This document shows, piece after piece, positions 1 through 64,000 of a DNA stretch of 64,000 bases (the stretch's first letter is position 1; each line of letters opens with the position of its first letter). The notes beneath the pieces were generated by a model. It ran no database searches. It saw only the letters and a list, made by a program, of their open reading frames with translations, and was not told the DNA's origin. The stretch spans positions 372,001 to 436,000 of the IMG/VR virus record IMGVR_UViG_3300037297_000066, one strand, 5' to 3'. This DNA is from a virus. A program made the position numbers and the translations under genes.

Positions 1-170
1 TGTTTCCTGTAGCTACGGCAGATCAAGGAGACGTTGTTGCCTACGGGATCATGGATGCTCTGACAGCCGGCAACCTACTTTACTGGGCTAACTTGAACGT
101 TGCCTACCCTGTCCAAACCGACAACCAGTGGAAGTTCCCTGTAGGGACTCTTTTGGTGATCGAGGATTGA
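1..170 (+). CDS. 3' end of a phage tail-fibre/adhesin-like protein (partial)
   Basis: Open from the window edge to TGA at 168-170; the reading frame begins at base 3 and gives 55 codons. The visible C-terminus contains GIMDALTAGNLLYWANLN, then a short strand region ending FPVGTLLVIED. This resembles the end of the small beta-sandwich fibre/decoration proteins of many tailed phages (typical ending: xGLFDAxxGGNLLFWgxL, then sGDtxxFxaGxLxLtld). The resemblance is from memory of that family, not a search. A related ending occurs at 52730-53248. The next gene starts one base after the stop (TGATATG), so the two are probably co-translated. The N-terminus and total length cannot be seen. Confidence 0.6.
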   Translation, partial: FPVATADQGDVVAYGIMDALTAGNLLYWANLNVAYPVQTDNQWKFPVGTLLVIED

Positions 171-171
171 T

Positions 172-1197
172 ATGGCCCAAGCGACTATCCAGATCACTCA
201 AGGCGCAATCGTTGGCGGATCGGGGCAATCCATCATCGGCTTCGATACGACTACGGATGTGACCCTTACGGATGACGGTGGGGCAGGGGCCACCAGCTAC
301 CAATGGGAGGTTGTGTCCTATCCAGCTCCTCTAGCGTCCCCTCCAACCATCAATGACGATACAGACCAGGTGGCAACCATCACGGACGCGCTTCTTGATG
401 GGGTCTACGTGATACGTCTGACTCGGAATGACCCTGTGGACGGGGTCACGACCGATGTACGGTTCTTTGCGGTAGCCGACGAAGACGGGCTCAGCCTTCC
501 CTCATGGGGGATGAACCGTAACATGTCCAACGTGGGAGGATCCGTTGCTGCTCAGTTGGCTGGTTGGTTTGGTTCTGAGGCAGCGAGCACCAACGTTTTC
601 CTGGACGCCTACCTGCGAGACCTAAAAACCAAGGTCAAGCTAGTTCTTCCCGAAGCTCCCACGGACAATAGCAAGCTCACGTTCGCTTACAATGGGGGTT
701 CGGTCTTTGCTGCAGGGATCAGTATCATTGATCCCACGGGAGCACAGAACGGTCTCGTGCTCTCTCGGATAGAGTCTACGGAAGGGCTTGTCTTCCAAGC
801 GGGGGACATCACTGGGGCTGCGGGCAGTTCTGTGACTATCCAGGCTGGCTCTGTCTTGGCTGGGGACTTCAACGGGGGTGACGTGGTCATCTCTAGTGGA
901 GCGGGCAACGGGGCTGGAGTGGAAGGATCTGTCACCTTGAACGTGGCTTCTGCGGAGATGGTCAAGTGCAGTGCCGTAGGAATCGGCTTGTATGGGGCTG
1001 ACCCGGTTCCTCAGGCGGATGACCCGGGGGAGATTGTAGACAACACTGGGGGCTCCACAGCGGGTCCCTTGGAGGATGTGGGGGCGACTTTCAACCAGAC
1101 CACCCTCAATAACAACTTGGCTTTGTTGGCCGATGGGTTTAACAAGATACGAGCCATCCTCTCTGAAGGCTCGGGTGGGATGGGCGTCTGCAAATAG
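172..1197 (+). CDS. Tail/collar fibre-like structural protein with N-terminal Ig-like domain
   Basis: 341 aa. Residues ~1-105 form an Ig/PKD-like beta domain (SYQWEVVSYP... ending FFAVADEDGLSLPSWGMNRN). A collagen-like low-complexity beta region follows, rich in G, V and T. The C-terminal ~70 residues include IGLYGADPVPQ and a helical end (NNNLALLADGFNKIRAILS), a pattern common at the end of phage fibre proteins. The first ~130 residues have the same architecture as the start of the giant fibre at 53261: beta domain, a FxxxxDxDG/DDGDF linker, then a segment with NVGG. I infer a common domain that anchors both to the virion. ATG at 172 lies one base after the upstream stop. A hairpin follows the stop at 1199-1219. 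The exact location (collar, whisker or fibre) is not determined. Confidence 0.6.
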   Translation: MAQATIQITQGAIVGGSGQSIIGFDTTTDVTLTDDGGAGATSYQWEVVSYPAPLASPPTINDDTDQVATITDALLDGVYVIRLTRNDPVDGVTTDVRFFAVADEDGLSLPSWGMNRNMSNVGGSVAAQLAGWFGSEAASTNVFLDAYLRDLKTKVKLVLPEAPTDNSKLTFAYNGGSVFAAGISIIDPTGAQNGLVLSRIESTEGLVFQAGDITGAAGSSVTIQAGSVLAGDFNGGDVVISSGAGNGAGVEGSVTLNVASAEMVKCSAVGIGLYGADPVPQADDPGEIVDNTGGSTAGPLEDVGATFNQTTLNNNLALLADGFNKIRAILSEGSGGMGVCK

Positions 1198-1198
1198 C

Positions 1199-1219
1199 TT
1201 TTCAGGCTGAGCCTGAAAG
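1199..1219 (+). other. Intercistronic hairpin
   Basis: Perfect inverted repeat TTTCAGGC / GCCTGAAA with a TGA triloop (1208-1210), beginning two bases after the stop codon at 1195-1197. An outer T-G pair can extend the stem. No T-run follows, so a classical intrinsic terminator is unlikely. A role in mRNA processing or stability is an inference. Confidence 0.6.
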
Positions 1220-1244
1220 ATGAGCATCGAATCACGAGGTAATC

Positions 1245-1673
1245 ATGCCAAGTCTGCGCAAAATTGAAGTTCCCAAACCCTTGAAAATGGTCGTCAACAA
1301 AGAAGAACAAGAGTTCGGTCTTTTTGAGCTGATTGAGCACTTCGTGAGGACTCAGTCGGCTTACAACGACGATGGAGCGGGCATCAAGTCAGCTTTGGTT
1401 TTGCTGGACAGGATCGAAAAGGCCAGGAAGGAAGCCGAAGAGCTGAAGAAGAGTCTTTCAATGAAGGAAGACGGAGAGGAAGCGGCCCAGGAGCTCACGC
1501 CGAAGCCTATGATTTTGGATGAAGAAGACTACCAACGCCTTCTGAAGACGATCCAGAAGCCTCACAAGCTCCGCAACCAGATGACTGGCGAGATGGTGTC
1601 TGGGTACCCCATTACCCCGGCCCACATTTTCGGGGATTACATCAAGGCAGTCGAAGAGGCTGAGAAGATCTAG
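1245..1673 (+). CDS. Small predicted helical protein, function unknown
   Basis: 142 aa, highly charged and mostly alpha-helical in appearance, with Lys/Glu-rich stretches around residues 45-75 (KARKEAEELKKSLSMKEDGEE) that could form a coiled coil. The C-terminal half contains ITPAHIFGDYIKAVEEAEKI. ATG is preceded by GAGG with 5-base spacing, and the frame is well separated from its neighbours, so I consider it a real gene. I do not recognise the family. Its place between fibre-like and neck-like genes suggests a structural or chaperone role, but that is context only. Confidence 0.7.
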   Translation: MPSLRKIEVPKPLKMVVNKEEQEFGLFELIEHFVRTQSAYNDDGAGIKSALVLLDRIEKARKEAEELKKSLSMKEDGEEAAQELTPKPMILDEEDYQRLLKTIQKPHKLRNQMTGEMVSGYPITPAHIFGDYIKAVEEAEKI

Positions 1674-1682
1674 TGAGGGTAG

Positions 1683-2507
1683 ATGGCCTACGGGCAAGGT
1701 GAGTATGGGCAGATAGGGTACGGCGGCTCCTCTTTGGAGTCTGGCGGCCCTGCTCTGACTTTCTTTGATCCTTCAGAGGCCGAAGCCATCACTCAAGACG
1801 ACCCTTTGGAGTTCGTTGTTGAGTCTCCTGCTGAACTGGACGTCTTCAGTCTGAATCTAAGCCTGGGTGGGAAACAGGCTATCGTAGGTGGTGTGTTCCT
1901 CTCTGGGTATGAGGGGAGCATCACCTACGATCCTGAGACGAAAGTCGTCATCACCATAGAGAAACACCCTGACTTTCTGTCGAACACGGAAGTCAGCATC
2001 ACCATCACCGATCTGGCAGGGAACACAGATACCCTCGGGTACAACCTGTTGGTTCCCAATCCAATCGTTGGGCATGCAACCGTAACCGCTAGTCCAACGA
2101 TTGAGACCAGTGTTCCTGTTCGGGCCATTGTTTCGGACCCCAAGACTTTCTCGTACATGCAGAGGTTTCAACGGGGGGATCTGCCCATTCACTTCAGCAC
2201 GGCTCAGGGGTCCTATGTGCCGGCAACGGTCAGCTACACCCTCTACCAAGTCCGTGAGGATGGGACTCGGAAGCGGGTAGGGCCTCGTAACAGAGTTCCT
2301 GTGGCGGGGACCTTTGGGGAGTTCTATGTAACCGGAAGAGCTGGTGAAAGTGGACAGCCTGGGCGGTGGGTAGTCAAGTGGGAGTACCAGCGAAACTACT
2401 CATACCCCGTGGAAGAGAAAGAGATGGCATTTCAGGTCGTGGATGCAGCGACTTTGAACTGTCCTCTCGATACGACTCCACGTTGCAGAAGGTACGGGTG
2501 GAACTGA
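1683..2507 (+). CDS. Ig-like structural protein with Gly/Tyr-rich N-terminus
   Basis: 274 aa. The N-terminus is a Gly/Tyr-rich tail (MAYGQGEYGQIGYGG), a feature shared with the protein starting at 63051 (MSGGGYGGGAWGG). Residues ~25-130 look like a bacterial Ig-like (SbsA/Big type) fold, with VSITITDLAGNTDTLGY typical of its last strands. The C-terminal domain (~130-262) ends with WVVKWEYQR... and FQVVD, and is similar to the N-terminal domain of the protein at 2906 (VRWFFRE ... EFSVID). This looks like a virion surface or collar protein. The stop overlaps the next start (TGATG at 2505-2509), implying translational coupling. Confidence 0.6.
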   Translation: MAYGQGEYGQIGYGGSSLESGGPALTFFDPSEAEAITQDDPLEFVVESPAELDVFSLNLSLGGKQAIVGGVFLSGYEGSITYDPETKVVITIEKHPDFLSNTEVSITITDLAGNTDTLGYNLLVPNPIVGHATVTASPTIETSVPVRAIVSDPKTFSYMQRFQRGDLPIHFSTAQGSYVPATVSYTLYQVREDGTRKRVGPRNRVPVAGTFGEFYVTGRAGESGQPGRWVVKWEYQRNYSYPVEEKEMAFQVVDAATLNCPLDTTPRCRRYGWN

Positions 2508-2902
2508 TGGATAACCTCTCCAAGCGAATCGCATTTCGTTACCAGGAGGCCAACAGCCCCCTCAACCAAGACTTCTGGATGTCTCAAGACGACATACGGG
2601 AGCTCTGCCCAGCCTGTGCTGACCGGATGGCTTCGTTGAACATCCGACAGGTCAGGGCCTCGGTCTTCTTCTCCAATGCCTCTGAGCTGGCAGGTCTGAA
2701 GACAGCCAAAGGGTGGAAGTCTCTTCCCAAAGGGTGGACTCAAGACTCTCTCAAGAGCATGTGGGAGACCATCACTGGGGACGTGAAGCACAAAGTCACG
2801 AAGTGCATCAAGAAGATGGAGGGCAAGGTCGATGACCCTGGGGCCTTCTGCGCTTCGTTGGCTGACAAGATGGAGCCTGGGTGGAGAAGCCGTAGGGACT
2901 AA
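2507..2902 (+). CDS. Small protein with conserved KCxxKMxGKxDDPxAFC motif
   Basis: 131 aa from ATG at 2507, which overlaps the upstream stop. An in-frame ATG at 2366 would add 47 residues read antisense to the conserved end of the previous gene's frame, so I reject that start. The C-terminal third carries KCIKKMEGKVDDPGAFCASL and ends EPGWRSRRD. This KC...M.GK.DDP.AFC signature occurs in small proteins and protein tails of many environmental phages, as far as I recall; its function is unknown to me. An earlier CPAC pair (residues ~35-38) could bind metal together with other cysteines. The location in the neck cluster suggests a virion-associated role. Confidence 0.6.
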   Translation: MDNLSKRIAFRYQEANSPLNQDFWMSQDDIRELCPACADRMASLNIRQVRASVFFSNASELAGLKTAKGWKSLPKGWTQDSLKSMWETITGDVKHKVTKCIKKMEGKVDDPGAFCASLADKMEPGWRSRRD

Positions 2903-2905
2903 TCG

Positions 2906-3799
2906 ATGTCAGTCGCATTCTACAGAGGGCAACAGCTGGGTTGTGAAGACCTGAACATCTACCTGGAGAACGCCTCTGGGACTCCTACCAATGCGGCCGA
3001 GATCTGGTACTCCCTTCACGATGTGACCACGGGGCAAGAGGTGTTGTTGGGGGTTCCTCGTCGATCTCCTGTCAACCCTTCCGTGGGGCACTACTACGCT
3101 AGTGTGATCATCCCTCTTGATGCGAACATTGGGAACTACCGGGTGAGGTGGTTCTTCCGGGAAACGGTGGGGGGTCCCATTCACGAAGTGGTCCAGGAAT
3201 TCTCGGTCATCGACAAGGCAACGTGTCCTACCACTTCCTACACGGATTGTGAGACGGACATGATTCGTAGGTTGAGGATTCTGCTCCGAGACAACAATCC
3301 TGACCGAAACTACCATTTCAGACCCCCTACCCACGAAGCCACGATCAACCAGTACAACCAGGTCTTCGGATTCATTTGGGAGGATGAGGAGCTTCAGGAG
3401 TACCTGGCTAGGGGCATGGACATGATCATTGCTGCCCCGCCCAGGACTCCCTTCGCTTCCTGTGATCAGCTGGTGCAGTGTCGCCCTGAGTGGAGGACTC
3501 TCCTACTCAATGGGGCTATGATCCATGCTCTCTTGGCCTTGCAGATCAACTGGATTGCTGACGAATTCGACTACAGCATCGGGGGCGTGAGTCTGACCAT
3601 CGACAAGTCGAGCAAGTACGAGAGCGCCTACAACAGTGTCAAAGACATGTTCAATGACCAGTTGGAAAAGGCCAAAAGCACGGTCAAGATCGTTCGAGGA
3701 CTGCAGCAGCCTCGCTACGGTATCGGAATTCGCTCGTCTTTCGGCCCTTACACAGGTCGGGGTGTGTTGAGTCCTCGAAAGTTTGTAGGTTTCGGTTGA
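2906..3799 (+). CDS. Putative neck/head-tail connector protein with N-terminal Ig-like domain
   Basis: 297 aa. Residues ~1-105 are a beta-sandwich related to the C-terminal domain of the protein at 1683. From ~110 on there is a mixed helical domain: IRRLRILLRDNNPDRNYHFRP, then a long hydrophobic helix (LLNGAMIHALLALQINWIADEF), then LTIDKSSKYESAY, and a basic tail with QQPRYGIGIRSS. The helical half has the look of a virion connector protein packing against portal or neck. I cannot name the family, so connector is an inference from position and appearance. The stop is followed within a few bases by a strong hairpin (3802-3824). Confidence 0.5.
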   Translation: MSVAFYRGQQLGCEDLNIYLENASGTPTNAAEIWYSLHDVTTGQEVLLGVPRRSPVNPSVGHYYASVIIPLDANIGNYRVRWFFRETVGGPIHEVVQEFSVIDKATCPTTSYTDCETDMIRRLRILLRDNNPDRNYHFRPPTHEATINQYNQVFGFIWEDEELQEYLARGMDMIIAAPPRTPFASCDQLVQCRPEWRTLLLNGAMIHALLALQINWIADEFDYSIGGVSLTIDKSSKYESAYNSVKDMFNDQLEKAKSTVKIVRGLQQPRYGIGIRSSFGPYTGRGVLSPRKFVGFG

Positions 3800-3801
3800 T
3801 A

Positions 3802-3824
3802 CCTAACCCCTTTGTGGGGTAAGG
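3802..3824 (+). promoter_or_regulatory. Hairpin overlapping the ribosome-binding site of the next gene
   Basis: CCTAACCCC and GGGGTAAGG pair as a 9-bp stem with one A-A mismatch around a 5-base TTTGT loop. The 3' arm contains the only purine-rich Shine-Dalgarno candidate (GGGG/AAGG) for the ATG at 3832. A folded stem should therefore hide the ribosome-binding site. The structure is directly visible; the regulatory effect is inferred. Confidence 0.55.
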
Positions 3825-3831
3825 CTTTCGT

Positions 3832-4167
3832 ATGCCCGATGAGTCCAAGAAGAAACTGACTGTCAAAGATCCTGTTCCTAAGGAAGTGCTGGTTGTGTTG
3901 GAGCAGCTGGCTAAGGCTCGGGGGTCCTTGGCTGACCAGCTACTGGAGATGGAGCAGCGGAGGATCACTTTTTTGGCAGCTGCCAAAAGGGTTGAAGACC
4001 AGCGGAAAGCAGTTTTCGAGGAGATCTTGACTTCCCGAGGGCTGGCTCCCGGGACCCCTGTTAACATCTCCAGCTCGACTGGTGAGATCACTCTGACGAG
4101 CCCTCCTGAGGGAGGTCATCCAGAGGAAACGTCTTCGGAGGAAACGCCTTCGGAGAAAACGCGCTGA
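3832..4167 (+). CDS. Small coiled-coil protein with acidic repeat tail, unknown
   Basis: 111 aa. Residues ~15-70 are strongly helical with heptad-like hydrophobic spacing (VLVVLEQLAKARGSLADQL, then LEMEQRRITFLAAAKRVEDQ), suggesting a coiled coil. The C-terminal ~25 residues are a disordered Glu/Thr/Ser tail made by a short near-repeat (EETSSEETPSEKTR; about 15 bp at DNA level). The Shine-Dalgarno region is inside the hairpin at 3802-3824. Family unknown; small coiled-coil proteins in neck clusters may be scaffolding or chaperone-like, but nothing in the sequence proves this. Confidence 0.65.
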   Translation: MPDESKKKLTVKDPVPKEVLVVLEQLAKARGSLADQLLEMEQRRITFLAAAKRVEDQRKAVFEEILTSRGLAPGTPVNISSSTGEITLTSPPEGGHPEETSSEETPSEKTR

Positions 4168-4184
4168 GTGAGCTTTCCTTTTTT

Positions 4185-4205
4185 GGATTCCCTTGAGGGG
4201 AATCC
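4185..4205 (+). promoter_or_regulatory. Perfect 8-bp hairpin abutting the start codon at 4206
   Basis: GGATTCCC (4185-4192) pairs perfectly with GGGAATCC (4198-4205) around a TTGAG loop, and the ATG begins at the next base. The Shine-Dalgarno candidate GAGGGG (4195-4200) is half in the loop and half in the stem. A T-rich run (TTTCCTTTTTT) precedes it. This resembles a translational operator; that function is inferred. Confidence 0.6.
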
Positions 4206-5582
4206 ATGCCCTACGCTACTCAGCGAGACAGAGATCCGCACCAGCTGGAAATTGAGAGCTCCCCTTACCCGGTCTCTCCGTTGAATTTGTCCATGACTTC
4301 TGGCTACGAGCCGGGGGTCATCAATTTGACGTGGGATGACGCGGCCCAACTGTTTCAGAATTCTCGGTTTCAGATCATCGGGGTCAACGTTTGGAGGTCT
4401 TTCGACAGCGAGTTCGGTCCTTACGATCGGGTCACGACCTTGCCGGTGGGATCTAATTTCTGGCAGGACCGTACAGACAACGTGCTGATTCCAGCTGAGG
4501 ATGTTTCGGATTCGTTCATCCTCAGAGGAGTTAACTCGACCGGATCGGACTACGGTAGGTACGTATTTCAGACCCAGTATCCTATCGTGAAGGCAGGTTC
4601 CCAGGCGATACCGGCAAACAGTCCTGATGATGTGTTGGTGATGGTGGATGGGGTCCAGGCTCGGGTAAAGCGAGTTGATGGGTTCGCCAAAGAAGTCGAG
4701 CTGGATACCACCAAATACTACAACACCGAGAAGCAGAACCAGGATACCCCTGTCTATCCGGGGGACAACAGCGTGGTCACCTGTGCCTATCGGTACAACC
4801 GAACGCTTCTGAAGACAGACCTAGCACAAAGGGTCTTCTACAGAGTTACCACGGTAGGTCTTCCTGAGGCTTCTGATCTGTCGGCCGCTTGTTGTGAGGA
4901 TCTTCGGGAGACGCCTTTGGAGCGGGCTCCTGTGACCAGCACCTCAGAGATTGAGAAGCTGGACTACATCTGGAGGGAAGGTATTCGACGCAATCGTTGG
5001 ATTCTGTTCCAGGGGGGCGAGCGAGTGAAGGTCTTCATCAAGAAGCATGTAGGGCCTATTTGCCCATGCCGAGGTCCTCACTACGAGAGTTTTCATCAGC
5101 CCAAGAATGATTGCGAGCTGTGTTTTGGGGCGGGTATTTTGGGAGGGTATGAAGGCCCCTACGATATCATCATTGCTCCTGACGATGCTGAGCGTAGGAT
5201 TGCTCAACGGGACGTTGGTCGAACCGTGGAACATACCTACGAGGTCTGGACGGGTCCTTCCCCTCTCCTAAGCCAGAGAGACTTCTTGGTTAAGATCAAC
5301 GGGGAGCGCTACTCAATTGGAGCCGTACGGTTTCCGTCCAATCGAGGAATGGTGTTGCAGCAGCATTTCAATATCAGCCGTTTGGACGAACAGGACATTC
5401 GTTACAGGGTCCGGGTAACGGCTCCTTGTGGGGTGTCTGCCAACGTGGCGGGAGTTGGTCGAGCTCTTCCTGGCATACCTCCTGGCAGTAATGCGTCTGT
5501 CCCCCTCACTGAGAAGTGCAACATTCCTAATGAGCGTGAGATCAGAGGCCGCACTGTGACCTGGAAGAACATCACGTTCTGA
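4206..5582 (+). CDS. Virion structural protein with Cys-rich zinc-binding-like insert
   Basis: 458 aa. Residues ~20-110 look like a fibronectin III-type domain (GVINLTWDDA ... GVNVWRSFDSEFGPY). A beta domain of the recurring VMVDGVQARVKRVDG type follows at ~140-210. Residues ~250-330 contain IWREGIRRNRWILFQGGERV and a Cys-rich stretch with CPC and CELC pairs about 17 residues apart, ending CFGAGILGGYEGPYDIIIAP, which could coordinate zinc. A C-terminal beta domain follows. I do not know a functional name. The neighbourhood (neck, head-tail joining) suggests a collar or adaptor subunit. The start at 4206 is fixed by the hairpin immediately upstream, although that hairpin would partly mask the ribosome-binding site. 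Confidence 0.55.
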   Translation: MPYATQRDRDPHQLEIESSPYPVSPLNLSMTSGYEPGVINLTWDDAAQLFQNSRFQIIGVNVWRSFDSEFGPYDRVTTLPVGSNFWQDRTDNVLIPAEDVSDSFILRGVNSTGSDYGRYVFQTQYPIVKAGSQAIPANSPDDVLVMVDGVQARVKRVDGFAKEVELDTTKYYNTEKQNQDTPVYPGDNSVVTCAYRYNRTLLKTDLAQRVFYRVTTVGLPEASDLSAACCEDLRETPLERAPVTSTSEIEKLDYIWREGIRRNRWILFQGGERVKVFIKKHVGPICPCRGPHYESFHQPKNDCELCFGAGILGGYEGPYDIIIAPDDAERRIAQRDVGRTVEHTYEVWTGPSPLLSQRDFLVKINGERYSIGAVRFPSNRGMVLQQHFNISRLDEQDIRYRVRVTAPCGVSANVAGVGRALPGIPPGSNASVPLTEKCNIPNEREIRGRTVTWKNITF

Positions 5583-5588
5583 TTACCT

Positions 5589-6101
5589 ATGCGGCCTCCT
5601 AAAGTCAAAGTTGGCCGAGTCAACCTCAAGCCTTTGCTCCCTCCCGGGAGTCTGGAGACATTTGATGCTCAGAAGGTCCTTCGGTCTATTTCCAGGGAGG
5701 TGGTGAAGCAGCTCAGAGACAAAATCCTTCAGGAGCCTTTCTCGGACCGGGCCAAAGTAGCGTTGAGCAAGGCCATAGGTGTCACGGTGGGGCCCCGGAG
5801 CATCACTATCACAGCCAAGCACCCGGCCTTCAAGCCTCTACTGGAGGGACGCAAAGCCAGACAGATGACCTGGTTGACCAAGGCTAAGCGCCCCATTCCC
5901 ATCATCACAGAGGACGGTGAGCTGATCTTTCGTTCGGCTACTCCTCGATCGATGCAGAGGGGCAGTTGGTATCATCCTGGAAGGTCTCCCACGACTGTCA
6001 TTGAGCGTGCCCGAAAGGAGGCTCGAAAGAGCGTAAAGAAGAGAATAGTCAAGGCTTTAGCTAGCCACGTACGTAAGACGTACAAGAAGGGATCCAGATG
6101 A
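5589..6101 (+). CDS. Putative head-tail joining/tail completion protein (HK97 gp10-like)
   Basis: 170 aa, very basic at the C-terminus (RARKEARKSVKKRIVKALAS). Residues 10-60 form a helix (VVKQLRDKILQEPF). Then comes a beta region with ITITAKHPAFKPLLEGRKA, followed by IPIITEDGELIFRSA and WYHPGRSP. The W-x-H-PG-x-x-P element followed by a terminal basic helix is the pattern I associate with HK97 gp10-type completion proteins and minor tail proteins. That assignment rests on pattern memory, not a search. It sits in the expected place upstream of the sheath. The next ATG begins two bases beyond the stop codon. Confidence 0.5.
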   Translation: MRPPKVKVGRVNLKPLLPPGSLETFDAQKVLRSISREVVKQLRDKILQEPFSDRAKVALSKAIGVTVGPRSITITAKHPAFKPLLEGRKARQMTWLTKAKRPIPIITEDGELIFRSATPRSMQRGSWYHPGRSPTTVIERARKEARKSVKKRIVKALASHVRKTYKKGSR

Positions 6102-6102
6102 A

Positions 6103-6654
6103 ATGAGTGGTGGTATGGTTGTTTTGGGCAACGTCACGGGGACTCACTTGATAGAGGATATTCAGGTGTCTGTGCCTTATCAGGTGGCTGTGACGCTCAC
6201 ACAAGAAGACGTTGTAAGGTCTCGTGACTTGTGGGTTGCTCTTCAGCAGAGGTTCATAGTCAAGCTCCGAGATTTTCGTCAGGTACCGAATCCTCCTAGA
6301 TCGAATAATGCAACCTCGGCAGATTCTTCAGATCTGTTGAGACTGCAAGAGGAGAATCGGAAGCTTCAATCCGAGCTGAGGCAGTCGAATCAGCGGACCG
6401 ATGGTCTCGAATACAAGCTGGATGCCATCCTAGCGGCCCTAGGAAAGCTTTCTACGGTATCCCCTAGGGGAGAGACCGCTCCCGTTGAAAAGCCTCTCAG
6501 TGAGGCTGTGGGGGGTGACACGCCCATGTTCCTTCCGGAGTTTTCAGGGACTGAGTCGGAGGCTCGTATCAAGGTCAAAACTCAGCAGGAGGAGAGTGGC
6601 AGGGTACAGGAGGCGGCCGCTCTGCTGAGGAGGCTTCGCCAGCAAGAGAAGTGA
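6103..6654 (+). CDS. Coiled-coil structural protein, unknown
   Basis: 183 aa. Residues 1-55 are mixed (VLGNVTGTHLIEDIQVSV..., then a helix RSRDLWVALQQRF). Residues ~72-112 form a clear coiled coil (LLRLQEENRKLQSELRQSN, continuing to LDAILAALGKL). A proline/glycine-rich linker (~115-155) leads to a second charged helix at the C-terminus (QEAAALLRRLRQQEK). It is nearly contiguous with the preceding gene. No family recognised. It may be an oligomeric neck or assembly factor; that is context-based. Confidence 0.6.
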   Translation: MSGGMVVLGNVTGTHLIEDIQVSVPYQVAVTLTQEDVVRSRDLWVALQQRFIVKLRDFRQVPNPPRSNNATSADSSDLLRLQEENRKLQSELRQSNQRTDGLEYKLDAILAALGKLSTVSPRGETAPVEKPLSEAVGGDTPMFLPEFSGTESEARIKVKTQQEESGRVQEAAALLRRLRQQEK

Positions 6655-6689
6655 TTCTTTTGATAGCGTTGGAATGACAGAGGTACGTT

Positions 6690-7382
6690 ATGGATCCCAA
6701 ATGGAAGGCTGTTTCCGTCCCTACCAGCAAGACGGCTTGTTCCTGTGACTCTGGAAAAGCTAAATGGCCTTCCAGTTTGGAGGCAGTGTGGCAGAATCCC
6801 ACTGCTTACGACGCTTTGGAGGACGGCCCTTCCTACATGCCCACGAAGACAGCCAGTACAACGGATCGGGCGGCTGTAGCCCGAATGGTTCAGGCCAATA
6901 CGTACGCTGGGCAAAAGTTGGCTGACGAGGTGGGGGGAACCAGGTTAGTATCTCTGCTGACGGTCATGAAGGCTTTGTACCTGATCCACCAGACTCATCA
7001 CTGGAGGACCAACGGGGCGTCCTACTATGCGGACCATTTGTTGTTCCAGCGGATCTACGAAGAGTCTCTGGAGTACATCGATGGGATGGCAGAGCGGGCT
7101 ATAGGGACGTCAAACAACCCTTGGGTGATCTGTCCTATGAAGTTGGCCAAAGGTCAGCTCAATGTCGTACACTTCTTCTGTGAGGGCAATTCTCAACCGA
7201 GCCCTGAGCAAATGGTCAACATCAGCCTCAAAGCGGAGCTGGCTTTCTTGGCTTTTCTGAAGCAGGTTGTAGAGGCTATGAGGCAAGAGGGAAGCTCGAC
7301 GGATGGCGTTGAGGACCTGATTCAGGGAACCGCCAGTAAGCATGAAGAGTTCGTTTACCTGCTGCAGCAGCGGTCCAGGTAA
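6690..7382 (+). CDS. Dps-like ferritin-fold protein
   Basis: 230 aa. Residues ~61-225 match the Dps/ferritin-like four-helix pattern. The core LIHQTHHWRTNGASYYADH then LLFQRIYEESLEYIDGMAER aligns without gaps to the E. coli Dps ferroxidase region as I remember it. H104 matches H51, H116 matches H63, D131 matches D78 and E135 matches E82, while Dps D67 is replaced by Q120. Most iron ligands are therefore present. The N-terminal ~60 residues are an unrelated extension with two cysteines (CSC). Dps proteins form 12-mers that oxidise iron and bind DNA. Here the gene lies between virion genes and just upstream of an actin-like ATPase, so a virion or assembly role is possible. Start chosen at 6690 with AGAGG 6 bases upstream. 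Confidence 0.75.
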   Translation: MDPKWKAVSVPTSKTACSCDSGKAKWPSSLEAVWQNPTAYDALEDGPSYMPTKTASTTDRAAVARMVQANTYAGQKLADEVGGTRLVSLLTVMKALYLIHQTHHWRTNGASYYADHLLFQRIYEESLEYIDGMAERAIGTSNNPWVICPMKLAKGQLNVVHFFCEGNSQPSPEQMVNISLKAELAFLAFLKQVVEAMRQEGSSTDGVEDLIQGTASKHEEFVYLLQQRSR

Positions 7383-7417
7383 AATCCAAATCCAGAATAC
7401 ATCAGACGAGGATACAG

Positions 7418-8428
7418 ATGAGCAAGAAAGAAGAAGGGCTTACTCTTGGGGTAGGTCTAGACATCGGGACCATGAACCTTGTAGGGGCCCGGGAGGTGGA
7501 AGGCAAGACCGTCTTCACACAGGTACGGGACGCCTTTCTGGACCTTGATCCGGAAGCGAAACGATCTCTCAAGATGTCGGGAGTGAACTTTCTGGAGAGC
7601 AACGGGTCCTTGGTGGTGGTTGGGGACAGTGCCTTGACCATGGCCAACCTTTTCAAGAGGGAGGCTCGTCGTCCTTTGAGTCGAGGGGTGATCTCGGCTG
7701 GGGAACTGGATGCTCAAGAGATCTTGAACGTCTTGTTGCTTGAAGTGGTGGAGCAGGCCCGGGAAGAGGGGGAGCACTGCTTCTACTCAGTTCCTGCGCC
7801 GCCTCTTGATGATCCAGGTCAAGACATCATTTTCCACACTGAGATCTTTCGTAAGATCATCAGGGGGCACAAGTACACGGCGCATCCAGCCAACGAGGCG
7901 ATGGCCATCATCTTCAGCCAGTGCGTTGAGGAGCAGTTCTCGGGTTTGGCGGTGAGTTTCGGGGCCGGGATGTGCAACGTGGCCTTGGCCTACAAGGCTG
8001 CTTCTGGAATGGAATTTTCCTTGGCTCGGGGAGGAGACTGGGTGGATTCTCAGTCGGCCCGAGCGGTGGGCAAGACTGCTAGTCAGATGTGTGCCATCAA
8101 GGAAAAGGGAGTGAACCTGGCTCAACCTCAAGGTAGAGAACAGGAGGCTCTGGCTCTCTACATTCGCTCTTTGATCAACTACTGTCTCCAGAACATCGTT
8201 GCTCAGTTCAAGAAGGTTCGAAACGATGTGTCGTTGCCTGATCCGATCCCCTTTATCGTTTCGGGAGGATCTTCGATGGCCGGCGGGTTCTTGGAGTTGT
8301 TCAAGGATGAGTTCCAGCAGGTCAAAGGGTTCCCCATCGAAATCAGTGAGATTCGAGCAGCCGCCGATCCCATGACAGCCGTGGCCGAGGGGTTGTTGGT
8401 GCTCGCCAAGCAGGAACACGAAGAGTAG
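7418..8428 (+). CDS. Actin/MreB-superfamily ATPase (phage actin-like protein)
   Basis: 336 aa, the size of MreB/ParM proteins. ASKHA-fold landmarks appear in order: phosphate-1 loop GVGLDIGTMN (D15-T18), connect-1 PANEAMAII (~157-164), phosphate-2 loop VSFGAGMCN (~179-187), an MreB/FtsA-like GGDWVDSQSA (~205-214), and adenosine loop VSGGSSMAGGF (281-291). The usual Asp of phosphate-2 (D-x-G-x-G) is Ser180 here, so hydrolysis may differ from the norm. No signal peptide or obvious membrane helix. Actin-like phage proteins can form filaments that move or position particles or DNA; which function applies here is unknown. GAGGA is 5 bases from the ATG. The next gene starts with GTG one base after the stop, so it shares the transcript with tail genes. 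Confidence 0.85.
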   Translation: MSKKEEGLTLGVGLDIGTMNLVGAREVEGKTVFTQVRDAFLDLDPEAKRSLKMSGVNFLESNGSLVVVGDSALTMANLFKREARRPLSRGVISAGELDAQEILNVLLLEVVEQAREEGEHCFYSVPAPPLDDPGQDIIFHTEIFRKIIRGHKYTAHPANEAMAIIFSQCVEEQFSGLAVSFGAGMCNVALAYKAASGMEFSLARGGDWVDSQSARAVGKTASQMCAIKEKGVNLAQPQGREQEALALYIRSLINYCLQNIVAQFKKVRNDVSLPDPIPFIVSGGSSMAGGFLELFKDEFQQVKGFPIEISEIRAAADPMTAVAEGLLVLAKQEHEE

Positions 8429-8429
8429 C

Positions 8430-9605
8430 GTGTACTACTTTCTCACCAACTCCCTTAGGAACCGTTTGATTCTGGAGCTGCAGGATTCGTTTTCGAAGCA
8501 TGCTCTCTACAAAAAGATCGTTCCTAACATCCAGAACAAGTACGCCTTCAAAGAGCGGCCTCAGTTTGGGGTAGTGGTCAAGGGAGCCAGCGGAAACAAA
8601 ATCCAGCTCTCGGCGGACAACTTCATTGGGGAAGTACTGAGCCATGTCATGCTGGCGTATGTGGGGGAACATCAGTTTCCCTTGGAGTGGGTGAGAGAGG
8701 ACCTGAATAGAGTTAGGGCAGCAGGAGGTTTCCCTTCTCCTCCGGGGATCTACTATATCGAGGTTCTTCAGGCTCCAACCAATCCGACAGAGCCTGGGTT
8801 TTTCGCTATCGACCCTCTTTACACGCAGCCTGATGAAGCGGTTCTGGTTTTCCAGTCGGGAATTGAGAAAGAGGCCCAGCTTCAGAACGTACCCGTTCAG
8901 GACACTGTGCGGATCTGGGAGAACAACAAGCGGCTTCTCATCGAGGGAACGGACTACATCGTCAATTATGAGACGGGGGCGGTGGCTGTCTTGCAGTCGT
9001 TCCCTCCTGGGACTACTTGGATTGCTCAATACCGTTATGCTGGGGAGTCCCAAGGTCCTATTCCCTTCTACTGGAACAGGGCGGACTTCGAGAGCATTCC
9101 GGGGGTGGTACTGGCTTTTGGAAAGAGAGCTGTTGAGGGGGATACGGTGGCTGTGGTTGTCTACCAGGATAGGGTAGGCACAGCCAAGGCTTATGGAGGG
9201 CAATTCGAAGCCTCTTTTGATTTGGATGTTATGGCTCGTGATACCGAGCAGGTGGGGGAAATCGCCGACATGATCTTCATGTACCTCATGGCGGAGAAGC
9301 GTCCGATTCTGAGTGAAGAAGGTCTAGAGATCATGGACGTCTCTATGGGGGGTGAGGCTGAAGAAGTGATGGATGAGAGTGGAGACAACTACTCCTATAC
9401 CGTTTCCATGTCGGTACAGATCCAGTCGGTGTGGGAAATTCATATTCCGCAACCTCTCACCATCAGCAGAGCTACTCCTGTGACAGCTGCGGGGGATTCC
9501 GATCCTTCTCAACCTTCAGGACTTGTGGCCAGGGCGGACAAGCTGTTTTTCCAGACCACCCCCATTCTGGCCAACAGAAATCCAGATTACGAACGCATCG
9601 GATGA
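8430..9605 (+). CDS. Neck/tail-terminator-like structural protein
   Basis: 391 aa from a GTG at 8430, one base after the upstream stop. The N-terminal ~110 residues are helical and mixed (FLTNSLRNRLILELQDSF). Residues ~140-210 contain the beta module VRIWENNKRLLIEGTDYIV...GAVAVLQSFPPGTT...YRYAG, which recurs in other proteins of this window. Residues ~245-345 hold GQFEASFDLDVMARDTEQVG, a helix (IADMIFMYLMAEKRPIL) and VSMSVQIQSVWEIHIPQP, similar in style to tail-terminator/joining proteins encoded just upstream of sheath genes. Terminator function is inferred from this style and the position. Confidence 0.45.
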   Translation: MYYFLTNSLRNRLILELQDSFSKHALYKKIVPNIQNKYAFKERPQFGVVVKGASGNKIQLSADNFIGEVLSHVMLAYVGEHQFPLEWVREDLNRVRAAGGFPSPPGIYYIEVLQAPTNPTEPGFFAIDPLYTQPDEAVLVFQSGIEKEAQLQNVPVQDTVRIWENNKRLLIEGTDYIVNYETGAVAVLQSFPPGTTWIAQYRYAGESQGPIPFYWNRADFESIPGVVLAFGKRAVEGDTVAVVVYQDRVGTAKAYGGQFEASFDLDVMARDTEQVGEIADMIFMYLMAEKRPILSEEGLEIMDVSMGGEAEEVMDESGDNYSYTVSMSVQIQSVWEIHIPQPLTISRATPVTAAGDSDPSQPSGLVARADKLFFQTTPILANRNPDYERIG

Positions 9606-9608
9606 ACC

Positions 9609-10043
9609 ATGCCCAAGTACACTTTCGAGTGTGATTCCTGCAACGTTAGGTTCACTCGGACTCTCAAAATGGGAGAACACCTGACCTGCGCCTGTCCCAA
9701 GTGCAGAGAGCAGGTTCCTAGGTTTTGGGATGGACAGGGGTTTTCCTTCGATTTTGCCGAGGGAGGGAAGGCCCCGGCAAACAGTGGGGTGACCAAGCAC
9801 GATTATCCGACGGCGGACCAGGCTGTGGGAAGGTCCGCCGACAAACGGTGGGCAGAGTACCGAGAGCGGGAAAAGGTGAAAGAAAAGGTTCGGGAGAGGG
9901 GGGGTTCCAGAGCCTTGAATCGGACAGACTCCCCGGAAATAAACGGAAATCGTAGCTATATCCAGTACACAGCCATAGGAGAAAAGGAGCTCCAGGGACG
10001 TCGGGAAGTGGTGGGTAAGCTTAAGCAGCTAGAGCCTCGATAA
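9609..10043 (+). CDS. FmdB-like zinc-ribbon protein
   Basis: 144 aa. The N-terminus MPKYTFECDSCNVRF...CACPKCREQVPRF matches the FmdB-type zinc ribbon: MPxYxFxCxxC, about 20 residues, then CPxC. C8/C11 and C30/C33 are the likely ligands. The remainder is charged and helical (WAEYREREKVKEKVRERGG). Single zinc-ribbon proteins of this kind often lie in phage structural operons without known function. ATG is three bases beyond the upstream stop. The 120-base gap downstream, before the sheath gene, holds a small hairpin. Confidence 0.7.
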   Translation: MPKYTFECDSCNVRFTRTLKMGEHLTCACPKCREQVPRFWDGQGFSFDFAEGGKAPANSGVTKHDYPTADQAVGRSADKRWAEYREREKVKEKVRERGGSRALNRTDSPEINGNRSYIQYTAIGEKELQGRREVVGKLKQLEPR

Positions 10044-10055
10044 ACTATCGTTTGA

Positions 10056-10071
10056 CTCTACTAATGTAGAG
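10056..10071 (+). other. Small hairpin in the sheath gene leader
   Basis: CTCTAC / GTAGAG with a TAAT loop, 13 bases after the stop of the zinc-ribbon gene. It lies in the 120-base leader (10044-10163) of the sheath gene. No convincing -35/-10 promoter or U-tract terminator is visible in this leader, apart from a short T-run at 10139-10143. Confidence 0.4.
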
Positions 10072-10150
10072 CGGTTCTGCTGCTCAGATTCAGATGTAGA
10101 CGTAGATCAAAAGCCCTAGATCCAGATTAAAATTGGCATTTTTCCTGCGA

Positions 10151-10157
10151 ATAGGAG
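10151..10157 (+). promoter_or_regulatory. Ribosome-binding site of the tail sheath gene (GTG start)
   Basis: ATAGGAG ends six bases before the GTG at 10164-10166. No ATG offers an equally good context, so this site fixes a GTG start for the sheath. The resulting N-terminus MSLGPLTTYVPPGIYTR is typical of sheath proteins. Confidence 0.6.
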
Positions 10158-10163
10158 TGTCCA

Positions 10164-13100
10164 GTGTCTCTAGGACCATTGACGACCTACGTTCCCCCTG
10201 GCATCTACACCCGCACCCTGACCGAGGTCAACGCAGCCAACTTGGTGGCTGGCCTTCGGATCCCCGTTGTCATTGGCGTGGGACAGGAACAGCTGGAGCA
10301 ATCCGACCTGGAAATGGTCAGGGGTAGCTCGGCTACTCTGGACCAGCAAATCGTCAGCGAGGACGTCTCACAGTCTTTCGTGGTGGACAACTCCAATCCT
10401 CTGGTTCCCGTTCTGGGACCCACGGATGGGACCTTCACGACGGTTCGAGTTCGCAACTACCCCATTGTGGATGGACAGGGCTTTGGCCGAGTGACCAACG
10501 ACGTTCGTTCGGTCAGTGCCACGGTCAACGGGACGCCTGTGGCCATCGGAAGTGTGCAGGGTACCAACGGATACATCACCTTCCAGGTACCGCCTCAGGT
10601 GGGGGACGACGTTCGGGTCACCTATTACTTCCACCGAGGAGACACTGCTTTCACGGATACCGTGTCTGACCAGGTGACTCCGACCACAGCGGACCTGACC
10701 ACTCCTGCAGTGGCCAACTTCGCTTTCACGACAGGTATCAGCGACACCTTCGTGATCGGAGTGGATGGTACTGACAGTACCGTTGTCTTTACCGAGGGCA
10801 TTCACACAGCTCTAGCCGTCAAGACCATGATCGACGCCGCTCTGATCACTGGATTGACTACGGCAGTCTTCACGGACAACGAAGGCAATGACCACGTCAC
10901 TCTGACGGCGGCTCAGAAGCTGGTGATTGGTACGGGCAACGCTAATGGAGCTTTGGGCTTCACGGCGGGGGCTTCCACCAGTCGAAACGTCAACTTCCGG
11001 GTGTTCCAGCGTCCTATCGTGGATGGAACGGATGGAGGGATCACCACCACAGACCCAAGCAAGGTTGTGGTGCTAGTGAACAACTCTCAGGTCATTCCCA
11101 CTGCTGTGGATGGCACCAACGGAATCGTGACTTTGCCGATGGCCCCTGCGGCTGGAAGCACCGTCACAATTCAGTACTGGGCCAACACGTGGCAGGACAC
11201 CTTCGACTACTTGCCCAACACGCTGGTTTCGACGGTGACCCGTTGCGGGTTCTCGCCTGGTCGTTCGGACTACATCCAGAACCAGGATTTCGTCATCTCC
11301 AATCCGAGCGAGGATGTCTCGGTGGTCCACTGGGGCTCCAGTGTGGCTGTTTCCTCAGTCCTGAGAACGGCTGGGGCAACCGTCTTCGACGAGACGCAGA
11401 TCCTGGCCTCTTTGGTCGATGACAAGATGTACTTGGCGGAATGCACCCGGGTGGTAGACACCACGGTCGTTCCTGCCGAGACATCTCCCAATGAGTTCCT
11501 GCTCCCGGCTATTCCGACCACAGGCAACGGTCGAGACACGCCGCTTGGGAGCACACTCTACAACACGGTCACCAATGGCCGGATGAACCTGAACACGGAT
11601 CGTCCCGATCTCATCACGGTCTACACTGGTCGAGATCTTCGGGATGCGTTGGGTCGGGATCCCATCGATGTGATCGAAGTGGATGCCCTCAATCGCCAGA
11701 TCACGCTCAAGCAGGCCGTTCCTCCAGATCACAACGCCTACGCCACGTTCTGGTATAGCCGTCTGTCTGACGACACCTACGTGCTGACCAACAAGGTGGC
11801 TGGAGCCGTTGGTACAGGAGAGTACGAGGTATTCAGTTCCGTTCAGAACAACAACCTCTTGCAGGTTCTGTTCGGAAGCAAGACGGCTACCGAAGTCATT
11901 CAGTGGCCTCGGGGAGTGGAGAGTATTCCAGATGCCTTCCACACGGGTACGGGAACTGGGTCTCCAGTGGCCGAGACTGTCACTGTTACCTTCGCTTCTG
12001 AGGCAGCCAAGAATGCTGCTTACACTAACGAAGGGGCCGCTCCCTACGAGTTCTTCGCTGGAACTTCGGATCAGTGGGTGACCGTGCTCAACGGCGTGAC
12101 CTACCCTACGGACCTGGATACAGCCGTGGTTGGTCGAATCGTTGGGACTCGGGTGGCTGTGGATGGTTCCGACCAGATCACCTTCACCACGGGCGTCAAC
12201 GACGTTCTGAACCTGACCATCGACGGTACGGACTACACTGTGACTTTCTCAGCAGGCGCTACTGCTGTGGGGCCAGTGGGAACGCCTGGGACGGTCCTTG
12301 CTCAGATCGCTGCGGTCATTCCGACCACACCTGAACTGGTTCAGTTGGGTCCCTCGGGATCTGATGTGATGTTCATCATCCCCTCGTCTTCGACGCCTGC
12401 GGCTTTGCCTGGTGGCTTCGACCATGTCTCTGCGGTCAGCGTCCGTCAGGGTACTGCCGAGACGACTTTGGGCTTTGTGCCTTTCCAGTCGGCCTCGGGG
12501 ACTCCCACGGCAACCAACAAGCCGGCCACCCTTTTGGGTACGGAGACCGGGGACTTCATCATCACTCTTGGCGTGAACGACGAGTTCAAGTTCCGGGTCG
12601 ATGGATTGGAGTACACAGTCACTCTGACGGCGGGCACTCGTACGGCGACCCAGGTGGTTTCGGACATCACGGGTGTGGTTGCTGGGGTGGCTTCTGTGGG
12701 TACCTTGGCCAACTTGGACAAGGTTCGACTCACCAGTACCACCACCAACTCTGGCTCTAGGATCGTCATTCTCGATGGCTCAGCCAACGATACGCTGGGC
12801 TTCACCGAAGATGATTCGGCGAGCTACACGCCTGTCACGGCTCAGGAAGTGGTCAACGAGCTTCTGGCCACGGCCAGTTTCCAGACCGACGGGGTGGCTT
12901 ACGTTTCCACCATCAATGGAAGCCAGTACGTAACCATTGAGTCCAGTGATGTGGGAGCCACTACCCCATCGGCATCGAGCATCGCTTTCACGTCGGTTTC
13001 CAACTCGGCATTCAACACTACCACGGGTACAGGCATCGAGCCTGGCACCAGTGGAGACAATGGTGAGGACGCTCGGGACATTTACACCGTTGCCACGGAC

Positions 13101-14423
13101 CGAACAGACGGCCTGGGTTCTGGTGGAACCGGTGTTCCGGGGCAGACCTACACGGATGCCAAGACGGGCCTGAGATTCACGGTTCTGGAGTCTGCCACGG
13201 GGTCCTACACTCCTGGAGGCACCTTTACTCTGACTGTCAGCCCGACCTGGAAAGTCCATCCTTCGATTCCAAGCCTGCAGTTGGGCGGTCTCGAAGTCAT
13301 CGTCACGGACACGGTGGGTGTGGGAGTGGACGACACGGCCAATGTTCAGGCGTTCAATCCTGGTGGTAGCGAGCCAGCTGTCGGAGACTTCTACTACATC
13401 AGCTATCAGTACCTGAAGCAGGATTTCTCGACTCGGCTGTTCCAAACCTTCAAGGTCATCGAGGCCAACTTTGGTCGTTTGAGTCCTGAAAACAGGGTCA
13501 CCTTGGCTAGCTTCCTGGCCATTCTGAATGGTGCGGTCCTCGTGGGTATCAAACAGGTGCTCAAGGAGTCCAACACCAACCAGGCCAGTGACGCTTCGTT
13601 CTTGGCGGCCCTTCAGGAGCTGACCATTCCGCTGCCTGGCAACGTCAAGCCGGATGTATTGGTGCCTCTCACGACCTCTACGACGGTCTATGGGGCTCTG
13701 ATGCAGCACTGTGAGGTTCAGTCCAACATTCGCAACCAAGCGGAAAGGATGGGCTTCATTGGGTTCGCTTCGGGAACCTCTCCGATCACAGCCCAAACGA
13801 TTGCCAAGAGCTTGCTCAGCAACCGTATCGTGGCTGTGTACCCGGACTCGGCAGTCATTACTGTGACCAATGAACTGGGTGAGAGCAGCGAATCTCTGGT
13901 TGACGGCACCTTCCTGGCTTCAGCTTTGGCTGGTGCGATCGTCAGCCCGGCTGTGGACGTGGCGACTCCGTACACGAGGCGACAACTTGTCGGAATCGAC
14001 CGGCTTCCTCGGGTTTTGGACCCGGTGGAGGCAAGCCAGACAGCAGTGGCTGGTATCACGGTCCTGGAGGATCTCGCAACAACTGTTCGAGTCAAGCAGG
14101 GTCTGACCACGGACATGTCCACGATTCTGACTCGCCTTCCCACGGTGACTCAGATTGCGGACTTCGTGCAGCAACAGTCCCGAGCTACCTTGGATGCCTT
14201 CGTGGGCACCAAGTTCCTCAGCCAAAGGACGAACGAAGTCGAAGTCTCGATGACTTCTCTGTTCAACCAGATGTTGCAGGCAGAGATTGTTGGAGGCTTC
14301 ACGGGAATCAACGCAGAGGTGGATCCCAACGATCCGACCATCATGCGGTTCGAGGCGTTCTACGCTCCGATCTTCCCGCTTTTGTACATCGTCCTCACAT
14401 TCAACCTAAGAGCTAACGTCTAG
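10164..14423 (+). CDS. Tail sheath protein, unusually long, with inserted repeat domains
   Basis: 1419 aa, about two to three times a usual sheath (~400-700 aa). The N-terminus TTYVPPGIYTRTLTEVNAAN and the C-terminus ending RFEAFYAPIFPLLYIVLTFN are characteristic of contractile-tail sheath subunits, as is FIGFASG at ~1200. The C-terminal ~340 residues are the conserved polymerising core. Inserted beta domains explain the excess length. Two copies of a VNGTP...G.ItF..pP..GD.V.V.Y module lie at ~117-170 and ~300-355. Three copies of a TTGVNDxLxLTIDGTDYTV...LGF module resembling the flagellin hook-IN motif lie at ~188-272, ~672-778 and ~797-886. These probably decorate the tail surface. A hairpin follows the stop. 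The tube gene is 7.5 kb downstream, separated by the helicase island, whereas it usually adjoins the sheath gene. Confidence 0.9.
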   Translation: MSLGPLTTYVPPGIYTRTLTEVNAANLVAGLRIPVVIGVGQEQLEQSDLEMVRGSSATLDQQIVSEDVSQSFVVDNSNPLVPVLGPTDGTFTTVRVRNYPIVDGQGFGRVTNDVRSVSATVNGTPVAIGSVQGTNGYITFQVPPQVGDDVRVTYYFHRGDTAFTDTVSDQVTPTTADLTTPAVANFAFTTGISDTFVIGVDGTDSTVVFTEGIHTALAVKTMIDAALITGLTTAVFTDNEGNDHVTLTAAQKLVIGTGNANGALGFTAGASTSRNVNFRVFQRPIVDGTDGGITTTDPSKVVVLVNNSQVIPTAVDGTNGIVTLPMAPAAGSTVTIQYWANTWQDTFDYLPNTLVSTVTRCGFSPGRSDYIQNQDFVISNPSEDVSVVHWGSSVAVSSVLRTAGATVFDETQILASLVDDKMYLAECTRVVDTTVVPAETSPNEFLLPAIPTTGNGRDTPLGSTLYNTVTNGRMNLNTDRPDLITVYTGRDLRDALGRDPIDVIEVDALNRQITLKQAVPPDHNAYATFWYSRLSDDTYVLTNKVAGAVGTGEYEVFSSVQNNNLLQVLFGSKTATEVIQWPRGVESIPDAFHTGTGTGSPVAETVTVTFASEAAKNAAYTNEGAAPYEFFAGTSDQWVTVLNGVTYPTDLDTAVVGRIVGTRVAVDGSDQITFTTGVNDVLNLTIDGTDYTVTFSAGATAVGPVGTPGTVLAQIAAVIPTTPELVQLGPSGSDVMFIIPSSSTPAALPGGFDHVSAVSVRQGTAETTLGFVPFQSASGTPTATNKPATLLGTETGDFIITLGVNDEFKFRVDGLEYTVTLTAGTRTATQVVSDITGVVAGVASVGTLANLDKVRLTSTTTNSGSRIVILDGSANDTLGFTEDDSASYTPVTAQEVVNELLATASFQTDGVAYVSTINGSQYVTIESSDVGATTPSASSIAFTSVSNSAFNTTTGTGIEPGTSGDNGEDARDIYTVATDRTDGLGSGGTGVPGQTYTDAKTGLRFTVLESATGSYTPGGTFTLTVSPTWKVHPSIPSLQLGGLEVIVTDTVGVGVDDTANVQAFNPGGSEPAVGDFYYISYQYLKQDFSTRLFQTFKVIEANFGRLSPENRVTLASFLAILNGAVLVGIKQVLKESNTNQASDASFLAALQELTIPLPGNVKPDVLVPLTTSTTVYGALMQHCEVQSNIRNQAERMGFIGFASGTSPITAQTIAKSLLSNRIVAVYPDSAVITVTNELGESSESLVDGTFLASALAGAIVSPAVDVATPYTRRQLVGIDRLPRVLDPVEASQTAVAGITVLEDLATTVRVKQGLTTDMSTILTRLPTVTQIADFVQQQSRATLDAFVGTKFLSQRTNEVEVSMTSLFNQMLQAEIVGGFTGINAEVDPNDPTIMRFEAFYAPIFPLLYIVLTFNLRANV

Positions 14424-14434
14424 TTCGAAGGACG

Positions 14435-14462
14435 GGGTGCCAAGGGATAGCCTTTGGCACCC
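14435..14462 (+). terminator. Strong hairpin after the sheath gene, possible terminator or processing site
   Basis: GGGTGCCAA (14435-14443) and TTGGCACCC (14454-14462) form a perfect 9-bp stem with a 10-base loop, 12 bases after the sheath stop. The following bases (TGTGAGGGTTCCTT) are not a real U-tract, so termination would be weak; 3'-end stabilisation of the abundant sheath mRNA is an alternative. The rest of the 172-base gap (14424-14595) shows only a 6-bp hairpin (TCATGT/ACATGA, 14531-14547) and no clear promoter. Confidence 0.5.
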
Positions 14463-14595
14463 TGTGAGGGTTCCTTCCTAGGGGTCTGTAAATCCTGTCT
14501 TTTTTGGCAGGAGCATTCGCAGGCTAGGGCTCATGTGCTATACATGAACCTCGTAGGTCTATGCCGTTTTGGTGTAATGATCTTATCACCTAGGT

Positions 14596-17500
14596 ATGGA
14601 GATGGACGCCTCTACCGATTACGACTTCCGTGTTCAGGCAGCTCAGGACGAGGACATCAGCGAGCTAGAGGCCGCTGAGTACATCGTTTTCAACTTGGCT
14701 CTGGATACCTATTTCCGGTACATCGAAGAGGTCACAGGGGAGGAGCCCCCAGAGGATGACGAGAATACTCTGGATGAGGCCCCCGAGGGTGACACCACGA
14801 AGTTGGATTCTCTGGCTTCGGATGGCATTCGACTCTTGAAGCGAGTGGATAGCCGATTCCAAGAAGATGCGGTGTCCATGCTGGATACCAACCTGCCCTC
14901 TGAGACCCACAAGAAGATGCTTCAGAGGGCGTTTCGGCGCCCAGCCAGGTCAAGGGACGCTATCTCTCGTCGAGCTCTCTTGATGCGAACTGTGCTCTCC
15001 AGAGGAGGGCACAAGACCGTCAAAGCGGTCTTCCACAAAACTCGACCCCTTCGTGCTGTCAAAGATGCCTTGGCAGATGCCATGATGGAGGATGCAGGGC
15101 CGGCTTTGCAGAGATTTGCAGCGGTACCGATTCGGAATCCTCGGATCAAGGCTTGGATCAAGGCAGCAGCTTCCGTTACCAGGGAAAGGGATCAGCCCAA
15201 TGCTGCTCCTCTCAACCCCGTGGAGGTGGCCTCTTCGGTAGGTGCCGATCATGCGGAGGCACTTCGGAAGGACACTGTTGACGAAACAGGTCTCCAAGGG
15301 GCGGAAGAGCAAGCCGTTGCTGGGGATGAAAGGGAGAACAGGATTTCCGACATCGAGTCGGAGGCTGCCGAAGCTGCCGCTGAGGTTCTGGCTGATGCCG
15401 GTGAGCCCGATGAGGTTTTGACTCGTAGTGAGGTCATTGGCATTGCTACCGCTGCAGCGGTGGCAGCTTCTACCGACCCTACCGACCCTACCAACATCCC
15501 AGAGCCTCTTAAGCGTCTAGATGACGAGCAGAGAGCAGCGGCCATGACTGACGGCAAGGTCTTGGTGGCGGCAGGGGCCGGGTCTGGAAAGAGCTGGACT
15601 TTGGTGGCCCGGGTCGAGCATCTCATCAAGGATCGAGGCGTCAATCCTGCCAGGTGTCTAGTCACTTCCTTCAACAAGAAGGCCGCTCTAGAGCTCGACT
15701 ACAAGATCGGCAATGTCATTGGTGGGGACATGGCTGACGCTATGTCTATTGGGACCCTTCACGGGTTGTTCCGGCAGTTCATCGACAAGTATGGGACTCA
15801 GGAAGAGCGTATCGCTGTGGGGGTTGATAGGAAAGGTCCCAACGGGTTCGTGAAGGGAGGCGATTCTGTTGCTTCGGCTGTCAACCGGGTGTGGCGCAAG
15901 TGCTATGCCACCCAGAAGGCTGATGGGACGTGGAAGGATGCTGACGCTCCTAGGGTCAAGGATGGAATGCGTGCCAAGACCCAGTGGGCTGGAAACAACG
16001 TGACTCCTGCCCAGGCCATAGAGAAAGCGGCCACGCCAGAAGAGGCTCAGCTGGCTCAGTGGTATGAGTGGTACATGGGTTTCAAAGGGGACCTGGGGAA
16101 GGATTGGGAACCCCCTTGTGGTCGAAAGCTCAGGGAGTGGGAAGGGTTCCTAGCAAAGAAGCGTCTTGGGGGAAGGATTCGTCTTGGAGACTTCGACGAC
16201 ATGTTGGGTATCTTCAAAGACATCCTCAAGAGACAACCGGAAGTGAAGGCCACTGTCCAGGCGGCCTTCGACCACATTTTGGTTGACGAGTGTCAGGATC
16301 TTAATGAGACCCAGAATGAAATTATCATGATGATGTCCGAACACATCACTGATGGTTCTGATGGAAAGTCTCTTTGGATGGTGGGCGACGATAAGCAGTG
16401 CGTGGGTGTAGACACGCCTGTCCAGGTTTCAGCAACCGAGACTGTGCCCGCGGGGGAGCTTCAAGCGGGTGCCACTGTGTTGGCTTACCGCAATGGCAAA
16501 TTGCGTCCCCAGAAGGTGTTGCACGCCAAACATTCCGATTGGCGCACTGGGTACAAGGTCACTACGGAAAGCGGTAAGACGCTTACTATGTCTCCCAACC
16601 ACAAGATTTGGGCACAAGGTCCCGTTCTTGAGGAAAGGCAAGTAGCCGTCTACCTTATGTATCGTCAGGACAAGGGCTTCCGGGTTGGGATCACCAACAA
16701 GTGCCACGACGAGGATTACTACAACTCGTTTGGGGGTCGAGCCTTCATGGAGAAGGCCGAGCGTATGTGGGTTCTTACCGTATGCCAAGACCGTGAAGAA
16801 GCCTTGTTGAAGGAGGCTTCCTACTCTTTGGAATACGGTGTGCCTACGGCAGTGTTCGAGGGGGCCAGCAGGGGTATCAACCAGGATCGGTTGGATGCCT
16901 TGTTTGAGACTTTTGGACATAACGGTAGGAAACTGCTGGCTGAAAAGACTCTGGGTTTTGACCTTCCCCACTGGGTTAGCCAATCTTACACGAAGCATGG
17001 GCGTCTCCGTAGAACCGTGCAGATGACGGCTCATGGATCAAAGGGAAGCCAGGTTGCTTTGGAGTGGTCTGGGGATGACCTGGACGGGAAGTTGGAAGGC
17101 ATCCAGTTCTCCAAGCAAGCTAATGGGCGTCGCCGTCTCCGCAAATGGTTCACCAATTATCGAGAGGCTCTTGAGTTCGCTGAGCAGGTGGCAGAAAGGA
17201 CTGGAGCTGCGTTGTCTCGGCGTTTGTCTACTCCTGAAGGGCCTGTGCGGTTGCTCACTGCTTCTGGGTTGTTCTCTGGAATGCAAGTGGTTGTTAGGGA
17301 CGATGAGGATCCCGAAGCCGTTGCTTTGGAAACCATCGTGTCGGTGGAACCCGTTTCCGAGACGGCCTTCGTGGATCTGGACGTGGAAGATGCTTCCAAC
17401 TTCGTCGGAGGCGGTATTCTTTCCCACAACAGTATCTACGCCTTCCGTGGAGCTCGTCCTGATCTGTTCACCGCCCTGGATGGTAAGGAAGGCTGGAAGA

Positions 17501-19014
17501 CCCGATCCATTCGAACCAACTACCGCTGCCCCCCTGAGATTGTCGAGGCCGCCAACCTTCTCATTGCGAACAACGAGGACCAGATCCCCATGGAGGCCAC
17601 CCCCAATCCAGCTCGGATTCGAGGGATGGCAAGCATGCGGGTAGAGCAGATGCAGGACTGTGAAGGTACGGCTATCTTGGCAGCCAACACCATCAAATCC
17701 GCTCTTGATGGGGACAGTTGCGAGATCTCTGACAATGCGGTCCTGTGCCGTACCAATGCCGAATTGAACATGTTCGAGACGGCGTTGCTGCTTCGAGGCA
17801 TCCCGTACGCTCGCAAAGGAGCCAGCAGCTTCCTTGGGTCTCCAGAAACGGCGGCCTTCTTGGGCTACATCAAGATGGTTTCAGGGGGCACTGACTTTGA
17901 GGGGCAGCAGAAGGCTCTTCGATCTATTCTCAACACGCCGAATCGGTTCTTCGTAGCCCCTGATGCAGCCAAAGCTGCTGTAGACCAGGCGCTTAGAGAG
18001 TACGCTTCAATGGAAAGGATGCCTATCAAGAACGTGGACCCGATGGAAGCCTTGGGTGATGATCGGTTCCGGCGTTCTTTGGCACATGCCTTGACCAAGA
18101 TTGACCGTCCTCGTAGCCGGCGAGAAGAGTTCAAGCTGAGCAAGACGGTCGAGAAGTTAGATGCTTTCTGGGAAGAGGTAGCGGATTTGAGAGAGACCGC
18201 TCAAGCCGAGGAGACCACAACTCACCAATTGTTCGACGCCGTTCTCAGTGTCTCAGGAATCGAGTTGGAGGTGGATCCTAACACGGGAAGGATCACGGGA
18301 GAGAAGCCGGTTACTTTCCGAGAAGCCGTTTCCAACAACTTGAAGGACCAGGGTGGGGAGGACGATGACGCAGGGGCTGAGGATGAAGACAGCTCCATGC
18401 AAGGGTTGGGGAACATTTCCTTCCTCTACGAGCTGGCCAAGCCTGATCCGAATGACCCTGCAGACAAGGCAGCCGATCCTCGAACTCCCTTTGGATTCCG
18501 AGCCAAGATGGAACGAATCAAGGAGCGGGCAAAGGAGCTTCGCTACGACATCACGGCTTGGGACAAGCAACAAGAGGCCAAGCCTCCTGAAGAGCGACAG
18601 CCGCCTCCTGGGGTGTACCTTGGGACCGTGCACTCCACGAAAGGTGCACAGTGGAAGAACACCTTTGTTCAGATGCCCGCTGGCAAGTTCCCTTTCCAGC
18701 CGCCTGCCAAGCCTGGGTCTGAGCCGCCTCCCCCAGAGGTGATCGAGAAGGAGATGCAGCAGGAGCGAAGGCTGGGCTATGTGGCGATCACTCGGGCTAT
18801 CGACAACCTGACCATTCTCTGTCCAAACGAGGTCAACGGGAAGCCTGCAGGGGTTAGTCCTTTCGTAGCCGAAGCGGGGCTACACCTTGGGGAAAACATC
18901 GGAGCAGAGCCCACCTCTCCTGAAGAAGAGCCTCCTGGAGAGCCTTCAAAGGAGGCTTCCGATGATTCGGGTTCGGATTGGGATGGTTACGAAGCTGACT
19001 ACGAGAGGTCCTAG
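14596..19014 (+). CDS. UvrD/Rep-type SF1 DNA helicase interrupted by an intein
   Basis: 1472 aa including a 344-aa intein (602-945); the spliced product would be 1128 aa. Motifs: Q-motif LDDEQRAAAM, Walker A AGAGSGKS (326-333), an Ia-like TSFNKKAALEL, Walker B VDECQD (563-568), motif III VGDDKQ then SIYAFRGA after the intein, motif IV-like TNYRCP, motif V LGTVHSTKGAQWK (~1340), and motif VI RRLGYVAITRA (to 1401). This is an ATP-driven 3'-5' helicase by family. The N-terminal ~300 residues are an acidic, helical extension with no family I know. M3 (ATG 14602) has better Shine-Dalgarno spacing than M1. A replication/repair-type enzyme between sheath and tube is out of place. The next gene starts two bases after the stop. 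Confidence 0.92.
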   Translation: MEMDASTDYDFRVQAAQDEDISELEAAEYIVFNLALDTYFRYIEEVTGEEPPEDDENTLDEAPEGDTTKLDSLASDGIRLLKRVDSRFQEDAVSMLDTNLPSETHKKMLQRAFRRPARSRDAISRRALLMRTVLSRGGHKTVKAVFHKTRPLRAVKDALADAMMEDAGPALQRFAAVPIRNPRIKAWIKAAASVTRERDQPNAAPLNPVEVASSVGADHAEALRKDTVDETGLQGAEEQAVAGDERENRISDIESEAAEAAAEVLADAGEPDEVLTRSEVIGIATAAAVAASTDPTDPTNIPEPLKRLDDEQRAAAMTDGKVLVAAGAGSGKSWTLVARVEHLIKDRGVNPARCLVTSFNKKAALELDYKIGNVIGGDMADAMSIGTLHGLFRQFIDKYGTQEERIAVGVDRKGPNGFVKGGDSVASAVNRVWRKCYATQKADGTWKDADAPRVKDGMRAKTQWAGNNVTPAQAIEKAATPEEAQLAQWYEWYMGFKGDLGKDWEPPCGRKLREWEGFLAKKRLGGRIRLGDFDDMLGIFKDILKRQPEVKATVQAAFDHILVDECQDLNETQNEIIMMMSEHITDGSDGKSLWMVGDDKQCVGVDTPVQVSATETVPAGELQAGATVLAYRNGKLRPQKVLHAKHSDWRTGYKVTTESGKTLTMSPNHKIWAQGPVLEERQVAVYLMYRQDKGFRVGITNKCHDEDYYNSFGGRAFMEKAERMWVLTVCQDREEALLKEASYSLEYGVPTAVFEGASRGINQDRLDALFETFGHNGRKLLAEKTLGFDLPHWVSQSYTKHGRLRRTVQMTAHGSKGSQVALEWSGDDLDGKLEGIQFSKQANGRRRLRKWFTNYREALEFAEQVAERTGAALSRRLSTPEGPVRLLTASGLFSGMQVVVRDDEDPEAVALETIVSVEPVSETAFVDLDVEDASNFVGGGILSHNSIYAFRGARPDLFTALDGKEGWKTRSIRTNYRCPPEIVEAANLLIANNEDQIPMEATPNPARIRGMASMRVEQMQDCEGTAILAANTIKSALDGDSCEISDNAVLCRTNAELNMFETALLLRGIPYARKGASSFLGSPETAAFLGYIKMVSGGTDFEGQQKALRSILNTPNRFFVAPDAAKAAVDQALREYASMERMPIKNVDPMEALGDDRFRRSLAHALTKIDRPRSRREEFKLSKTVEKLDAFWEEVADLRETAQAEETTTHQLFDAVLSVSGIELEVDPNTGRITGEKPVTFREAVSNNLKDQGGEDDDAGAEDEDSSMQGLGNISFLYELAKPDPNDPADKAADPRTPFGFRAKMERIKERAKELRYDITAWDKQQEAKPPEERQPPPGVYLGTVHSTKGAQWKNTFVQMPAGKFPFQPPAKPGSEPPPPEVIEKEMQQERRLGYVAITRAIDNLTILCPNEVNGKPAGVSPFVAEAGLHLGENIGAEPTSPEEEPPGEPSKEASDDSGSDWDGYEADYERS
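16399..17430 (+). other. Intein inside helicase motif III
   Basis: In-frame insertion of 344 codons beginning with Cys602 (CVGVDTPVQ, block A) and ending ILSHN945, followed by Ser946. Removing it restores VGDDKQ-SIYAFRGA, the canonical UvrD motif III. Hint landmarks: block B GKTLTMSPNHKIW (~660-672), block F AFVDLDVEDASNFVGGG, block G ILSHN/S. Catalytic Cys1, block-B His, penultimate His and terminal Asn are all present, so splicing should be active. The centre (~680-905) lacks LAGLIDADG motifs. It contains VAVYLMYRQDKGFRVGIT followed later by EALLKEASYSLEYGVPT, which may be a degenerate GIY-YIG-like nuclease. Confidence 0.93.
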
Positions 19015-19016
19015 AC

Positions 19017-19961
19017 ATGGCTGCTCAGTACACTGAGATCACGTTGGAGGATATGGATCGCTTTTTTAAGCGAGCCTATCGAGCTTTGCGACCACGTCGA
19101 GACCTTGATCGTGGGGAGTATGTCTACACTCTCAAGCTCAGTAAGAACGTAGGTATTCGGGTCTACTCATCCATCACAAAGGAAGGAACGGGAGCTGGGG
19201 TAGGCAGTGATGCCATTCGAGTTGTCTTGTACGGGACTCGGGTTCGAAGACCTTTGGTCAAGGGGAAGGCGCCCATCGTCAAGCGCACCCAGGGATGGAG
19301 GAACAGCCTTCAGAAGCAGATTGAACAGGCCATCGAGACCTACGACGAGAAGGAAAGCTACTGGGAGGAACGAGCTGGGGGTCCGAGTCCTGAGGAGCGT
19401 GAAGAGTCTCGTCAGAAAGAAGGCAAGCCCACGCTTCGGATCGAGCCTCGACTGAAGGTCAAGCCTCTGATCCTAGCCATCCTGGAAGAGGTTGGGGGGC
19501 CTGATGACGCCATCAGTGTGTTCACAGACAGCGAGAACGTGAACACAGTGGTTGTTCTTGCCAAAGAAAGCGCTTCCCCTTCGGAGTTGATTCACTCCTT
19601 GAGCAAAGCGTTCGTGGCGAAAGGTATCAAGCCTAAGCAAACCAGGGGGAAAGTGGTTTTGCTAGACTACGATGACGTGGCTGGTTCAGACACGGCCCCG
19701 GCTCCGAAGTTGCCTCCCACAGACAAGCAGATTCGGTTCGCTCTCAAGCTGCTCAAGAAGGTCAGCGACGACAACTGGTACGACCATAGCTGGAACCAGA
19801 AGTACAAGATCCCTACGGTTCCCGACGAAGAACAACTGCGTGGGATGGAGCGGCGCCAGGTCAGTGCTCTCATTGACGACTTGCTGAAGAACGGGTTCGG
19901 CTACTACAGAAACGCTTCTACTTTGGATTTGGAATACCCTGAATACGACCAGTTGATGTAG
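19017..19961 (+). CDS. Uncharacterised protein downstream of the helicase
   Basis: 314 aa. The N-terminal ~120 residues are a compact alpha/beta domain (LKLSKNVGIRVYSSITK, DAIRVVLYGTRVRRPL, VKRTQGWRNSLQKQIEQAIE) with many basic residues, suggestive of nucleic-acid binding. A charged linker follows at ~120-145. Residues ~148-215 form a second alpha/beta domain. The last ~80 residues (TDKQIRFALKLLKKV...LRGMERRQVSALIDDLL) resemble a small helical module that I recall at the C-terminus of phage DNA-metabolism proteins. It starts two bases after the helicase stop, so the two are probably co-expressed. I infer a helicase accessory role; no family name is supported. Confidence 0.6.
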   Translation: MAAQYTEITLEDMDRFFKRAYRALRPRRDLDRGEYVYTLKLSKNVGIRVYSSITKEGTGAGVGSDAIRVVLYGTRVRRPLVKGKAPIVKRTQGWRNSLQKQIEQAIETYDEKESYWEERAGGPSPEEREESRQKEGKPTLRIEPRLKVKPLILAILEEVGGPDDAISVFTDSENVNTVVVLAKESASPSELIHSLSKAFVAKGIKPKQTRGKVVLLDYDDVAGSDTAPAPKLPPTDKQIRFALKLLKKVSDDNWYDHSWNQKYKIPTVPDEEQLRGMERRQVSALIDDLLKNGFGYYRNASTLDLEYPEYDQLM

Positions 19962-19970
19962 ACTGAGGGT

Positions 19971-20798
19971 ATGCCGGACCTAGAGCTGCAGGTCGTCGTA
20001 AACGAAGATCTTCCGTACGAGTTGGAGTCCGGGGTCGCTTTTGGGGACTTCGAGGTTCGTGAAGGGGTTGTTTACGACGGGGGCCCTGAAAGCCTGCTTC
20101 AGCTTTACCGGAATCTCCTGGTGGGGAGAGCTCACGGCCTAACTCTCTACACTCGGAAGATCCCTTGGGTGTCGAGTCTGGTTGCCATCGCCTTGTTCTT
20201 GAGGAGGGACCTGGCAGTGCATCCCAAGATGGCACAGTTTGTGATGTCGGCCGACCTGGCTAGCACCTACGGAGCGGCTGGGTTAGCCCATGTGGAGCCC
20301 GACGTGTGTTCCTTCTTGAGACTCCTGAGGGACTACGTGGTGGACCAAAAGCTCGGAAAACCAGAGTTGGGCCGGAGACTTCATCAAGCGGTCGAGTGGA
20401 TCGGGGAGTACATTTTGGAGGACCGTCTTCCGAACCTTCGGCCTGACCCAGAACCTCCTCAGGTATTGGATGTGGGCACAGATGGGTTCGTAACGGCGCT
20501 GTCTTCCAGGCCGGAAATCACCCAAGATGATTGGATCCCTCTCTATCGGCAAGGTTTCTTGCGTGGGGTACTCTTCACTCCTCCCGAGAATGACTTCAGA
20601 GGGTACCTAGCTTCCCGCAAGAGCTCTTGGCTGACCTTCGACCTGCCCAAGGCCGCTGTTTGGCTAAACGAGGCTGAGAAGGCTCTGAGGGGCCTGGCCG
20701 GTCCGCTTTGGGAAGCGGATGGGGATTGGCTTTGGGGCCCGGAGCCTGGGACACTCCTTCCTCCTTCCTCCGTTTTGGATGTTCTGACCAGGGTCTAG
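19971..20798 (+). CDS. Uncharacterised alpha/beta protein of the helicase island
   Basis: 275 aa. It begins with a short beta region (LELQVVVNEDLPYELE), then LTLYTRKIPWVSSLVAIALFLRR and LAVHPKMAQFVMSADLASTYGAAGLAHVEPD. The spacing of Asp and His residues is vaguely like DHH-type phosphoesterases, but no DHH motif is present and I do not assign that. The C-terminal part has GTDGFVTALSSRP, LYRQGFLRGVLF and SRKSSWLTFDLPKAAVWLNEAE. The ATG has GAGGG just upstream and follows the previous stop by nine bases. Part of the four-gene island between sheath and tube. Confidence 0.6.
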   Translation: MPDLELQVVVNEDLPYELESGVAFGDFEVREGVVYDGGPESLLQLYRNLLVGRAHGLTLYTRKIPWVSSLVAIALFLRRDLAVHPKMAQFVMSADLASTYGAAGLAHVEPDVCSFLRLLRDYVVDQKLGKPELGRRLHQAVEWIGEYILEDRLPNLRPDPEPPQVLDVGTDGFVTALSSRPEITQDDWIPLYRQGFLRGVLFTPPENDFRGYLASRKSSWLTFDLPKAAVWLNEAEKALRGLAGPLWEADGDWLWGPEPGTLLPPSSVLDVLTRV

Positions 20799-20831
20799 CG
20801 ATAGAGTTTTCGTGCCCATGTCTCTGTAGGC

Positions 20832-21878
20832 ATGCCTGCACGAGTTTTAGTCACCCTCGGAACGGATGGGATCACCAACTGGGTTCAGGCCCCGAACGGT
20901 CGAAAACTGAGTTTGGGGACCATTGCTCCTGTCAAGTTCGTAGTGGAATTGGCTTCCAACGCTAGGGCGGCTCGGCAGGCTCTGGATGGCTTTGTTCGGG
21001 ATGGGGAGGGGATGCTGAGTGTGGATCTTCAGGGGATGTTGGATTTGCTCACACCTAGACGCACTCGATGGGCCACGGATGCTTTTATTCCCTCTGATCT
21101 ACAACAGATGGAGAAGTCTAGCCTGGACCTACAGTGGGTCGATTTGTTCCTCTCAAAGGCAGAGGGACAGGTGCAGAAGTTGTCTTCGGAACCCGGAGAC
21201 CCTTCTGAACTGGAGACCCTCAACAAGTCTGTCCAGGCTCTTTGCCATCCAGAGCAGGTTTCCTTTGAGGGAAGGCTGACTGCCATCGAAGCGTGTCTTG
21301 AGAAGGTTCCTTTGTCGGAGGAGAGGGTAGCTACCTTGAGATATTTGGTAGCGAGTCTTCAAACTCCTAAGGCCGCCGTTGAGTTGGCCGAAAGCATTCT
21401 AGCTGAGGTTCGAGAGACGAATGCTCGGATTGATTCCCTGGTCGAGCAAGGAAAGCGTTTCAGTTCGGTCAAAGCCAAAACTGAACTGGCCAAGGTGGTC
21501 AATGCTGTGGCCGGCATTGCTACTCATGATGTGACGGTTCCAGAAGTTCGAGAGGAGCTGAATGCAACGGCCTGTCGAGCAGACGAGTTGCACCGTCTCT
21601 TTTTCAGCAAGAGTGCAGCTCTTCGTCCGGGAGCAGCCACTCAACTTGAGTCAGCTCTCAACAAACTCCTCCGAAAGTTCCGTGGTGTGAAGGTGTCCTT
21701 GGATTTTCGTACCCGAGGCAAGAAGCAGGAGCCTTACATCACAGTTGCTATGCCGAGCCGAGATTGGTTTGAGAACACCTTGGCTCGTGACTTGGACGCT
21801 TTGGGGGACTTCAATTCTCTAGTTGGCTCCTATGGGGCTGAGTACAAGCTGACCGGACAAGAGATCATCATCCAATGA
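20832..21878 (+). CDS. Uncharacterised helical protein, last gene of the helicase island
   Basis: 348 aa. The N-terminal ~40 residues form a small beta unit (VLVTLGTDGITNWVQAPNGRK, LGTIAPVKFVVELASN). The centre is long and helical (LDLQWVDLFLSKAEGQVQKL; RYLVASLQTPKAAVELAESI; VRETNARIDSLVEQGKRF), and the C-terminal ~80 residues are mixed (LLRKFRGVKVSLDFRTRGKK, ending GQEIIIQ). No catalytic motif seen. The start has only TAGG one base upstream, a weak site. Position immediately before the tube gene leaves open whether it belongs to the helicase group or to tail assembly. Confidence 0.55.
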   Translation: MPARVLVTLGTDGITNWVQAPNGRKLSLGTIAPVKFVVELASNARAARQALDGFVRDGEGMLSVDLQGMLDLLTPRRTRWATDAFIPSDLQQMEKSSLDLQWVDLFLSKAEGQVQKLSSEPGDPSELETLNKSVQALCHPEQVSFEGRLTAIEACLEKVPLSEERVATLRYLVASLQTPKAAVELAESILAEVRETNARIDSLVEQGKRFSSVKAKTELAKVVNAVAGIATHDVTVPEVREELNATACRADELHRLFFSKSAALRPGAATQLESALNKLLRKFRGVKVSLDFRTRGKKQEPYITVAMPSRDWFENTLARDLDALGDFNSLVGSYGAEYKLTGQEIIIQ

Positions 21879-21907
21879 GGATTTGAACCCGCCAGGGAGG
21901 ACCTACC

Positions 21908-22630
21908 GTGCCTACTGCAACCAATTCCAACAGCAACGCAAACTACATCTACCGGATGGGCACGAGCCCCAACACCCGAGCGGCCGTTTCACAAAAAAAC
22001 AAGGTCTACGGGTACATGGAGGGAGCCCAACGGTTTCAGCAGATCGGTGTTCTTTCTGAGTTCGGGCATGATGAGTCTCGGGCCATCGAGCCTATCCGTG
22101 GGGTAGGTTATGGTGATCAGGTTGCCGAGCTCATTCCGGGTGTAACGGAGCCAATGACCTTGACGGTCAACAAGACTCTGCTGTACGCCGTGAACATCTT
22201 CCAGGCACTCGGCTACAAGGGTGGGGTTCGAGGGCTGGTTCGAAGCCTCAAGCACCACCGGTGGCCGTTCGACATCCGTCAAGAACTGGTTTTCAGTGAG
22301 ATCGCTTCGGCTTGGGATACCTCTGAGTATCAAGAGAAAGCTTTGACTCAGGCAGGGGCTGTTCCGACACCTGCGTCTGTGATCAAGGCTCTGTTCACCT
22401 TCTACGAGGGTTGCTGGATGAACAGCTACTCGGCTTCCTACACATCGGATGCCTCGATCGTAGCGGAGAACTCCAGCGTCACCGTGACCGACGTTCTTGA
22501 TGGCAAGAGCACCTATGGTGAGTACATCGACAGCGGTCTGGCTCCAGTGTCTGAGAATGGTTCGGCAGGTGTTGGCTACTCCATCCGGTTCTCTGGAGGA
22601 GGCGCCGCGACACCGGCTCCTGCCGTCTAG
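21908..22630 (+). CDS. Tail tube protein
   Basis: 240 aa from a GTG at 21908 with a GGGAGGA site upstream. Composition and pattern fit a contractile-tail tube subunit: RAIEPIRGVGYGDQVAELIP, EPMTLTVNKTLLYAVNIFQAL, a short basic element (SLKHHRWPFDIRQEL) and FYEGCWMNSYSASYTSDASI. It is followed by two chaperone-position genes and the tape measure, the standard order after a tube gene. The Ala/Pro-rich C-terminus is likely flexible. The downstream 101-base gap holds a large hairpin, fitting a highly expressed mRNA. Only the separation from the sheath gene by the helicase island is unusual. Confidence 0.8.
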   Translation: MPTATNSNSNANYIYRMGTSPNTRAAVSQKNKVYGYMEGAQRFQQIGVLSEFGHDESRAIEPIRGVGYGDQVAELIPGVTEPMTLTVNKTLLYAVNIFQALGYKGGVRGLVRSLKHHRWPFDIRQELVFSEIASAWDTSEYQEKALTQAGAVPTPASVIKALFTFYEGCWMNSYSASYTSDASIVAENSSVTVTDVLDGKSTYGEYIDSGLAPVSENGSAGVGYSIRFSGGGAATPAPAV

Positions 22631-22637
22631 TACGGTT

Positions 22638-22715
22638 GGACGACGATGAAGATGAGAATGCAGCAAGTACAATTGCGCCCTAGGCAGATGTAGACTTCCG
22701 CCTTCATCGCCGTCC
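22638..22715 (+). promoter_or_regulatory. Long-stem hairpin between tube and chaperone genes
   Basis: GGACGACGATGAAG (22638-22651) pairs with CTTCATCGCCGTCC (22702-22715) over 14 positions with a single A-C mismatch, enclosing a 50-base loop that contains a smaller GCAA/TTGC stem. It begins eight bases after the tube stop codon. No U-tract follows. It may protect or separate the tube message from the downstream genes; this is inferred from position. Confidence 0.5.
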
Positions 22716-22731
22716 TCAGATAAAGAAGAGG

Positions 22732-23880
22732 ATGAGGATGGCAACACTCAAGGCGACAAAGCTCCAAGCAGCTATACGCAAGGCAAAGAAGGTTGGTCTG
22801 GTTGAGGAGTTCGTAACCATTACGGGCTGCCCGATAACGCTGACCAACCTTCAGCCTGAGCAGTTTGAGCAGATCGTAGATGAATGCGAAGAACTGGAGG
22901 ATGTGGCCTACTACCACGCCTACCAGATCGGGCACATTTCTCGCAGTCTGGTTGAGGTCAACGGGATCGACCTAAGAGATGTTGACTTCGTAGAAGTTGA
23001 GGTCCAAGAGCCTGATGATTCGGGGCAGTTGGTACCCAAGACGGTCCAGATCGAGCGTCACGAATGGGTCAAGAAAGAGATCCTTTCGACATGGGGGAGA
23101 GAAGCCCTTGCTATAGCTTGGCGCAAGTTCATGGATGTCCTCCACAAGGCCGAGTTAGCGTCTAAGGAGGGGGTTACTTTCGACCTGGCGCAAGAAACTC
23201 CAGAGGAGAAGTATCGCCGTCTGTTGGACGAGGCCAGGGAAATTGAGGAGAACCTGCCTCCGGATCTGGTTCCACGCATTCTGGAGGAGAAAGGCTACCT
23301 GCTCAAGGCTTCTAAAGAGGAGTTGGAAGCCGCTGGAGAGAGGATAGATCGCCTAGCTCAGGAGCAAGAGGAGAGCTCCCCTTCTTCGGAACCTCCACCA
23401 CCCTCTCCTGAGCCTCCAGTACCCCCTCCAGTACCCCCTCCAGTGGCTTTGGCGTCTCCTACTCAGGGTTCCCCTCAGGAGGTTCCAAAACAGCCTCTAG
23501 ACGCTCCTGAGGGCCCTAGTCAGGACGTTAAGCAGAGAATGTCTAGTCGGACTCCTTTGAATCGCCAAGGAGTGCAGGCTCCGATACCGGTTCAGAGGCG
23601 TGTGGTTTCGGCTCAACAGTCAGTTCCGGTGCCCCCCAATATTGCAGCCGCTGCTATGAGTGCGTCGGACAAGGCGGAGATAGAGAGGAAGGCGTTAGAG
23701 GAGTTGGACCCTAGTTTAGCTCAGGCAGATCCTTCTCAGTCTGCCAAACGACCTTCTGCGGGGGAGATTGCGGAACTTCGAAAACAAGGGACTTTGGATG
23801 CTCGGGCTCTCGTAGGCATCACGGACACCCCTCCTCCTGCTGGGATAAACCCTAGGTACCGAAAGCCGCCTGGACTGTGA
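22732..23880 (+). CDS. Putative tail assembly chaperone, first gene, with Pro-rich segment
   Basis: 382 aa. Position directly between tube and tape measure is that of tail assembly chaperones (gpG-like). Residues ~1-70 include FVTITGCPITLTNLQPEQF and a helix (DECEELEDVAYYHAYQIGHI), followed by VEVEVQEPDDSGQ. Residues ~215-260 are a Pro/Ser-rich linker encoded partly by 12-bp tandem repeats. The C-terminus is disordered and rich in Pro, Ala and Gln. No slippery heptamer or long overlapping frame that would indicate the usual programmed frameshift is evident before the next gene. Start at ATG 22732 or at ATG 22738; both give nearly the same protein. Confidence 0.5.
   Translation: MRMATLKATKLQAAIRKAKKVGLVEEFVTITGCPITLTNLQPEQFEQIVDECEELEDVAYYHAYQIGHISRSLVEVNGIDLRDVDFVEVEVQEPDDSGQLVPKTVQIERHEWVKKEILSTWGREALAIAWRKFMDVLHKAELASKEGVTFDLAQETPEEKYRRLLDEAREIEENLPPDLVPRILEEKGYLLKASKEELEAAGERIDRLAQEQEESSPSSEPPPPSPEPPVPPPVPPPVALASPTQGSPQEVPKQPLDAPEGPSQDVKQRMSSRTPLNRQGVQAPIPVQRRVVSAQQSVPVPPNIAAAAMSASDKAEIERKALEELDPSLAQADPSQSAKRPSAGEIAELRKQGTLDARALVGITDTPPPAGINPRYRKPPGL
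23414..23445 (+). repeat. 12-bp tandem repeat in a Pro-rich coding segment
   Basis: CCTCCAGTACCC occurs twice in direct tandem (23414-23437), followed by a partial third copy (CCTCCAGTGGC). It encodes PPVPPPVPPPV in the chaperone-position protein. Such repeats can expand or contract by slippage without breaking the frame. Confidence 0.75.
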
Positions 23881-23884
23881 TCGT

Positions 23885-25141
23885 ATGAGCTACGAGGAAG
23901 ACCAGGCCAAACTCAAGCGAGAGTTGGAAGGGGCGCCCGAGGATCCGGATGACGCTTCTTTCATTCCTCCAGAGCCTGAGGTTAACCCGGAAGTATACAA
24001 GGATGTGGAGCCCTTGCTTTTTCGAGGGTTTCTATACCAAGCAGCAGAGATCAATGGGGTCCCTTTCGTTTTCAAGTCTCTCAACCAGCATGAGTTCGAT
24101 GCTTTGAATTTAGGGGGAGTTCCCTCTGGTAACCACAAGCTGGTTCAGAGGTACTACGACCGGTTTCTTTCTTACGGGGTCTTCAAGATCGATGACCAGA
24201 ATGTGCTGGTAGATCGGGAAGAGAGTCTGCCTGAACTGGTTGACTTCTTTAAGAGCCTTTCGGGCGAGGCCAAGCAAAAGGTAGTGCGTTACCTGAGTGA
24301 ATTGAATCGTAGGGCCAGTCGAGCTGTCTTGTTGTCTGAGGTCTTTGCTATGGAAAGCACCTCCAGGCATCGATGGTCTCAGTATCAGGGGATGGATCTA
24401 ACTTCTCCAGCCGTCACGGGGATTCGAGGCACTGAGTACCTGGGACTCAACTGGGGACAGTTGGCTTGGCGGGCGTTCAACTACTTCGAGGACATGAAGG
24501 TCCAAATGGAGGTGGACTGGGAAAACACGAAATTCGTAGCCAGCTCAATGGCCGGGAAGGGCATGAACAAGATTCACTCCCAGGATAAGACTCGGCGCAA
24601 GAGCGAAATGATGGAGAGGCGCGAACGAAAGGACAAGATCCTTCGTTTGGCCGTCTTAGGTGAGCCATTTGAGGATAGCAAGAAGGATAGCGCTCAACTC
24701 AAGGTAGCTCGAACGGTCGAAGAGTTGACGGACCAATTGGAAAGAGATCTTAAGGGTGAGAAAGACTGGCACGACATGGTGATTGCTGACCATGAACGGC
24801 GACTCAAAGAAGAGTACGAGGCCAAGTCCCAACGTCTGAAGGATCTGGCAGCTGCTCATCTGGCTGAGTATGGGGAGAGCCGACTAGCAGGCTCTACGGA
24901 TCGTCAAGGGTTGTCTAAGGCCCAAGTGGAAGAACGTGTTCAGCGACGACGTCAACTCATGGCTCAGCGATTGGCTCAGGGAATCGTCTACCCGGAGCTT
25001 CAAGACCCTAAGATGGCCAACCACATTGAGAAGTGGCAGAGCGCTGTTCCTCTGATTAGGACCAGTCGGGATCCGAGCACTGCTACTCCTGCTGTTACCC
25101 GTTCTCGTCCTGTGTCTCAGCCCTTCAACCTTAAGAGGTAG
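23885..25141 (+). CDS. Second chaperone-position protein upstream of the tape measure
   Basis: 418 aa. An acidic N-terminus is followed by a globular domain (~40-190) with LLFRGFLYQAAEINGVPFVF, FKSLNQHEFDALN and TEYLGLNWGQLAWRAFNYFE. The C-terminal half is highly charged and helical (MMERRERKDKILRLA; WHDMVIADHERRLKEEYEAKS), probably an extended coil. In myoviruses, proteins in this location chaperone the tape measure and tube during assembly, so I infer that role. ATG lies four bases after the stop of the preceding gene; its stop nearly touches the tape measure start. Confidence 0.5.
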   Translation: MSYEEDQAKLKRELEGAPEDPDDASFIPPEPEVNPEVYKDVEPLLFRGFLYQAAEINGVPFVFKSLNQHEFDALNLGGVPSGNHKLVQRYYDRFLSYGVFKIDDQNVLVDREESLPELVDFFKSLSGEAKQKVVRYLSELNRRASRAVLLSEVFAMESTSRHRWSQYQGMDLTSPAVTGIRGTEYLGLNWGQLAWRAFNYFEDMKVQMEVDWENTKFVASSMAGKGMNKIHSQDKTRRKSEMMERRERKDKILRLAVLGEPFEDSKKDSAQLKVARTVEELTDQLERDLKGEKDWHDMVIADHERRLKEEYEAKSQRLKDLAAAHLAEYGESRLAGSTDRQGLSKAQVEERVQRRRQLMAQRLAQGIVYPELQDPKMANHIEKWQSAVPLIRTSRDPSTATPAVTRSRPVSQPFNLKR

Positions 25142-25143
25142 TT

Positions 25144-28100
25144 GTGCCTACTCCTGAAGAAGTCCTGACTATTGGGTTGGACCTGGATATTACAGGGGCT
25201 CTCAAGGATCTGGCAGCCTTTCAACGGAAGATGTCTGCTCAGATGGGGGCGGTGACGGATACCGTAGACAAGCTGAGCAAGGCCAACGAAAGGATGGCTA
25301 AGAAGGCTGCCAAAGGGACCAGAGAGTGGGAAGAGTCCGTCGAAGATCTAGAAGAGTCAGTGGACAAGCTGGAGAAGGTACTGGCGAATCTGGAGCGTCG
25401 AGCCAAGAAGGCTAGTGGAGAAGAGAAAAGACGTCTTGAGCAAGAGATCGCTACTCTTCGACGGGTAGCAGAAGAGAAAAAGAAGGGAGAGAAGAAGGAG
25501 AAGGGAAAGAGAGGGGTAGGGGAGGCTGAAGCAGCTGCGAAAGGTGCTGTAGCTGGAGCTCTTGCTGGCTTGGCTGGTAGAGAGGCTAAGGACATTGGGA
25601 GGGATATCTTTGGAGGTATGAGAGGGGGCATGCAGTCCTTGTTCCAGAAGGACCTAAAGGGCTCTATCGCTGGAGGGGGAAAGCTTCTTAGCGGCATCAT
25701 GGAGGGAACCTTCAAGGTTGGTGGTGGGCTCTTCAAGCGAGGTGGGAAAGTATTTGGAGACCAGGCCGGAAGTTTCCTGATGCGCAAGTCTCAGCAGCAG
25801 ATGGCTAAGGGAGGGATGAAGGGCAAGATGGCGGGGGGTGGCCTGGCGGGCGTAGGAGCCGCCTTGAAGGGATTGGGGGGCATGTTCAAGGCAGTGGGTC
25901 CCCTTCTCAACACTCTTAGCAAGATCGGACCCTTGGTGGGAATGCTGTCTTCAGCCTTAATGGGGGTAGTTCAGCTTCTCATAGATCTAGATTCTAGGGC
26001 CAAAGACTTCAATCGATCTATCCTCCAGACGGCAGGCAATGCTGAGTTTCTGGCCAACAACTTCTACGATTCGGAGTTGGCTGCCGGGGATATGGAAGAT
26101 ACCCTGAAAGGGGTGAGAGACGCTGCCTACAGTCTCAAGAACATTGACTGGGGGATCACTGCGGACGAGCACAAGGCGGTCTACAACACTCTCAACCAAG
26201 AGGGTGTAGCCTTTGCTGATGTCTCCAAGTGGGCTAAAGCTTCCAAGAGATCGGTTGAGGACTTTTCGTTCGAGTTGGTGAAAGTGAGCGTGGGGATTTC
26301 TAGGAATCTCGGCGTACCTCTTCAAGAGATCAACCAAATGCAGGCCGAGATGATAACGGAGCTAGGTTCTAGTTTGGATGAGACCAAGCTGGCCTTTGCT
26401 CAAATGACTCGGGCAGCTACAGAGTCGGGGATTGCTGGCAACAAGTTTTTCGCCATGATTCGGGGTGTGAGTCAGGACTTGGCTCTGTACAACACTCGAA
26501 TGGGATCGGCTTCGAAGCTTCTCAAGGAAGTGGGTAAAGCCATGAATCCTCGGGCAGCTCAACAATTCATGCAGTTTGCCATGCAGGGGCTAAAGTCGAT
26601 GGATCAGGACGCTCGTATGCGTCTCAATCTGCTGACCGGAGGCAAGGGCAAAGGCATCGTCACGAAGGATTTGGAACGTAAGGGCAAGCTTCTGGTTAGA
26701 GACATTCGAGAGTCTTTCGTTCAGGGTTCTGAGGCTCTAGCGGCTTCTTGGAGTGAGGACAAGATTCAGGAGGCTTTGTCCAAAGGAGGGATCGAACGGG
26801 CCCAGCTGCTTCGTGATGTAGGGAAGATGCGTGGCGGAGGTGCTCTGGTAGGGGCAGCTGAAGAGATGAAGATCGATAGGTCTGCCGTCAAGAAAGGGGA
26901 GTACGGGGTGGCGGCTGCTATGCGAAACCTTTCTGCAGGGGGCAGCTTGGAGATGATGAGGGCGGGCATCATGAAGTTCAGTGGGGCCAAATCTCTTTCT
27001 GAGGGCATCGGAAGCATCGGTCAGGACAAGATGGCTCAGATGCTAGGCATCTCTGAAGAGCAGGTGCGGGGAATGGCCAAGCTGGAAGGCCACTTGATGC
27101 GACAGAGAGAGTTGCTCAAAGCAGACTTAGAGTCGTCAGATGAGAAGGTAAGAGAAGATGCCAAGCAGAGGCTTGAGGCAGCGGGGATAACCGAGGAGCA
27201 GCTCAAGAGCAACCAGGTGGGTATGGGTGCTCTTATGGAAACGCTGTCTGATAAGGATCGGAAGCAGGCTGAGGAAGACTCTGAAACTCAACTAGATGTA
27301 TCGAAGCGGCAAGCAGACATGCAGACGAGCATGCTTCAGAAGTTCGAGATACTCGTCAACTTCCTCATGAACCAGCTCTACAACGTACTCCTGGACATCT
27401 GGGAAGCCGTTGAATCTATCATGGATCCATTGGGTTCAGAGAAGGAGAAACGTAAGGCTAAGCGAGCTATTCTGGAGACCAAAGACCCTGAGATGATCAA
27501 GGCCATGCGAGACATGGGGGAGAATCTGGATGCCTACGCTTTGAGAGGAAAGGCTTCAGATGTGTATGGCAAGGCTTTGACGGAGAAGGTTCAAACAGAT
27601 GAGGGTCGAGCGCAGGTATTGAAGGTTGCCCAGGAGCAGTTGACTCACGAAGACATCATGGCTGCCGGAGCAATGGGAGGTGTCTCCAAGGCCAAGATGG
27701 ATAAGCTGAGGTCCAAGCTGTACAAGAAGGTAACAGCAACAGAGGCAGGTATGGCTCCTGCTGTTTCTGTTGGGGGCCCAGGCACTATGGCCCCTGCAAT
27801 GGCAATGGCAGGGGCTACCAAAGTTACGGTACCTATCGAAGGGGTGGACTTTGGTCAGGCTATGCGAGATGCTGGTTTCAGTCCCGATGAGATTTCCCAT
27901 CTCTTGGAAAAGGGAATCTGGGCTGCCGCTCCTTCTCGGGCAGTTTCTTTTGCTACCAGAGTAGGCAAGCCTGAGGCCAAGAAAGAAGCCAAGGTACAAG
28001 CTGAAGAGCAGGCCAAGGTCCAGCAGCCTTCCGCTCAGCAGCAGGCTTCGGCAAAGACGGCTGCCCCTCCAGGCCAACCTGCTGCGGCAGCGTCCGGCGT

Positions 28101-28845
28101 AGGTACTCTTGGCCAGGATGAGATGGCTCGTAGGTTAGGTGGGGGGATGAGAGGTTCTTTGGCTGCCGCTGTGGAGGCTGCCAGGGCGAAGATTCGACCC
28201 GGTGGGTCTGGGGGTACTCTGGAAGGCAAGGCTGAGGAGGTACCCGCTACGGCTAAGGGTCAAGGTCAGCTGCATGAAGACATGAGCCGGATGGAGAAAC
28301 GTCTCTCTACAAAGGGCATCCGGTACGACAAGTCCTTCCTGACCGGAGACTATGGTTCTGAGATCGAGAAGAGAGTTCTCGATGCGATGCGTGTGGCCCT
28401 CGTGGAATTCGCTATCTACAAGGACGCTGACAAGGAAGCCTTGGTTAGGTCTCTAGGAAAGGCTGATCCTAAGACCTTCGGAAAGGACCTTCTACAAGCA
28501 GCCCAGACAACCAAGAATCCTGCTGATTTCGCTAAATCTCTCACTACGGGAACTATGGGGGAGGGTACGCCTACACAGACCGGGGGGTATGTTGTGGGAC
28601 GGAACCCGGATGGCACAGCCCGTGTTCTTCGTCCACCGGCGGGCGAGTCTCCGGCCTTCGTGGGTCCTGGGGAAAGCATCATGTCCCGAGGGGCGATGGC
28701 AGCCATGGCTGGAGGGGGTCGAGGTGGGTTGCCTCCTATTCAGGTCAGCGTCAATGGTGTAGGAGGTCGGGAACTAGCTCGGATCATCGAAGCCAAGGTG
28801 GCTGATGGTGTGTACGAGTACAAGCGCAGGGAAGGGTTCTCTTGA
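25144..28845 (+). CDS. Tape measure protein
   Basis: 1233 aa from GTG at 25144, two bases after the upstream stop. It has the features of tape measure proteins. The N-terminal half begins with a long coiled coil (~20-135, e.g. VEDLEESVDKLEKVLANLER). A Gly/Ala/Lys-rich region (~140-245) and a strongly hydrophobic segment (~245-283, PLLNTLSKIGPLVGMLSSAL) follow. Extended helical stretches come next, and an Ala/Gln/Pro-rich linker lies near 960-1010. The C-terminus ends with a Gly-rich loop (AMAAMAGGGRGGLPP) and IQVSVNGVGGRELARIIEAK, a common tape measure ending. Using about 0.15 nm per residue (a general rule), the tail would be roughly 185 nm. Located after tube and chaperone-position genes, as expected. 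Confidence 0.88.
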   Translation: MPTPEEVLTIGLDLDITGALKDLAAFQRKMSAQMGAVTDTVDKLSKANERMAKKAAKGTREWEESVEDLEESVDKLEKVLANLERRAKKASGEEKRRLEQEIATLRRVAEEKKKGEKKEKGKRGVGEAEAAAKGAVAGALAGLAGREAKDIGRDIFGGMRGGMQSLFQKDLKGSIAGGGKLLSGIMEGTFKVGGGLFKRGGKVFGDQAGSFLMRKSQQQMAKGGMKGKMAGGGLAGVGAALKGLGGMFKAVGPLLNTLSKIGPLVGMLSSALMGVVQLLIDLDSRAKDFNRSILQTAGNAEFLANNFYDSELAAGDMEDTLKGVRDAAYSLKNIDWGITADEHKAVYNTLNQEGVAFADVSKWAKASKRSVEDFSFELVKVSVGISRNLGVPLQEINQMQAEMITELGSSLDETKLAFAQMTRAATESGIAGNKFFAMIRGVSQDLALYNTRMGSASKLLKEVGKAMNPRAAQQFMQFAMQGLKSMDQDARMRLNLLTGGKGKGIVTKDLERKGKLLVRDIRESFVQGSEALAASWSEDKIQEALSKGGIERAQLLRDVGKMRGGGALVGAAEEMKIDRSAVKKGEYGVAAAMRNLSAGGSLEMMRAGIMKFSGAKSLSEGIGSIGQDKMAQMLGISEEQVRGMAKLEGHLMRQRELLKADLESSDEKVREDAKQRLEAAGITEEQLKSNQVGMGALMETLSDKDRKQAEEDSETQLDVSKRQADMQTSMLQKFEILVNFLMNQLYNVLLDIWEAVESIMDPLGSEKEKRKAKRAILETKDPEMIKAMRDMGENLDAYALRGKASDVYGKALTEKVQTDEGRAQVLKVAQEQLTHEDIMAAGAMGGVSKAKMDKLRSKLYKKVTATEAGMAPAVSVGGPGTMAPAMAMAGATKVTVPIEGVDFGQAMRDAGFSPDEISHLLEKGIWAAAPSRAVSFATRVGKPEAKKEAKVQAEEQAKVQQPSAQQQASAKTAAPPGQPAAAASGVGTLGQDEMARRLGGGMRGSLAAAVEAARAKIRPGGSGGTLEGKAEEVPATAKGQGQLHEDMSRMEKRLSTKGIRYDKSFLTGDYGSEIEKRVLDAMRVALVEFAIYKDADKEALVRSLGKADPKTFGKDLLQAAQTTKNPADFAKSLTTGTMGEGTPTQTGGYVVGRNPDGTARVLRPPAGESPAFVGPGESIMSRGAMAAMAGGGRGGLPPIQVSVNGVGGRELARIIEAKVADGVYEYKRREGFS

Positions 28846-28848
28846 TAG

Positions 28849-29574
28849 ATGGTTCGCATTCCGTCTCCCAACGATATGACTCCCTTCGCTCCGGCGGGCG
28901 GAGAAGTTCCGTCTGCGGATACGGGATACGTACACCCTGCTGAAATCCGTCGGGGACTCATCCCGATGGCTTTCCAAATCACGAGTCCCTTTGACCGGAG
29001 ACGAGTACTGCTCCCTCATGCGTTGGTGCTTCATGTCAACCCTTTGAGCATTCAAGAGTCCTATGTTCAAAAGGTAGAGCGCTTTCAGACCCGAGGTGGT
29101 TGGCAAGAGCAACATTGGGGTTCGGATTTGTCCGAGATCAGTGCTGACTCTACCACCGGGGCTTTCATGAACATCTACACGGGGCTCACCTCAGTGCTTC
29201 GGCAGCGGACGATAGCTTGGGACCGGTATCGAGATCTTGTAGAGCTGTTCTACAACAACGGCAGTGTTTACGATCCTTTCGGCAACATTGTGCTGCAGGG
29301 AGGGGTGATGCTCATCTACGATCGGGGGACCTACATGGGAACCTTCCGGTCCTTAGAGACTCAAGAAACAGATGACGCGCCTTTTTCCTTCAAGGTCAAT
29401 TGGAGCTTCAAGGTAGAGGAGACTATCTTGCTTGTTCCCTCTACCATGAGGAGCCCTAACATCCGACTTCCGACGTTTCAGAATCAGAACACTTTACCTG
29501 CTTCGAACGGCTCAACGGTCACCGGGTCCGCCCGAGCATTGACGGCTGAGGAAGCCAATGAATTTGGAGTGTGA
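28849..29574 (+). CDS. Baseplate hub/tail adaptor protein (distal tail type)
   Basis: 241 aa. Core at ~58-190: LHVNPLSIQESYVQKVERFQ, GGWQEQHWG, TGAFMNIYTGL, a helix with LVELFYNNG, then VMLIYDRGTYMGTFRS and APFSFKVNWSFKVEETI. The same core, in the same order, occurs at the C-terminus of the next protein, so the two are paralogues. First gene after the tape measure, where tube-initiator or hub-adaptor proteins lie (T4 gp48/gp54 or distal tail type). This role is inferred from position and fold style. Its stop overlaps the next start (GTGA). Confidence 0.6.
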   Translation: MVRIPSPNDMTPFAPAGGEVPSADTGYVHPAEIRRGLIPMAFQITSPFDRRRVLLPHALVLHVNPLSIQESYVQKVERFQTRGGWQEQHWGSDLSEISADSTTGAFMNIYTGLTSVLRQRTIAWDRYRDLVELFYNNGSVYDPFGNIVLQGGVMLIYDRGTYMGTFRSLETQETDDAPFSFKVNWSFKVEETILLVPSTMRSPNIRLPTFQNQNTLPASNGSTVTGSARALTAEEANEFGV

Positions 29575-31544
29575 GGATGGCAACAAACGTACCAGATCCT
29601 TCTCCAGTTCAAGGAGATGTTGACCCCCAAGCTAGCAACAACGGAGCTACGGAGAGTCGTTCTCCGGTGTCTTCCAACGAACGTTTGTTGCGACAGATCG
29701 AAGCTAGTGCTGACTTCTACGACCCTCGAAAGTACGAATCTCTTCTAACCTACTACAACGATCTCGACCTCCAACCTGAGGGAGGACTCTCTATGGACTA
29801 CATCGGGTTGACGGCTTCCAAGCCTAACCCGAAAATGTTCGTGGTAGGTATACTTCCTCCGACAATGAACATCACGGGGAGGTTGCTTGACAGGTCCTCC
29901 AGTGCTGCTGCCATCACCGACCCTCTTCCGGTGAGAGCTTACGATCAGGGCAACCCTCGCCTGGTTTTGCAAGATGGTCAGTTGGTAGAAGACACGTCTG
30001 GAGATGCCACTGCTGGAGGAGGTAGTGATACTGAAGGTTCTCAAAAGTGGGGAGCTAACGCTAGAAACCTTCCTCGGTACTTCTGGGTTGAGTGGGTTAC
30101 CATGTGTAGGGACAGGTTGGGAATCGATCCTGTCGAGTTAGCGGCTGTCTGCTACAACGAAAGTGGGTTCAACCCTGGAGCTGTCAATTCTGGTTCCAAT
30201 GCCAAAGGCTTGTTTCAGTTCATGCCTGGGGTTGCTGATGACTACATGACAGACGAGCAGTTCGAGGATTTTGAAAACCTCTCTGCTAGCGAACAACTTC
30301 CTTACTTTGAGCAGTTCTTGGCGAAAGGGAAGTATCTTTGGAGGGGGCGTAAGCCTGGAGCTAGTGGGGCCGGCTCTCAGAGAGTTGGGGCCTATCAACA
30401 TGTGTTTGGTGGGCAGCAGGGCCTGAACATGTACGGGGAGTGGTACATTAGTGCTGAAGCCCAACAGAGGAATTTGGCAGCCGTTCAGGCTAAGGTTGAC
30501 CAACTAGAAGCTCAAGCAGCGGCAGCAACAGACCCTGCAGATCGTGACCATTATCTGGCCGAAGCTATTCGAACTCGCAGGTTGTTGCAGAAAGGTTATC
30601 CCGGGGGTCGCCAAGGTTGGCTGAATGATCGGGCGTATCGCCAGAACCGAGGGTTTGACAAGAATGGTGACGGAGCCATTACCTCTAGCGATATCTGGGC
30701 ATCCATCGCCAGCAAGCCTCCTATGTGGATTCAACAGATCATCCGTGAGGTAGAAGCTTCTGGGGAAAAGGCTGAGTACGAAGGTTCCTTGGGAACTCAG
30801 TTGCGTCCCATGTGGGTGGAGGATGGGAGCCCTGAAGCTGACTTGGTGAGGAAGCTACTTAGCCAGGTAGGGCAAACGGGGTACAACGCTACTCCGAACG
30901 GTATCAAGTTCTTGGAAAAACAGAAGGCCATGATTGCCCAGGCTCAGATGAAGCTGGACAACATGCGCAACACGCCCCCTCTCAAGATGCGGGTCAATCC
31001 GGCCAGCTTCACAGTCAAAGGGGAGAAGATCGTTTCGGACGGCAATTGGAGCCGCAACGGACCTATCATCGAGCATTGGGGAGACGCCCAGGACAAGATC
31101 TCGGGATCTGGGAAAGTGGCTGGCTTCTACTCCATGTACCGTAACGATGCTCGAATGCCCGGGTTGACCCGGACTGCCAAATTCTTCTCCGAATCCTTTC
31201 AGAACTTCTTGTCTCTGTTCCTGATCTACCGGAACAACGGCGGCCTTTTCCTGCAAGACCAGCAAGGAGAGGACGTTCGGCAGAACTTGTCGGTAGTAGG
31301 CACAATCTACATCTACTATGACAACACTTTGTACCTAGGGAGCTTTGACAACTTCAACATCACTGAGGATGCCACCGCTCCCCACACCTTGGAGTACAGT
31401 TTTGAGTTCACAGTGAGAGCGGCGTTCTTGCTTGATCGTCCCAATGAACAAAGCTTCACGTACGGAGCTCCTAATCTGTTTCCTTCTGAAAAAGCCCCCC
31501 TTCTTCAAGCCACGTCAGGCTCTGGAGTTCTAGGGGGTCGGTAA
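29571..31544 (+). CDS. Baseplate hub protein with embedded lytic transglycosylase-like domain
   Basis: 657 aa. Residues ~80-125 start a hub domain (MFVVGILPPTMNITG). Residues ~160-390 form a lysozyme-like insertion with VCYNESGFNPGAVNSG then AKGLFQFMP, the SLT/transglycosylase signature, E197 being the likely catalytic acid. An EF-hand-type loop DKNGDGAITSSD (363-374; D363, N365, D367, T371, D374) suggests calcium binding. The C-terminal ~473-640 repeats the core of the preceding protein (NPASFTVKG, IIEHWGDAQDKISGSG, IYIYYDNTLYLGSFDNF). It probably cuts peptidoglycan locally during infection. Start is GTG 29571 or ATG 29577; neither has an ideal Shine-Dalgarno spacing. Confidence 0.8.
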   Translation: MRMATNVPDPSPVQGDVDPQASNNGATESRSPVSSNERLLRQIEASADFYDPRKYESLLTYYNDLDLQPEGGLSMDYIGLTASKPNPKMFVVGILPPTMNITGRLLDRSSSAAAITDPLPVRAYDQGNPRLVLQDGQLVEDTSGDATAGGGSDTEGSQKWGANARNLPRYFWVEWVTMCRDRLGIDPVELAAVCYNESGFNPGAVNSGSNAKGLFQFMPGVADDYMTDEQFEDFENLSASEQLPYFEQFLAKGKYLWRGRKPGASGAGSQRVGAYQHVFGGQQGLNMYGEWYISAEAQQRNLAAVQAKVDQLEAQAAAATDPADRDHYLAEAIRTRRLLQKGYPGGRQGWLNDRAYRQNRGFDKNGDGAITSSDIWASIASKPPMWIQQIIREVEASGEKAEYEGSLGTQLRPMWVEDGSPEADLVRKLLSQVGQTGYNATPNGIKFLEKQKAMIAQAQMKLDNMRNTPPLKMRVNPASFTVKGEKIVSDGNWSRNGPIIEHWGDAQDKISGSGKVAGFYSMYRNDARMPGLTRTAKFFSESFQNFLSLFLIYRNNGGLFLQDQQGEDVRQNLSVVGTIYIYYDNTLYLGSFDNFNITEDATAPHTLEYSFEFTVRAAFLLDRPNEQSFTYGAPNLFPSEKAPLLQATSGSGVLGGR

Positions 31545-31547
31545 GCA

Positions 31548-34500
31548 ATGGCACGCAGTCCATACCAAGGCACTTGGCAACAAGGCATTCGTCCTACGAT
31601 AGTGACGGCGCCTGATGCCCTTGTGTTCATCAACGGGGAGATCGACGTTCTGGGGTGCTCTCAGTGTCAACGCCGCTTCGACATCCAGAAGTACATCACT
31701 AGTATTCAAGTGGACCTGAACGTCGATAGTCCGCCTGGTTCGGCTAGCATCAATCTGAGCATCCCCCGGCATACGATAGACGATTTCTACTTCGAAGGGG
31801 TCCCTCTCATCTCTCCGATGATGGAGGTAGAGATCTATGCCAAGGGCTATTTCACTCTAGAGGGCCTACCGCAGTACTACCCCATCTTTTGGGGACTCAC
31901 GACGGAAATCAGTGACCAGTATGCTGGAGGGGAACACACTGTCAGCATCAACTGCTCAGACATCCTGAAGTGGTGGGAACTGTGCAAGATGAACATCAAC
32001 CCATCCTTCACAGGAGGGCAGTTCAAGGGGCTCGCTTTCGGCAACATCTTCCACGGCATGAACCCTTATGATGTCATCTGGACGCTAGCTCAACAGTCGT
32101 TCGGAGATGTGGTTGTGGGCACCGGTTCTCTCACATCCTTCTTCAAGGAGAACTCCCAGAAGCAGACTTTCCAGTACGCTCTTCGGGACATCATGCAGTA
32201 CTGGAACGAAAGGTTCACGCGCATTCGTTCCAACATGATGCTGTACGGGACGGAGGGTGCTTCTGTCCGAGGGGACTATCTGTACGCACGGTACAAGGCT
32301 TGGCGAGCGGGTATCGGAACGTCGAAGAAAGACGCTGTCAACCAACCTTTCGCCTCTGCTGTAGTTAGAGAAGCCAACGGAGGGGCCTTAGGAAGTCAGA
32401 TGATCTTCGATCCCACCTCTTCTTCGGTGGTGGCTTTTCGCACTCAGATGATGGAGGCTGGTCAGGTCAACTTCTGGCAATCGGAGTATCAAACCAAGCT
32501 GGAGTTGGCTAATGCTGCCAAAGAAGCAATCGGCTACGAGTTCTTCATGGATGTGACGGGGGACATTGTATTCAAGCCTCCCTTCTACAACCTGGATGTG
32601 CTGAGCAACAAGCCAGTATCTTGGATTCAGGATATTGACATCATCAACTGGGACTTCTCGGAGTCTGAAGCGGAAGTAGTCACCCAGCTGTCAATTCAAG
32701 GCAACTACACGGGCGGTGTGGATTGGGGTATGGGAGAGGAGACCACTCCTTTCACCTCAGTCACAGACTATCATCTACTCCGTAAATACGGATGGCGTAC
32801 CCAGACTTTCAACTCAGAGTTCATGGCTTCCCCCAAGCTCATGTTCTACATGGGTCTGGACCTCATGGATCGTTACAACGCTCGTCGGCATCGATCTACG
32901 GTCAACATTCCTTTGCGCCCCGAGCTCCGACTTGGCTTTCCTGTCTACGTCGCTCCCAAGGATCAGATGTGGTACGTCCAGGGGATCAGCCACAACATCC
33001 AGTTTGGGGGACAAGCCCAAACTACTCTGACCTTGAGTGCTCGTCGCCAAAAGTTCGTAGCGCCTCAAGGGATTGGAACCATCCGTCTCACAAACTATGA
33101 AGGCCCACCGCCTTCTGAAGCACCTGCTACCCAGCTTCAAGACAGCAACCCGAAGCCTTCTGTTCGTCAGCTTCGAGCCGGGGGCGCTTTCAAGCTCACC
33201 ATTGGGGAAGCTGCTTTGGTTCCTCCGGTGAAAGCTCAGGATACCGGCAACTCTTTCAATCCCTACGCGCCTTTGATCTTGAGGCATCCCAAAACAGGGA
33301 GGATCGTGGGTTACCCTAATGTGGTGATGACCTACACCCGGCCCTTTGCTTCTGAGTTGTTCAGTGAAGAGCAACTGGCTCGGGCAGAAGGTCGGAAGCC
33401 TAGTCCTAGAGACAATCCCTATCTCAAAGACTACGATGAGGTCACAGCTAAGAATCTGGCGGATACCGAACGGGCCATGATCACTCAGACCACTGAGGAT
33501 CGGATTCGAGACAAACATCTTTCGAACCGTTACTCCTATGGTCTCAATTCGGCAGGGGTGTACACGTACGCTCACGATGTTTCGAAGGTCTTGGAAGAGA
33601 TTTTGCTCATCCCGAAGTCCAAGATCACGGTTGAGACTCTGGAAGAGGACGAGGCCACGGCTTCGGTTCTTGGTAAGCAGCGAGGCTCTGCCATGATTCG
33701 TCCGGTCTCTGATTCCAGAGGCTTCGAGGTCATCGGACACTACAAGTACGGCCGAGGTATCTCTCTGAGAGATGGCTCTTTGGTTTTGTCTGGGCCGAAC
33801 AACACCAACCAGCAAGCCAATGTAGATCTCCAGTTGGCTCTGAGTGGGGGTTTGTACGAGACTCTTAAGGCTCAATCCCAAGGACTCACAGGATTCGTCA
33901 ACACCTATCCCAACCCTTCTGATGCTGTAGCTCGCCTGGCTCCTGAAGAGCTCCAGACGGCCGCTGTGGTCAACCCGGACACGAAGGAGCCTGAATTTGT
34001 GGAGGTGGGTAAGAACTTCGTGGACGCAGCTCCATTGGGTTCCGCAGCCAATGAGGGGGTTCCTGTTAGTGTGGAGGCAGGGCAGCTTTCCAGGGCTTTG
34101 ACCTTGGCAGAAATGCGGGTTCGTGAAGACAGTATCGAGGCAACAGCCAACTGCAACTGTTTGTCTGGGAGGGCCGACTTGTCTTTCATCAACGTGGGTT
34201 ACCAGGTCAAGGTTTTGTCAGGGGGAAATGCTCAGGGAGATCTGTCTCAGCTACCAGGAGATCAAGGACTGGTTTCTTTCGGAGCGGGCCTTGACGAGGA
34301 AGGCCAGCAACGAAGAGAAGAGGCTCATACGGCTTACGAGGCAGCCTTGGAGCAAGCTCGGATCGAGGCTCAAGAAGTTTGGGACGAGACTTTTGCCAAG
34401 GAGATGCCAGACGCTTATGTCAGGCGTCAGGAAGAGCGCTGGAGACAGGACCAAATCACTCGGGAACAGTTAGAGCAGGTCTACGCCAACAACACGAATT

Positions 34501-35270
34501 ACAATATCGATGAGCCTTCTTCTTCAGTAGCTAAGCGAGAGACTGCTGCTAAAGCCAAAGCAGATGCTGCTGCTCAAGAGACCCGAGAGCGTTTAGAAGG
34601 GGAGGCCCTGGCGGCTTACCAAGAGGCTCTTGGTACAGAGGGTATAGACGGGACTATAGCGGAACAGGCGTTGTACGACTCCTATCAAGAGGATGGTGGC
34701 CCTATAGACCTGCGTGGGGCAGCTTTAGGACAGCAGCAGCTGAACCAGGTTGAGCAGTTCCTAGTCACTCTCTACGAGGCTCTTGACGCTCCTCACCAGC
34801 AGTATGAGAAAGCTCTTCGGGGTGAGTTACTGGATGTTCCCAACAAGACTGCGAATGAGATTCGCTTTGACAACCCTGCTGATACGGGTCTCAGTCCGTT
34901 GGAGCCTCCCTACTCTCAACCAAACCGGGCCCTGGGAGGTGATCCAATAGCTTTGGCGAACCAGATCAGTAGCAACGCTGATCAAGTAGCTGAGTCCTGG
35001 AGTACCTTTGGGACTCGTTTGCAAGAGAATGCCCAACGATCTCAGATTGAAGCAGAGATCTCCAGGGACACTCAGCGTCTCAATGGCCTTAGGGAAGAGC
35101 AGGAGCGTCTGCAAAGAGCTCAAACAGCTGGAGGGGTTCGGTATACTGGGATCCCTCTTGAGGACCTTCCGTCTCGAAGAGCTGAGGTGGATGACCAGAT
35201 CGTACGTACTGAGCAGAATATCGCTCGAAATCAGGCTCGAATCATCGAGCTGAACAACAGCAACCCGTAG
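31548..35270 (+). CDS. Baseplate central hub protein (gp27/gpD-like) with long C-terminal extension
   Basis: 1240 aa. The N-terminal ~560 residues look like a tail hub: INGEIDVLGCSQCQRRFDIQ, ITSIQVDLNVDSPPGSASIN, YPIFWGLTTEIS, HTVSINCSDILKWWE, and RLGFPVYVAPKDQMWYVQGI followed by HNIQFGGQAQTTLTLS. The last elements are typical of gp27/gpD/VgrG-type trimeric hubs, which hold the spike. Residues ~560-930 are of unclear nature, and ~930-1240 is a Glu/Gln/Arg-rich helical region (EEAHTAYEAALEQARIEAQE), probably coiled coil. Usual hubs are ~350-450 aa, so two thirds of this protein is extra. It precedes the spike gene by two bases. Confidence 0.75.
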   Translation: MARSPYQGTWQQGIRPTIVTAPDALVFINGEIDVLGCSQCQRRFDIQKYITSIQVDLNVDSPPGSASINLSIPRHTIDDFYFEGVPLISPMMEVEIYAKGYFTLEGLPQYYPIFWGLTTEISDQYAGGEHTVSINCSDILKWWELCKMNINPSFTGGQFKGLAFGNIFHGMNPYDVIWTLAQQSFGDVVVGTGSLTSFFKENSQKQTFQYALRDIMQYWNERFTRIRSNMMLYGTEGASVRGDYLYARYKAWRAGIGTSKKDAVNQPFASAVVREANGGALGSQMIFDPTSSSVVAFRTQMMEAGQVNFWQSEYQTKLELANAAKEAIGYEFFMDVTGDIVFKPPFYNLDVLSNKPVSWIQDIDIINWDFSESEAEVVTQLSIQGNYTGGVDWGMGEETTPFTSVTDYHLLRKYGWRTQTFNSEFMASPKLMFYMGLDLMDRYNARRHRSTVNIPLRPELRLGFPVYVAPKDQMWYVQGISHNIQFGGQAQTTLTLSARRQKFVAPQGIGTIRLTNYEGPPPSEAPATQLQDSNPKPSVRQLRAGGAFKLTIGEAALVPPVKAQDTGNSFNPYAPLILRHPKTGRIVGYPNVVMTYTRPFASELFSEEQLARAEGRKPSPRDNPYLKDYDEVTAKNLADTERAMITQTTEDRIRDKHLSNRYSYGLNSAGVYTYAHDVSKVLEEILLIPKSKITVETLEEDEATASVLGKQRGSAMIRPVSDSRGFEVIGHYKYGRGISLRDGSLVLSGPNNTNQQANVDLQLALSGGLYETLKAQSQGLTGFVNTYPNPSDAVARLAPEELQTAAVVNPDTKEPEFVEVGKNFVDAAPLGSAANEGVPVSVEAGQLSRALTLAEMRVREDSIEATANCNCLSGRADLSFINVGYQVKVLSGGNAQGDLSQLPGDQGLVSFGAGLDEEGQQRREEAHTAYEAALEQARIEAQEVWDETFAKEMPDAYVRRQEERWRQDQITREQLEQVYANNTNYNIDEPSSSVAKRETAAKAKADAAAQETRERLEGEALAAYQEALGTEGIDGTIAEQALYDSYQEDGGPIDLRGAALGQQQLNQVEQFLVTLYEALDAPHQQYEKALRGELLDVPNKTANEIRFDNPADTGLSPLEPPYSQPNRALGGDPIALANQISSNADQVAESWSTFGTRLQENAQRSQIEAEISRDTQRLNGLREEQERLQRAQTAGGVRYTGIPLEDLPSRRAEVDDQIVRTEQNIARNQARIIELNNSNP

Positions 35271-35272
35271 TC

Positions 35273-37465
35273 ATGCCTGTAAACCGCACTGTTCCCAGAA
35301 GGCCCATAGGCACTGTTCCAAAGAAAGACTTTGCTGACGGTCCTCAGAACTTCATTGGTACCAAGATTGGTCTGATCACCCGAGTGGATGAGATCAACAT
35401 GAAGGCCGATGTGAAGATTCTGACAGGTGCAGGTTTTCGCTATGAGCTGGATCTGACCCAATCGATGGCGGGCCCTCGTAGTTTCTGGGGCGGGATCCCT
35501 GAAGTCAATTCTTTGGTCATCTTGGGGTATCGTCGAGTCCACAAGAACCTTCAAGAGGCTGTAATTCTCACCTACCTGCCGACAGGTACCAAGAGCGGTC
35601 TTCGTTTCGATCCCTTCTCTCAGTACGATCCGAACAACGTTGACCCCGACGAACTAGAACTGGTTGAGCAACTCTTGGGGAAGGCCGTCAGGTACAAGCG
35701 ACTCATGATGAAGCCGGGGGACGTGGGAGGCATGTCCTCGTCGGGGTCAGAGCTGGTGCTGTCCAAGGACGTGTCCTTCTGCAACCGAGCCGGAGATTTC
35801 GTTGAGCTAAGGGATTCAGAACGAACTTTAGTAGCACAGTCGGTCCACAGGATTGAAGCAGAGTCAGGTGTCCGCAGAGTCTCTGGGCCTATCCGTCGTA
35901 GTGCTTTCTACTTACCCGAAGACATCTTCGATGCTGATGGGAAGCTCAAGAGCGCTAGTGCAACGGCAGTCAAAGATCGCTACTACGGGCAGGATGAGCT
36001 GGAGAAGATGGGCCCTGGGCTACAGGCTGGGGAGCCCCCCAAGTACGCCAACTCTGACGGAACGGTTTCTGAGATCTTCAACGACTTCACCAACTATCCC
36101 CCCACTACCTATTCAAACGGCCGAAAGGTTCACTACGTCCCCACCTCTCCAGGGCAAGGGATAGACGACATTGGCGCAACGGCTGATGCCTTTGTGGAAC
36201 ATCGAATGGAGATGAGTCAGACCTCTGACTTGTCTCAGGAGGTCCTCGAAGAGATAGATGGGTTCCGTTTGGATCAACGGCTTCCCTACATCGAGCAAGT
36301 TCTGGGTACCGTGGTGGGCAACGACATGCTCACCTCTTTGGGGATGCGTCAGTACGCCGACATTCTCAAACCACGTATCTTTGACGAGTTCAACAGCATC
36401 CAGAGGGGTCGGTTCCGTTTGGAACGGTGCTTAAGGTCTCCTACCAATGATCTCGAAGCCTATACGAAGGCCGGGGCTTACCTGTTCCGGCTTCGAATTC
36501 CTCGGGGTCGTGGGACAGAGTACTTTGCAGCGGCGGTATCGAAGCAAGGAAAGCTCTTCCTCAACGTTCCGGCCCCAGCCACTGAGGACTATGCCTCGGG
36601 GGTGAAGAACGTCTCGGCCGAGATCAACATGGGAGGGGCTCTCAAGGCTCATTTTGGGGCAGCCCGTCCTGATGGTGTTTCCATTCACGCCACTATGGAT
36701 GGGGGCATCAAAGCAGTTATTGGACATGACTCCAGGGGCCGAGCTCTAGACATAACCTATCGGTCTTCTGTCAAGAGCACTTACGAGGCCAATAACCCTG
36801 ACGACAACGGGGTAGCCTACGAGATGCTTTGCAAAGGGGCTCGCCGTACGAACGTCACAGGGACCGACCAAGACTTCGTGGGAGCTCGTCAGTCGGTAGT
36901 AGATGGTGGGGACAAGCTTCAGTGTGATCGTAGAATGGTCAATGCCCATTCCGGTTACACTCTCAATGCGGGAGAGATGAACACTCTCATCGCCGGCAAG
37001 TCTCAGTACAACTACGCCCTTCAGGTATTGGAGAACATCATTGCGGGGGGCCGGATCTCGACCATCTTGGCGGGTGGCTTGGTTCAAAACGTGGCCGCCG
37101 GAGGGATGTCCTACAACGTTGGGGCCGGGGGCATCACGATGACGGTTCAGGCTGGAGGCATCGTGGGGAATGTCACGGCTGGAGGGGTGTCTTTTACTAC
37201 CGCTGCTGGAGCTGTGAATCTTGCAACTGCCAGTGGGGCGGTGTCTATTGGAGCAGGGGCAGGGGCCATCTCTTTGACGGCTAGCTTGGCTCTCAACTTG
37301 ACTGGAGCTCTTATCGTGGCCTCGGCTGCCCAGGTGAAGCTCGGGGCTCCTATCGCCGTTCTAGGAGTCTGCAGAGGTACTCCTACGATGCCCCCAAACA
37401 TGCCTACACTGGATCCAATCACGAACATCCCTCTCCAAGGTAGCGTGCAAGTCTGGTCCACCTGA
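35273..37465 (+). CDS. Baseplate central spike protein (gp5/gpV-like) with C-terminal beta-helix
   Basis: 730 aa. Residues ~26-105 look like the OB-fold of spike proteins (GTKIGLITRVDEINMKADVK, SFWGGIPEVNSLVILGYRR). The middle (~150-550) is a large domain with FCNRAGDFVELRDSERTLVA, a pattern seen in spike/VgrG proteins. Residues ~557-705 contain short glycine-spaced repeats (IIAGGRISTILAGG, VQNVAAGGMSYNVGAGG, ITMTVQAGGIVGNVTAGG) diagnostic of a trimeric beta-helix needle. It follows the hub gene and overlaps the next (TGATG), which fits a hub-spike-tip series. No lysozyme domain is visible here; the SLT domain is in the protein at 29571. Confidence 0.8.
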   Translation: MPVNRTVPRRPIGTVPKKDFADGPQNFIGTKIGLITRVDEINMKADVKILTGAGFRYELDLTQSMAGPRSFWGGIPEVNSLVILGYRRVHKNLQEAVILTYLPTGTKSGLRFDPFSQYDPNNVDPDELELVEQLLGKAVRYKRLMMKPGDVGGMSSSGSELVLSKDVSFCNRAGDFVELRDSERTLVAQSVHRIEAESGVRRVSGPIRRSAFYLPEDIFDADGKLKSASATAVKDRYYGQDELEKMGPGLQAGEPPKYANSDGTVSEIFNDFTNYPPTTYSNGRKVHYVPTSPGQGIDDIGATADAFVEHRMEMSQTSDLSQEVLEEIDGFRLDQRLPYIEQVLGTVVGNDMLTSLGMRQYADILKPRIFDEFNSIQRGRFRLERCLRSPTNDLEAYTKAGAYLFRLRIPRGRGTEYFAAAVSKQGKLFLNVPAPATEDYASGVKNVSAEINMGGALKAHFGAARPDGVSIHATMDGGIKAVIGHDSRGRALDITYRSSVKSTYEANNPDDNGVAYEMLCKGARRTNVTGTDQDFVGARQSVVDGGDKLQCDRRMVNAHSGYTLNAGEMNTLIAGKSQYNYALQVLENIIAGGRISTILAGGLVQNVAAGGMSYNVGAGGITMTVQAGGIVGNVTAGGVSFTTAAGAVNLATASGAVSIGAGAGAISLTASLALNLTGALIVASAAQVKLGAPIAVLGVCRGTPTMPPNMPTLDPITNIPLQGSVQVWST

Positions 37466-38028
37466 TGCCTGCTACGATTCCGGGTGTGGTAGGGGTACTG
37501 GTACCCAACATCCTCTTTACGGGGGTGGGCGTGATCAAGTATTCCAAAGGTGTAGCCAACGGGCTGACTGCTTGGTCTAGGGCTATTCAGATCTCAACTA
37601 CGGACGCAGGTACAGTAGGCGTAGGTAAGGGGGCTCCAATACCGCTCATTGTTCCTCAACCCATTCTGTTTGGAAACATCCTGGCAGGGATGAAAGCCTA
37701 TGACTTGATAGGCTTGTTGGCGGTGCCTTTTGTACTTGGCCTATCGACTGGTCTGAGTCTGGCGTTTGCTCAGATGCTAATCAACACGACACATCCGTCG
37801 GTAGGTTCCGGGACGGCCATAGCGAAGTTCAGCGCTCCCCCAGCCTCTTCTTTCATGATCAGCGGTTTTGCCCGAGAAAACATGACCGGAGAAGGATCCG
37901 TCCGGAAGGCCAGAGCTTTGTCACAAGGTCTGGACAGATCCATCGCGAGTCTTGTTATCCCCGTCCCCATTGTAGGGCCTGCCGCCTCAGCCCCCTCTTC
38001 GGGGTCGGGTTCTGGCAAGCTCATATGA
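37465..38028 (+). CDS. Small spike-associated protein, possible tip/cap (unconfirmed)
   Basis: 187 aa, hydrophobic and Gly/Ala-rich (VLVPNILFTGVGVIKYSKGV; LLAVPFVLGLSTGLSLAFAQ), with a Ser/Gly-rich C-terminus. Central FSAPPASSFMISGFARENMTG and then KARALSQGLDRSIASLVIP. The start overlaps the stop of the spike gene by one base, so the two are coupled. PAAR-type tip proteins occupy this position in other contractile systems, but I do not see PAAR glycine-histidine motifs, so the tip role is only a positional inference. Confidence 0.45.
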   Translation: MPATIPGVVGVLVPNILFTGVGVIKYSKGVANGLTAWSRAIQISTTDAGTVGVGKGAPIPLIVPQPILFGNILAGMKAYDLIGLLAVPFVLGLSTGLSLAFAQMLINTTHPSVGSGTAIAKFSAPPASSFMISGFARENMTGEGSVRKARALSQGLDRSIASLVIPVPIVGPAASAPSSGSGSGKLI

Positions 38029-38069
38029 GGATGAAAATGCAAACGTCGATTCGTTCCCAGGAGTAACCC

Positions 38070-41000
38070 GTGGGCCTTTCCGTCACTGGTTACGTAGTGG
38101 AGGCCCCAAGAGTCGGACAGGGGAACTCCCCTTTCACGGCTACCCCCAATAGTGTCATCTCGGATCAGGCGGCTTTCAACGCAGCCTATCCTTCGAACGA
38201 GTCTGCTCCTCGAACCGAATACCTGGTTTTCGTTCTGACCGACGGCAAGCTTACGGCTGCTGTTTTGGGGTGGACGAGAAACGAGGTCATCAACCGGTTT
38301 GACTACGAAGGTCAAGAGGGGCGTTTCAAGCCGTTGCCGGGAGCCGCTCTAATCGAGGTTGGGGTTCTAGCCTCTGGCTCCAACACCAACCGTCTCACCG
38401 CTCCCATCCCAATCAGCACCGACTTGGTGACCTATCCCATGCGGATCTCGGTGGGATCCGGAAGTGGGACTACGTTTACCGTCTCCCTGGTAGCCAACGA
38501 TGCTGCCTTGAACTCCCCTGACCCGCCCTCGGGGACGGTCCAGCTTTCTTTGGAGTCAGGGGATTTGGGGTGGGCCCCCGCGGATTTGGTGACCTACGAA
38601 GGGCAGGATGTTCGAGCTCAAAGACAGACGTTCTACAAGTTAGACCAGTCGGCCAGTATAGGAGCCATAGACGGAGTTTTGCTCCTCAATCCTTTGCCCG
38701 CTACAAGCCAGTCTCCGCTCGTTCGGATCGGGTTTGGCGAATACCTCACGGCGATTGAGAAAGCCACAGAGGGGGCGTTTTCAGCGAACCCAACGGCAGG
38801 TACGGTTGAGTGGGCCCGGAACACTGGAAGGCTCAAGTTCAACTCGGGAGACATTTCCTCTAATTCCGGACGTCCGGTCTACTATGACGGGGTCTTGATG
38901 TCCGCCAGTCTGACAGTACCGACCCAAACGGTGGGCACCGTTGATTCCCCGGGGTCGGTTTTTCCAGTCCCTTCCGAGGATAGCGATCTCTACTTCCGGG
39001 TCCCTGGGGTGGTGCAGTTTGAGCAGACCCAGTTCGTGGACACTCTCACATCGGGAAAGGCCGGAGTAGTCCAGATCAACCGAAGCACCGGGGTTGTGAA
39101 GCCCTCTGATGCTGACCAGGCTACCTATGCGGGGGAAACGTTGCAGGCTGTTCTCCCGGACGTTCCTATCGAGCGAGGGATGTCCCTTCGCCTGTTCCGA
39201 TCTCCTGTGGATTTGGAAGGGGCTAACCCTGCGGTCAGAGACCTGGCGGCCTTCCACGAGAGTGAGGGAGCCACGCTGTCGGATCCCATCATTGCCGTAC
39301 CTCAGGTCTACTTGCCAGCGGTTCCTGTAGATACCCTCCCTCTTTCCGTAGACGTGTCTCAAGGGACAGGCTCTTTCACACCCGGGGCTCTTCCTCGCTT
39401 GGATGTCACGTCGCCCCCGACAGGCTACGGGTATGTTCTGGATTTCGAGAATCGGCAGCTGCTTTACGCTCGTCGAGAGGAGAACCAGGTTTTGGGGGCT
39501 CCTCAGGACTACGGGGCAGTTCAGCTTCCAAATCCCCTGGTCTTCTCTTCCAACTTGGTTCTAGAGGTTGAGGACACTGCTGGTGGCGGAACCTACACGC
39601 CGTTGGTGTTGGGAACAGATGCCCTCATCGAGTATCCCCCGGGCCTCGTCACTCTGATTGCCACAGAGGGGAGCTTCGTTCTTTCGGGCACGGCTGGCTC
39701 CATCTCTGGAAGCACCTTCACGGACGCCTCCCAAGACTTCACGGTTCCCCCCGTGTTGGCTGGTGATCTGCTGGTCATTACTAGTGGATCCGCTCAAGGG
39801 GTCTACACTGTCAACACAGTAGCTGCTACCACTCTTGGTCTGGAAGAGAGCTACTCTGGTTCTGAGACTGGAGTGGCCTACGAGATTCGTAGGGGTCAGG
39901 AAATCCTGGCAGACAGGTATTTCCAGGAGGTTCTTCCTCTCGACCCTAACACGAAGGTGGAGCGTCTAAACGCTTTGGGTACCACCACCAACTCCCCCAG
40001 GCTCAACATCAATGTTTCCTTTGCCTCGGTGAGTCGGTTCAGATTCGGCAAGACAACCTTTGCCACGACGGTTTCGCTAGTCATCGATGATGGGTCTTTC
40101 ACTGCACCGTCCTTGATGACGGCGGGGCAGGTGGAGATCAGTCTCGATACGGGCAACCTGAACTTCAGTCAAGATGACGTGCTTGCTGCCGAGACGGTCT
40201 ACTGGGTGAAGGAACTGGATCTAGGGAAAGACTACAAGCTGCAGCCAGACCTGGGCTTCATTGAGTTCACCGAACGGATGTTGGAGTTGGAGGAGGTCTT
40301 GGTCACCTACAAGACCTCTGACGGGACCTTAGTTGAAGAACGAGGGACCTTTTTGGTTCGAAAAGAGGAGGTCTCACATCCGACAGCCACCTCCACCATG
40401 ACCTTCAACCCTTCAGGGAGAGAAGCCGCTGAAACGCCTGCTCCCAGGGTCTTTCGAGGGGGGCGCCCCCAGACCTCTGCTCAGGTCACCATCGATGTAG
40501 CTACTTCCACCATTACCTTCTTACCTAGCACCCAGGTGACAGATGCTCTTCCGGCTGGAATTCCAGTAGACCCTGTTGAGAGCGTCTACATCGACTACTA
40601 TCTCTACCAGGCTTTCGGAGGAGAGAAGACTCTCTCGGTTCTACAGCCTCCTATGCTGAACGTTCCGGTTCAGATCACAGAGGGAGACACTTCTTTTGAG
40701 ATGGGGGGAGATCGTACACCTGACTTCCTGGCTAACTACTTGCTCAAGGTGGATGAGTCACAGGTCTACCTCATTGCCTCGTCGAGCTACGACAGCTTGA
40801 CCGAGAAGACCACGATCAACATTGTAGCTGGTTCGGGAGACAACCAAGGCTTCCTTGATGATTTCCGGAACCCTTCCTTGGCGGTCACTTCTGGGCCCAC
40901 CCCTCTTGCTTCTTATTTCCAGGTGGAATCGGGCTCTTTTGAGGCCACTCCTCGGGGATCTAACACGCTTCGTTTGAGTGGAGATCTGACTCAGACTTAC

Positions 41001-43925
41001 ACGAAGGGAGTTGTGATCTACTTTGACGGGGGGAGCACATACACGGATCTCAATCTGGTGGACGGCTCTGTCTACGACAAGGATACGGATCGAACGGAGG
41101 TTACCTTAGCTTCCAATGGAGCTCGTCAGTACAGCTCAACTCCAGGTCTTTTGAAGCGTTCTGTGAGAGCTATTTTGGGGTCTCCAGTGGCTCAGGCCAA
41201 TACGGCTCGGGCCCCCATCCTAAGCGAACCCAGTCCAGACTCTCCTATCTTCCAAGGCTCTCTTTACGTAGTTTTCCGGAAGGCCGAGGGGGAAATCGGA
41301 ACCATCCTGACAGAAGGAGAAGACTACACCATTGACGGCTCTGGGCTGGTGGTCTTCACGGATCCGTTAGGCTCTGATGAGGAGCTTTCAATTCTTTACT
41401 CGGGCAATCGGTTGGTAGAAGCCGGCCGACGTTTCCGGGTTTCATACACCTACGGGATTGGGCCGGATGACAGCAGCAACGGGCTCTTAGATCAGGTCCT
41501 CACCATGGACTACGTGGCCTACATCCCGGATTCTTTCTTCTGGAGGGTCGAGACCTACACCAACTTCCGAGGGGAGTTGGCTGAGCAGTATGAGGATGAG
41601 GCCAAGGCTTCCGTTCCTTCTGGGGGGCCCGTTTTGGAGAATGCTCCGGCGTCCCGACTTTACGAGCAAGGGGTAGAGTCTGAGTTTTTCGATGAGAGAT
41701 ACCTGTCCAACGAAGATGTGGTGGCCCGAGCTACTCTCAAGCTCTACAACGACATGGTTAACTATCTGGAGGATGCCCTTCAGCATATGGATGGCCGGGT
41801 AGTAGGTGATCAGGATGGTCGGTTCTTGTTCGACGGGAATCTTGACAACCCTGATCGAACTTCTTTCGACGATGTCACCAACCAGATCGACGACCGCTTC
41901 AAGATCAGTCCCGCTCCCTACGAGGTCAACTTCCCTCCCTTGTCGTTGGTTTCCGTGGGGACCTACCAAGAGGTCTACAAAGCTGCCCCAACCAGTCGTT
42001 TCTATCCTACCCAGAGACAGCTGTTTTCCGGGGTGGACTATACGGGAACACCTGATACAGGAGAACCGATTGGGGCTGTAGGTTACGAGAACGTTACCGG
42101 TCTCAATGGAGTAGAAAAACGGTGGCCCTGGGCTATCGTGACGGAGACGGCAGAGGCCACAGCCACTCAGCTTTCGGTGGACTATGCTCAAGGGGATGAA
42201 ACGCTGCTACGGCCTCCTTTCTCCTCGGGGGATACGGTCACTGTGTACGCCCCCAATCGAGTCTCAGTTCTCATTTCGGCCGTAGCTGTGGTGGGGGTTC
42301 CCAACGGTACTACCATTCAGCTAGGGACCCTGGGGGTGATCGTTCCCAGGGGTTCGGCGGTGGTGCTCGACAAGTCTGACACGAACTACCGAGACAAGTA
42401 CTCTGTGGGTTGGGATCTTGGCTTGGATTCTGAGCTTGGACTACTGACCTACATTGATGCGGGCACCTTTTTCACCAACAACCCCCCTCCAACGGGAACC
42501 ATGTTGGACATGGTGGCTGGCCTTCCGGCAGCTTACACAGATCCCGAGCGTTTCCCTGCTTTGGATGGCCTTACCACGGATGACGATGGGAATCGGGCCC
42601 TGCCGCCCCTCAACCCCTACTATGAGTCTGAGCTAGGAGGATCCGAGCATATTGGGTATCTTTACCGAGAAAGAGAGGCGCTTGAAGGTGGGGGACGCTT
42701 GAGGGATGCCACTCAGGCACCGTTCTTGGGGGTGGGGGATACCACAGGCACGATCATTAACCTAACTAGCCCAGCTACTTTCCCAGCTCCGGCTCCTCAA
42801 GCAGGGGACTTGGTACGCATTCTGGATGGTAACCCTGCCAACACGGCGAACTTCCGGAGAATCATCTCGGCGACAACCAACAGTGTTACTGTTGCGGGTG
42901 GGGATAGCTACGTTTCGGACACTGGGTTCAACTTCACGGTCACAGTCAGCAACAACCTGGAGTCTGGTTCTGGGACAGTCAGCCCCGCTACTCGTCTGAC
43001 TGATGGTTCGGCTACCTTCCAAAGCAACAACGTGTTGCCAGGGCACACGGTGGTTTTGAACAACACCGAAAGACGTCAGGTGACAGCTGTGATCTCCGAG
43101 ACTCAGCTCAACATCACGGCGGCTTCTTTCACTGGGGGGGCTTCCTATCGAGTGGAAAATCCTCGAAGCACGTTTGGGGGTAGTAACTCGATTCAGGACG
43201 ACGTTGTAGACTTCCTGAACGGAGAGTTGGGAGCCCTTTCTACGAACACTCCTCCGGGCCCTTATGGGCAACGAACAGCTCTTGGGAAATACTTAGACGA
43301 AGCCTTCTCCTACATCTATGTAGCCTATGGAGGCAGCGTTAGTGGGAGCACGCTCACGAGCGGCGGAGCTCAGTTCCTAGACGATGCTCAGGCTGGGGAC
43401 TACATCTACGTCAAGACGGGGGCCAACACTGGTGTTTACCGAATAGACTCGATCACGAGTCAAACAGCTTTGGAGATCGAAGGCACTTTCCCCTCCGCCG
43501 GAGCCGTCACTTACTGGCTTGCCCAGACGAGTTTGGCTACTCAAACTGCCTTGGAAACGGTGGGAGAGGTGATGGCTCGTATTGACGACGCCATTGCTGA
43601 AACCACCACCTTCTTGAGTTTGGCCAGTACTCAGATTCCTGTTTCGGGGGATGCCGGAGCCTTTGCTCTAGGTTGGCTGACTTCGGACATGACCAGTCGG
43701 GTATCTGAGATCAACCTTCGAATCAGTGCCCTCACGACGGATGTGCCTTTACTGGAAGACATTTTGGCAGCCACTGACCGGCTCTACGACAAGAGGTACG
43801 TATGGATCGATGCAAGGATCAATCGGGAGAACGGAATCATAGTGAGGAAGGAACGGGCGCAGGAGAGCCGGTCGAAGAACAAGAGCAAGACGCTGAAGGC
43901 ACTGACGAAACTCCTGACGACGTAA
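38070..43925 (+). CDS. Giant baseplate/tail structural protein with repeated beta domains
   Basis: 1951 aa from GTG at 38070 (CAGGAG seven bases upstream). Overwhelmingly beta-rich. A module of the form SGSTFTDASQDF...AGDLLVITSGSAQGVYTV...Y.I occurs at ~541-600. Related copies lie near ~1565-1610, ~1633-1690 and ~1755-1815 (GSTLTSGGAQFLDDAQAGDY). Residues ~1130-1250 are more helical (ATLKLYNDMVNYLEDALQHM). A helical C-terminus ends in a basic tail (ERAQESRSKNKSKTLKALTK). I cannot name the family. It sits between the spike and the baseplate wedge genes, consistent with an outer baseplate or fibre-support role. The last 124 bases overlap another reading frame (43802-44062). Confidence 0.6.
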   Translation: MGLSVTGYVVEAPRVGQGNSPFTATPNSVISDQAAFNAAYPSNESAPRTEYLVFVLTDGKLTAAVLGWTRNEVINRFDYEGQEGRFKPLPGAALIEVGVLASGSNTNRLTAPIPISTDLVTYPMRISVGSGSGTTFTVSLVANDAALNSPDPPSGTVQLSLESGDLGWAPADLVTYEGQDVRAQRQTFYKLDQSASIGAIDGVLLLNPLPATSQSPLVRIGFGEYLTAIEKATEGAFSANPTAGTVEWARNTGRLKFNSGDISSNSGRPVYYDGVLMSASLTVPTQTVGTVDSPGSVFPVPSEDSDLYFRVPGVVQFEQTQFVDTLTSGKAGVVQINRSTGVVKPSDADQATYAGETLQAVLPDVPIERGMSLRLFRSPVDLEGANPAVRDLAAFHESEGATLSDPIIAVPQVYLPAVPVDTLPLSVDVSQGTGSFTPGALPRLDVTSPPTGYGYVLDFENRQLLYARREENQVLGAPQDYGAVQLPNPLVFSSNLVLEVEDTAGGGTYTPLVLGTDALIEYPPGLVTLIATEGSFVLSGTAGSISGSTFTDASQDFTVPPVLAGDLLVITSGSAQGVYTVNTVAATTLGLEESYSGSETGVAYEIRRGQEILADRYFQEVLPLDPNTKVERLNALGTTTNSPRLNINVSFASVSRFRFGKTTFATTVSLVIDDGSFTAPSLMTAGQVEISLDTGNLNFSQDDVLAAETVYWVKELDLGKDYKLQPDLGFIEFTERMLELEEVLVTYKTSDGTLVEERGTFLVRKEEVSHPTATSTMTFNPSGREAAETPAPRVFRGGRPQTSAQVTIDVATSTITFLPSTQVTDALPAGIPVDPVESVYIDYYLYQAFGGEKTLSVLQPPMLNVPVQITEGDTSFEMGGDRTPDFLANYLLKVDESQVYLIASSSYDSLTEKTTINIVAGSGDNQGFLDDFRNPSLAVTSGPTPLASYFQVESGSFEATPRGSNTLRLSGDLTQTYTKGVVIYFDGGSTYTDLNLVDGSVYDKDTDRTEVTLASNGARQYSSTPGLLKRSVRAILGSPVAQANTARAPILSEPSPDSPIFQGSLYVVFRKAEGEIGTILTEGEDYTIDGSGLVVFTDPLGSDEELSILYSGNRLVEAGRRFRVSYTYGIGPDDSSNGLLDQVLTMDYVAYIPDSFFWRVETYTNFRGELAEQYEDEAKASVPSGGPVLENAPASRLYEQGVESEFFDERYLSNEDVVARATLKLYNDMVNYLEDALQHMDGRVVGDQDGRFLFDGNLDNPDRTSFDDVTNQIDDRFKISPAPYEVNFPPLSLVSVGTYQEVYKAAPTSRFYPTQRQLFSGVDYTGTPDTGEPIGAVGYENVTGLNGVEKRWPWAIVTETAEATATQLSVDYAQGDETLLRPPFSSGDTVTVYAPNRVSVLISAVAVVGVPNGTTIQLGTLGVIVPRGSAVVLDKSDTNYRDKYSVGWDLGLDSELGLLTYIDAGTFFTNNPPPTGTMLDMVAGLPAAYTDPERFPALDGLTTDDDGNRALPPLNPYYESELGGSEHIGYLYREREALEGGGRLRDATQAPFLGVGDTTGTIINLTSPATFPAPAPQAGDLVRILDGNPANTANFRRIISATTNSVTVAGGDSYVSDTGFNFTVTVSNNLESGSGTVSPATRLTDGSATFQSNNVLPGHTVVLNNTERRQVTAVISETQLNITAASFTGGASYRVENPRSTFGGSNSIQDDVVDFLNGELGALSTNTPPGPYGQRTALGKYLDEAFSYIYVAYGGSVSGSTLTSGGAQFLDDAQAGDYIYVKTGANTGVYRIDSITSQTALEIEGTFPSAGAVTYWLAQTSLATQTALETVGEVMARIDDAIAETTTFLSLASTQIPVSGDAGAFALGWLTSDMTSRVSEINLRISALTTDVPLLEDILAATDRLYDKRYVWIDARINRENGIIVRKERAQESRSKNKSKTLKALTKLLTT

Positions 43926-44062
43926 GTCCGAAATGGGTCCGGAAGGAACGTTTCGCCATTCAGGATCGCATGATTGATGTGGTGAAGAAGACCATTGAAG
44001 CCGCTAAGGCTGAGAGAGACGCAGCCAAGAAGAGACTGAGGAAGCTGCAGTACGGAAGATAG
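43802..44062 (+). CDS. Small charged coiled-coil protein overlapping the previous gene
   Basis: 86 aa in the frame next to that of the 1951-aa gene, overlapping its last 124 bases. The ATG at 43802 has AAGAGG five bases upstream, a good site despite the overlap. The overlapping part is very acidic and low complexity (GEPVEEQEQDAEGTDETPDD). The unique part is a helix (RMIDVVKKTIEAAKAERDAA...KLQYGR). A shorter version could start at the in-frame ATG at 43970, 30 residues from the end. The long overlap makes start and reality less certain, but the gap would otherwise be empty. Function unknown. Confidence 0.55.
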   Translation: MDRCKDQSGERNHSEEGTGAGEPVEEQEQDAEGTDETPDDVSPKWVRKERFAIQDRMIDVVKKTIEAAKAERDAAKKRLRKLQYGR

Positions 44063-44065
44063 TCT

Positions 44066-46375
44066 ATGGCCAATTGGCAGTCGTTCGTCATCCAGGTACC
44101 CGGCAAGGACGTTCTTGAACCAGTCAGGAATGTCCTAGAGACGCTACTCATTTACCTGGAGATCCTGAAGGCTATCCTAGACACCATCAAAGCGGCCCTG
44201 ATTGACTTCGGAAACCCGATCAAGGAACTCATCGAGGCCCTTCTTAGACTCATCGAAGAGCTTCTGCAATCTCTGAAAGCCACGGGTGTTTTCGCCTATT
44301 TCGACGTGCCTGATCCGTTGGTAGACCCCAACTTTGACGCCTACCATGGGGGCTTCCCAGCTTTCACTACTCGCTGGAAAGGTTCTTTGCTGGATTCTCA
44401 GGATCCGAATCGTCCCCAACCCAGAGCAGGTACCAAGAGTGGTTTCGTCATCCTTCTAGTGGATGCTTCTGATCCTTTCACGTTGCTGAATCGGTTGAAG
44501 AACCTTCTTCGCTTTTTCAGCAAGGAGTTCACTGCTCCTCGCTATGCCGCACCAGCCAACTTCCGAGCTGTACCGGTTGGCTCGGATGGGGATCCAATTC
44601 TGGCAGTGGCTAGCATGTTCGATAGTGAGATCGAAGCTATCGAGGTCATGTGGACGCTGCCTACTTCTCAAGAGGTTCCTGATCCGGGCTTCCAAGACGT
44701 CGTAAGCAAGGTGGCTCACGAGTTTGTTCCCCCTACCTTCTTGCTGGAACGCTCCAACATTGCTCCTAGCCGGGACCTTGATGCCACGCTACGGGGGTCT
44801 GACGGGAATCCGACTTCGGGCGTCGTTGACCAAGACATCATGCGTTCGGAGGACGATGCTGGGAAGGTAGTTTTCAGCAATGCTCAGAGCTTTGCCTTTG
44901 CCCGGGATGAGGTGGGTTACTCGATAGAGCCCCTTAAGGATGAGAATGGGGACCAGGTCCTGAAGTTCCAGAAGTACATCAAGATCGATCCCACTGATGT
45001 AGCCGCTATCTTTGGCCAGTTGGGAACTTTCCGGTACTTGGACTCGGACATCGAAAGGGATGTCACCTACTACTACCGGGTGCGAGCCTATTCAGGGGAT
45101 TTGGACATCGATGAGACGGCCAATATGGTTCGTTTCCCAGGCAGTCTTGAAGCTGGCGGAGCTTCCGGTAGAGGGGACTACTTCTTGCGGTGGCCTTCGA
45201 CCAGCGGGGGGGTAGTCACCATGGGAGAGCCCACGAGCATCGTGTCGGCTATCGTGCCTACGGTGCCCGAGGACTTCAACGTCATCGAGACTTTGAGAAG
45301 GTTGTTTCAGGCGGCTTTCTCTCTGGATTTCCACCTTCCTTTGGAGGCCAATGCCACCTTCGATGACAACGGACTGCCTACAGGTAGTACCGAGTCTTTG
45401 CAAGTGGGGCGAGGGTCTTTGCAGGACTATGCAGGTATTGTAGCTACGCTCTTTGCTTTGGGCAGCATTGAGGAATCTGGAGAAGCTCTAGGGCTGACTG
45501 AGGCAACCGCTGTCCCCAGGACGGAAGCAGAGATCTTGGAGGACATCGGAGAGGCGACGGCCAATCGTTCTTCCATCAGCTACCCTTGGCAGAACTTCGT
45601 ATTGAGAAGGCACTCTGCTCGGCTGGCGGACACGGTAGCTTCTGCCATGCTGGAGGCTTCTCATGTGGGGGCGGCTGGCAACTTCCAGGCCATCATGGAA
45701 GGTTCTTGGCCCAAGACTCCCATCCCCGACATCGACGTGACGGTGGATGGTGTAACTAGACCAGCCCAGAATATTCGGGAGCTGGTCTATGCGATGACGG
45801 GAACGGAAGACGATCCCAATCAATCAGCTGCCTACAATGCGCTCTATCCGGGGATAGCTACCGAAGAGTCCATCCGAGTCTACTTCCGGTCCTATGACAA
45901 CACAGCTCCTCGGATCAACATCTTGGCAGCCGTCAAGTTCATACTCTCTTTTACCTTGGGAGGGGTGCCCCCGGATTGGGAAGCGGTGGTCCCTTTGCGG
46001 GACATCATCCCGTGGTCAGGGCAGTACATCTACGACCTTCTTGAGCTCATCCGTAAACTGATTGCGGCCTATGAAGGGATCATCCAGGAGATCAACAACT
46101 TCATTGAGCTGCTGGAACGGAAGATTGATGCTCTGGAACGGCTCATCCAGTTCCTGATCGACATCTTGAACATCATCGAGAGTTTGCAGGTGGGTGCCTA
46201 CATGCTCAGTGCCAGCGGCCTCAGTGGGGACGTTTCCACCTGGTTGGACGTGATAGACAACGCTGGAGGGGACATTCCTCCTTCGGGGCCGGGGGGCTAT
46301 TCGGCCGGCGTTTCGTTTGCTTACGTGGCGGTAGATGTAGCCGCCTTTGAGGAAGCATTTTCGATCATCTTCTAG
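44066..46375 (+). CDS. Large baseplate structural protein with amphipathic helices at both ends
   Basis: 769 aa. The N-terminal ~20-75 is a run of amphipathic/hydrophobic helices (LLIYLEILKAILDTIKAALI; LIEALLRLIEELLQSLKATG). A similar set lies at ~650-710 (LLELIRKLIAAYEGIIQEIN; LERLIQFLIDILNIIESLQV). Between them are beta domains, one with YYYRVRAYSGD like a fibronectin strand. The very C-terminus (YMLSASGLSGDVSTWL...VAAFEEAF) closes the fold. The helix runs may be a trimeric or membrane-touching bundle; they do not look like signal peptides. No family name known. Position among outer baseplate genes suggests a wedge or periphery component. Confidence 0.55.
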   Translation: MANWQSFVIQVPGKDVLEPVRNVLETLLIYLEILKAILDTIKAALIDFGNPIKELIEALLRLIEELLQSLKATGVFAYFDVPDPLVDPNFDAYHGGFPAFTTRWKGSLLDSQDPNRPQPRAGTKSGFVILLVDASDPFTLLNRLKNLLRFFSKEFTAPRYAAPANFRAVPVGSDGDPILAVASMFDSEIEAIEVMWTLPTSQEVPDPGFQDVVSKVAHEFVPPTFLLERSNIAPSRDLDATLRGSDGNPTSGVVDQDIMRSEDDAGKVVFSNAQSFAFARDEVGYSIEPLKDENGDQVLKFQKYIKIDPTDVAAIFGQLGTFRYLDSDIERDVTYYYRVRAYSGDLDIDETANMVRFPGSLEAGGASGRGDYFLRWPSTSGGVVTMGEPTSIVSAIVPTVPEDFNVIETLRRLFQAAFSLDFHLPLEANATFDDNGLPTGSTESLQVGRGSLQDYAGIVATLFALGSIEESGEALGLTEATAVPRTEAEILEDIGEATANRSSISYPWQNFVLRRHSARLADTVASAMLEASHVGAAGNFQAIMEGSWPKTPIPDIDVTVDGVTRPAQNIRELVYAMTGTEDDPNQSAAYNALYPGIATEESIRVYFRSYDNTAPRINILAAVKFILSFTLGGVPPDWEAVVPLRDIIPWSGQYIYDLLELIRKLIAAYEGIIQEINNFIELLERKIDALERLIQFLIDILNIIESLQVGAYMLSASGLSGDVSTWLDVIDNAGGDIPPSGPGGYSAGVSFAYVAVDVAAFEEAFSIIF

Positions 46376-46380
46376 TAGGC

Positions 46381-47175
46381 ATGGCTCACGACACGTATCT
46401 CGGGACCTTCAACCAGGCGCAGTTCGAACGCTTTCTGGAGTTCGCCCGCAGTCAGCTGTCCTTGATTGAGGCCAGGCAGGCCCATCTAGCGGCAGAGATG
46501 ACCCGGGTGGGGGTAGTAGTTTTCACGTACTCTTCAAATGGAGTTCCGACAGGCTACTCGGCCGATCCTTCTACCTCATACCTGGCGAAGCTTCTGGCGG
46601 CCTATGAGGTGCTCGGAGGCAATCCCTTCATTGACCTGAGAGCTCGGGTCAAAACGACCCCTGTGTTCGTGGTGGCAGGGGATGAGAACGTGTCTCCTAA
46701 CCTCATGTCGAGTGGTGACGTGATCGCCCAGAAAGGGCTTTCTGATGCCACGACGGCACAGCTGATGCGCCAGGCCCGGAGCTGGCTGGATGAGACCCTG
46801 TGGAGTCGGTCAGGGCGCCTAGAGAGGCGTATCAGGAGAGCTCTGGACTACTACGATGCTCTTCAGGAGGAGTTGGATCATCTGACGGTCATTCAGCAGG
46901 CCGTGACTACCAAGGGGAGTTTGGAGGAGGTAGCAGCCCAAATCTCAGTGTGGATCAATGACCCGAGCTATTTAGCTGTTTTGCCTTTGTCGGCAGAGAT
47001 AGACGCCTACGGTTTCCAGAATCATGCTCCCGAAGCCCCTTATGCCCCACCTGTAATGACCACTCCGGATGGGCAATCCCTCACGAACCCCAATGCTGTG
47101 GGTCGTGTGGCCGGAGTGGAGGGTACCCAGAAGTATTCTGGCGGTATTGCAGAACCAGGACAGAACCAAGGATGA
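46381..47175 (+). CDS. Baseplate-region protein, unknown
   Basis: 264 aa, mainly helical: FNQAQFERFLEFARSQLSLI, then a small beta stretch (VGVVVFTYSSNGVPTGYS), then LMRQARSWLDETLWSRSGRL and RALDYYDALQEELDHLTVIQ. The last ~60 residues are extended and Pro/Gly-rich. Its stop overlaps the following start by four bases (ATGA), so it is coupled to the gp25-like gene. I do not recognise the family; a baseplate accessory role is suggested only by location. Confidence 0.55.
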   Translation: MAHDTYLGTFNQAQFERFLEFARSQLSLIEARQAHLAAEMTRVGVVVFTYSSNGVPTGYSADPSTSYLAKLLAAYEVLGGNPFIDLRARVKTTPVFVVAGDENVSPNLMSSGDVIAQKGLSDATTAQLMRQARSWLDETLWSRSGRLERRIRRALDYYDALQEELDHLTVIQQAVTTKGSLEEVAAQISVWINDPSYLAVLPLSAEIDAYGFQNHAPEAPYAPPVMTTPDGQSLTNPNAVGRVAGVEGTQKYSGGIAEPGQNQG

Positions 47176-48311
47176 GTTTCGACCGAAAGATCGATCAGGT
47201 ATGTCCCCACGAGGTGGTGGCAGAGCCCTTGTATTTGAGCACCGACAGGCAGACGGTTCGCCCACTTCGTCCTATCGGCTCATTTCGGTCTGTTCGGTTG
47301 CGGCTCAATGGCTTGATCGAGGTTCCAAGCGAAGGGGTACACATAGCTGCCAGGGCTATGGGTTCTAGACGGGGGCCCTTCAACATCACTTCTGGTGTCA
47401 ACGACTCGATGGTAGTGCAGGTGAATCAGGGAGACGAGCAGATACTCACGGCTCCTCCTGGCAATAGTATCCCAGCCTCTAACCTAGTTTCTGCACTGAA
47501 CCAGCAAATCAGCAAAGCTCGTTTTGAGGTCTTCAACGAGACCCTTCAGCTGAAGTCCGAAGCTATAGGCCCTTACGCCAGCCTCTTCATTGGTTCGTCA
47601 GGTAGTTTGGCTACTACTTTGGGGCTCACTCAGAATCGCCTGTGGCGTGGCGTCCAAACAGTGCCCGGTTGGTCATTGGTGAACCTGCCAGGGGCGCTTC
47701 CTGATCGACCCCTTCGTCTTGTTCTGTTTGACGAGAAGCTCAAAGGCTTTTCGGACTACGTGGAGTTGGATTACGCCACTATTCGGCAAGAGTGTCGTCG
47801 TTGTGGAGGAGTGGGGGTAGAGAACGACTGGCGCTACACTCAGCAAGGAAATACTGTCGAGGTTCGAGACGAGGCTCTTTTGATCCAGGAGATCCTCAAG
47901 TTCACCTACACAGTCAAAGGTTCCAACCGATTCCATGGCTGGTACGGAACTAGCGTCTTGACGGTGGTGGGACAGAAGTTGTCGAACGGGGGCTTGGTTC
48001 AGAACATCCTTTCATCTGAGTTGCAGGAAGGGTTTCGTCGTTGGCAGAACATCAAGAAGCAGCAGGAAGAGACCGTGGGGCAAGAGGTCTCTGACGCTGA
48101 GTATCCTCTAGCAATCTCTGCCGTCAACGTCGAGCAGAGCACGGAAGATCCAACGGTCATTTACGTTGGAACCACCGTCATCAATCGTTCTCGGCAACCT
48201 ATTCAGATAGAGCGAGGAGTCAGAGTCCCAGAACCTTTGGACCTACTTGGATCAACAGCGCAAGAAGGTGTGATTCGTCAGTCTCTCAGTGGCTACTCTC
48301 GTATCGGGTAA
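47172..48311 (+). CDS. Baseplate wedge protein, gp25/W-like, with flagellin-IN-like domain
   Basis: 379 aa. Residues ~69-153 repeat the module found three times in the sheath (NITSGVNDSMVVQVNQGDEQ ... LATTLGL), similar to the flagellin hook-IN motif. C208-C211 begins a CRRCGGVGVENDW element. Residues ~230-345 match the gp25/W-like wedge pattern: DEALLIQEILKFTYTVKG, FHGWYGTSVL, EGFRRWQNIKKQQ, SAVNVEQS..., then strands. T4 gp25 and P2 W are ~130 aa, so this one is extended at the N-terminus. Followed by gp6/J-like and gp7/I-like genes, the classic wedge order. The gp25 call rests on pattern and order together. Confidence 0.65.
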   Translation: MSFDRKIDQVCPHEVVAEPLYLSTDRQTVRPLRPIGSFRSVRLRLNGLIEVPSEGVHIAARAMGSRRGPFNITSGVNDSMVVQVNQGDEQILTAPPGNSIPASNLVSALNQQISKARFEVFNETLQLKSEAIGPYASLFIGSSGSLATTLGLTQNRLWRGVQTVPGWSLVNLPGALPDRPLRLVLFDEKLKGFSDYVELDYATIRQECRRCGGVGVENDWRYTQQGNTVEVRDEALLIQEILKFTYTVKGSNRFHGWYGTSVLTVVGQKLSNGGLVQNILSSELQEGFRRWQNIKKQQEETVGQEVSDAEYPLAISAVNVEQSTEDPTVIYVGTTVINRSRQPIQIERGVRVPEPLDLLGSTAQEGVIRQSLSGYSRIG

Positions 48312-48320
48312 GTCTTTGGT

Positions 48321-48341
48321 CTCTGCTGGTGAGCCGCAGAG
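48321..48341 (+). terminator. Hairpin after the gp25-like gene, possible weak terminator
   Basis: CTCTGC and GCAGAG pair around a 9-base loop, nine bases after the stop codon; CTGGCTTTGTT follows. In the 118-base gap (48312-48429) I also see a long-range TCCCT/AGGGA pairing, but no clear promoter. The stem is real; terminator function is uncertain because the U-tract is poor. Confidence 0.35.
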
Positions 48342-48429
48342 CTGGCTTTGTTAGAACTCATTTCTCCCTGAAAGAATCTATGTCAACCCAAAATTATCCT
48401 TTTTGAGGGAAAGCCTCGGGTAAGCAACG

Positions 48430-51400
48430 ATGGCTACAGCACCACAGATCAATCTCAGAGACGGCTCGGGCACATCCCAGACGATTGAGTACTCCACCAA
48501 CATGGAGTTCGCTACGATCGAGGGGACCATCGATACCACTACGGTGGATCTTCAGGTGTCTGTCAATGGGTCTGCCTTTGTTTCTGACCCCACCCTGGTG
48601 AAGTTGGATGCTCAGACCTTCATAGTACCCAACCCTGCTTCGTTGCCTGACGGGTTGTCTCTGGACATCGGTATAAACACGATCCAACTTCGTGCCATTG
48701 GTATTTCGGGGGACGTGAGTGCGGCTTCCACGGCTACCATTACTCGGCTCGAACCTACGGATGACGACGGTACCATTCCTTCGGGGATACGGGTTCGTAG
48801 GCACCGGAACTACATTGACATTCTTGTAGCTAAGCCACAGTTTTCAGCGGGCCTTACGCTTGACCTGGCTCAGTTGCCGCTTCAATTCAGAGGCTTCAAC
48901 ATCTACGCCTCAGCGGCACCAGGAGGGACCACAGGGTACTTCAAGGTCAATGAAAGCCTCCTGACTGAGGCAGGTACCTATGAGGAAGACACCAATACCA
49001 TCCAGCAGTACAGCACGGTATTTGAGCCTGAGGCTCAGTATGTTCGGGTGGTGGTGACTCAGGAAGACGAGTTTGGAAACGAGATTCACAGGAACCTTGA
49101 TTCCTCGTTCAGTGTGTTGGGTTACTCTAACGACCTTCGTTTCTCGGGTACTCTAGATAACCGAAAGTTGACGGAGTTCATCTCCTTTTCGCACAACCGT
49201 TCTGGGGGCGCCGGAATCATCAACAGTGATAGGTTCTTGAATGTTCAGTCTACTGACCCTCTTTACTACGTTGTCACGGCTGTCTACTACGATGCAGATC
49301 TGAACCGAGAGTTCGAAACCCCTTATTCTCAAGAGGTTTTGGGAGCGCCCTTAATCATTGACACTAACATCACCGATTTGCCTGGTAGAAATCAGCTTCA
49401 GATCATTACCAGTTTCGTGGATGATGTACAGAGGGTAAACCAGGAGATCAGTCTTCTGCCAGGGTCCACTACCCGAGATGTGAGCATCGACCCCTTCTCT
49501 AGTGAGGCCGAGCGTATTTGGTTCATCATCGACTTTGTTCACCGAAGTCAGTCTTTCGTAACCCTTCTTCAGATCGATGACTCCAACGGAGATGGGGTGT
49601 CGGATTTGGTGTCGGGAAGTGCTTACAAGACAGCTCTCAAAGCAGCCCTTGGGTACTCCACGGATTCGGCTGTTCAGCAGCTAATCGATGCTCAATTCGA
49701 TAAGCTGGCCAAGAATGTGCAGAAGACTCGCCTCCCTGGGCGTCAGGCGGTAGGGGAAGCGGTTTTCTACAAGGCGGTTCGTCCTACCGAAGACATTACC
49801 ATCGCCTCAGGTACGACAGTTTCTACTAACGCAGACTCTGCCTCAGGACTTGCTTCGGTCAGGTTTGTTGTGGGGGGCACCTACGTGATGGTGGCTGCTA
49901 ATGCAGACGCCTACTACAATTTCGACAACCAACGTTACGAGATCACAACCGACATTTCAGCGGAGACCATTGGAAGTGCCGGAAACCGTCCTGCAGGAAG
50001 CATCAAGAACGTTCAGGGTTCGGTAGGGGGTCTGCAGGTCACCAACGTAGAAGCAACGGTTTTCGGTAACAACCGGGAATCCAATGCAGCCTTAGCGGCT
50101 CGGGCTCAGCTTGGATTTGTCAGTGTGGATACGGGAACCGAAGGGGGCTATCAGTCTACCTCGGCCGAACAGACTGGAATCATCAAGAGCAAGATCGTCA
50201 AGAGTGGAGATCCTCTGATGATGAGGGATTGGGACGAGGTCCGAAAGAAGCACATTGGGGGCAAGGTAGATATCTGGATTCAGGGTCTGCGGGAGCGAAC
50301 TGTCACGGAAAGGTTTGCTTTCACCTTCGAGATCGCCCGAGACATTCGGTGTGAGATCATCGATTTGGCCAACCTCATTTTCCGAGTGCAAGACTCTCGG
50401 GTCACAGTTGATACCCCCATCATGGATATCCTGAACGACTCCGTTCACGGGTTGGGCGTCAGAAATGTTACTCTAGGCTTGGACTACGATCTGACGGGGG
50501 TGACTATCCTCGACTATGAAACCTTCCAGATCGACAATTCCATTCCTCAGCCGGCTACGGCTATCGACGACATCATCACTGCAGACTACCGTTTCCGATC
50601 CATCAACCAGTTCACCTTCAGCCTTCAGCCGGTACGTCGAGTGGTGTCCGTGGTGGGGACTGAGTCCGGGGCTCTGGACAACAGCTTGGGGTACGATCTG
50701 TACAAAACTGACGATCCCCTTCTGGATGGCGAAAGCACGATCGCTCAGAACTACTTGGTCATCAACCAAGTAGGAGGCATTCCTACAGGAGCTACGATCC
50801 CGGTCAACGGGGAAGAGCATGTGCTGATTGGGTTCTTCCAAGAACCTCTTGGAAGCGTAGGTATCAATACAGCGACCCTTCGAGTCTTCAGTGAGGACGG
50901 GCTTATCGAGTATGACGGCCCCTCTGCTTCCAGCCCGGATTACGAGATCGTTGAGGGAACCTCAACCACTCCCATCAAGATCGTTCGTACAGCTTCTTCG
51001 GCGATCCTCAGTGGTCAGACAGTCAGTGTGGACTACGACCACGACGAAAACTTCACAGTCACTTACGTGATCAACGATTTGGTGCAGGAGTTGCAACGCA
51101 CGGTGAACACTCGGCGACACACAACTGCCGATGTGCTGGTCAAGCAGGCTGTCGAAAATGAGCTGGACTTGGAGACTACCGTACAGCTCAAGCTGGGGGC
51201 CAAAAAGGACAAGGCTGATCCGGCCATTCGGTCAAGTGTCTCTATTGAGACCAACTCCAAGATCATTGGGGCAGGCTTGGCGCAATCTGACGTAATCCAG
51301 GCTGTAGACTCCACAGAGGGCGTTGACTTCCAAGTTCTACCCTTGGCCCAGATGGGATACTCCGATGGCTCCTTGAGGCTCAGAGAGGCCGTATTGAGCA

Positions 51401-51882
51401 GTTATGTGCCTCTCCCCTACTACAACACCGGGGCCAATCTGGTCTACCTCCTCACCAATCCACTGCAGTACCCCACCACAGATGGTGGAGGTCTCGAAGT
51501 GGAACACAAGGGGGTGTTCCAAGACGATGAGGCCATGCTCCTTGCTACCAGTCTTGCTGTCGTCAAGTTGAATGACTTCTCGGCTTGGATCATCGGGGAC
51601 GATGGGGCTGTCATTCCCGAATACTCTGACGATGCCACCCTTGTCAGTGAAGGTTTCACGGATCCTGATGACATCGAGACTGAGCGTCTTCGTAGGACGG
51701 CCAACCACATTGTGGTGTCTATCGCTGGAGGGGGAACTCCGGTGGATACCCCAGCGAACCACAGCTATGCCGTGAGCTATGTGGTGAGAAACGACAAGGG
51801 ACCTCACAACATCGTCAGCTCGGACGTGGAGCACTTGTCCATGGGCAACTTTACCCTCACTTGTAGGGAGGTCACGAGCTAA
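48430..51882 (+). CDS. Baseplate wedge protein, gp6/J-like
   Basis: 1150 aa, much longer than P2 J (~300) or T4 gp6 (~660). Residues ~440-690 carry the baseplate J core: FYKAVRPTEDITIASGTTVS, the strand DISAETIGSAGNRPAGSI, then VTNVEATVFGNNRESNAALA with the conserved RES, and ARDIRCEIIDLANL. A second J-like end lies at ~890-990 (RRHTTADVLVKQAVENELDL; GLAQSDVIQAVDSTEGVDF). The N-terminal ~300 residues are fibronectin/Ig-like domains (LPLQFRGFNIYAS...YVRVVVTQEDE), and a further beta domain lies in between. The next start overlaps the stop (TAATG). Order W, J, I supports the call. Confidence 0.8.
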   Translation: MATAPQINLRDGSGTSQTIEYSTNMEFATIEGTIDTTTVDLQVSVNGSAFVSDPTLVKLDAQTFIVPNPASLPDGLSLDIGINTIQLRAIGISGDVSAASTATITRLEPTDDDGTIPSGIRVRRHRNYIDILVAKPQFSAGLTLDLAQLPLQFRGFNIYASAAPGGTTGYFKVNESLLTEAGTYEEDTNTIQQYSTVFEPEAQYVRVVVTQEDEFGNEIHRNLDSSFSVLGYSNDLRFSGTLDNRKLTEFISFSHNRSGGAGIINSDRFLNVQSTDPLYYVVTAVYYDADLNREFETPYSQEVLGAPLIIDTNITDLPGRNQLQIITSFVDDVQRVNQEISLLPGSTTRDVSIDPFSSEAERIWFIIDFVHRSQSFVTLLQIDDSNGDGVSDLVSGSAYKTALKAALGYSTDSAVQQLIDAQFDKLAKNVQKTRLPGRQAVGEAVFYKAVRPTEDITIASGTTVSTNADSASGLASVRFVVGGTYVMVAANADAYYNFDNQRYEITTDISAETIGSAGNRPAGSIKNVQGSVGGLQVTNVEATVFGNNRESNAALAARAQLGFVSVDTGTEGGYQSTSAEQTGIIKSKIVKSGDPLMMRDWDEVRKKHIGGKVDIWIQGLRERTVTERFAFTFEIARDIRCEIIDLANLIFRVQDSRVTVDTPIMDILNDSVHGLGVRNVTLGLDYDLTGVTILDYETFQIDNSIPQPATAIDDIITADYRFRSINQFTFSLQPVRRVVSVVGTESGALDNSLGYDLYKTDDPLLDGESTIAQNYLVINQVGGIPTGATIPVNGEEHVLIGFFQEPLGSVGINTATLRVFSEDGLIEYDGPSASSPDYEIVEGTSTTPIKIVRTASSAILSGQTVSVDYDHDENFTVTYVINDLVQELQRTVNTRRHTTADVLVKQAVENELDLETTVQLKLGAKKDKADPAIRSSVSIETNSKIIGAGLAQSDVIQAVDSTEGVDFQVLPLAQMGYSDGSLRLREAVLSSYVPLPYYNTGANLVYLLTNPLQYPTTDGGGLEVEHKGVFQDDEAMLLATSLAVVKLNDFSAWIIGDDGAVIPEYSDDATLVSEGFTDPDDIETERLRRTANHIVVSIAGGGTPVDTPANHSYAVSYVVRNDKGPHNIVSSDVEHLSMGNFTLTCREVTS

Positions 51883-52694
51883 TGCCCCGCTTCATGTTTG
51901 ACCCAAATCGGGTCAACTACAGCATCCACAAGAAGGGCAAAGAGTACAATCTACTGGTTTTGCAGAGGGCTCAGTCCATTTTCTCGACCTTGCTAGACCT
52001 CCTTCCCAGCAACTGGATCAGTGGAGTGCAAGGCCCGAGCTACACACTGGAACTCAAGGCTGTTGCCGTAGAACTGGCCAAAATCGAGATAGCTCTGGAG
52101 GATGTGAATCGGGATATTTCCTTCGAGACCACTCGTAGTGAGTTCCTTCAGTCGATCGTGGGCTACCTGGTTTTCGTCAACGGCAAGATCCCTCCTATGG
52201 AGTATGACGACGTTGAATTTCGTCGTTTTCTCCTCACTCTCATTCGGATCTACTTTCAAGGTTCGATTCCGGAGGCTCTCAAGGACGCTGTAGACCTATT
52301 TTTGACCGAAGAGTCGGATTTCATAGAGAACTTTCTCCTGGTTCGGCAGGGGGCTTCTGGGTACGACATCAGCGATCAGTTCGGTTTTCAGGCGACAGTG
52401 GACACAGGCGGGGTGTTCCCGGAAAACGCTTTTGCCCTCCAGGCGGCTCTAGGAACCATCATGGACGTGATCCGGCCGGCCCATACGCTCTACCGGATTC
52501 GATACCTCTTCACCGATGACTACATCCCCAATGGGGACGATATCAACCGCATTTTGGACGAGAGTCGGTGGCGTTTGGCCTGCTACTACTACGAAGATTT
52601 TCGGACCTATTGTGCTGGGATCAAGGATCGGGACCGTTTGGGGCGGAAAACTAACCAGGCGGTGGTCGGGGAAGACCACAGTCAGGATTTCTAA
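51882..52694 (+). CDS. Baseplate wedge protein, gpI/gp7-like
   Basis: 270 aa. Helical N-terminus (NLLVLQRAQSIFSTLLDLLP) followed by VELAKIEIALEDVNRDISFE, a region with FRRFLLTLIRIYFQGSIPEA, and a C-terminal part with VIRPAHTLYRIRYLFTDDY. The combination of an ALEDVxRDIsfetTR-like helix with a later PAHTLYRIRY element is the pattern I associate with phage tail protein I / gp7-type wedge subunits next to J. It overlaps the J-like stop by one base. This closes the wedge gene cluster; fibre genes begin after it. Confidence 0.6.
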   Translation: MPRFMFDPNRVNYSIHKKGKEYNLLVLQRAQSIFSTLLDLLPSNWISGVQGPSYTLELKAVAVELAKIEIALEDVNRDISFETTRSEFLQSIVGYLVFVNGKIPPMEYDDVEFRRFLLTLIRIYFQGSIPEALKDAVDLFLTEESDFIENFLLVRQGASGYDISDQFGFQATVDTGGVFPENAFALQAALGTIMDVIRPAHTLYRIRYLFTDDYIPNGDDINRILDESRWRLACYYYEDFRTYCAGIKDRDRLGRKTNQAVVGEDHSQDF

Positions 52695-52729
52695 CGGTTT
52701 TATGGGCCCGCTAGAGAGCAGGAGGCCCT

Positions 52730-53248
52730 ATGCAGATCAAACTCCGAGCCCGAGCCCGAGTCCGGGTTCACCAAGAGCGCCCCTATTGCTACGACAAGAA
52801 GAGGGGTCTCTGGCTTTACCGGCAGGTAGGGGAGGATGAAGAGGCGGGAAACATCGTCACAAATGCGGGTTTGGTAGCTCTTCATACCTACATCTACGGG
52901 ACAACTGCTCAACGGACAGCCGGTGGTTTGAGTGGCACAGGATTCAATTACATCGCTTTGTCCAATGATGCCGCTGCTCCAGCAGCCTCTGACACATCCC
53001 TGACCGGGGAACTTTCTGGGGATGGTCTCACTCGGGCAGCAGGGTCGGTGACATTGCCCACGGGGGCAGGCACTGCCACTGAGATTTCCCATGCCTTTAC
53101 CTACACAGGGGTCTCTCAAGGAGTCCGTAAGACAGCTCTTTTTGACGACTCCTCTAGCGGGAAGATGGCGCATGAGATTCAGTTCACCCAGCGGGTTCTA
53201 GTCACCAACGACGTTCTGACGCTCACCTTCTCGATCACGATTTCCTAG
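52730..53248 (+). CDS. Tail fibre-associated/decoration-like beta protein
   Basis: 172 aa. Basic N-terminus, then GNIVTNAGLVALHTYIYGTT and GTGFNYIALSNDAAAPAASD, TSLTGELSGDGLTRAAGSVT, YTGVSQGVRKTALFDDSSSG, QRVLVTNDVLTLTFSITIS. This is the pattern of a family of small phage fibre/receptor-contact proteins (YIALGxGxTAPxxxDTxLxGE ... FDAxxGG ... lTvtwtItis). The partial gene at 1-170 has a related ending. GGAGG is five bases from the ATG. I infer a baseplate-fibre adaptor or short fibre. Confidence 0.65.
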   Translation: MQIKLRARARVRVHQERPYCYDKKRGLWLYRQVGEDEEAGNIVTNAGLVALHTYIYGTTAQRTAGGLSGTGFNYIALSNDAAAPAASDTSLTGELSGDGLTRAAGSVTLPTGAGTATEISHAFTYTGVSQGVRKTALFDDSSSGKMAHEIQFTQRVLVTNDVLTLTFSITIS

Positions 53249-53260
53249 GGGCTCTAGTCA

Positions 53261-56200
53261 ATGGCCGCCATAGCTCTCATCAAGTTCACTCAAGGGCCTA
53301 ACACAGACATTGCAGGTCGAGCCGTCGTTGGAACTCCCTACGGTGTGGACGGCTCTGTGGTGGTCTCGAACGACGACCCTACTGACATTCATCACTGGAA
53401 GGTCTACCTGGTCAGTGCCCCTCCCGGGAGCGCTCTGGAGCTAGCTACTCAGGGAGATTGGACTCTACTCAACGAAGGAGTCAGCAACACCCCGACGGCC
53501 AGCTTCAATCCGGACATTGCCGGTAGCTACCGTATCTTGCTTCAGGTTTGGGATGTCGCCAACAACCTGAACCAAGACATTCGAAACTTCATCATCCTGG
53601 ATGATGGTGACTTCATCCTGCCTCCTTTCCAGAAGCTTCCAGACCCTCTTCCGCTACCCAATCCTCAAGACCCTAGTGACGTCCAGAAACCTAATGAGAT
53701 GAACGTTGGGGGGCAGCCCTATGGCTGGATGGGCAACACCAGCTATCAGCTTCATCATCAGCTCATCAAGCATGTGGCTACTTTGGTGCCGTCTCCTGGG
53801 GCAGGCGACACAAGCAAGATCTACGTGGTCACAGGCGCCGGATCTGTAGCTTTTTCGTTCTTGGTTGATGCCAACATCGATGCTGCTGCGGCTATTGATG
53901 TTTCGAAGTTAGCTCCAGGTACGAACGGATACGTGTTGACCACGAGTGGAGGAGTCCCTGTCTGGGCGGCTCCTTCTGGTGGAGGGCTTACACCCCCTAG
54001 CGGAGCTGGGGACATAGCAAAGCTGGCCTTTGCAGATGCCGCTGGAACTGACCTGGATTATGCCGATGGTGTCAAGGTCAAGAATGCTGGGACCACTCAA
54101 AATGGTCTTGAGTTTGGTACGGCAAGCATTGAGAACGAAAGTGATGACCTCGTATTCAATGTGGCTACAGGTCAAGCCCACATCCTCCAAGAGAATACCA
54201 CGGAGTTTGCCCGGTTTGATTTAGGCTCTGGAGGGAGCACGCCTCGGCTACTGTTTGCCAACGATGGGGCGGTTGTCTTGCCCGGGGATGGGTATGTGCT
54301 TTTCGGGGATGGGACTGCACCTTCTACCGGAGCGATCCGAGTGGGCGGTGCTTTCACTACTGGAAGCCCTGTAATTATTCCAGTGATGGTTGCTTACAAG
54401 AATAGCAACGATCGCAATATCATCAGCTATATAGCTCCAGAGGGTCCTCCTTCTTCGCTAGCCTTCGGAGACTTCTCTGAGCCTACTCAGATTCTGGGGA
54501 CTTCTGTTGGGATCCAGACCGGTTACTTCGGTGTCAACTCATCCGGAGAGATCAGGTTTGCTGCCTCCAGCAATGCCACTGGCTTGCATTTGCTAGCTAG
54601 TGGGCTTGTGAAGATCGTAGGTGGTTCTACAGATCGCGTACTAGAGTTCGATGCTTCTCAGGACGCGATCGTTCGCTGCGCTGCTTGGACGGCTGGAATA
54701 CATCCTGGAGACAACCTGACGATTCTGGCTGGAGAAGCCTTCGGCTCCGGGCAGCCTGGAGGCCAACTCAGATTGGCCAGTGGTCCCGGAAGTACTCCAG
54801 GTACTAATGATGGGGATCTGGAGTTCTACGTTGGAGGAACGTCTGGGACGAAGGTTCTAGTCTTCGACGTCGATACGGTTGCCCCGACTGATGGTCAGGT
54901 GTTGACCTGGAGTGCCACGAACGCTGCTGCTGAGTGGGTTACACCTGGAGGTGGATCTGGGGACGTAGTTGGCCCAGCTTCAGCTACAGACAACGCTGTT
55001 GCCCGTTTTGACACCACAACAGGGAAGCTGATTCAGGACTCCGTCTTCCTGGTTGACGATAGCGGCAACGTTACCGGAGCTGGGACTTACAACGGGGAAA
55101 CCGTTGCTAACCTGATCCATGACAATGTAGCGGGAGAGATCGCAGCCGTTACAGAGAAGGCCAGTCCGGTTTCAGCGGACCTAGTGCTGATTGAAGACTC
55201 GGCAGATTCGAACAACAAGAAGAGAGTCCAAGTTGGGAACCTTCCAGGTGGTGGATCTGGAGACGTAGTTGGCCCAGCTTCAGCTACGGACAACGCTGTT
55301 GCTCGTTTTGACACCACAACAGGGAAGCTGATCCAGGATTCGGTCTTCTTGGTTGACGACAGCGGAAACGTCACTGGTGCTGGCACCTACAATGGTGAGA
55401 CAGTCGCTAACCTGATCCATGACAACGTGGCCGGAGAAATTGCGGCTGTCACGGAGAAGGCTACTCCTGTCTCAGCTGATGTTCTCCTGATCGAAGACTC
55501 GGCAGATTCGAACAACAAAAAGAGGATCCAGATTGGAAACCTTCCGGCCTCTTCTGGAGACGTGGTCGGGCCCGGGTCGGCCACGGACAATGCCGTAGCC
55601 AGATTCGACACAACCACAGGGAAGCTCATCCAGGACTCCGTCTTCCTGATTGACGATAGTGGAAACGTCACAGGAGCGGGTACTTACAATGGTGAGACGG
55701 TTGCTAACCTGATCCATGACAACGTGGCAGGGGAGATCATAGCTGTCACAGAGAAGGCTACCCCGGTTTCTGGAGATGTTCTCCTGATCGAGGACTCAGC
55801 TGATTCCAACAACAAGAAGAGAGTCCAGGTCGGCAACCTTCCTACGGGAGGAGCTGGCTCCGATACTACAGCCATTCATGATGACACGGCAGCTGAGATC
55901 TCTGCCATTACAGAGAAAGCAACTCCCGTCAGTGCTGACCTTCTATTGATTGAGGACTCGGCAGATTCGAACAACAAGAAGAGGGTTCAAGTTGGGAACC
56001 TCCCCTCTTCCTCTGGGGACGTTGTAGGCCCAGCTTCTGCCACCGATAACGCTGTTGCCCGGTTCGACACAACCACAGGGAAGCTCATCCAGGATTCGGT
56101 CTTCCTGGTTGACGATAGTGGAAATGTCACAGGTGCAGGGACTTACAACGGGGAAACAGTAGCCAACCTGATCCATGACAATGTGGCAGGGGAGATCACT

Positions 56201-59200
56201 GCTGTCACTCTGAAAGCTACCCCGGTTTCTGGAGATGTTCTCCTGATCGAGGACTCGGCAGATTCCAACAACAAGAAGAGGATCACGGTTGGAAGTCTCC
56301 CCTCTTCCTCTGGGGACGTAGTTGGCCCAGCTTCAGCTACAGACAACGCTGTTGCCCGGTTTGATACCACAACCGGGAAACTGATTCAGGACTCTGTTTT
56401 CCTGGTGGATGATAGTGGCAACGTCACAGGGGCAGGGACTTACAACGGGGAAACCGTAGCAAATCTGATCCATGACAACGTGGCAGGAGAGATCACTGCT
56501 GTCACCGAGAAAGCAACTCCCGTCAGTGCTGACGTTCTATTGATTGAGGACTCGGCAGACTCAAACAACAAGAAGAGGGTTCAAGTTGGGAACCTCCCCA
56601 CGGGAGGGGCTGGTTCTGATACAACGGCTATTCACGATGACACTGCTGGAGAGATCTCAGCCGTTACAGAGAAGGCAACTCCCGTCAGTGCTGACCTCCT
56701 CTTGATCGAGGATTCAGCAGATTCCAACAACAAGAAACGAGTTCAGGTAGGCAACCTCCCGAGCTCCTCAGGGGATGTGGTGGGTCCTGCTTCGGCGACA
56801 GACAATGCCGTTGCCAGGTTTGACACGACTACCGGAAAACTCATCCAGGATTCGGTCTTCCTGGTTGACGATAGCGGGAATGTCACGGGAGCAGGAACCT
56901 ACAACGGGGAAACGGTAGCCAATCTCCTACATGACAACGTAGCTGGGGAAATCGCAGCTGTCACAGAGAAGGCTACCCCAGTCTCGGCTGACCTTGTTCT
57001 GATTGAAGACTCGGCAGACTCAAACAACAAGAAGAGGGTCCAGGTTGGGAACCTCCCTGGAGGGGGCTCTGGGGACGTGGTAGGTCCCGCTTCTGCTACG
57101 GACAACGCTATTGCCCGGTTCGACACGACCACTGGAAAGCTGATTCAAGACTCCGTTTTCTTGGTTGACGACAGTGGCAACGTCACCGGGGCTGGGACTT
57201 ACAACGGAGAAACGGTTGCGAATCTGATCCATGACAATGTAGCGGGAGAGATCTCAGCTGTTACTCTGAAGGCCACTCCGGTCAGTGCTGACCTTCTTCT
57301 GATTGAAGACTCGGCAGACTCGAACAACAAGAAGAGGATCACGGTTGGAAGCCTCCCCTCTTCCTCTGGAGACGTTGTGGGGCCGGCTTCAGCGACAGAC
57401 AACGCTGTTGCCCGGTTTGATACGACCACAGGCAAGCTCATCCAAGACTCAGTCTTCCTGGTGGATGATAGTGGCAACGTCACAGGCGCCGGCACATACA
57501 ATGGTGAGACGGTAGCGAACCTGATTCACGACAACGTGGCAGGGGAGATCACAGCTGTCACTCTGAAGGCCACTCCGGTCAGTGCCGACGTTCTTTTGAT
57601 CGAGGATTCGGCAGACTCGAACAACAAGAAGAGGATTACGGTTGGAAGCCTGCCTTCTTCCTCTGGGGACGTAGTTGGCCCAGCTTCGGCCACGGACAAT
57701 GCTGTTGCCCGTTTTGATACTACCACTGGCAAACTCATTCAAGACTCTGTCTTCTTGGTTGACGACAGCGGCAACGTCACTGGTGCGGGAACATACAATG
57801 GTGAGACGGTTGCTAACCTAATCCATGATAACGTAGCCGGGGAGATCACAGCTGTCACTGAAAAGGCTACCCCCGTTTCAGCAGACGTTCTTCTGATCGA
57901 GGACTCGGCTGATTCAAACAACAAGAAGAGAGTCCAGATTGGGAACCTCCCCACAGGATCAGATCCGGACGCCATCCATGACAATGTGGCCTCTGAGATC
58001 TCAGCCGTTACAGAGAAGACCACTCCCGTCTCGGCAGATTTGATCCTGATCGAGGACTCGGCTGATTCAAACAACAAGAAGAGAGTCCAGATTGGGAACC
58101 TCCCCTATTCTTCAGGGGACGTGGTAGGTCCTGCTTCAGCTACGGACAACGCTGTTGCCCGTTTTGACACCACAACCGGGAAACTGATTCAGGACTCCGT
58201 CTTCCTGGTGGATGATAGCGGCAACGTCACCGGGGCTGGGACTTACAACGGAGAGACAGTAGCAAATCTGATCCACGATAACGTGGCAGGGGAGATCACA
58301 GCTGTTTCTCTGAAGGCCACTCCGGTTTCCGGAGATGTTCTCCTCATTGAGGACTCAGCTGATTCTAACAACAAGAAGAGGATCACGGTTGGGAGTCTCC
58401 CGAGCTCTTCCGGGGACGTTGTGGGACCGGCGAGTGCCACGGATAATGCAGTTGCTCGCTATGACACTACCACCGGGAAGCTCATCCAGGACTCAGTCTT
58501 CCTGGTTGATGATAGTGGAAATGTCACGGGTGCGGGAACATACAACGGAGAGACTGTTGCCAATCTGATTCACGACAACGTGGCCGGAGAGATCACAGCG
58601 GTAACAGAGAAGGCAACTCCTATCAGTGCTGACGTTCTCCTGATCGAGGACTCAGCTGATTCGAACAACAAGAAGAGGGTTCAGATCGGAAACCTCCCCA
58701 CGGGAGGGGCTGGCTCTGATACCACTGCCATCCATGATGACACAGCGGGAGAGATCGCAGCTGTCACGGAGAAGGCCACTCCGGTCTCGGCAGATTTGAT
58801 CCTGATCGAGGACTCAGCTGATTCGAACAACAAGAAGAGGGTTCAGATCGGAAACCTTCCTGGAGGTGGCTCAGGAGACGTAGTTGGCCCAGCTAGCGCT
58901 ACAGACAATGCAGTAGCCAGGTTCGACACCACAACAGGGAAACTAATCCAAGACTCAGTTTTCCTAGTTGACGACAGTGGGAATGTCACGGGTGCGGGAA
59001 CATACAACGGTGAGACTGTTGCCAATCTGATTCACGACAATGTGGCAGGAGAGATCTCAGCTGTTACTCTGAAGGCCACTCCTGTCAGTGCTGATGTTAT
59101 CCTGATCGAAGACTCAGCCGATTCGAACAACAAGAAAAGGATCACGGTTGGAAGCCTCCCGAGCTCTTCTGGGGATGTTGTAGGGCCGGCGAGTGCCACA

Positions 59201-61006
59201 GACAACGCTGTAGCAAGGTTCGACACGACCACCGGGAAGCTGATTCAGGACTCAGTATTCTTGGTTGATGACAGTGGAAACGTTACGGGCGCCGGTACCT
59301 ACAACGGGGAAACGGTTGCCAATCTGATTCATGACAATGTAGCAGGGGAAATCTCGGCTGTTACAGAGAAGGCAACTCCTGTCAGTGCTGACGTTCTCCT
59401 GATTGAGGACTCGGCAGACTCCAACAACAAGAAGAGGGTCCAGGTTGGAAACCTTCCAGGAGGAGGGGCTGGTTCTGACACTACAGCCATCCATGATGAC
59501 ACTGCTGGAGAGATCTCAGCCATCACGGAGAAGGCAACTCCGGTCTCGGCCGATCTAATTCTGATTGAGGATTCAGCTGATTCGAACAACAAGAAGAGAG
59601 TCCAAGTTGGGAACCTGCCCTCTTCCTCTGGGGACGTTGTAGGACCTGCCAGTGCTACGGACAACGCAGTAGCCAGATTCGACACAACCACAGGGAAGCT
59701 CATCCAAGATTCAGTCTTCCTCGTTGACGACAGCGGGAACGTTACCGGGGCAGGAACCTACAACGGAGAAACCGTAGCGAACCTGATTCACGATAACGTG
59801 GCGGGAGAGATCACGGCTGTCACTCTGAAAGCAACCCCGGTCAGTGCCGACGTTCTTCTGATTGAAGACTCCGCAGACTCCAACAACAAGAAGAGGATCA
59901 CGGTTGGGAGTCTCCCGAGCTCTTCCGGGGATGTAGTTGGACCCTCTTCAGCCACAGACAATGCAGTGGCTAGGTTCGACACAACCACTGGAAAACTCAT
60001 TCAGGACTCTGTTTTCCTGGTTGACGACAGTGGAAATGTCACAGGGGCAGGGACCTACAATGGAGAGACCGTTGCCAATCTAATTCACGACAACGTGGCC
60101 TCTGAGATCTCAGCCATTACGGAGAAGGCTACTCCAGTCTCGGCAGACCTTCTCTTGATTGAGGATTCTGCGGACTCGAACAACAAGAAGAGAGTCCAAG
60201 TTGGGAACCTCCCAGGTGGTGGCTCAGGAGATGTTGTAGGGCCGGCTTCGGCCACGGACAATGCAGTAGCCAGGTTCGACACCACAACAGGGAAGCTGAT
60301 TCAGGACTCTGTCTTCTTGGTTGACGACAGTGGAAATGTCACGGGGGCGGGCACCTACAATGGTGAAACAGTCGCCAACTTGATCCATGACAATGTGGCA
60401 GGAGAGATCACAGCTGTCACAGAGAAGGCTACGCCGGTCTCAGCTGACGTTCTTCTGATCGAGGATTCAGCCGATTCCAACAACAAGAAGAGGGTTCAGG
60501 TTGGCAACCTTCCGGGCGGGGGTGCTGGTTCTGATACCACTGCCATTCACGATGACACGGCAGCTGAGATCTCTGCCATTACAGAGAAAGCAACGCCGGT
60601 CAGTGCTGACCTCCTATTGATTGAGGACTCGGCAGATTCGAACAACAAGAAGAGGGTTCAAGTTGGGAACCTCCCCTCGGGAGGCAGTACTGTAACCTTC
60701 ATCAGTCCTTCTCAAATCACTTCCGATCAGAACAACTACGCTCCGACAGACTGGAGTACGGCGAATGCCGTAAGGTTGAGCTCCGATGCTTCTCGTAACA
60801 TCACGGGGTTGAATGGGTCTGCTAGTGTGGTCAAGAAGATTCTGATTAACGTGGGGTCCTACAACATTGTTTTGCAGCATGAGAACAGTAGTTCTACGGC
60901 TGCCAATCGGCTCATTGTGTCTGGAGGGTCTGACTTGACAGTACAACCAAATGATGCTGTGACTGTGCTATACGACCCTGTAACGACCCGTTGGAGGGTT
61001 GTCTAA
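53261..61006 (+). CDS. Long tail fibre with 16 full and 6 half repeats
   Basis: 2581 aa. Residues 1-~140: Ig/PKD-like anchor domain related to that of the protein at 172. Residues ~145-560: fibre shaft with VTGAGSVAFSFLVDANI and other beta segments. From codon 566 (base 54956) to ~60676 is a repeat array. Full unit ~100 aa: SGDVVGPASATDNAVARFD, TTGKLIQDSVFLVDDSGNVT, then IHDNVAGEI...IEDSADSNNKKRVQVGNLP. Six half units of ~53 aa carry only the second part. The last ~100 residues (ISPSQITSDQNNYAPTDWS ... ANRLIVSGG ... YDPVTTRWRVV) are a tip domain shared with the next protein. It most likely forms a trimeric fibre whose length is set by repeat number; host contact is inferred. AGGGG precedes the ATG. 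Confidence 0.85.
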   Translation: MAAIALIKFTQGPNTDIAGRAVVGTPYGVDGSVVVSNDDPTDIHHWKVYLVSAPPGSALELATQGDWTLLNEGVSNTPTASFNPDIAGSYRILLQVWDVANNLNQDIRNFIILDDGDFILPPFQKLPDPLPLPNPQDPSDVQKPNEMNVGGQPYGWMGNTSYQLHHQLIKHVATLVPSPGAGDTSKIYVVTGAGSVAFSFLVDANIDAAAAIDVSKLAPGTNGYVLTTSGGVPVWAAPSGGGLTPPSGAGDIAKLAFADAAGTDLDYADGVKVKNAGTTQNGLEFGTASIENESDDLVFNVATGQAHILQENTTEFARFDLGSGGSTPRLLFANDGAVVLPGDGYVLFGDGTAPSTGAIRVGGAFTTGSPVIIPVMVAYKNSNDRNIISYIAPEGPPSSLAFGDFSEPTQILGTSVGIQTGYFGVNSSGEIRFAASSNATGLHLLASGLVKIVGGSTDRVLEFDASQDAIVRCAAWTAGIHPGDNLTILAGEAFGSGQPGGQLRLASGPGSTPGTNDGDLEFYVGGTSGTKVLVFDVDTVAPTDGQVLTWSATNAAAEWVTPGGGSGDVVGPASATDNAVARFDTTTGKLIQDSVFLVDDSGNVTGAGTYNGETVANLIHDNVAGEIAAVTEKASPVSADLVLIEDSADSNNKKRVQVGNLPGGGSGDVVGPASATDNAVARFDTTTGKLIQDSVFLVDDSGNVTGAGTYNGETVANLIHDNVAGEIAAVTEKATPVSADVLLIEDSADSNNKKRIQIGNLPASSGDVVGPGSATDNAVARFDTTTGKLIQDSVFLIDDSGNVTGAGTYNGETVANLIHDNVAGEIIAVTEKATPVSGDVLLIEDSADSNNKKRVQVGNLPTGGAGSDTTAIHDDTAAEISAITEKATPVSADLLLIEDSADSNNKKRVQVGNLPSSSGDVVGPASATDNAVARFDTTTGKLIQDSVFLVDDSGNVTGAGTYNGETVANLIHDNVAGEITAVTLKATPVSGDVLLIEDSADSNNKKRITVGSLPSSSGDVVGPASATDNAVARFDTTTGKLIQDSVFLVDDSGNVTGAGTYNGETVANLIHDNVAGEITAVTEKATPVSADVLLIEDSADSNNKKRVQVGNLPTGGAGSDTTAIHDDTAGEISAVTEKATPVSADLLLIEDSADSNNKKRVQVGNLPSSSGDVVGPASATDNAVARFDTTTGKLIQDSVFLVDDSGNVTGAGTYNGETVANLLHDNVAGEIAAVTEKATPVSADLVLIEDSADSNNKKRVQVGNLPGGGSGDVVGPASATDNAIARFDTTTGKLIQDSVFLVDDSGNVTGAGTYNGETVANLIHDNVAGEISAVTLKATPVSADLLLIEDSADSNNKKRITVGSLPSSSGDVVGPASATDNAVARFDTTTGKLIQDSVFLVDDSGNVTGAGTYNGETVANLIHDNVAGEITAVTLKATPVSADVLLIEDSADSNNKKRITVGSLPSSSGDVVGPASATDNAVARFDTTTGKLIQDSVFLVDDSGNVTGAGTYNGETVANLIHDNVAGEITAVTEKATPVSADVLLIEDSADSNNKKRVQIGNLPTGSDPDAIHDNVASEISAVTEKTTPVSADLILIEDSADSNNKKRVQIGNLPYSSGDVVGPASATDNAVARFDTTTGKLIQDSVFLVDDSGNVTGAGTYNGETVANLIHDNVAGEITAVSLKATPVSGDVLLIEDSADSNNKKRITVGSLPSSSGDVVGPASATDNAVARYDTTTGKLIQDSVFLVDDSGNVTGAGTYNGETVANLIHDNVAGEITAVTEKATPISADVLLIEDSADSNNKKRVQIGNLPTGGAGSDTTAIHDDTAGEIAAVTEKATPVSADLILIEDSADSNNKKRVQIGNLPGGGSGDVVGPASATDNAVARFDTTTGKLIQDSVFLVDDSGNVTGAGTYNGETVANLIHDNVAGEISAVTLKATPVSADVILIEDSADSNNKKRITVGSLPSSSGDVVGPASATDNAVARFDTTTGKLIQDSVFLVDDSGNVTGAGTYNGETVANLIHDNVAGEISAVTEKATPVSADVLLIEDSADSNNKKRVQVGNLPGGGAGSDTTAIHDDTAGEISAITEKATPVSADLILIEDSADSNNKKRVQVGNLPSSSGDVVGPASATDNAVARFDTTTGKLIQDSVFLVDDSGNVTGAGTYNGETVANLIHDNVAGEITAVTLKATPVSADVLLIEDSADSNNKKRITVGSLPSSSGDVVGPSSATDNAVARFDTTTGKLIQDSVFLVDDSGNVTGAGTYNGETVANLIHDNVASEISAITEKATPVSADLLLIEDSADSNNKKRVQVGNLPGGGSGDVVGPASATDNAVARFDTTTGKLIQDSVFLVDDSGNVTGAGTYNGETVANLIHDNVAGEITAVTEKATPVSADVLLIEDSADSNNKKRVQVGNLPGGGAGSDTTAIHDDTAAEISAITEKATPVSADLLLIEDSADSNNKKRVQVGNLPSGGSTVTFISPSQITSDQNNYAPTDWSTANAVRLSSDASRNITGLNGSASVVKKILINVGSYNIVLQHENSSSTAANRLIVSGGSDLTVQPNDAVTVLYDPVTTRWRVV
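54956..60676 (+). repeat. Coding tandem repeat array of the fibre gene
   Basis: Sixteen full units with a period of about 297-300 bases (for example starts at 54956, 55256, 55553) and six interspersed half units of about 160 bases. The proteins encoded by the units are nearly identical, but codons differ widely at synonymous positions. For example, the Ala-Arg-Phe of VARFD is written GCC CGT TTT in unit 1 and GCC AGA TTC in unit 3. The repeats continue the open frame without interruption. Confidence 0.92.
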
Positions 61007-61722
61007 TGACTTTTTTGCTGAAGCAGTTGTCTGGGGGCGGGGCTGGCTCGATTCTGACTCAAGTTTCAATTCCAGGTTTTAGTGGGGAGGCTTCCAACAC
61101 GTATACTACATGGGGGGTTATAGGATCATTTGCTCTAGATCCTTCCGACTTTCCAGGAACCTACACGTTTGAGTCGGTACTTGAAGTGACGGATACCTAC
61201 ACTGCGGAGGTTCGGTTGTATGATGTGACCGCTGCCGCAGCTGTATCTGGATCTACTCTGAGTTCCACGTCCGATACTCCTGAGATAGTTTCTGCTTCGA
61301 TCACTCCTGCCAGTGGGGCCCGTGTTTACGAGGTGCAGCTGAGAGTAACCGCTACAGGAGGAACAGCTGTCTGCAAGTTCGCTACGCTGAGGGTGGGACA
61401 GTTTGCGAGCCTTACGATCTCCCCCGCTCAGATCACAGCAAACCAGAACAACTACTCACCGACTGACTGGAGCACAGCGACACATGTTCGGTTGAATACG
61501 GACGCTTCGAGGGATATCACCGGGTTCAGTGCGACTGCAGACATGAAACTCAAGGTCATCATCAATGTAGGGTCCTCAGATCTGGTTCTGAAGCATGAGA
61601 GCGCTAGTTCAGATGCTTCAAACCGAATACTTGTCCCGAGTGCTTCTGATCTCACCCTGGGAGCCGGAGATGCGGTGAACCTGTACTATGATGATACTTC
61701 CTCTCGGTGGAGGTGTGTCTGA
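61006..61722 (+). CDS. Fibre tip/secondary receptor-binding-like protein
   Basis: 238 aa from the ATG overlapping the fibre stop (TAATG at 61004-61008); an upstream in-frame start at 60991 lies within the fibre gene and is less likely. The N-terminal ~130 residues form a beta domain (VSIPGFSGEASNTYTTWGVI ... YTFESVLEVTDTYTAEVRLY). The C-terminal ~100 residues (ISPAQITANQNNYSPTDWST ... SNRILVPSASDLTLGAGDAV ... SRWRCV) are a clear paralogue of the giant fibre's tip. Coupled translation and a shared tip domain suggest the protein works next to the fibre, perhaps as an alternative or accessory tip. Its stop overlaps a small following frame (TGATG). Confidence 0.7.
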   Translation: MTFLLKQLSGGGAGSILTQVSIPGFSGEASNTYTTWGVIGSFALDPSDFPGTYTFESVLEVTDTYTAEVRLYDVTAAAAVSGSTLSSTSDTPEIVSASITPASGARVYEVQLRVTATGGTAVCKFATLRVGQFASLTISPAQITANQNNYSPTDWSTATHVRLNTDASRDITGFSATADMKLKVIINVGSSDLVLKHESASSDASNRILVPSASDLTLGAGDAVNLYYDDTSSRWRCV

Positions 61723-61781
61723 TGACGTTCATACTAGTCAGGGCAGTAACGGTGAGTGGGTGTTGGGAACACGTTAGATAG
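61722..61781 (+). pseudogene. Tiny coupled frame, probable remnant of another fibre-tip gene
   Basis: A 19-codon frame (MTFILVRAVTVSGCWEHVR) starts at an ATG overlapping the previous stop, exactly as the gene at 61006 does, and its first residues resemble MTFLLKQLSGGG there. It then ends at TAG (61779-61781). I read this as the 5' stub of a deleted tip-protein copy; a real micro-peptide cannot be excluded. The remaining bases to 61824 hold nothing I recognise apart from the next gene's GGAG site. Confidence 0.35.
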
Positions 61782-61824
61782 GGGCAAAAGGACCCCCCGA
61801 GCAGCTGAATAGACTGGAGAAAAT

Positions 61825-62739
61825 ATGGCAATCGTAACTACAGGGGCAGGAATAACCACCGACGTTGCTCACGAAGGCCCCTCGTTGATTTTCGAGCTAG
61901 TCGATCTTTTACGGACCAGTACCAATTGGACCGTTGATGGTTCGGGGAATGGAACCAGTGGGGGGATGGGTGGCGACTACATCACGACGGCGGCAGATCT
62001 AGAGGATTCTGGTGCTTGGGTGTGCATGGGGTGTCCGGGAAGCGGTCCTCAGATCTTGTTTTCTCGCTACACCGCCACGGATACCCAGTGGAGAGTGGCG
62101 GTTGCTCCGGATGCGGATTACACGGGAGGCGGTGCTTCTACCATTCCGACAGCGACCTCCGAGGCATTGTTCTTCGCGACGACTATGATCGGTACAAGTT
62201 CGACCAGGTTGCACATTACCGCAGAAAATGGATCAACAGTAGCAACAGCTGGATGGTCCGTGTATGCTCACGCGGAGGGAACTCCTGCCACAGCAAAAGC
62301 TGCGTTTGCTTTTTGTCCTACGGTGTACTCATTTGCTGAGGATACAGACCCGTGGATACTGTATATTGGGTCTTACACTGGGGGACATGATCAGAGCGGG
62401 TGGAATGAGACTACTACATCTACTACCCAAGGAGGTGCTCGTGGAATTGCTACGGATTCCTCAATGCAGACTGTACCGGCGGCTCTCCTCCAACACGAAA
62501 CTACCATTGCTGCTCCGAACAACAGCCCCAGTTCTCCAACCTCGCAAGATCTGGCACTACCTATGATGCATATACGGGCACCCTCTCTTGGGACGGGGTG
62601 TTGGAAGGGGGCCAATACCTTCGCTTACTGGAATGGGACTACGAGAGCTCCTTTGGAGACTTACGCATCGAAAACACGTGTCTCGTTCGGAGATGTCAAC
62701 TTCCCGTGGGACGGGACCAGCACCCCTTCGGCTAGCTAA
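61825..62739 (+). CDS. Phage structural protein, probably fibre or adhesin
   Basis: 304 aa. Helix at the N-terminus (GPSLIFELVDLLRTSTNWTV), then a beta-rich body with many Gly, Ser and Thr residues (LEDSGAWVCMGCPGSGPQIL; ALFFATTMIGTSSTRLHITA) and Trp/Tyr-rich strands (DTDPWILYIGSYTGG). This style, with a short helix followed by DSGAWVxxxxP, is common in fibre-associated proteins of tailed phages. GGAG lies six bases from the ATG. The stop overlaps the next start (TAATG). Confidence 0.6.
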   Translation: MAIVTTGAGITTDVAHEGPSLIFELVDLLRTSTNWTVDGSGNGTSGGMGGDYITTAADLEDSGAWVCMGCPGSGPQILFSRYTATDTQWRVAVAPDADYTGGGASTIPTATSEALFFATTMIGTSSTRLHITAENGSTVATAGWSVYAHAEGTPATAKAAFAFCPTVYSFAEDTDPWILYIGSYTGGHDQSGWNETTTSTTQGGARGIATDSSMQTVPAALLQHETTIAAPNNSPSSPTSQDLALPMMHIRAPSLGTGCWKGANTFAYWNGTTRAPLETYASKTRVSFGDVNFPWDGTSTPSAS

Positions 62740-63011
62740 TGGCTGACTGGACTCAGAGAATCCCGATAGCTGCATCAGACGTCTCTATGGAGCGTCTAAC
62801 TAGGGATGGCCATGGTGGTTGGGTGGTAGCGTTCGGGGGTTCCGCTATCACCGCTTACTACAAGATGCGAGCCCTGGACGATACACAGAGCTACTACGTG
62901 ACATGGGTAGTGTCTAACGAACCAGATCCCCTAGGGACCTACGCTCCTGAGGAAATCCATGCAGGGTCTGCAGTAGTTGCTGCAAGATGGACGGATCCTC
63001 CAACAGGTTAG
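62739..63011 (+). CDS. Small protein coupled to the preceding fibre-like gene
   Basis: 90 aa. ATG overlaps the preceding stop. Sequence: MADWTQRIPIAASDVSMERL, then a beta-like GGWVVAFGGSAITAYYKMRA, YYVTWVVSNEPDPLG, and a short end with AARWTDPP. It appears to be one small beta domain. No family recognised. Coupling suggests it joins the preceding protein in the virion. The short gap after it (63012-63050) shows only the next gene's ribosome site (AACAGG). Confidence 0.6.
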   Translation: MADWTQRIPIAASDVSMERLTRDGHGGWVVAFGGSAITAYYKMRALDDTQSYYVTWVVSNEPDPLGTYAPEEIHAGSAVVAARWTDPPTG

Positions 63012-63050
63012 TGGACTGTTTCTGATTAGGGTAATAGGTTGTAACAGGTA

Positions 63051-64000
63051 ATGTCTGGAGGCGGATACGGTGGTGGTGCATGGGGCGGGGCCCCGTACGG
63101 ATACGGTTCCGTAATAGGGGGCTCTGCAGATGTACCCCTATCGGAATCCCTTTCCATAGCGGAAGGGTTGTCCGTCAGTATCGGATTGCTGAAAGTCGAG
63201 ATCACCGGAGGCCGCTACATCACAGCTACTCCAGTCACCGAGCTCCGATTTCACAAGATCCGAGACTTTCAGCGCTACAGTCTCTTTACGGTGGTCGAAG
63301 GGAGCACAGTTCTTCCTAGAATCCTGAGCATCGATCCCGTTTATACAATCTTAGAGTCAGGCTCAGGAGGAGCAGTCGTAAACACGGGGAGCTCCTATTC
63401 CACCCGAGCTCTTCAGGTTGATGGCCCTATTGCTGCCAACGACTACTACAAATACATCGAGATCGAAAACGGTCCCAACACTGGTCGCTACCAGATCTTG
63501 TCAGTACTGGTTCCTGGAAACCCTGGGACAGTCCTCTTAGATCGTGAGCTTGTTCTGAGAGATGCCTACAGTGGAGCTCTTTCTTGGAAGTTGACTACAG
63601 CGGTTCAAGCCATCGAAATGGAGGTCACCAAGGTCACGAACAACGTAGAGTATCAACTGGAAGTCAACCACCTCTGGACCGATTCAGGGTCGGTGTTCAG
63701 CGCTTCGGGTAAGTTCGAGACAGCCGCTGCTCCCAAGCCACAAGTGGCCTCAGCAAGCGCTTTGGAGGATGGGGTTGTCCTAGTGACCTTCAACGAGCCT
63801 ATGCGCTCAGAAAACGATCTCGTTGACCCTGCGGACTATGAGATCACTGGGCCCACAACGGTTCGGGTAAAGCGGGCATGGACCCTGACTGACACAGAGG
63901 TGGCTCTGGACACCGTAGGGTTGGACGCTGGAAGCTACACTCTGGAGGTAAACACTTCAGGAACGCCAAAGGACATTGCTGGAAATCCTCTGGACCCGAT
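63051..64000 (+). CDS. Ig-like (SbsA/Big-type) structural protein, cut by the window edge
   Basis: 316 codons visible, no stop before 64000. The N-terminus is Gly/Tyr-rich (MSGGGYGGGAWGGAPYGYGS), the same style as the protein at 1683. Then come beta domains, and at ~225-316 a typical bacterial Ig-like domain: VVLVTFNEPMRSENDLVDPA, DYEITGPTTV, LDAGSYTLEV and DIAGNPLDP. These domains occur in surface-exposed phage proteins and may bind glycans; binding is inferred. The start at 63051 is chosen for its Gly-rich N-terminus and position after AGG. Confidence 0.7.
   Translation, partial: MSGGGYGGGAWGGAPYGYGSVIGGSADVPLSESLSIAEGLSVSIGLLKVEITGGRYITATPVTELRFHKIRDFQRYSLFTVVEGSTVLPRILSIDPVYTILESGSGGAVVNTGSSYSTRALQVDGPIAANDYYKYIEIENGPNTGRYQILSVLVPGNPGTVLLDRELVLRDAYSGALSWKLTTAVQAIEMEVTKVTNNVEYQLEVNHLWTDSGSVFSASGKFETAAAPKPQVASASALEDGVVLVTFNEPMRSENDLVDPADYEITGPTTVRVKRAWTLTDTEVALDTVGLDAGSYTLEVNTSGTPKDIAGNPLDP

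Follow-up and report, generated by a model that had tools for sequence, protein, structure and literature searches.

A volactin-family actin and a tail-bearing partner in the neck and tail gene module of huge phages

PhuZ, a cytoskeletal NTPase encoded by large phages, positions DNA and carries capsids in nucleus-forming jumbo phages (PMC7950403). Phage actins in the literature that we searched, which took in few subscription papers, are AlpC (PMC4446434) and related ParM-type cases; no title there concerns a volactin of phages. A survey of huge phages describes PhuZ tubulins, and the word actin does not occur in it (PMC7162821). In cells, the volactin of Haloferax volcanii acts in cell shape; its filaments contact the membrane by their tips only, and the binding factors are not yet identified (PMC10869688).

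The window, that is, the whole stretch of 64,000 nucleotides analysed here, comes from a virus record of 437,331 bases, in which it spans 372001-436000, and carries a gene for a volactin-family actin (Table 1). Like PhuZ, its product would be a phage-encoded cytoskeletal NTPase of large phages. PhuZ has the tubulin fold, whereas the phage volactin would be its actin-based counterpart: no tubulin (PF00091) was found in 21 records, the window's own genome and 20 related large phage records. Like AlpC with AlpA in prophage CGP3 and like other ParM-type phage actins, the phage actin has a putative adaptor gene nearby. AlpC, however, is of the ParM type and works with a DNA-binding adaptor and alpS sites, whereas here the family is another one, the partner has no recognised DNA-binding domain, and repeat sites were not found. 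VolA of Hfx. volcanii (HVO_2015) and its haloarchaeal relatives belong to the same Pfam family, PF25216, and the SFGAGM form of the phosphate-2 loop is shared with the plasmid members. In the two haloarchaeal loci examined, the upstream neighbour of volactin also has a tail-like C-terminal part. This haloarchaeal partner is a DUF7139 membrane protein, whereas the partner in the window's clade is soluble and encoded in a virion gene module; the C-terminal tail alone is shared.

Table 1. Features of the actin locus, in positions of the window
Feature	Position	Strand	Remarks
Neck or head-completion protein	4206..5582	+	phrog_1004 virion structural protein, E=3e-4; used to select the lineage independently of actin
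Neck-module protein	5589..6101	+	syntenic relatives
Tail-bearing partner, 183 aa	6103..6654	+	N-terminal conserved domain ~1-56, Pro-rich linker, predicted coiled coil ~79-115, C-terminal tail
Conserved C-terminal tail of partner	6523..6651	+	PMFLPE box, spacer, helix VQEAAALLRRLRQ
Dps/ferritin-like protein, between partner and actin	6690..7382	+	PF00210, E=2.6e-5; phrog_3636, E=1.3e-10
Volactin-family actin	7418..8428	+	336 aa, ATG start; PF25216, AF2, Foldseek
Phosphate-1 loop GLDIGTMN, residues 13-20	7454..7477	+	D15, G17, T18 in 58/59 rows, last row truncated
Connect-1 PANEAMAII, residues 157-165	7886..7912	+	E160 matched by motif to the region of the catalytic Glu in MreB
Phosphate-2 loop SFGAGMCN, residues 180-187	7955..7978	+	Ser for Asp; S180 57/59, N187 59/59
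GGDWVDSQ, residues 205-212	8030..8053	+	resembles MreB AG(D/N)xxD; G206, D207, D210 invariant
Adenosine loop SGGSSMAGGF, residues 282-291	8261..8290	+	G283, G284, F291 invariant
Gene after actin, before sheath	8430..9605	+	syntenic; median identity 56% across clade
FmdB-type zinc-ribbon protein	9609..10043	+	PF09723, E=1.8e-7, just under curated cut-off
Tail sheath, very large, 1,419 aa	10164..14423	+	C-terminal part 13002-14420: phrog_2839 tail sheath, E=1.1e-24

Family, fold and nucleotide loops of the phage actin

The original prediction took this reading frame for an actin/MreB-fold ATPase, and profile search and structure prediction both agree. Against Pfam Volactin (PF25216), the product scores 233.7 bits, far over the cut-off of 35 (E=5e-69), with residues 12-330 aligned to positions 3-321 of the 321 in the profile. 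Its score against MreB_Mbl is 18.6 bits, below the cut-off of 27. An AF2 model built on an alignment of the window protein with 54 IMG/VR relatives, 55 sequences in all, has a mean pLDDT of 92.4 and a pTM of 0.89 and supersedes a model from the single sequence with a pLDDT of 35. With this model, Foldseek finds MreB (E=3.6e-14), MamK, BeeR, actin and FtsA as the best matches in the PDB, at identities of 16-19% for the top matches and TM scores of 0.57-0.73 for MreB and MamK. Judged on the predicted model, all best matches have the actin fold, and the leading ones, MreB, MamK and BeeR, are filament formers. Among viral predicted structures, the matches are limited to Hsp70s and distant actin-like proteins, with 9-15% identity at the top. 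phmmer finds no match among PDB sequences, and PHROGs holds no family matching the actin. Haloarchaeal plasmid volactins are 36-37% identical to the phage actin over 96% of its length (E=1e-63 and 4e-60). The product is almost certainly a volactin-family actin and not one of the MreB, ParM or AlpC type. AlpC, the precedent named in the original prediction, belongs to another family.

All five ASKHA loops are present in the order first described, and the Pfam match and their conservation in 59 distinct phage relatives argue against chance. In these relatives D15, G17, T18, G182, G184, N187, G206, D207, D210, G283 and G284 are invariant or missing solely in truncated rows. Position 160 is Glu in 58 of the 59 and Asp in one; we take its catalytic role over from MreB and ParM. 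In the phosphate-2 loop, S180 falls on the Asp in an alignment with a MreB, as had been noticed. The SFGAGM/L form of this loop is found by alignment in phage, Haloarcula, Natrinema and Pseudomonadota proteins, with small variants in Acidobacteriota; the haloarchaeal side of this comparison is formed by the Haloarcula and Natrinema plasmid members, not by HVO_2015 itself. Since the haloarchaeal members and almost every bacterial one in the alignment carry the Ser, it is a trait typical of the whole volactin family. In addition, the connect-1 Glu is retained alongside it, and the volactin filaments of Hfx. volcanii are dynamic in vivo, growing and shrinking (PMC10869688). The Ser is therefore weak evidence for the altered hydrolysis that the original prediction read from it. 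We also dropped the idea that it marks a defective phage ATPase, since its presence in archaeal and bacterial members points away from any defect specific to phages.

Inteins with LAGLIDADG endonuclease domains interrupt two phage actin copies at different sites beside the ATP-binding loops, just before the GGD motif in L059 (5989-8091) and just before the phosphate-2 loop in L073 (4369-6480). Conserved active sites are typical places for intein insertion.

Gene neighbourhood and occurrence

The actin gene lies between neck genes and the sheath gene, which upholds its proposed location in a late structural module, and the phrog_2839 match of the sheath confirms the contractile-tail context. 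The one-base gap downstream is also as described, the actin ending at 8428 and the next reading frame opening with GTG at 8430. On the upstream side the earlier description needs revision: the immediate neighbour is the Dps/ferritin-like gene, and the conserved neighbour, which had been overlooked, is the partner gene beyond it. Relatives of the partner are found upstream of actin in nearly all loci of the window's clade with enough sequence. The Dps-like gene occupies its place between partner and actin only in this phage clade; in more distant phages it is not found there, and partner and actin abut. We considered the Dps-like protein as an obligate partner of the actin and rejected it because the gene is missing from that place in other phage groups. 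Conservation is higher for the actin, at 65% median identity to the window, than for the sheath at 60%, and well above that of the Dps-like protein at 37% and of the partner at 32%.

The product of the gene after actin has no significant family match in Pfam or PHROGs, and a single-protein scan with it retrieved only the same phage. Throughout the clade, the FmdB-type gene stands between this gene and the sheath gene. A search for a promoter specific to the actin gene found none. Further downstream, at 14596-19014, lies a UvrD-family helicase gene split by an intein: helicase pieces at 310-603 and 973-1408 flank an intein splicing domain at 617-945. A gene recognised by eye as coding for a ClpP-like protease stands immediately before partner and actin in members of a distant phage group (L069:227-1392 and L079:4641-5977).

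The original prediction regarded actin-like proteins as rare in phages, which does not hold here. A first IMG/VR scan gave 72 loci with relatives, and a broader one at least 573 stretches with tblastn relatives, some of which are possibly actin-like genes of another kind. In the annotated-phage collection there are two full-length relatives only, both in uncultured huge-phage records (485 and 595 kb). As an unbiased sample, we used 80 contigs picked by the neck gene 4206-5582 and not by actin. In 78 of them the actin follows 1.1-7.4 kb downstream; the two exceptions are contigs that break off 4-5 kb past the neck gene. The tail gene is present in every one of the 80. The family is also found in each of the 21 large phage records examined, most of which were reached via actin matches. 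Within a large lineage of huge phages, the actin gene belongs to the core. One 297-kb contig, G421 (L287), carries at its end (284000-297104) a second set of neck gene, partner, actin and sheath end. Its two actins and two tails were set aside as a natural experiment, as the structural module is in two copies and a duplication or a chimeric contig is likely.

Volactins also occur in cells. Matches to PF25216 that pass the cut-off occur in 7 of 199 genomes sampled from the phylum to which an Acidobacteriota MAG belongs, in 16 of 200 from the phylum of a Hyphomicrobiales (Pseudomonadota) MAG, on haloarchaeal plasmids and, as a control, in the Hfx. volcanii genome. The related genes in bacterial and archaeal replicons have no phage structural genes alongside. 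A quick tree of 109 rows, with SH-aLRT support only, places the window in a phage-only clade of 68 (support 97), whose sister (98) mixes other phages with Pseudomonadota chromosomal genes; two haloarchaeal sequences form a separate branch. A haloarchaeal volactin pattern search found no close viral relative.

The C-terminal tail in phages, bacteria and archaea

The partner is variable in its N-terminus and length and conserved at its C-terminus. Residues 70-107 give a weak match to Trimer_CC (E=0.006), and family searches recognise no DNA-binding domain. The tail consensus consists of P-x-F-(I/L)-P, a spacer of ~20 residues and a helix of the type V-x-x-A-x-x-A-L-R-x-L-R (ALRxLR). A profile of the tail from the window's clade matches 126 of 9,144 reading frames at E<1e-3, and all 126 lie upstream of actin, one per locus; as this profile was seeded with reading frames picked for their syntenic place, the linkage is partly circular within the clade, and matches in other clades are the informative ones. 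In the window's own 437-kb genome the profile matches one place. Across the 21 whole records, the tail stands beside actin in 19 and has no match in 2; G421 has a second actin-tail pair, and G412 one extra, very weak match (E=0.06). In the distant phage partners L069 and L071, the tail match is no better than shuffles, and two other distant partners, L096 and L098, have Cys motifs that possibly bind zinc. The partner in the window's clade has no clear membrane segment. Such a segment is found in 1 of 96 distinct phage partners, and hydropathy adds L068 and L071 outside this set; L068 and L072 are named among the few phage partners that have one.

In Pseudomonadota, the gene just upstream of volactin codes in most loci for a small membrane protein ending in FIPAIQ..TVERSVEDVARKLASMQ or FIPAIQ...RRTVERSVEDVARKLASMQ. 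By hhalign, the phage tail matches the two Pseudomonadota tail sets, from the first and from the second gene upstream of volactin, with P=2.4e-4 and 2.6e-5; one Pseudomonadota tail, that of the first gene in L199, is no better than shuffles. In L195, L198, L199 and L202, two successive upstream genes both end in the FIP/helix tail, which suggests several anchors for one actin. On Haloarcula and Natrinema plasmids, the upstream gene codes for a DUF7139 membrane protein whose C-terminal part holds VDDAVDGLRQLQGG and VDQQVAGLKGLKGG. Full-length matches of these proteins to the tail profile are weak (E=0.046 and 0.007), and with an iterated model the tails of both outscore every one of 2,000 shuffled sequences of equal composition. 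The helix motif seems to be present in two copies in the C-terminal part of these proteins (L167:4869-5822 and L168:4971-5891). For any single haloarchaeal or bacterial protein the similarity is short and weak, with E from 0.007 to 2, and we assign the tail to the DUF7139 proteins tentatively. All cellular partners examined by hydropathy have a membrane segment. The end peptide thus recurs beside the volactin family in bacteria and probably in archaea. DUF7139 (PF23600) is absent from the window's own genome and is not mentioned in the literature searched.

A possible link between filaments and cargo

Our data slightly favour a mechanism in which late actin filaments are captured by the C-terminal tail of an adaptor and are thereby coupled to neck, tail or head cargo. 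The phage actin would polymerise with ATP late in infection, and that it polymerises at all is quite likely. The tail of the partner, with its FIP box and ALRxLR helix, would bind the filament or its end, like the ParR C-terminus on ParM. The tail accompanies the actin family in phages, in bacteria and probably in archaea, and the N-terminal parts to which it is joined are otherwise unrelated; binding to actin is the simplest account of this, and we regard such binding as likely. The coiled coil would cluster several tails, the N-terminal domain would hold a virion component or an assembly intermediate of neck, tail or head, and the filaments would thereby position or move this cargo. Since the anchor in the window's clade is a soluble domain with a coiled coil and its gene lies in the neck module, the most plausible cargo would be a part of the virion or an intermediate of its assembly; we give a virion component about an even chance. 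In cells, the tail on membrane proteins would tether filament ends to the membrane, which agrees with volactin filaments meeting the membrane by their tips (PMC10869688). In phages, the membrane anchor would be exchanged for a soluble, probably virion-side domain.

Two features of the locus weigh against this mechanism: the Dps gene separates partner and actin in the window, and the position in the neck module suits a virion subunit equally. The actin might be an ATP-binding protein that forms no filaments and sits at the head-tail joint, or an assembly chaperone that resembles Hsp70 and shares its fold. Its fixed position from neck genes to sheath would fit such a role, as would the lead of Hsp70 proteins among the viral fold matches. 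In closteroviruses, an Hsp70 homologue is found in the virion. However, the family includes a polymerising actin, the ranking of solved structures favours MreB, MamK and BeeR, no Hsp70 substrate domain is present, and relatives occur in bacterial and archaeal replicons without adjacent phage structural genes; we consider a virion or assembly subunit improbable. If the actin were instead the motor of a ParM/AlpC-like system that positions or segregates DNA, the DNA adaptor would be either the partner or the Dps-like protein, which belongs to a DNA-binding family and adjoins the actin in the window's clade, and replicated genomes would be moved, for example, to procapsids. ParR likewise works through a C-terminal peptide. 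AlpC, too, moves prophage DNA through its adaptor AlpA (PMC4446434). Yet searches around the genes found no array of centromere-like repeats, a DNA-binding domain is not recognised in the partner, although the Cys motifs of L096 and L098 could bind zinc, other phage groups lack the Dps gene at this place, and the actin lies among structural and not replication genes. DNA segregation is therefore unlikely, if a little less so than a virion subunit.

More doubtful than either is host manipulation, in which the volactin would target the membrane, the division or the cytoskeleton of the host, for example by blocking host actin or reshaping the cell. The studied cellular relative does work in cell shape (PMC10869688), and membrane partners are found with cellular relatives and, as in L068 and L072, with a few phage ones. 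The window-clade partner lacks a clear membrane segment, however, and the genes lie in the late structural module.

If the coupling of filaments to cargo by the tail is taken further, archaeal, bacterial and huge-phage volactins may form one modular system in which exchangeable anchors, membrane proteins in cells and a virion-associated protein in phages, share an actin-binding tail, and the phage version would be a core machine that couples filaments to virion assembly in place of a tubulin spindle. This broader proposal is possible and more tentative than the mechanism itself. If it is true, DUF7139 would be the anchor that ties haloarchaeal volactin to the membrane and that has been missing so far. 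The phage cytoskeletons known to date are mostly tubulins, such as PhuZ, and ParM-type actins. The volactin type would add a third kind, belonging to an archaeal and bacterial family of cell-shape actins, that is a core gene of huge phages and whose gene order is tied to the head-tail joint. A lineage of huge phages probably builds its own actin filaments and hooks them to cargo.
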